Of a DNA stretch of 13,935 bases, positions 1 to 13,935 are shown piece after piece. The notes under the pieces are model-generated. The model ran no database searches. It saw nothing but the letters and a program-made list of their open reading frames with translations, and was not told the DNA's origin. Each line of letters opens with the position of its first letter. Position 1 is the first letter of the stretch. Made by a program: the position numbers and the translations under genes. The DNA is from Dunaliella salina (taxonomy: Eukaryota > Chlorophyta > Chlorophyceae > Chlamydomonadales > Dunaliellaceae): the NCBI GenBank assembly GCA_002284615.2, contig MU069575.1, positions 294,312 to 308,246 of the forward strand. The letters run 5' to 3'.

Positions 1-148
1 AGCGCACACAGCACAGCCGCCCTGGCAGCCAGCCCAGGACTTTTCAGGCTGTCAAACAGCCAAGCTTGGTCAGCAGATGGGAGCACGGTCCCAAGTTCAC
101 GCTCGATCTCTGTGCTTGGGGTAGACAAGGTCCGGCGCATTAGGCTGC
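1..148 (-). CDS. Exon 10 (148 nt visible, cut by the window edge)
   Basis: The acceptor is CACAAAACTGCAG. The exon begins with two bases that join the single base of exon 9 to make Gly. It reads SLMRRTLSTPSTEIERELGT, VLPSADQAWLFDSLKSPGLA and ARAAVLCA up to the window edge without a stop; the other two frames are closed. A duplicate of the acceptor and first codons lies 45 bp upstream, in the same frame. Whether this is the last coding exon cannot be seen. Confidence 0.66.
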
Positions 149-213
149 CTGCAGTTTTGTGTGGGCATGAATGCAACTGACGCATTAAGCTTCCTGCAGT
201 TTTGTACGGGTGT
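136..213 (-). repeat. 45-bp duplication of the exon 10 acceptor
   Basis: Plus-strand 136-180 and 181-213 are two copies with the same CGCATTARGCTNCCTGCAG core. On the minus strand both read ACTGCAG followed by G(C/A)AGC(C/T)TAATGCG, so there are two competing acceptors (exon starts 148 and 193). The upstream one adds 15 codons in frame without a stop. Confidence 0.75.
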
Positions 214-718
214 ACTGGAGAATATTGGAAGGACATGCGCACAAAAATCCTTATAGTTTTTGGGAGCATGCGATAAGTATTGGTTCGTAAGGCTCCCTGT
301 ACTCTTTGTATGGATGTGTATAAAAGGGTGCAACAAGCTTTGATGCTGCACAAAAAGGATGCACACATTGAGAAACAAAGGTTTTGCTTTTAAGCAGGAA
401 AGACAACGCATGCAGGACCGTCCTTTTAACAACACACTTTGAGGAAATCGTCTGCATTGCTTTGAAGAAAGTAAAAAAAGAATTTGCAAGTAGTAAAAAT
501 GCTCCCTGCATTAATTAAGGAGATACATTGACTCAGGCTATATATCATGGATTTGAGGTGGATTTTGGTCAGGTGGAATACATACATGGTTGATTGTAGA
601 TGAATTCCTGTAAAGTGTACATTTCATGCTCAGCTCAAGCTCTCCTAAACTTGGACACTTCAAATATTCATATTTGAACACAACATTGGGCATTTCAAAT
701 CCTTGTGTGCGCACGTAC
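214..718. other. Remainder of intron 9, nothing recognised
   Basis: This is AT-richer intron sequence between exon 9 and exon 10. Open frames on either strand here have no convincing splice sites or protein-like composition. No repeat or RNA structure was recognised. Confidence 0.5.
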
Positions 719-795
719 CACAATCCATGCCATCTGCGCTTTGCATCAGGATCTGCTGTAGCTGTGGAGCGTAGATTTTAAGGAGCTGAGGGCGC
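719..795 (-). CDS. Exon 9 (77 nt)
   Basis: The acceptor GCCTCCCTGATCATCAG gives one starting base, completing Gly with exon 8. The donor is ATTGTG/GTACGT, a very good match to the consensus, leaving one base. The product is RPQLLKIYAPQLQQILMQSA followed by DGMDC, a helix-forming stretch. A second possible acceptor (GCGCCCTCAG, exon start 785) is also open but out of phase with exon 8. A ~110-bp tandem array starts at the acceptor and runs upstream. Confidence 0.62.
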
Positions 796-1515
796 CTGAT
801 GATCAGGGAGGCAAGGTGGCAGGATAACAAGAGCATCACGCTGGGAGAGGAGAAGCCCTGCGCAAAGAATGAGAGAGGAAGGAAAGTATAGGAAGGGATT
901 CTTGCCTATACAGATGATCAGGGTGGGAAGGTGGCACTCTGGCAAGAGCACCACTCGGGGGAAGGAGAAGCCCTGCGCAAAGAATGAGAAAGCAAAGGAA
1001 GGAGCAATTCCTGACTGTACAGATGAACAGGGCGGGGAGGTGGCAGGATAGAAAGAGAATACTCTCGGGCAGCAGAAGCCCTGCGTAAAGGACAGGAAAC
1101 GAAATAGCTGCTGCTCGCCATTGCAGCTGATGAGCGTGTGCGGGTGGCAAGACAGCATAAGCTTCACCACACTCTGTCAGAGGAGAGGTAAATCCCTGTA
1201 CAAAAGAAAAACAGCTAGAAAAAAGAGTGATTCCTGCCTTTATAGATGATCAGTTTGGATCTGGCAGGGTAGGAAGAGCACCTCGCTCTGGGAGAGGTAG
1301 AGCCCTGCGCAAAGGACGAGAGAGGCAAGAGCTGCTCACCATTGCAGCTGACGAGGGTGGGGAGGTGGCAGGAAAGTAAGAGCAACACATTACTTTGTGA
1401 GATGAGAGGCCTCAGCGCAGGAAAAAAAGGGAAGGGCATGGAAAGAGCAATTCCTGTCTTTACAGATGATCAGGCTGATGAGGGTTGAGGTGGCAGGGCA
1501 GTAAGAGCACCTCTT
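796..1515 (-). repeat. ~110-bp tandem array, about 7 degenerate copies, adjoining the exon 9 acceptor
   Basis: Plus-strand copies are anchored on AGATGATCAGG...GAGGTGGCAGG near 798, 913, 1022, 1130, 1244, 1350 and 1466. Each contains GAGCACC/CTCTGGGAGAG and AGCCCTGCGCAAAG. On the minus strand each gives a pyrimidine-rich stretch ending in an acceptor-like CATCAG or ATCTG, so the unit looks like multiplied intron-3'-end sequence of intron 8. Spacings are 106-116 bp and not consistently divisible by three. Confidence 0.75.
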
Positions 1516-1533
1516 GATGATGCTACTAAAAAA

Positions 1534-1588
1534 GGGTGGATGGCGCCTTAGAGGGTGGATGCACCTTAGAGGGTGGATGCACCTCTTG
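1534..1588. repeat. 18-19-bp tandem repeat, 3 copies
   Basis: GGGTGGATGCACCTTAGA repeats at 1534, 1553 and 1571 with one or two changes. It lies in intron 8. Confidence 0.85.
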
Positions 1589-1752
1589 TACGGGGCAGAG
1601 GTTATGCCTTTGCGACCTCACCTTTTCTTGCTTACGGGCATTCGAGATGGATGGCCTCTGACCACAACACATGCACCACCTCATCATTATGTGAGGATGA
1701 ACTTCATTGTGTGAGAATGACCATGAGGAATGCAGGACAGCCTTTTGAGTGG

Positions 1753-1808
1753 CCCTCCATCAAAACTTCAAAAAAGACATCCCTCCATCAAAACTTCAAA
1801 AAAGATAT
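1753..1808. repeat. 28-bp direct duplication
   Basis: CCCTCCATCAAAACTTCAAA followed by AAAGAYAT occurs at 1753 and 1781, nearly identical, within intron 8. Confidence 0.9.
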
Positions 1809-1910
1809 CCATGGATGCAGAGTGGAACGCAAACCGTATCGCTACGTGACCATAACGCGTATTATACCTTTTCTCAAAAGGCGCGTAATGTGTAATGAGG
1901 TTTTTCAGGG

Positions 1911-1960
1911 GGGTGCGTGAAGGTGAGTAAAGGTGTGTAAAGGTGCGGAAAGGTGCATGA
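1911..1960. repeat. 10-bp minisatellite, 5 copies
   Basis: The unit AGGTGNGTAA repeats five times in perfect 10-bp register. No function is evident; 1515-2216 otherwise holds no supported gene. Confidence 0.85.
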
Positions 1961-2216
1961 CAAAAGCCTTCGAGCAGGGTGCGTACTGATGCGAAATGGA
2001 GAAATTCAATTGATGAAAAAGGGGGGTGCGAACTGGTCACGGAGCTGTACAGTAGCTATTGAGGAGGTGACGCAGGCAAGCACTCCACAATGCCCCTCTC
2101 CCTTCCACAAGCAAGATTCTTTTGGTAGTGTCATGTAAGCCTGTGTCCAGTCTTGGCGCAGCCAGCAAGCCAGCAAGACCACCACTGGTATCTCTGGATC
2201 CATTTCCTCATTGCAT

Positions 2217-2745
2217 TTGTGCATGCACAGTGCTTTGCTCATTGCATGCACAGTGCTCATTGCATGCACAGTGCTTTGCTCATGCACAGTGCTTTGCTCA
2301 TGCACAGTGCTTTGCATGCACAGTGCTTTGCTCATTCACAGTGCTCATTGCATGCACAGTGCTCATTGCATGCACAGTGCTTTCCATTCACAGTGCTTTG
2401 CTTACGCACAGTGCTTTGCTCATTGCATGCTCAGTGCTCATTGCATGCACAGTGCTTTGCTCATGCACAGTGCTTTGCATGCACGGTGCTCATCGCATGC
2501 ACAGTGCTCATTGCATGCACGGTGCCCATTGCATGCACAGTGCTTTGCATGCACAGTGCTTTGCTCATGCACAGTGCTTTGCTCATGCACGGTGCTCATT
2601 GCATGCACAGTGCTCATTGCATGCACAGTGCTTTGCTCATTGCATGCACAGTGCTCATTGCATGCTAAGTGCTTTGCATGCACAGTGCTCATTGTATGCA
2701 CAGTGCTCATTGCATGCACAGTGCTTTGCTCATTCACAGCCGTTG
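2217..2745. repeat. GCATGCACAGTGC minisatellite, basic unit about 18 bp
   Basis: About 30 copies of TGCATGCACAGTGCT alternate with TTGCTCA or CATTGCA, giving 16-, 18- and 23-bp variants. Each unit carries the perfect palindrome TGCATGCA and the near-palindrome GCACAGTGC. Several frames on both strands are open only because the unit is 18 bp long; the Cys/His/Ala-rich translations are repeat artefacts, not proteins. It is inside intron 8. Confidence 0.9.
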
Positions 2746-2949
2746 AGCAGGTCAAGGTGCCACGGAGCTGCTCCACATGTCCTGACATATTCCATCTTTT
2801 TTCAAGTGGTGCCCTGAATCACAGGGTTCTTGCACAGTCCCGCATGCACCCCAAAGTGGGAGCTGTTCTTCGGCCCATAACTCTGAGGGTACGCCCGAGA
2901 AAAAATCCATCACACAGTGTGCCAAACCAATCCGGCCTCCTCTTCTGAA
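2746..2949. other. Intron 8 segment with one weak exon-like stretch
   Basis: On the minus strand an acceptor-like CGTACCCTCAG at about 2891 is followed by an open stretch (VMGRRTAPTLGCMRDCARTL) that ends in a stop. No donor was found that keeps the phase between exons 8 and 9, so it is not called as an exon. Confidence 0.4.
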
Positions 2950-3661
2950 TTGATGCGGAGAGTGCACCCCTGCCAACATTAAATTTCATCCTGTCTTCCT
3001 TTCTTAACCATACCCTGCCCCTCAAGCAGTCCTGGCCTGAAGCGCAAGTCGTTTCTCAGCCCCGATGGAATTCGGCCCTTGTGATCTTTATTCCTCCCTA
3101 TTGCCCTTACCCTAATCAATGGAGAGCATCCCAGGATCTCTGCCCACCTTTTTTTCTCTTTTTGTCTCACCCTTACCTGGTCCCCAAGCAGTCAATGGCC
3201 TGAGGCGCGACTTGTCACTCAACTCACGGCGCAATCCAGCCCGTGTGATTTTCTTCCTTCCCTCTTACCCTAACCCTCAAGCAGTCCATGGCACGATGCG
3301 TAAGCTGTTACCCAGGCCCAAATGCGATTCAGCCCCCCCCCCCCCCCCGGAATCCCCTCCTTGTTATTTAAACCCAGCCCCTAAAGCAGTCAATGACCTG
3401 AGGTGTCAGTTTCTACCCAGCCCATAACAGAATTCATAGCTGAAGAACATCCCAAGTGCTTTTCTTCCTTTTTATCCCTAATCGTCTTTACACACACAGC
3501 CCCTTCAACCTTACACAGCCTGTGGAACATGCAATAGCCTAAGGAGTCAGTTGTTATGCAGCCCACAACGCAATTCATGGCCAAGGAACAGGTCCTTACC
3601 CACTCCAGAATGCAGTTACTCAGCCCACAACGCTCTTCATGGCCATGGAAGGGGTCCTTAC
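2950..3661 (-). repeat. Degenerate array derived from the exon 8 donor region
   Basis: Minus-strand copies read about GGCCATYGACTGCTTGGGG followed by a GT, with donor-like GTAAGG near 3178, GTAAGA near 3265, GTATGG near 3010 and GTAAGG near 3599. They resemble the true exon 8 end GGCCATCAACTGCATTCTGG + AATGG/GTAAGG. Plus-strand anchors (AAGCAGTC) sit at 3024, 3186, 3279 and 3384; the two copies nearest the exon are 62 bp apart. Spacing is irregular. Confidence 0.6.
3333..3348 (+). repeat. C16 homopolymer
   Basis: Sixteen consecutive C (G16 on the minus strand) inside the exon 8 donor-derived array. Length may be uncertain because such tracts slip in sequencing. Confidence 0.95.
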
Positions 3662-3845
3662 CCATTCCAGAATGCAGTTGATGGCCCAAGGTACAGGGCC
3701 CTTGGCATCATGGAGGCAACCCAGCCCTCCAAAGTCAACTGAATCCCTACATGCTGCTCTCGGCGATTGCGCGTCGGTGTCTGTGAGCTGGGACTCATAT
3801 GCGTCAGGATGGCCTCTGCCACTCGCGCTGGTTCCAGCATGCTTG
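3662..3845 (-). CDS. Exon 8 (184 nt)
   Basis: The acceptor is GCTCATCCCCTCACCCAG and the donor is GGAATGG/GTAAGG. The exon starts with two bases and ends with two. It encodes an amphipathic helix MLEPARVAEAILTHMS, a polar loop (PSSQTPTRNRREQHVG), and IQLTLEGWVASMMPRALYLG followed by PSTAFWNG. Both edges are duplicated: the acceptor side two more times upstream (to about 4020), and the donor side repeatedly downstream (to about 2950), including a near-perfect second donor 62 bp away. Confidence 0.66.
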
Positions 3846-4175
3846 CTGGGTGAGGGGATGAGCTGGGGGGGCAGCAGGGCGCTGATGAAAGCTGCAACAG
3901 CAAACAAAGGTTCCGGTGTGCGTGTTGGGTGAGGGGATGAGCTAAACAAGTGTGCAACAGCACACTCTGATTGCGGAGTGCTCGGTGGGTGAGGGAATGA
4001 GGTGGGGGAGCAGCAGGGCGCTGATGAAAGTTGCAACAGCAACCAACAGCACACTTTCAAGCAACCAACAGCACACTTTTAAGGCAGATGAGGGGCGCTG
4101 ATGAAAATTGCAACAGCAAGCAACAGCACACTTTCAAGCAACCAACAGCACAATTCCTTAAGGCAGACTCCCATC
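3835..4175 (-). repeat. Repeats derived from the exon 8 acceptor region and a 77-bp duplication
   Basis: The stretch AGCTCATCCCCTCACCCA that forms the exon 8 acceptor recurs near 3918-3938 and 3985-4005 on the minus strand. Between and beyond are GCGCTGATGAAARYTGCAAC blocks near 3880, 4019 and 4096 (the last two 77 bp apart) with CAACAGCACACTTTCAAGCA copies. This makes a compound array in intron 7. Confidence 0.7.
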
Positions 4176-4839
4176 ACAGCAAGCAACAGAGGCAAAAAGT
4201 GAAAAGCAGCGGGAGCACGACAAGCAACAAAAAAAAAGCTCTTATCATGACAAGCAATAGGAATGGAGTGACAACCAGCAGGGCCAGAATTGCCACAGCG
4301 AAGGTTGTCATGAAGCTGATCTCAGATGATCAGGACATGGCTTAAAAAGCATGGTAATAATGCACAACATGGGTGGCAGGGTGCTCATGCATGCTAAAAG
4401 GGCATGAAAAGTGCATGCATCGGCGCTGCCGATAATAAATGTGCCTACTGAAGTGAAACCACATAGACCAACAGTGCCAGCTCAGATGGCATGGAAGGTG
4501 CATAGATCAACAGTGCCAGATAATTTCATTTCCTCAAGCTGCTATTTTCAGCAAAGATATTGTTTGGCGTTGACGTAGCAATTTGCGAGCTGCAAGTGCA
4601 AGCATTCTTCTTTGAAAGCTGGCAGAACGAGGCTTGGTGCAAAAGATGGAGCAAGGGCAATGGCATGCAAATCTTTGATGTCTTTTTCAACATGCACTTA
4701 TGGATGCAAATTCTGAGGCCTTCAGAAAGACTGCACATCCAACGCCCTATTCCGTGATCGGGATATCCCAATGCCAGAGTCTTTAAAGAAATGCCACAAA
4801 GCACCATTTCTTATGCACGGGATAAAGTTTTGACTTGAC
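4176..4839. other. Remainder of intron 7, no supported gene
   Basis: It contains two loose copies of CATAGAYCAACAGTGCCAG (about 4462 and 4501). A plus-strand frame at 4560-4757 is open for 65 residues after an acceptor-like CTATTTTCAG, Trp/Phe-rich, without a matching partner exon. I do not call a gene here. Confidence 0.4.
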
Positions 4840-4923
4840 AAGAAAACTTCCGGGTCTCAGAGGGGCCCACAATACAGTATGCTGTGACAGGGGAGAGATC
4901 TGGAAGGATGTTCATGAGTGAAC
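4840..4923 (-). CDS. Exon 7 (84 nt), probable
   Basis: The acceptor is GCAATTTTGCCCTGGCTCAG, and the exon begins with two bases as required by exon 6. It encodes SLMNILPDLSPVTAYCIVGP then SETRKFS. The proposed donor is TCTT/GTCAAG with one leftover base, in phase with exon 8; the donor is the weak point of this call, since CAA/GTCAAA is nearby. The alternative frames contain stops. Confidence 0.45.
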
Positions 4924-4981
4924 CTGAGCCAGGGCAAAATTGCAGCACAATAGCATGTGTGACAGCGTGTTGCTTCCAAAA

Positions 4982-4985
<4 letters not shown>

Positions 4986-5051
<66 letters not shown>

Positions 5052-5060
5052 TGCGCGTGT
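4986..5060 (+). repeat. (TG)n microsatellite
   Basis: An uninterrupted TG run covers about 4986-5044, continued by ATGTGTGTGCGCGTGTGCAC. It is in intron 6. Confidence 0.97.
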
Positions 5061-5064
5061 GCAC

Positions 5065-5121
5065 ATTTGCACAGGCGTCTTGAAAGTCCGAATATGGAAG
5101 TGAAAATGAGAGATAAATGTG
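5065..5121 (-). CDS. Possible small extra exon between exons 6 and 7
   Basis: A good acceptor (GATGCTTTGCTTTCTCCAG) precedes 57 nt open in a frame that starts with two bases and ends with one, so inserting it between exons 6 and 7 keeps the phase. It would encode HLSLIFTSIFGLSRRLCK. The donor (AAAT/GTGCAC) is weak and runs into the TG/CA microsatellite. It may be a real cassette exon or chance. Confidence 0.2.
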
Positions 5122-5190
5122 CTGGAGAAAGCAAAGCATCAAAAAGTATTGCTCAACAGCTTCTGCTGTTCTGGTTTGAATTGTCGGTCA

Positions 5191-5210
5191 TGCACGTGCA
5201 CGCGCGCGCG

Positions 5211-5244
<34 letters not shown>
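5191..5244 (+). repeat. (CG)n-(CA)n microsatellite
   Basis: TGCACGTGCACGCGCGCGCG leads into a CA run ending at 5244. The whole stretch alternates purine and pyrimidine. Confidence 0.97.
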
Positions 5245-5247
<3 letters not shown>

Positions 5248-5409
5248 GATGGAACAACATTTATTCCCTGTGTTGGGACCTAGTTTAGTCTATGCTGGGC
5301 CTGTGAGCCCCTTTGGTGAGGCTCTAACAAGCTCTCTGGCTAGGAGGCCTTTCCTTAGTGCGCGCAGGCAGACCTGGCGTGGTTAGTTTCATTTTTTATC
5401 CATCCCTTT

Positions 5410-5830
5410 CAGAATGAAAGTAAAGGAAGAGATTCACCCCCCATACCTGTAGCTAAGGCTAAGTACCTGCTCTTGCTGACCTTCATGGCTGCACACACAG
5501 CCTTTACTGCCCCTTTCAGAATGGAGGTAAATAATAGAATTTGCCCCATACCTGCAGCTAAGGCTGGGTGCCTTCTCTTGCTGGCCTTCATGGCTGCACA
5601 CACAGCCTTCACTGCCCTTTTCAGAATGGAGGTAAATAATGGAATTTGCCCCATACCTGCAGCTAAGGCTGGGTGCTTTTTTTTGCTAGCCTTCATGGCT
5701 GCACACACAGCCTTCGCTGCCCTTTTCAGAATGGAGGTAAATGGAACTTGCCTCATACCTGCAGCTAAGGCTGGGTGCTTTTTCTTGCTAGCCTTCATGG
5801 CTGCACACACAGCCCTCACGGCACGCCAGG
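5410..5830 (-). repeat. 105/105/102-bp in-frame array carrying four exon 6 donors
   Basis: Four copies of the exon 6 3' half (GTGAAGGCTGTGTGTGCAGC ...CTTAGCTGCAG/GTATGG) follow each other with donors at equivalent positions 5759, 5657, 5552 and 5447. All spacings are divisible by three. The minus frame is open throughout and repeats KRAVKAVCAAMKASKKKHPA + LAAGMGQIPLFTSIL; the plus strand is open too. It may be coding repeat, alternative exon ends, or decayed intronic copies. Confidence 0.85.
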
Positions 5831-5894
5831 CCACATCCAGCAAAGATGGTTGCTCCACACCCGGGTGTGAAACAAGCGCAATTGTCACACCCTC
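5759..5894 (-). CDS. Exon 6 (136 nt), start of a 35-residue repeat
   Basis: The acceptor CTCCTTTTTTTTGTAG is one of the strongest in the window, and the donor is GCTGCAG/GTATGA. The exon starts on a codon boundary, matching exon 5, and leaves one base. It encodes EGVTIALVSHPGVEQPSLLD followed by a basic helix VAWRAVRAVCAAMKASKKKH and PALAAG. Its 3' half and donor are repeated three more times downstream (exon ends equivalent to 5657, 5552 and 5447) at spacings of 102, 105 and 105 bp. The frame remains open through all copies to a stop at 5409, so the exon may end at any of four equivalent donors. A more decayed relative of the same block lies at about 6385-6448 (AVKALSAAVEE). Confidence 0.7.
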
Positions 5895-6173
5895 CTACAA
5901 AAAAAAAGGAGTGCAACAAACTCTGTGTACTGCAAACAGGTGCACAAGGGAGTGTTCCAGGCACTCTTGCTCTCATGCAGGGGTGGCATGATCATCAAGT
6001 TGCTGTAAGCAGACAATCCGAAAACAATGGCATCTGCCTGGCTGCTTGTGCTCTTATTGGCAACTGCCTGACTACTTAAAAGCAATCAGAGAACGATTCA
6101 AACTGCCCACTAGCTGCCTACTTGCACTTCAACCCTGGAGATTTGCAAGGACACTTGCTGAAATTTTGTATAC

Positions 6174-6255
6174 GTTAGGATTACAGGATCGATTTGATTC
6201 TGACCTTGGTCATTGTTAGGGTTATAGGAACGATTTGATTCTGACCTTGGTCGAG
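6174..6255. repeat. 41-bp duplication in intron 5
   Basis: GTTAGGRTTAYAGGAWCGAT followed by TTGATTCTGACCTTGGTC occurs at 6174 and 6215. On the minus strand each copy has a donor-like CCAAG/GTCAGA. Confidence 0.9.
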
Positions 6256-6384
6256 CTAGGCAGCTGAGCAGCAGGGCTCTGCATGTGCTCTGAGTGCACA
6301 CTTGCTTGATTTCTGATGGGGTAATGCCAGTAAACCACCTGGTCCACAATGGTCTTTTTCTTTCCTTGGTGGAAAGGATACACA

Positions 6385-6448
6385 GAGCCTTGGCCCTAGG
6401 TAGCCTCCTTTCCTCAACTGCTGCGGAAAGAGCTTTCACTGCCTTCAT
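6385..6448 (-). pseudogene. Decayed copy of the exon 6 repeat block
   Basis: The minus strand reads GCAGTGAAAGCTCTTTCCGC, close to GCAGTGAAGGCTGTGTGTGC of the exon 6 array, and translates to AVKALSAAVEERRLPRAKAL. It lies only 23 nt below the exon 5 donor, so a separate intron would be implausibly short. I treat it as an intronic relic rather than an exon. Confidence 0.45.
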
Positions 6449-6471
6449 AGTTTTATTTTTTTTTTACTGAC

Positions 6472-6520
6472 CTGCATCTGGGCATCTCCGAGGTCCTCCA
6501 ACAATTGTGCCCATGCGCGC
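6472..6520 (-). CDS. Exon 5 (49 nt, small)
   Basis: The acceptor is CTCTGTCTCTGG...GGCCAG and the donor is ATGCAG/GTCAGT. It starts with one base that completes the Arg codon begun in exon 4 and ends on a codon boundary. It encodes RAWAQLLEDLGDAQMQ, which continues the helix of exon 4 smoothly (VLRCFRRAWAQLLEDLG). An earlier AG at 6549 (after CTCAAAAG) also gives an open frame but does not match the phase of exon 4. Confidence 0.62.
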
Positions 6521-6557
6521 CTGGCCAGGCATTTCCAGAGACAGAGGGCTTTTGAGC

Positions 6558-6815
6558 ATAAGCACCAGGGGTGCAATTGAAGAATAATTGGTGGCACCAG
6601 AGGTGCAAATTCAAAAATATAAGCAGTCACCAGAGGTGAAAATTGAAAATTCAAAAATAACAACAAACAGCAGGCCCCAGGGGTGCATATTTGCTAGATC
6701 AAATCCACCGGATATGCACACTCAAAACAACAGCAGGCACCGGAGTTGCAACTTCACCAAACCAATATTCACAAGATCTGCACATTCACCAGGGCACCAG
6801 AGGTACAAATTTAAG
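6558..6815 (+). repeat. Dispersed CACCAGRGGTGCAAATT motif, about 6 copies
   Basis: Imperfect copies of a roughly 17-20-bp motif lie near 6560, 6593, 6627, 6673, 6738 and 6797 in intron 4, separated by A-rich spacers. Confidence 0.7.
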
Positions 6816-6839
6816 TACAAGTCCATGAGTGCTTGTGCA

Positions 6840-7010
6840 AGCATAAAAACAAGAAGGGTGTGAAGAAGGAAGGTGTTGTATTTGCAGATCAAGCTTGTGC
6901 ATGCATGCGCCCCTGCTTTCCTGACCGTTGAGACAAAATTAGAAAGGTGTAGAGGAGGAGGATATCAAATTGCAGATTCAGCTTGTGCATGCATGCCCAT
7001 CTGCTTTACC
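6840..7010. repeat. 88-bp duplication in intron 4
   Basis: TTGCAGATCAAGCTTGTGCA + TGCATGC at about 6882 recurs at about 6970 with the preceding AAGGTGT block, a spacing of 88 bp. Confidence 0.8.
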
Positions 7011-7124
7011 AATCAGCAAGAAACTGGGTTTTCAACAAAGCTACTGATCTTTCTTGATTGGCAGCATGCATGCTACGCAAGACGCTGTGCTGCACAATGT
7101 AAGACAAGGTGCCTTCTTCTCTAC

Positions 7125-7239
7125 CTGAAGCACCTCAGCACTGCCAAGACGTCTCCATTGTTCCCTCTCTCAAGCTCCTCCAGAGCAGCCAAAACCAACT
7201 GAGGCAAAACATCCTGGCGCAGCTTGAAGGTAGGCTGAC
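7125..7239 (-). CDS. Exon 4 (115 nt)
   Basis: The acceptor is GGATTATCACTTGTAG and the donor is CTTCAG/GTAGAG. The exon begins with two bases (completing Gly with exon 3) and ends with two bases (completing Arg with exon 5). It encodes two helix-like stretches, DVLPQLVLAALEELERGNNG and DVLAVLRCF, a pattern typical of HEAT/ARM-type helical pairs. It follows a 3.0-kb intron made mostly of repeats. Confidence 0.72.
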
Positions 7240-7329
7240 CTACAAGTGATAATCCACACCAATGGATAATAAAGACTTTACCATTGGGTTTCGGTGAGGC
7301 TCTGCCACTGAAGACTCTACCACTGGATT

Positions 7330-8275
7330 TTGGTGGGGTGATAACAGGCGCAGCACTTGGTGTAGTGGAAGGTGCAGCACTTGGTGTAGTAACAAGTCCA
7401 GCAGTGAGTGACAGGCGCAGCACTTGGTGAGGCCATGACAGGTGCAGCACCCAGTGACAGGTGCAGCACTTGGTGAGGTCATGGCAGGTGCAGCACTCGG
7501 TGAGTCATGACAGGTGCAGCATTAAGTGGCAGGTGCAGCACTTGGTGAGGTCATGACAGGCGCTGCACTGAGTGACAGGTGCAGCACTTGGTGAGGTCAT
7601 GACAGGCGCTGCACTGAGTGACAGGTGCAGCACATGGTGAGGCCAGGATAGGTACAGCACTCAGTGACAGGTGCAGCACTTGGTGAGGTCATGACAGGTG
7701 CAGCACTGAGTGACAGGTGCAGCACTTGGTGAGGTCATGGCAGGCGCTGCACTCCTCAGTGACAGGTGCAGCACTTGGTGAGGTTATGACAGGCGCTGCA
7801 CTGAGTGACAGGCGCAGCACTTGGTGAGGCCAGGACAGGTGCAGCACTCAGTGACAGGTGCAGCACTCAGTGACAGGTGCAGCATTTGGTGAGGTCATGA
7901 CAGGTGCAACACTGAGTGACAGGCGCAGCACTTGGTGAGGTCATGACAGGTGCAGCACTGAGTGACAGGTGCAGCACTTGGTGAGGTCATGACAGGCACA
8001 CACTGAGTGAAAGGTGCAGCACTTGGTGAGGTCATGACAGGCGCTGCACTCAGTGACGGGTGCAGCACTTGGTGAGGTCATGACAGGTGCAGCATTAAGT
8101 GACAGGTGCAGCACTTGGTGAGGCCATGACAGGTGCAGCACTGAGTGACAGGCGCGCAGCACTTGGTGAGGCCATGACAGGTGCAGCACTGAGTGACAGG
8201 CGCGCAGCACTTGGTGAGTTCATGACAGGTGCAGCACTTGGTCAGTGACAAGTCGTGACAGGTGCAGCACTTATG
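7330..8275 (+). repeat. 46-bp minisatellite, roughly 18-20 copies
   Basis: The unit is GTGACAGGTGCAGCACTTGG + TGAGGTCATGACAGGTGCAG + CACTGA, with several spacings of exactly 46 bp (7541, 7587, 7633, 7679, 7725) and a few variants. It is itself a doubled GACAGGTGCAGCAC half-unit. Each unit has the perfect palindrome GTCATGAC and GTGCAGCAC. The Cys/His-rich open frames on the minus strand are repeat artefacts. It lies in intron 3. Confidence 0.92.
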
Positions 8276-8289
8276 TCGGCGGCAACGGT

Positions 8290-8885
8290 GACTCGGTCCC
8301 TGCACACACAAAATTTTCTGCTTTTGCGCACACAGCTTTCCACATTTCCATGGCGTACAAGTGCGCCTCTTTGGCACACATGTAGCTTGGCATATTGGCA
8401 GCTCAAGAGTCCTCGCTGGCATTGTGCACAAAAACTTTCTTACTTTTCATGGCTCGTGCAAGTACAGCTTGCTAAGACACATGCAGCCTGGCATGTCAGC
8501 AGCTCAGGAGTCCTTGCTGGCATGGTGCACAAAACTATCTTCCTTTTCATGGCTCGTGCAAGGAAAGCACTTTGGCACACATGCAACTAAGCACGTCGAC
8601 AGCTCAGGAGTCCCGCTGGCATGGTGCACAAGAACTTTCTTCCTTTTCATGGCTTGTGCAATTGCAGCTTGCTGGCACGAATGCAACCTAGCACGTCGGC
8701 AGCTCAAGGGTCCTCATCGGCACTGTGTACAAAAATTGTCTACCTTGACATGGCTTGTGCAATCCGCAGCTCAGGAGTCCTCGTTGGCATTGTGCACAAA
8801 GATCGCCTACCTCTACATGGCATGTGCAAGTGCAGCACTTTGGCACACATGCAACCTGGCACAGGCAGCTTAGGAGTCGTGAAGA
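8290..8885 (+). repeat. ~100-bp tandem array, about 6 copies
   Basis: Copies begin at GTGCACAAAAACTTTCTT (8424, 8525, 8624, 8725, 8792), with spacings 101, 99, 101 and a shortened 67, plus partial copies at both ends. Each contains TTTTCATGGCTCGTGCAAG and CAGCTCAGGAGTCCT. Open frames in several phases are by-products of the repeat. Intron 3. Confidence 0.88.
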
Positions 8886-9002
8886 GCATTTGTGACATTC
8901 CATGCCTAGAGGGCAGTTGGGCCCTTGAGAAATAGCCTTTGCTTCTTAAACTAAAAATAATGAGATATCGATTGTGTGAGCTGGAGCTATACAAGGTGGA
9001 GA

Positions 9003-9310
9003 CGCAAAATTTCAGATCCTGGAGACACAAAATTTCAGATCCACAACAGTGTTCACCAAGGATCACCCATTTCTCCAAGGATTGCCCATTTCTTATCTGG
9101 TGGCGGCTGTCATGGCAGGGACTCATCCATGCAAATTGTGATGTATGACAACAGTGTTCCCCAAGGATCACCCATTTCTCCAAGGATAACCCATTTCTTA
9201 TTTCTGCACAGATCAAGTAAGTATAAATGTTCAAGGATAAATCAAGTAAGTTATGTTCTCTAAGGACACCCACTTCTTATTTCTGCATAAATCAAGCAAG
9301 CAGAAGCACC
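9003..9310 (+). repeat. Short duplications: 23-bp x2, 105-bp x2, and a partial third copy
   Basis: CAAAATTTCAGATCC repeats 23 bp apart (9005, 9028). ACAACAGTGTTCMCCAAGGA followed by TCACCCATTTCTCCAAGG occurs at 9043 and 9148 (105 bp), and CCCAYTTCTTATTTCTGCA again at about 9269. Intron 3. Confidence 0.85.
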
Positions 9311-9525
9311 ACCAGTCCAGATTGCTTGCACACAATCAGAGCAGCACAGTGCAGGGAAGCACCCATTGACATGCAGACACCATCCACGTGGCAAACAATG
9401 GCATCCATCAGAATATGGAGAGCCCTGCATTTGTTCTGTCAGCGATTCGAAGGTGCAATGACCTGTGGCATCCACCGCAGACAACTGCACTCTTCAGAAG
9501 TTCAAAAAGTCTCCTACTCATCATT

Positions 9526-9680
9526 TTTGCAAAGTAGAATTTCAGGTCATTATTTTCGCTACGCAGAATTTTCAGGTCAGGCCTCGTTTTCATGAGAAGG
9601 AGATGCACTGGATTGCATGAGGCTCGCCTCGTTTTCATGACAAGGAGGTGCACTGGGTTGCATGAGGCTCGCCTGGCAGG
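9526..9680 (+). repeat. 29-bp x2 and 45-bp x2.3 duplications
   Basis: GCAAAGTAGAATTTCAGGTC at about 9529 recurs as GCTACGCAGAATTTTCAGGT 29 bp later. CCTCGTTTTCATGASAAGGA at 9582 recurs at 9627 (45 bp), with a further partial copy up to 9680. Intron 3. Confidence 0.85.
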
Positions 9681-10215
9681 GGTTATCCCTGCAAAAGAGA
9701 AGAAACCTGCGCAAATAAAATGGGATCCCTGCACATGGTAGCCCTGCAATGGAAATGAATCCCTGCAAACGGCAGCCCTGCACATTAAAAGAGGCCCCTG
9801 CAACAAAGCTTGCAATGAAGGTGTACTGCGTCGTAGGAGGCATCCGTTCCCTGGCAGGTGTTCATCCCTGCAATTGATAAAAAGACCTCCGCAAGTGACT
9901 TGCCCGCAAATGACCCAAGATCCTTGCAAATGACAACCTTGAAAATAAAATGAGGTCCCTGCAAATGGGAAGATGAATCTGCAAAAAAATTGGCCGCAAA
10001 TGAAACAAAAATCAAACATCCCTGATTATGAAATGAGGTCCCGCAAATGGCATCTCTGCAATTAAATGAGAGCCCTGTGACTGAAGTGAGATCATATGAG
10101 GCAACAGGGACCCCACAAATGTCAAGCCCGCAATTCAAGTGAGATCCCTGCAAGTGGTACCCCTGCGACGGAAGTGAGATCCCTGCTAATAGCATCCCTG
10201 CACATCGACAGAGGT
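9670..10215 (-). repeat. Dense field of TGCAGGG motifs about every 20 bp
   Basis: Plus-strand CCCTGCAA or CCCTGCAC occurs roughly every 18-22 bp, alternating with RTGGCA and AAATGAG spacers, forming a ~40-bp dimer. On the minus strand every copy reads TTTGCAGGG, which looks like a 3' splice site. The field lies directly downstream of the exon 3 donor, in intron 3. Confidence 0.82.
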
Positions 10216-10239
10216 CCCTACAACTCAAGATGCACTGAC

Positions 10240-10373
10240 CTGCTGGCGGCTTTCCTGGTAAGGGCTCGTCCCCAAAGCTGATGGCCGGCAGTGAGCTCTG
10301 CCGGCTGTGGGGGGCTGCCTTCCTGGCAAGGCTCATGAGGGCATCCAGGCAACCCCATATCCTGGTGGCAATC
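10240..10373 (-). CDS. Exon 3 (134 nt)
   Basis: The acceptor is excellent: a T-rich stretch ending TTTTTTGTCCAG before GATTGCC. The donor is CAGCAG/GTCAGT. The exon starts with one base and ends with one base, matching exons 2 and 4. It encodes IATRIWGCLDALMSLARKAA, a clear amphipathic helix, followed by a loop (SSLPAISFGDEPLPGKPPAG). Degenerate copies of its 5' half together with the acceptor lie directly upstream at about 10421-10478 and again, more decayed, up to about 11040. The nearest copy is exactly 105 bp away and in frame. Confidence 0.72.
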
Positions 10374-10420
10374 CTGGACAAAAAAGACACAAATACATAA
10401 GGTTGGGGAGCAAAGAGTGA

Positions 10421-11040
10421 TGACTTGCTGGCAAGGCTCATGAGGGCATCCGAACACCCCCATATTCTGGTAGCAATCCTGAACCCAAAAAGACGAGAAA
10501 AACAAAAGGTAAAGGATCATGGGGGCACCTGACACCCCTGAACCATGGAGGCAGTCCTGACCTGAAGCACAAGTACAAGCATGTCTCCTTTTCCTTACTT
10601 GATGTAGGGAGAGTTCCTCTGCCGACGTAGTTTTTCTTTTTTCCTTTGCAAGCAATTATTTGTACCCTCTGATAGGCATCACAACAGATTGATAATCGTT
10701 CTGACGTGTTGGCATGCAGAGGCCAAATTATATCTGATAAATGCTGATGTTTTCTAATTTTATTGCGACCTGAGTCGTTGCAATTGCTCCCCCTCTGAGC
10801 GGGCAAGAGAGCATGAGCGCACTCGGCAGGTCCCACATCCTGAAGGCAAATTTGAGCAAGTAAGCGCAAAAGGAACAAGGGATCACAAGGCCATCCTGAG
10901 AAGTGCAAGTGCCTGTAAGAGGCAAGGCCATCCATGAGAACACCGGTGCCCTCCCAATTCCGGGAATCTTCTGTGCACAAAACCACCAAAGAAAGCAAAG
11001 ACCTATGAAAGCACAAGAGCAACCCCAGATCCTGAGGGAA
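10421..11040 (-). repeat. Degenerate tandem copies of the exon 3 acceptor and 5' half
   Basis: The closest copy (acceptor GGGTTCAG, exon start equivalent 10478) encodes IATRIWGCSDALMSLASK and is 105 bp and in frame with exon 3. More decayed copies start near 10555, 10845 (MWDLPSALMLSC in the matching frame), 10905-10957 and 11030 (GATCTGGGGTTGCTC). The sequence between 10590 and 10790 has no recognised copy or gene. Confidence 0.65.
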
Positions 11041-11089
11041 ACCCTAGCATGAAAGGAGGAGGAAGGCTAGGAATCCCTGCGTCACTTGA

Positions 11090-11870
11090 TCAACTTCTCA
11101 CCCACCAACAGCAAATCAAACAATGCAGCTATTTCTGGAGTTGAAATGCGCTCCATGCATGACACAGGCCACAAATTTTGATCAATTCCACACACAGCGC
11201 CTGGCTCACCGTTTGTTTTCTGGCTCACTCTTTGTTTCCTGGCTCACCTTTCGTTTTCTGTGGCGCTTGCGGCTGGAGCCCTGGCTCATCCTCTGTTCTC
11301 TGTGCACATGTAGCTGAAGCCCTGGCTTACCTTCTGTTTCCCACTGCACCCCCCCTCAGCTGCAGCAGCAGTGCCCCCAGCACTGCATGTGGCTACAGCC
11401 CTGGCTCGTCTATTGCTTTTTGTCATCCCTTCAATTACAGCAGCAATGCCCATAGCACAGCATGCGGCTGCAGCCCTGGCTCTCCTTTTTTTTCTGGCTC
11501 ACCTTGTGTTCTCTATGGCGCATGCAGCTGCATCTCTGGCTCACCCTCTGTTTTCTGCGGCGCATGTGGCTGCAGCCCTGGCTCACCTTTTGTTTCCTGC
11601 CGCCACACCCCTCAGCTAGCAGCAGTGCCCCCAGCATTGCAAATGGTTTCGACCCTGCAGCCACTGCTGCCCCCAAGGAAAAAAAGCATCCCTTAGTCAT
11701 CCGCTCAGCTTCTCACTCACTCACCACAACTCCGACAAGGCAACTACCTCAAAGGTTGGAATGCGCAAGGTAATGATACAGGCCACTATCCAATGAATCC
11801 ACTCAAAGCACCTGGCTCACCCTCTGTTTCCTGCTGCAATCCCCCTAAGCTGCAGCAGCAGTGCCCTTAG
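11090..11870 (-). repeat. Donor-derived array below exon 2 with a ~610-bp higher-order duplication
   Basis: The true exon 2 end GCAGGAAACAGAGG/GTGAGCC recurs at least nine times on the minus strand (about 11202, 11222, 11241, 11281, 11322, 11402, 11496, 11536, 11578) in 40-42-bp and ~78-bp units. The longer units also carry the exonic CACTGCTGCTGCAGCT part. In addition 11094-11220 and 11708-11830 resemble each other over their length (CTTCTCAC, AATGCGC, GACACAGGCCAC, CACCTGGCTCACC in order), a higher-order copy. Confidence 0.72.
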
Positions 11871-12288
11871 CACCTCATGCGGCTGCAGCCCTGCAGATAC
11901 CGCCGCCCCCACAGACGCATCCTCTGCAGCTTCACACAGTGCTTGGCATGTGGACTGCACGACACCCAGCAGAGCAAAATGATGCTGGGCTGCTGCGCTT
12001 GCGCGTGGCTGTGCTGAGCCAGCGGGGGGTGCCATGGAGGCTGTGGATGGGATGGAATCAGCGCTCTGGCTTTCAGGGGGCTGAGTGGCTGACAATCCAG
12101 TGGGTGATGGTGCTGAGGTCTTCAGACCAGGGTGAGCACTTAATTCTGAGGTCTCCTCATCAGAGTGTGCACCAGGGCTTGTGAAAGGCCGGATGGCCTG
12201 GACGGAAGCCACCAGTGGAAGCAAGGTGGAGGCGAGGGCATCCAGGAACGAGTGCAGCTTGGCGCAGCGGGGAGCTGGCAAGGAGGGC
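11821..12288 (-). CDS. Exon 2 (468 nt), helix - disordered linker - helices
   Basis: This is the longest exon. The acceptor is a pyrimidine-rich stretch ending CCGTGCAG, and the exon starts with one base that completes the Arg codon from exon 1. It encodes a helix around KLHSFLDALASTLLPLVASV, a Ser/Pro/Ala-rich linker of about 70 residues (containing DEETSELSAHPG and SIPSTASMAPPAGSAQ), then two helices around HFALLGVVQSTCQALCEAAE and HEVLRALLLQLRGIAAGNR. The donor is AGAGG/GTGAGC with two leftover bases, which join the first base of exon 3 as Gly. The helix-linker-helix layout fits an alpha-solenoid with an internal disordered loop. The reading frame stays open upstream of the chosen acceptor to 12884 through the repeat array, so a longer exon or an upstream acceptor is possible. 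No family is recognised. Confidence 0.68.
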
Positions 12289-12730
12289 CTGCACGGGAGC
12301 AACAAGAAGGCTATGCAAGATAACTGGTTGGGGAGCGGAGTTGAGGCAAGGGCGTCAAGGAATGGGTGCAGCTCAACAAAGCATCTAGCTGGCAAGGAGG
12401 GGCTGCATGGGAGCAACGAGGTGCCAGTGAAGGACAGCGGGCTGGAGGCGAGGGCATCCAGGAATTGGTGCAGCTCGCCACAGCGTGGAGCTGGCAAGGA
12501 GTTCCTGGGCGTGGGAGCAACAAACAGCCTATGAAGGATAGCTGGCGGGAAGGGAGGGCATCCAGGATTGGGTGCTGCTTTACGCAGCGTAAATCTGTAA
12601 AGGAAGGCCAACACGAGAGCAACAAAACAAACAAAAAAGCCTATAAAGGATAGTTGGTTGGAGGGGAGGGCCTCCAGGAGTGGGTACAGCTTGAGACAGC
12701 GTGGAGCTTGTAAGGAGGTCTTGGGCATGT
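12234..12730 (-). repeat. ~102-114-bp array, 5 copies, derived from the exon 2 acceptor and first codons
   Basis: Plus-strand GAGGGCATCCAGGANTGGGT anchors lie at 12234, 12348, 12450, 12554 and 12666 (spacings 114, 102, 104, 112). The first copy is the start of exon 2. On the minus strand each reads LPAPRC..LHXFLDALAS with an upstream CAG acceptor. The two copies nearest the exon keep its frame. Confidence 0.82.
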
Positions 12731-12750
12731 GAGTAAAAAAAAGCCTATAA

Positions 12751-12842
12751 AAGATAGTCGCAGTTGTGGACACTGCATGGGGACAAAGGAGCCCACAATA
12801 GATATGAAAGATAGCTGTGGCTGTGGACACTGCATGGGGATT
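12751..12842 (+). repeat. 57-bp duplication
   Basis: AAAGATAGYYGYRGYTGTGG followed by ACACTGCATGGGGA occurs twice with GTGGAC at 12766 and 12823. It lies in intron 1. Confidence 0.88.
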
Positions 12843-12954
12843 GATTCCCCTCTCTTCCCGGACCTGGGATCCTGCATAGGCCATGGTGGCAGAAACATCA
12901 TTTATGTGTCAGTGCAAGCGTGCTGCTGTGCATGCGTAATCACACATCCCATGC

Positions 12955-12974
12955 AGTAGGGTTTAAACCCTACT
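12955..12974. other. Perfect 20-bp palindrome with telobox-like arms
   Basis: AGTAGGGTTTAAACCCTACT is its own reverse complement. It contains TAGGGTTTA and TAAACCCTA, head to head matches to the TTTAGGG telomere-type repeat. It lies 40 bp inside intron 1 from the exon 1 donor. Confidence 0.85.
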
Positions 12975-13013
12975 AAAATCCGTGACACATTGACCCTAAA
13001 GGCCCTTACACAC

Positions 13014-13303
13014 CTCATCCGTGCCAGGAGCACCAACGCGGCCCCCATTGCCTCCACCACTGCCCGTGCATGTAGCTGCTGCTGCTCCCACTCCCGCGCT
13101 GCCCGCTGGTCAGACAAGCAGCACCCAGCACCCCCAGGTTCACTTGCTGAGTCACCCGCACTGGAACTCACTCCACGGCTGGCTGATGCGGGGAGGAAAG
13201 CACCCAAAGCGGACTTTCCCAAGGAGCACAGGGCCTCAGTGCAGCTTGTGCACACCGCCACCAGGACATGCAGCAGGGGCTGTGCGCCATGCCAACACGC
13301 TCC
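13014..13303 (-). CDS. Exon 1 of the visible gene (290 nt), helical protein segment
   Basis: The acceptor is CTTGCAG followed by GGAGCG, and the reading frame starts in phase 0. The segment opens with a hydrophobic helix-like stretch (GAQPLLHVLVAVCTSCTEAL), passes through a Ser/Gly/Ala-rich loop (about residues 35-58), and ends in a second helix containing EQQQLHARAVVEAMGAALVL. I chose the donor ATGAG/GTGTGT, which leaves two bases and joins in frame to exon 2; GTAAGG four bases further on is a stronger-looking alternative that would need a different acceptor in exon 2. The first ~60 nt are also the exonic part of the 130-bp array that continues upstream to the window edge. Because that unit is not divisible by three and meets a stop (LH then TGA), only the last acceptor copy gives an open product. 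No domain is recognised. Confidence 0.6.
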
Positions 13304-13935
13304 CTGCAAGCACACTTGCACACATGCATTGCAAGCTCACAACACCTGCCACACTAGGGCATGGTGCAGTGCAGCTTGTGCACACCTCCACTAGGACATG
13401 CAGCAGGGGCTGCGTGCCATGCCAACACGCTCCCTGCAAGCACAATTGCACACATGCACAGCAAGCTCACAACACACGCCACACTAGGGCATGGTGCAGT
13501 GCAGCTCGTGCACACCTCCATCTGGAGATGCAGCAGGGGCTGCGCGCCATGCCAACACGCTCCCTGCAAGCACACTTGCACACATGCATTGCAAGCTCAC
13601 AACACATGCCACACTAGGGCATNCACACCTCCACCAGGACATGCAGCAGGGGCTGCGCGCCATGCCAACACGCTCCCTGCAAGCACACTTGCACACATGC
13701 ATTGCAAGCTCACAACACTTGCCACACTAGGGCATGGTGCAGTGCAGCTTGTGCACACCTCCATCTGGAGATGCAGCAGGGGCTGCGCGCCATGCCAACA
13801 CGCTCCCTGCAAGCACAATTGCACACATGCATTGCAAGCTCACAACACATGCCACACTAGGGTATGGTGCAGTGCTGCTTGTGCACACCTCCACCTGGAG
13901 ATGCAGCAGGGGCTGCGCGCCATGCCAGCACACCC
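13250..13935 (-). repeat. 130-bp tandem array, 5.3 copies, with assembly gap
   Basis: TCCCTGCAAGCACA anchors are at 13301, 13431, 13561, 13674 and 13804: spacings of exactly 130 except 113 across the N at 13623. Each unit carries the exon 1 acceptor CTTGCAG/GGAGCG plus about 60 nt of exon-like sequence and about 50 nt of intron-like sequence (CACACTAGGGCATGGTGCAG). The array runs off the right edge with a diverging end. Confidence 0.95.

Follow-up and report, generated by a model that had tools for sequence, protein, structure and literature searches.

A predicted gene of about 11 exons

The window, by which we mean the whole stretch of 13,935 nucleotides of Dunaliella salina DNA studied here, is part of a 284.9-Mb assembly and carries a gene on its minus strand for which we predict about 11 exons (E1 to E11; Table 1); the first-pass annotation had counted ten. 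Open frames, GT-AG splice sites and phase were used to build the gene model, which relies on the DNA sequence alone because no homologue of the predicted product was found. Neither a protein search with P0001 among 1,046 candidates nor one with a 582-residue concatenation of the exons among 7,995 candidates, both covering only candidates of 0.55-1.75x the query length, yielded a homologue. P0001 and P0002 had no match in Pfam, a 578-residue concatenation had a single, sub-threshold match there, and two PDB matches (E values of 2.7 and 2.9) were judged to be due to chance. Rfam and tRNA scans found nothing.

The phases of E1-E2-E3-E4-E5 can agree, as can those of E7-E8, and the phases of E6-E7 disagree; for E5, E7, E9, and E10, one end or more is uncertain. 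The exon model leaves aside an open stretch near 6420-6230, part of which (6318-6454) later proved to be dispersed. Duplication inside an exon seems to be rare at this locus; we noted one case, the in-frame 45 bp in E4.

Table 1. Predicted exons, tandem arrays and individual junction copies in the window.
Feature	Coordinates	Strand	Remarks
Predicted exon E1	13014..13303	-	open frame; acceptor cttgcag|; donor ATGAG|gtgtgt; phase fits E2
E1 acceptor array	13237..13931	-	~130-bp units of intron end, AG and up to ~67 nt of exon
Predicted exon E2	11821..12288	-	155-codon open frame; phases fit E1 and E3
E2 acceptor array	12226..12757	-	spacing ~102-114 bp; 4 copies, AG in 2
E2 donor array	11073..11911	-	exon end with GTGAGCC-like donor, copied
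Predicted exon E3	10240..10373	-	phase fits E2 and E4
E3 acceptor duplication	10314..10519	-	clear copy at 10421-10519
Predicted exon E4	9463..9688	-	contains in-frame 45-bp tandem duplication
Short E4-acceptor copy	9850-9888	-	by edge alignment, n=1
Possible exon E5	9313..9424	-	doubtful: E4/E5 intron would be 38 nt, weak donor
46-bp array	7329..8272	-	without junction copy; counter-example
Predicted exon E6	7125..7239	-	without junction copies
Predicted exon E7	6472..6548	-	acceptor uncertain; without junction copies
Predicted exon E8	5759..5894	-	phase fits E7 in 1/3 open frames of E7
E8 donor array	5404..5822	-	105-bp period; frame open across four units
Predicted exon E9	3662..3845	-	acceptor ambiguous: 3845, 3841 or 3891
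E9 acceptor repeats	3830..4116	-	junction ambiguous; ~2 copies, ambiguous
E9 donor duplication	3532..3679	-	62-bp unit, 2 copies; edge alignment gives 1 junction copy
Possible exon E10	2051..2206	-	weak donor
18-bp array by E10 acceptor	2216-2739	-	without unambiguous junction copy; ends ~10 nt short of edge
Predicted exon E11	719..857	-	exon model
E11 acceptor array	798..1513	-	spacing mostly ~110 bp; 5 copies with ~60 nt of exon

Tandem arrays fill the introns and reach into exon edges

The self-comparison and tandem repeat calling suggested in the first-pass annotation both revealed repeats: direct matches of the window against itself (E<1e-3) cover 48.4% of its length, and Tandem Repeats Finder returned 47 overlapping rows. 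No self-match of at least 30 bases joins sites in the window that lie more than 1,500 bases apart, i.e., the arrays are local. Self-match segments contain 21.3% of the exon bases and 53.0% of the non-exon bases; in exons longer than 200 nt, they reach just 1 of the 444 bases for which the closest edge is over 90 nt away. Together with the counts of exon edges reported below, this coverage indicates that the arrays fill the introns and enter the exons by tens of bases, without any preference for the junctions.

Base-by-base alignments run through the junction at E1, at both edges of E2, and at E3, E8, E9, and E11. They confirm the initial claim that the flanking repeats contain an exon edge together with its splice site; the exons named there as 1, 2, 3, 6, 8, and 10 were matched by inference to E1, E2, E3, E8, E9, and E11, and exon 9 to E10. 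By edge alignment, the E1 acceptor possesses four full junction copies and a partial one, with the AG retained in all four full copies, and Tandem Repeats Finder assigned a higher-order period of 243 bp to this array. Edge alignment also gave four copies of the E2 donor (a later count found the GT retained in 4 of 5) and three each of the E3 acceptor, where two are weak (10802-10870 and 10998-11055), and of the E8 donor. Alignment of array units to the adjacent exon edge thus succeeded at the exons just listed; no junction copies were found at E6, at E7, or in the 46-bp array. The array next to E10 had been thought to begin at the acceptor; an 18-bp array indeed adjoins this exon, yet it halts before the edge and offers no clear copy of the junction. 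Likewise, the view that the introns are built from junction copies holds in part: families with such copies account for 3,719 of the 6,742 array bases in the window (55%), but a composition mainly of such copies is not supported, and the 46-bp array and others lack a junction copy.

Spanning copies were scored by a strict local-alignment score, the E9 acceptor being tested at 3839, a few bases inside its best reading. They were found at 7 of 22 exon edges, rather than at nearly every junction as had been proposed. Of 895 control positions in introns, 41.9% had a spanning copy, as did 6.4% of 78 positions in exon interiors. In the shuffled window (base by base, 200-nt blocks), none of the 144 sampled positions had a spanning copy. 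Copies at exon edges hence exceed the chance level of shuffled sequence, but they are no more frequent than the density of arrays within the introns would give. When an edge was counted as lying inside an array if it and the 10 nt to each side fell wholly within self-match segments, 8 edges qualified vs. a mean of 9.8 (SD 2.4) under circular shifts, and 82.5% of the shifts reached at least 8. These data do not support the junctions as a preferred target of duplication in the window. Of the suggestion that the gene grew by repeated junction duplication, there remains that duplications cross several junctions, differ in their divergence and lengthen introns; a special role of the exon edges does not.

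Junction copies at conserved exons elsewhere in the genome

Conserved exons were located by family profiles, which ignore repeats; 12 matches were obtained for CCT chaperonins, 6 for the proteasome, and 66 for protein kinases. The kinase sample consisted of 16 regions that hold 24 of the 66 matches in full, are mostly, not strictly, the top-scoring ones and were chosen before any sequence was viewed. Of these matches, 23 served as exons. The remaining one (C94:234636-234782) represents one of the copies within locus L054; it forms an adjacent pair with its neighbor among the kinase matches, which could have suggested a duplication beforehand. An edge that lacked a convincing splice site was removed by eye after the loci had been viewed (6 of 46 for kinases, 7 of 22 for CCT, and 3 of 12 for the proteasome), and the CCT total of 22 excludes L033, a weak CCT match with no CCT-like frame by eye that was dropped before the counts. 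At L054 and L034, the acceptor was placed by hand.

With the strict score, junction-spanning copies were present at 8 of 40 kinase edges (7 of 38 with L054 left out), at 1 of 15 CCT edges and at none of 9 proteasome edges. The gene in the window is therefore not unique, and a reading in which such amplification is confined to this one gene is not supported. At L052, two copies of the acceptor with about 100 nt of the IVHCDIKPGN exon lie upstream; the starts of the ISDFG exon of L049 and of the RYRAPELLLG exon of L054 are copied as well, the latter three times, and L050 carries copies at two donors. By the looser score used below, both edges of L053 and of L056 are copied, whereas the strict score finds copies at a single edge of each. 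The gene names at these loci are presumed from motifs. Among the chaperonin genes, two acceptor copies lie upstream of the CCT6-like exon of L025, and the donor of the CCT7-like L034 has a copy by the looser score only. Within 60 nt of 13 of the 23 kinase exons, no self-duplication was found.

The distribution of arrays around these exons bears on the alternative that junctions are hot spots of duplication, seeded by splicing-linked R-loops, by chromatin or by the base composition of the edges. In the kinase loci, arrays occupy 22.3% of the 318 positions that lie 40-150 bp from an exon, 5.0% of 121 positions beyond 600 bp and 5.6% of 196 exon-interior positions; the fall with distance could mean that exons seed arrays, and the large share of junction-copy families among the array bases of the window points in the same direction. 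However, the proportion of kinase edges with a copy shows no excess over the adjacent intron positions, nor do the edges in the window exceed the intron, and the CCT loci follow the opposite trend, with 3.0% of 134 positions near the exon and 10.5% of 969 far from it. We regard hot spots at junctions as unlikely and prefer ordinary tandem duplication that happens to cross exon edges.

Decoy splice sites

A looser score was applied to 22 junctions preselected as duplicated in the window and at other loci; copies were found at 21 of them, 60 in total. Relative to the authentic junction, every one of the 31 acceptor copies is located upstream and every one of the 29 donor copies downstream. The splice dinucleotide is retained in 48 of the 60 copies, vs. 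39.4 expected from flank identity; a second count, without the E4-acceptor, E9-acceptor, and L045 junctions, gave 46 of 57. Its persistence gives no sign of purging, and the fields of decoy splice sites that the first-pass annotation had envisaged are indeed there. Copies in the window are 0.72 to 0.98 identical to the junction, with a divergence that varies between junctions. Similarity is highest in the copy closest to the junction in just 4 of 15 arrays, and no simple ageing outward from the exon is apparent.

Some arrays might instead be functional, with decoys serving as alternative donors or acceptors that would add coding repeats to the protein. A precedent would be human IFI6 (6-16), for which Turri et al. 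are said to have reported, in 1995, a minisatellite giving multiple splice donors. The E8 donor array, with its open frame, is a candidate; its three decoy donors are all intact and in phase, and they belong to the 7 of 57 decoys that would yield stop-free, in-frame products. Against such a role, 37 of the 57 decoys either no longer possess the site or would cause a frameshift; among the 46 intact decoys, 20 keep the frame, and 13 of these run into a stop. A function of this kind appears improbable to us, and we continue to favor arrays that accumulate by duplication and are tolerated.

Origin of the arrays

We consider it probable that the gene in the window, with its many exons, carries local minisatellites throughout its introns, and that these derive from ordinary tandem duplication and are tolerated wherever one intact junction survives, a structure of the type known as a mirage. 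Recurrent tandem duplication of segments of about 60-200 bp, presumably by replication slippage or unequal exchange, would give rise to the arrays. Where the duplicated segment extends across an exon edge, the copy distal to the exon would turn intronic and the exon-joined copy would retain the junction; the spliced product would then be the same, provided that the exon-joined junction stays in use. A duplication wholly within an exon would alter the protein and would mostly be removed. By repeated events, the introns would lengthen and gather decoy sites at their edges, which need be no special target, and the decoys themselves would be neutral. Tolerance of junction-crossing duplications, compared to protein-changing ones inside exons, would explain why the arrays reach into both exon edges yet spare the exon cores, without any junction preference.

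A more far-reaching reading, which we find conceivable but would not favor at present, is that junction-crossing duplication still drives the lengthening of introns in conserved genes across the whole genome, that splicing routinely picks the exon-joined site among decoys spaced about 60-200 bp apart, and that some arrays, such as the one at the E8 donor, feed coding repeats into the protein. If this were true, each array would represent a natural test of splice-site choice.

False tandem expansion during assembly is very unlikely. The E1 array does contain a single N, next to a unit that is 17 bp short, but divergence between the copies and the junction is about 2-32%, while false expansions would be near-identical, and copies are present at several loci.

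A dispersed source of the arrays can be dismissed on the basis of their locality and their absence from the other loci examined. With the low-complexity filter on, a comparison with 42 other loci of the genome (135,655 bases) did not recover the arrays; outside self-match segments, only 1864-2054, 6318-6454, and 10582-10657 recur. That these intronic fragments are dispersed speaks for introners (dispersed intron-making elements) or transposons with internal repeats, but for the arrays examined, which are local and contain the local exon, this explanation is contradicted and its probability close to negligible. Near self-matches at eight other loci amount to 8.2% (L006), 1.1% (L007), 19.0% (L008), 10.1% (L020), 0 (L014, L021, and L022), and 35.6% (L015, with only 3,846 usable bases); a self-match at L029 turned out to be a CA microsatellite.

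Comparison with known systems

The first-pass annotation knew of no description of such a gene, a statement superseded by the "mirage" minisatellites of amphioxus, which are described in the accessible text of one report for the globin genes BflGb6 and BflGb9 and for Adh3 (PMC3087553), and in that of another for TnC and PGBD5 (PMC3902484). RT-PCR shows that regular splicing is undisturbed by the amphioxus mirages, whose lengths differ between haplotypes (PMC3087553). As in mirages, the tandem units span the exon-intron boundary in the window, the kinase loci and the CCT loci, both 5' and 3' boundaries are affected, and many, not all, units keep the AG or GT. The turnover and concerted evolution of mirages within their clusters can be set beside the weak relation between proximity and similarity of the copies, and beside the higher-order period of the E1 array. 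Here, in contrast, several unrelated genes of a photosynthetic organism share the structure, which is known from the sequence of one assembly. That the organism is photosynthetic follows from a PsaD fragment encoded in the genome, which differs from PDB chain 9mgw_D (PSAD1) at 3 of 94 residues. Our literature search, which mostly did not cover subscription papers, noticed no report of mirages in algae; this is weak evidence of absence.

Other systems share individual traits. In human IFI6 (6-16), a minisatellite supplies multiple splice donors that are reported as used (PMC4526556, as far as its accessible text goes); the repeat units resemble ours in containing splice donors, whereas those at our loci are predicted decoys. 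In the potato RdRp gene, an intron was gained by a tandem duplication crossing the intron/exon boundary, in keeping with the Rogers model (accessible text of PMC4974935); a new intron was made there, whereas existing introns appear to lengthen here. Introner elements are likewise repeats in introns near splice sites (accessible text of PMC7789003), but they form families spread genome-wide, whereas our arrays are local direct repeats, and no similar element in many introns was encountered in the window and the 42 other loci (135,655 bases).

Taken together, the arrays of the window and of the conserved genes match the lancelet mirage structure, in another lineage and in several unrelated genes. 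With their many decoys, they provide natural material for tests of how splice sites are chosen, and they mean that gene prediction has to deal with several copies of one exon edge in genomes of this kind. In the literature that we found, as far as its accessible text goes, mirages are known from a few lancelet genes (globins, Adh3, TnC, and PGBD5); the presence of the same structure in a photosynthetic organism, in conserved exons of kinases and chaperonins, suggests that this mode of intron growth is available to unrelated lineages.

Repeats and gene fragments in the window and the compared loci

The array of tandem units at the acceptor of predicted exon E1 contains a single N, and the unit adjoining it is 17 bp shorter than the others. 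This N may represent a closed gap, and the copy number of the array is therefore uncertain at this point. Predicted exon E4 harbors an in-frame internal tandem duplication of 45 bp (15 codons). Long TG and CA runs in the E8-E9 intron form an inverted pair spaced by about 140 bp. Three dispersed fragments of the window, probably pieces of mobile elements, recur among five other loci of the same genome (L007, L008, L014, L028, and L033).

At locus L015, one 33-nt segment flanks a candidate exon on either side (88% identity). The only PsaD match found, at L022, has a stop within the matched stretch and two R-to-C changes relative to the PSAD1 chain PDB 9mgw_D; it is possibly a decayed copy.

Positions of the features in the window and at two other loci
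Feature	Sequence	Positions
N in E1 acceptor array	Window	13623
45-bp tandem duplication in predicted exon E4	Window	9581-9674
TG and CA runs	Window	4986-5061, 5189-5244
Dispersed fragments	Window	1864-2054, 6318-6454, 10582-10657
33-nt segment	L015	1671-1703, 2237-2269
PsaD match	L022	1501-1803
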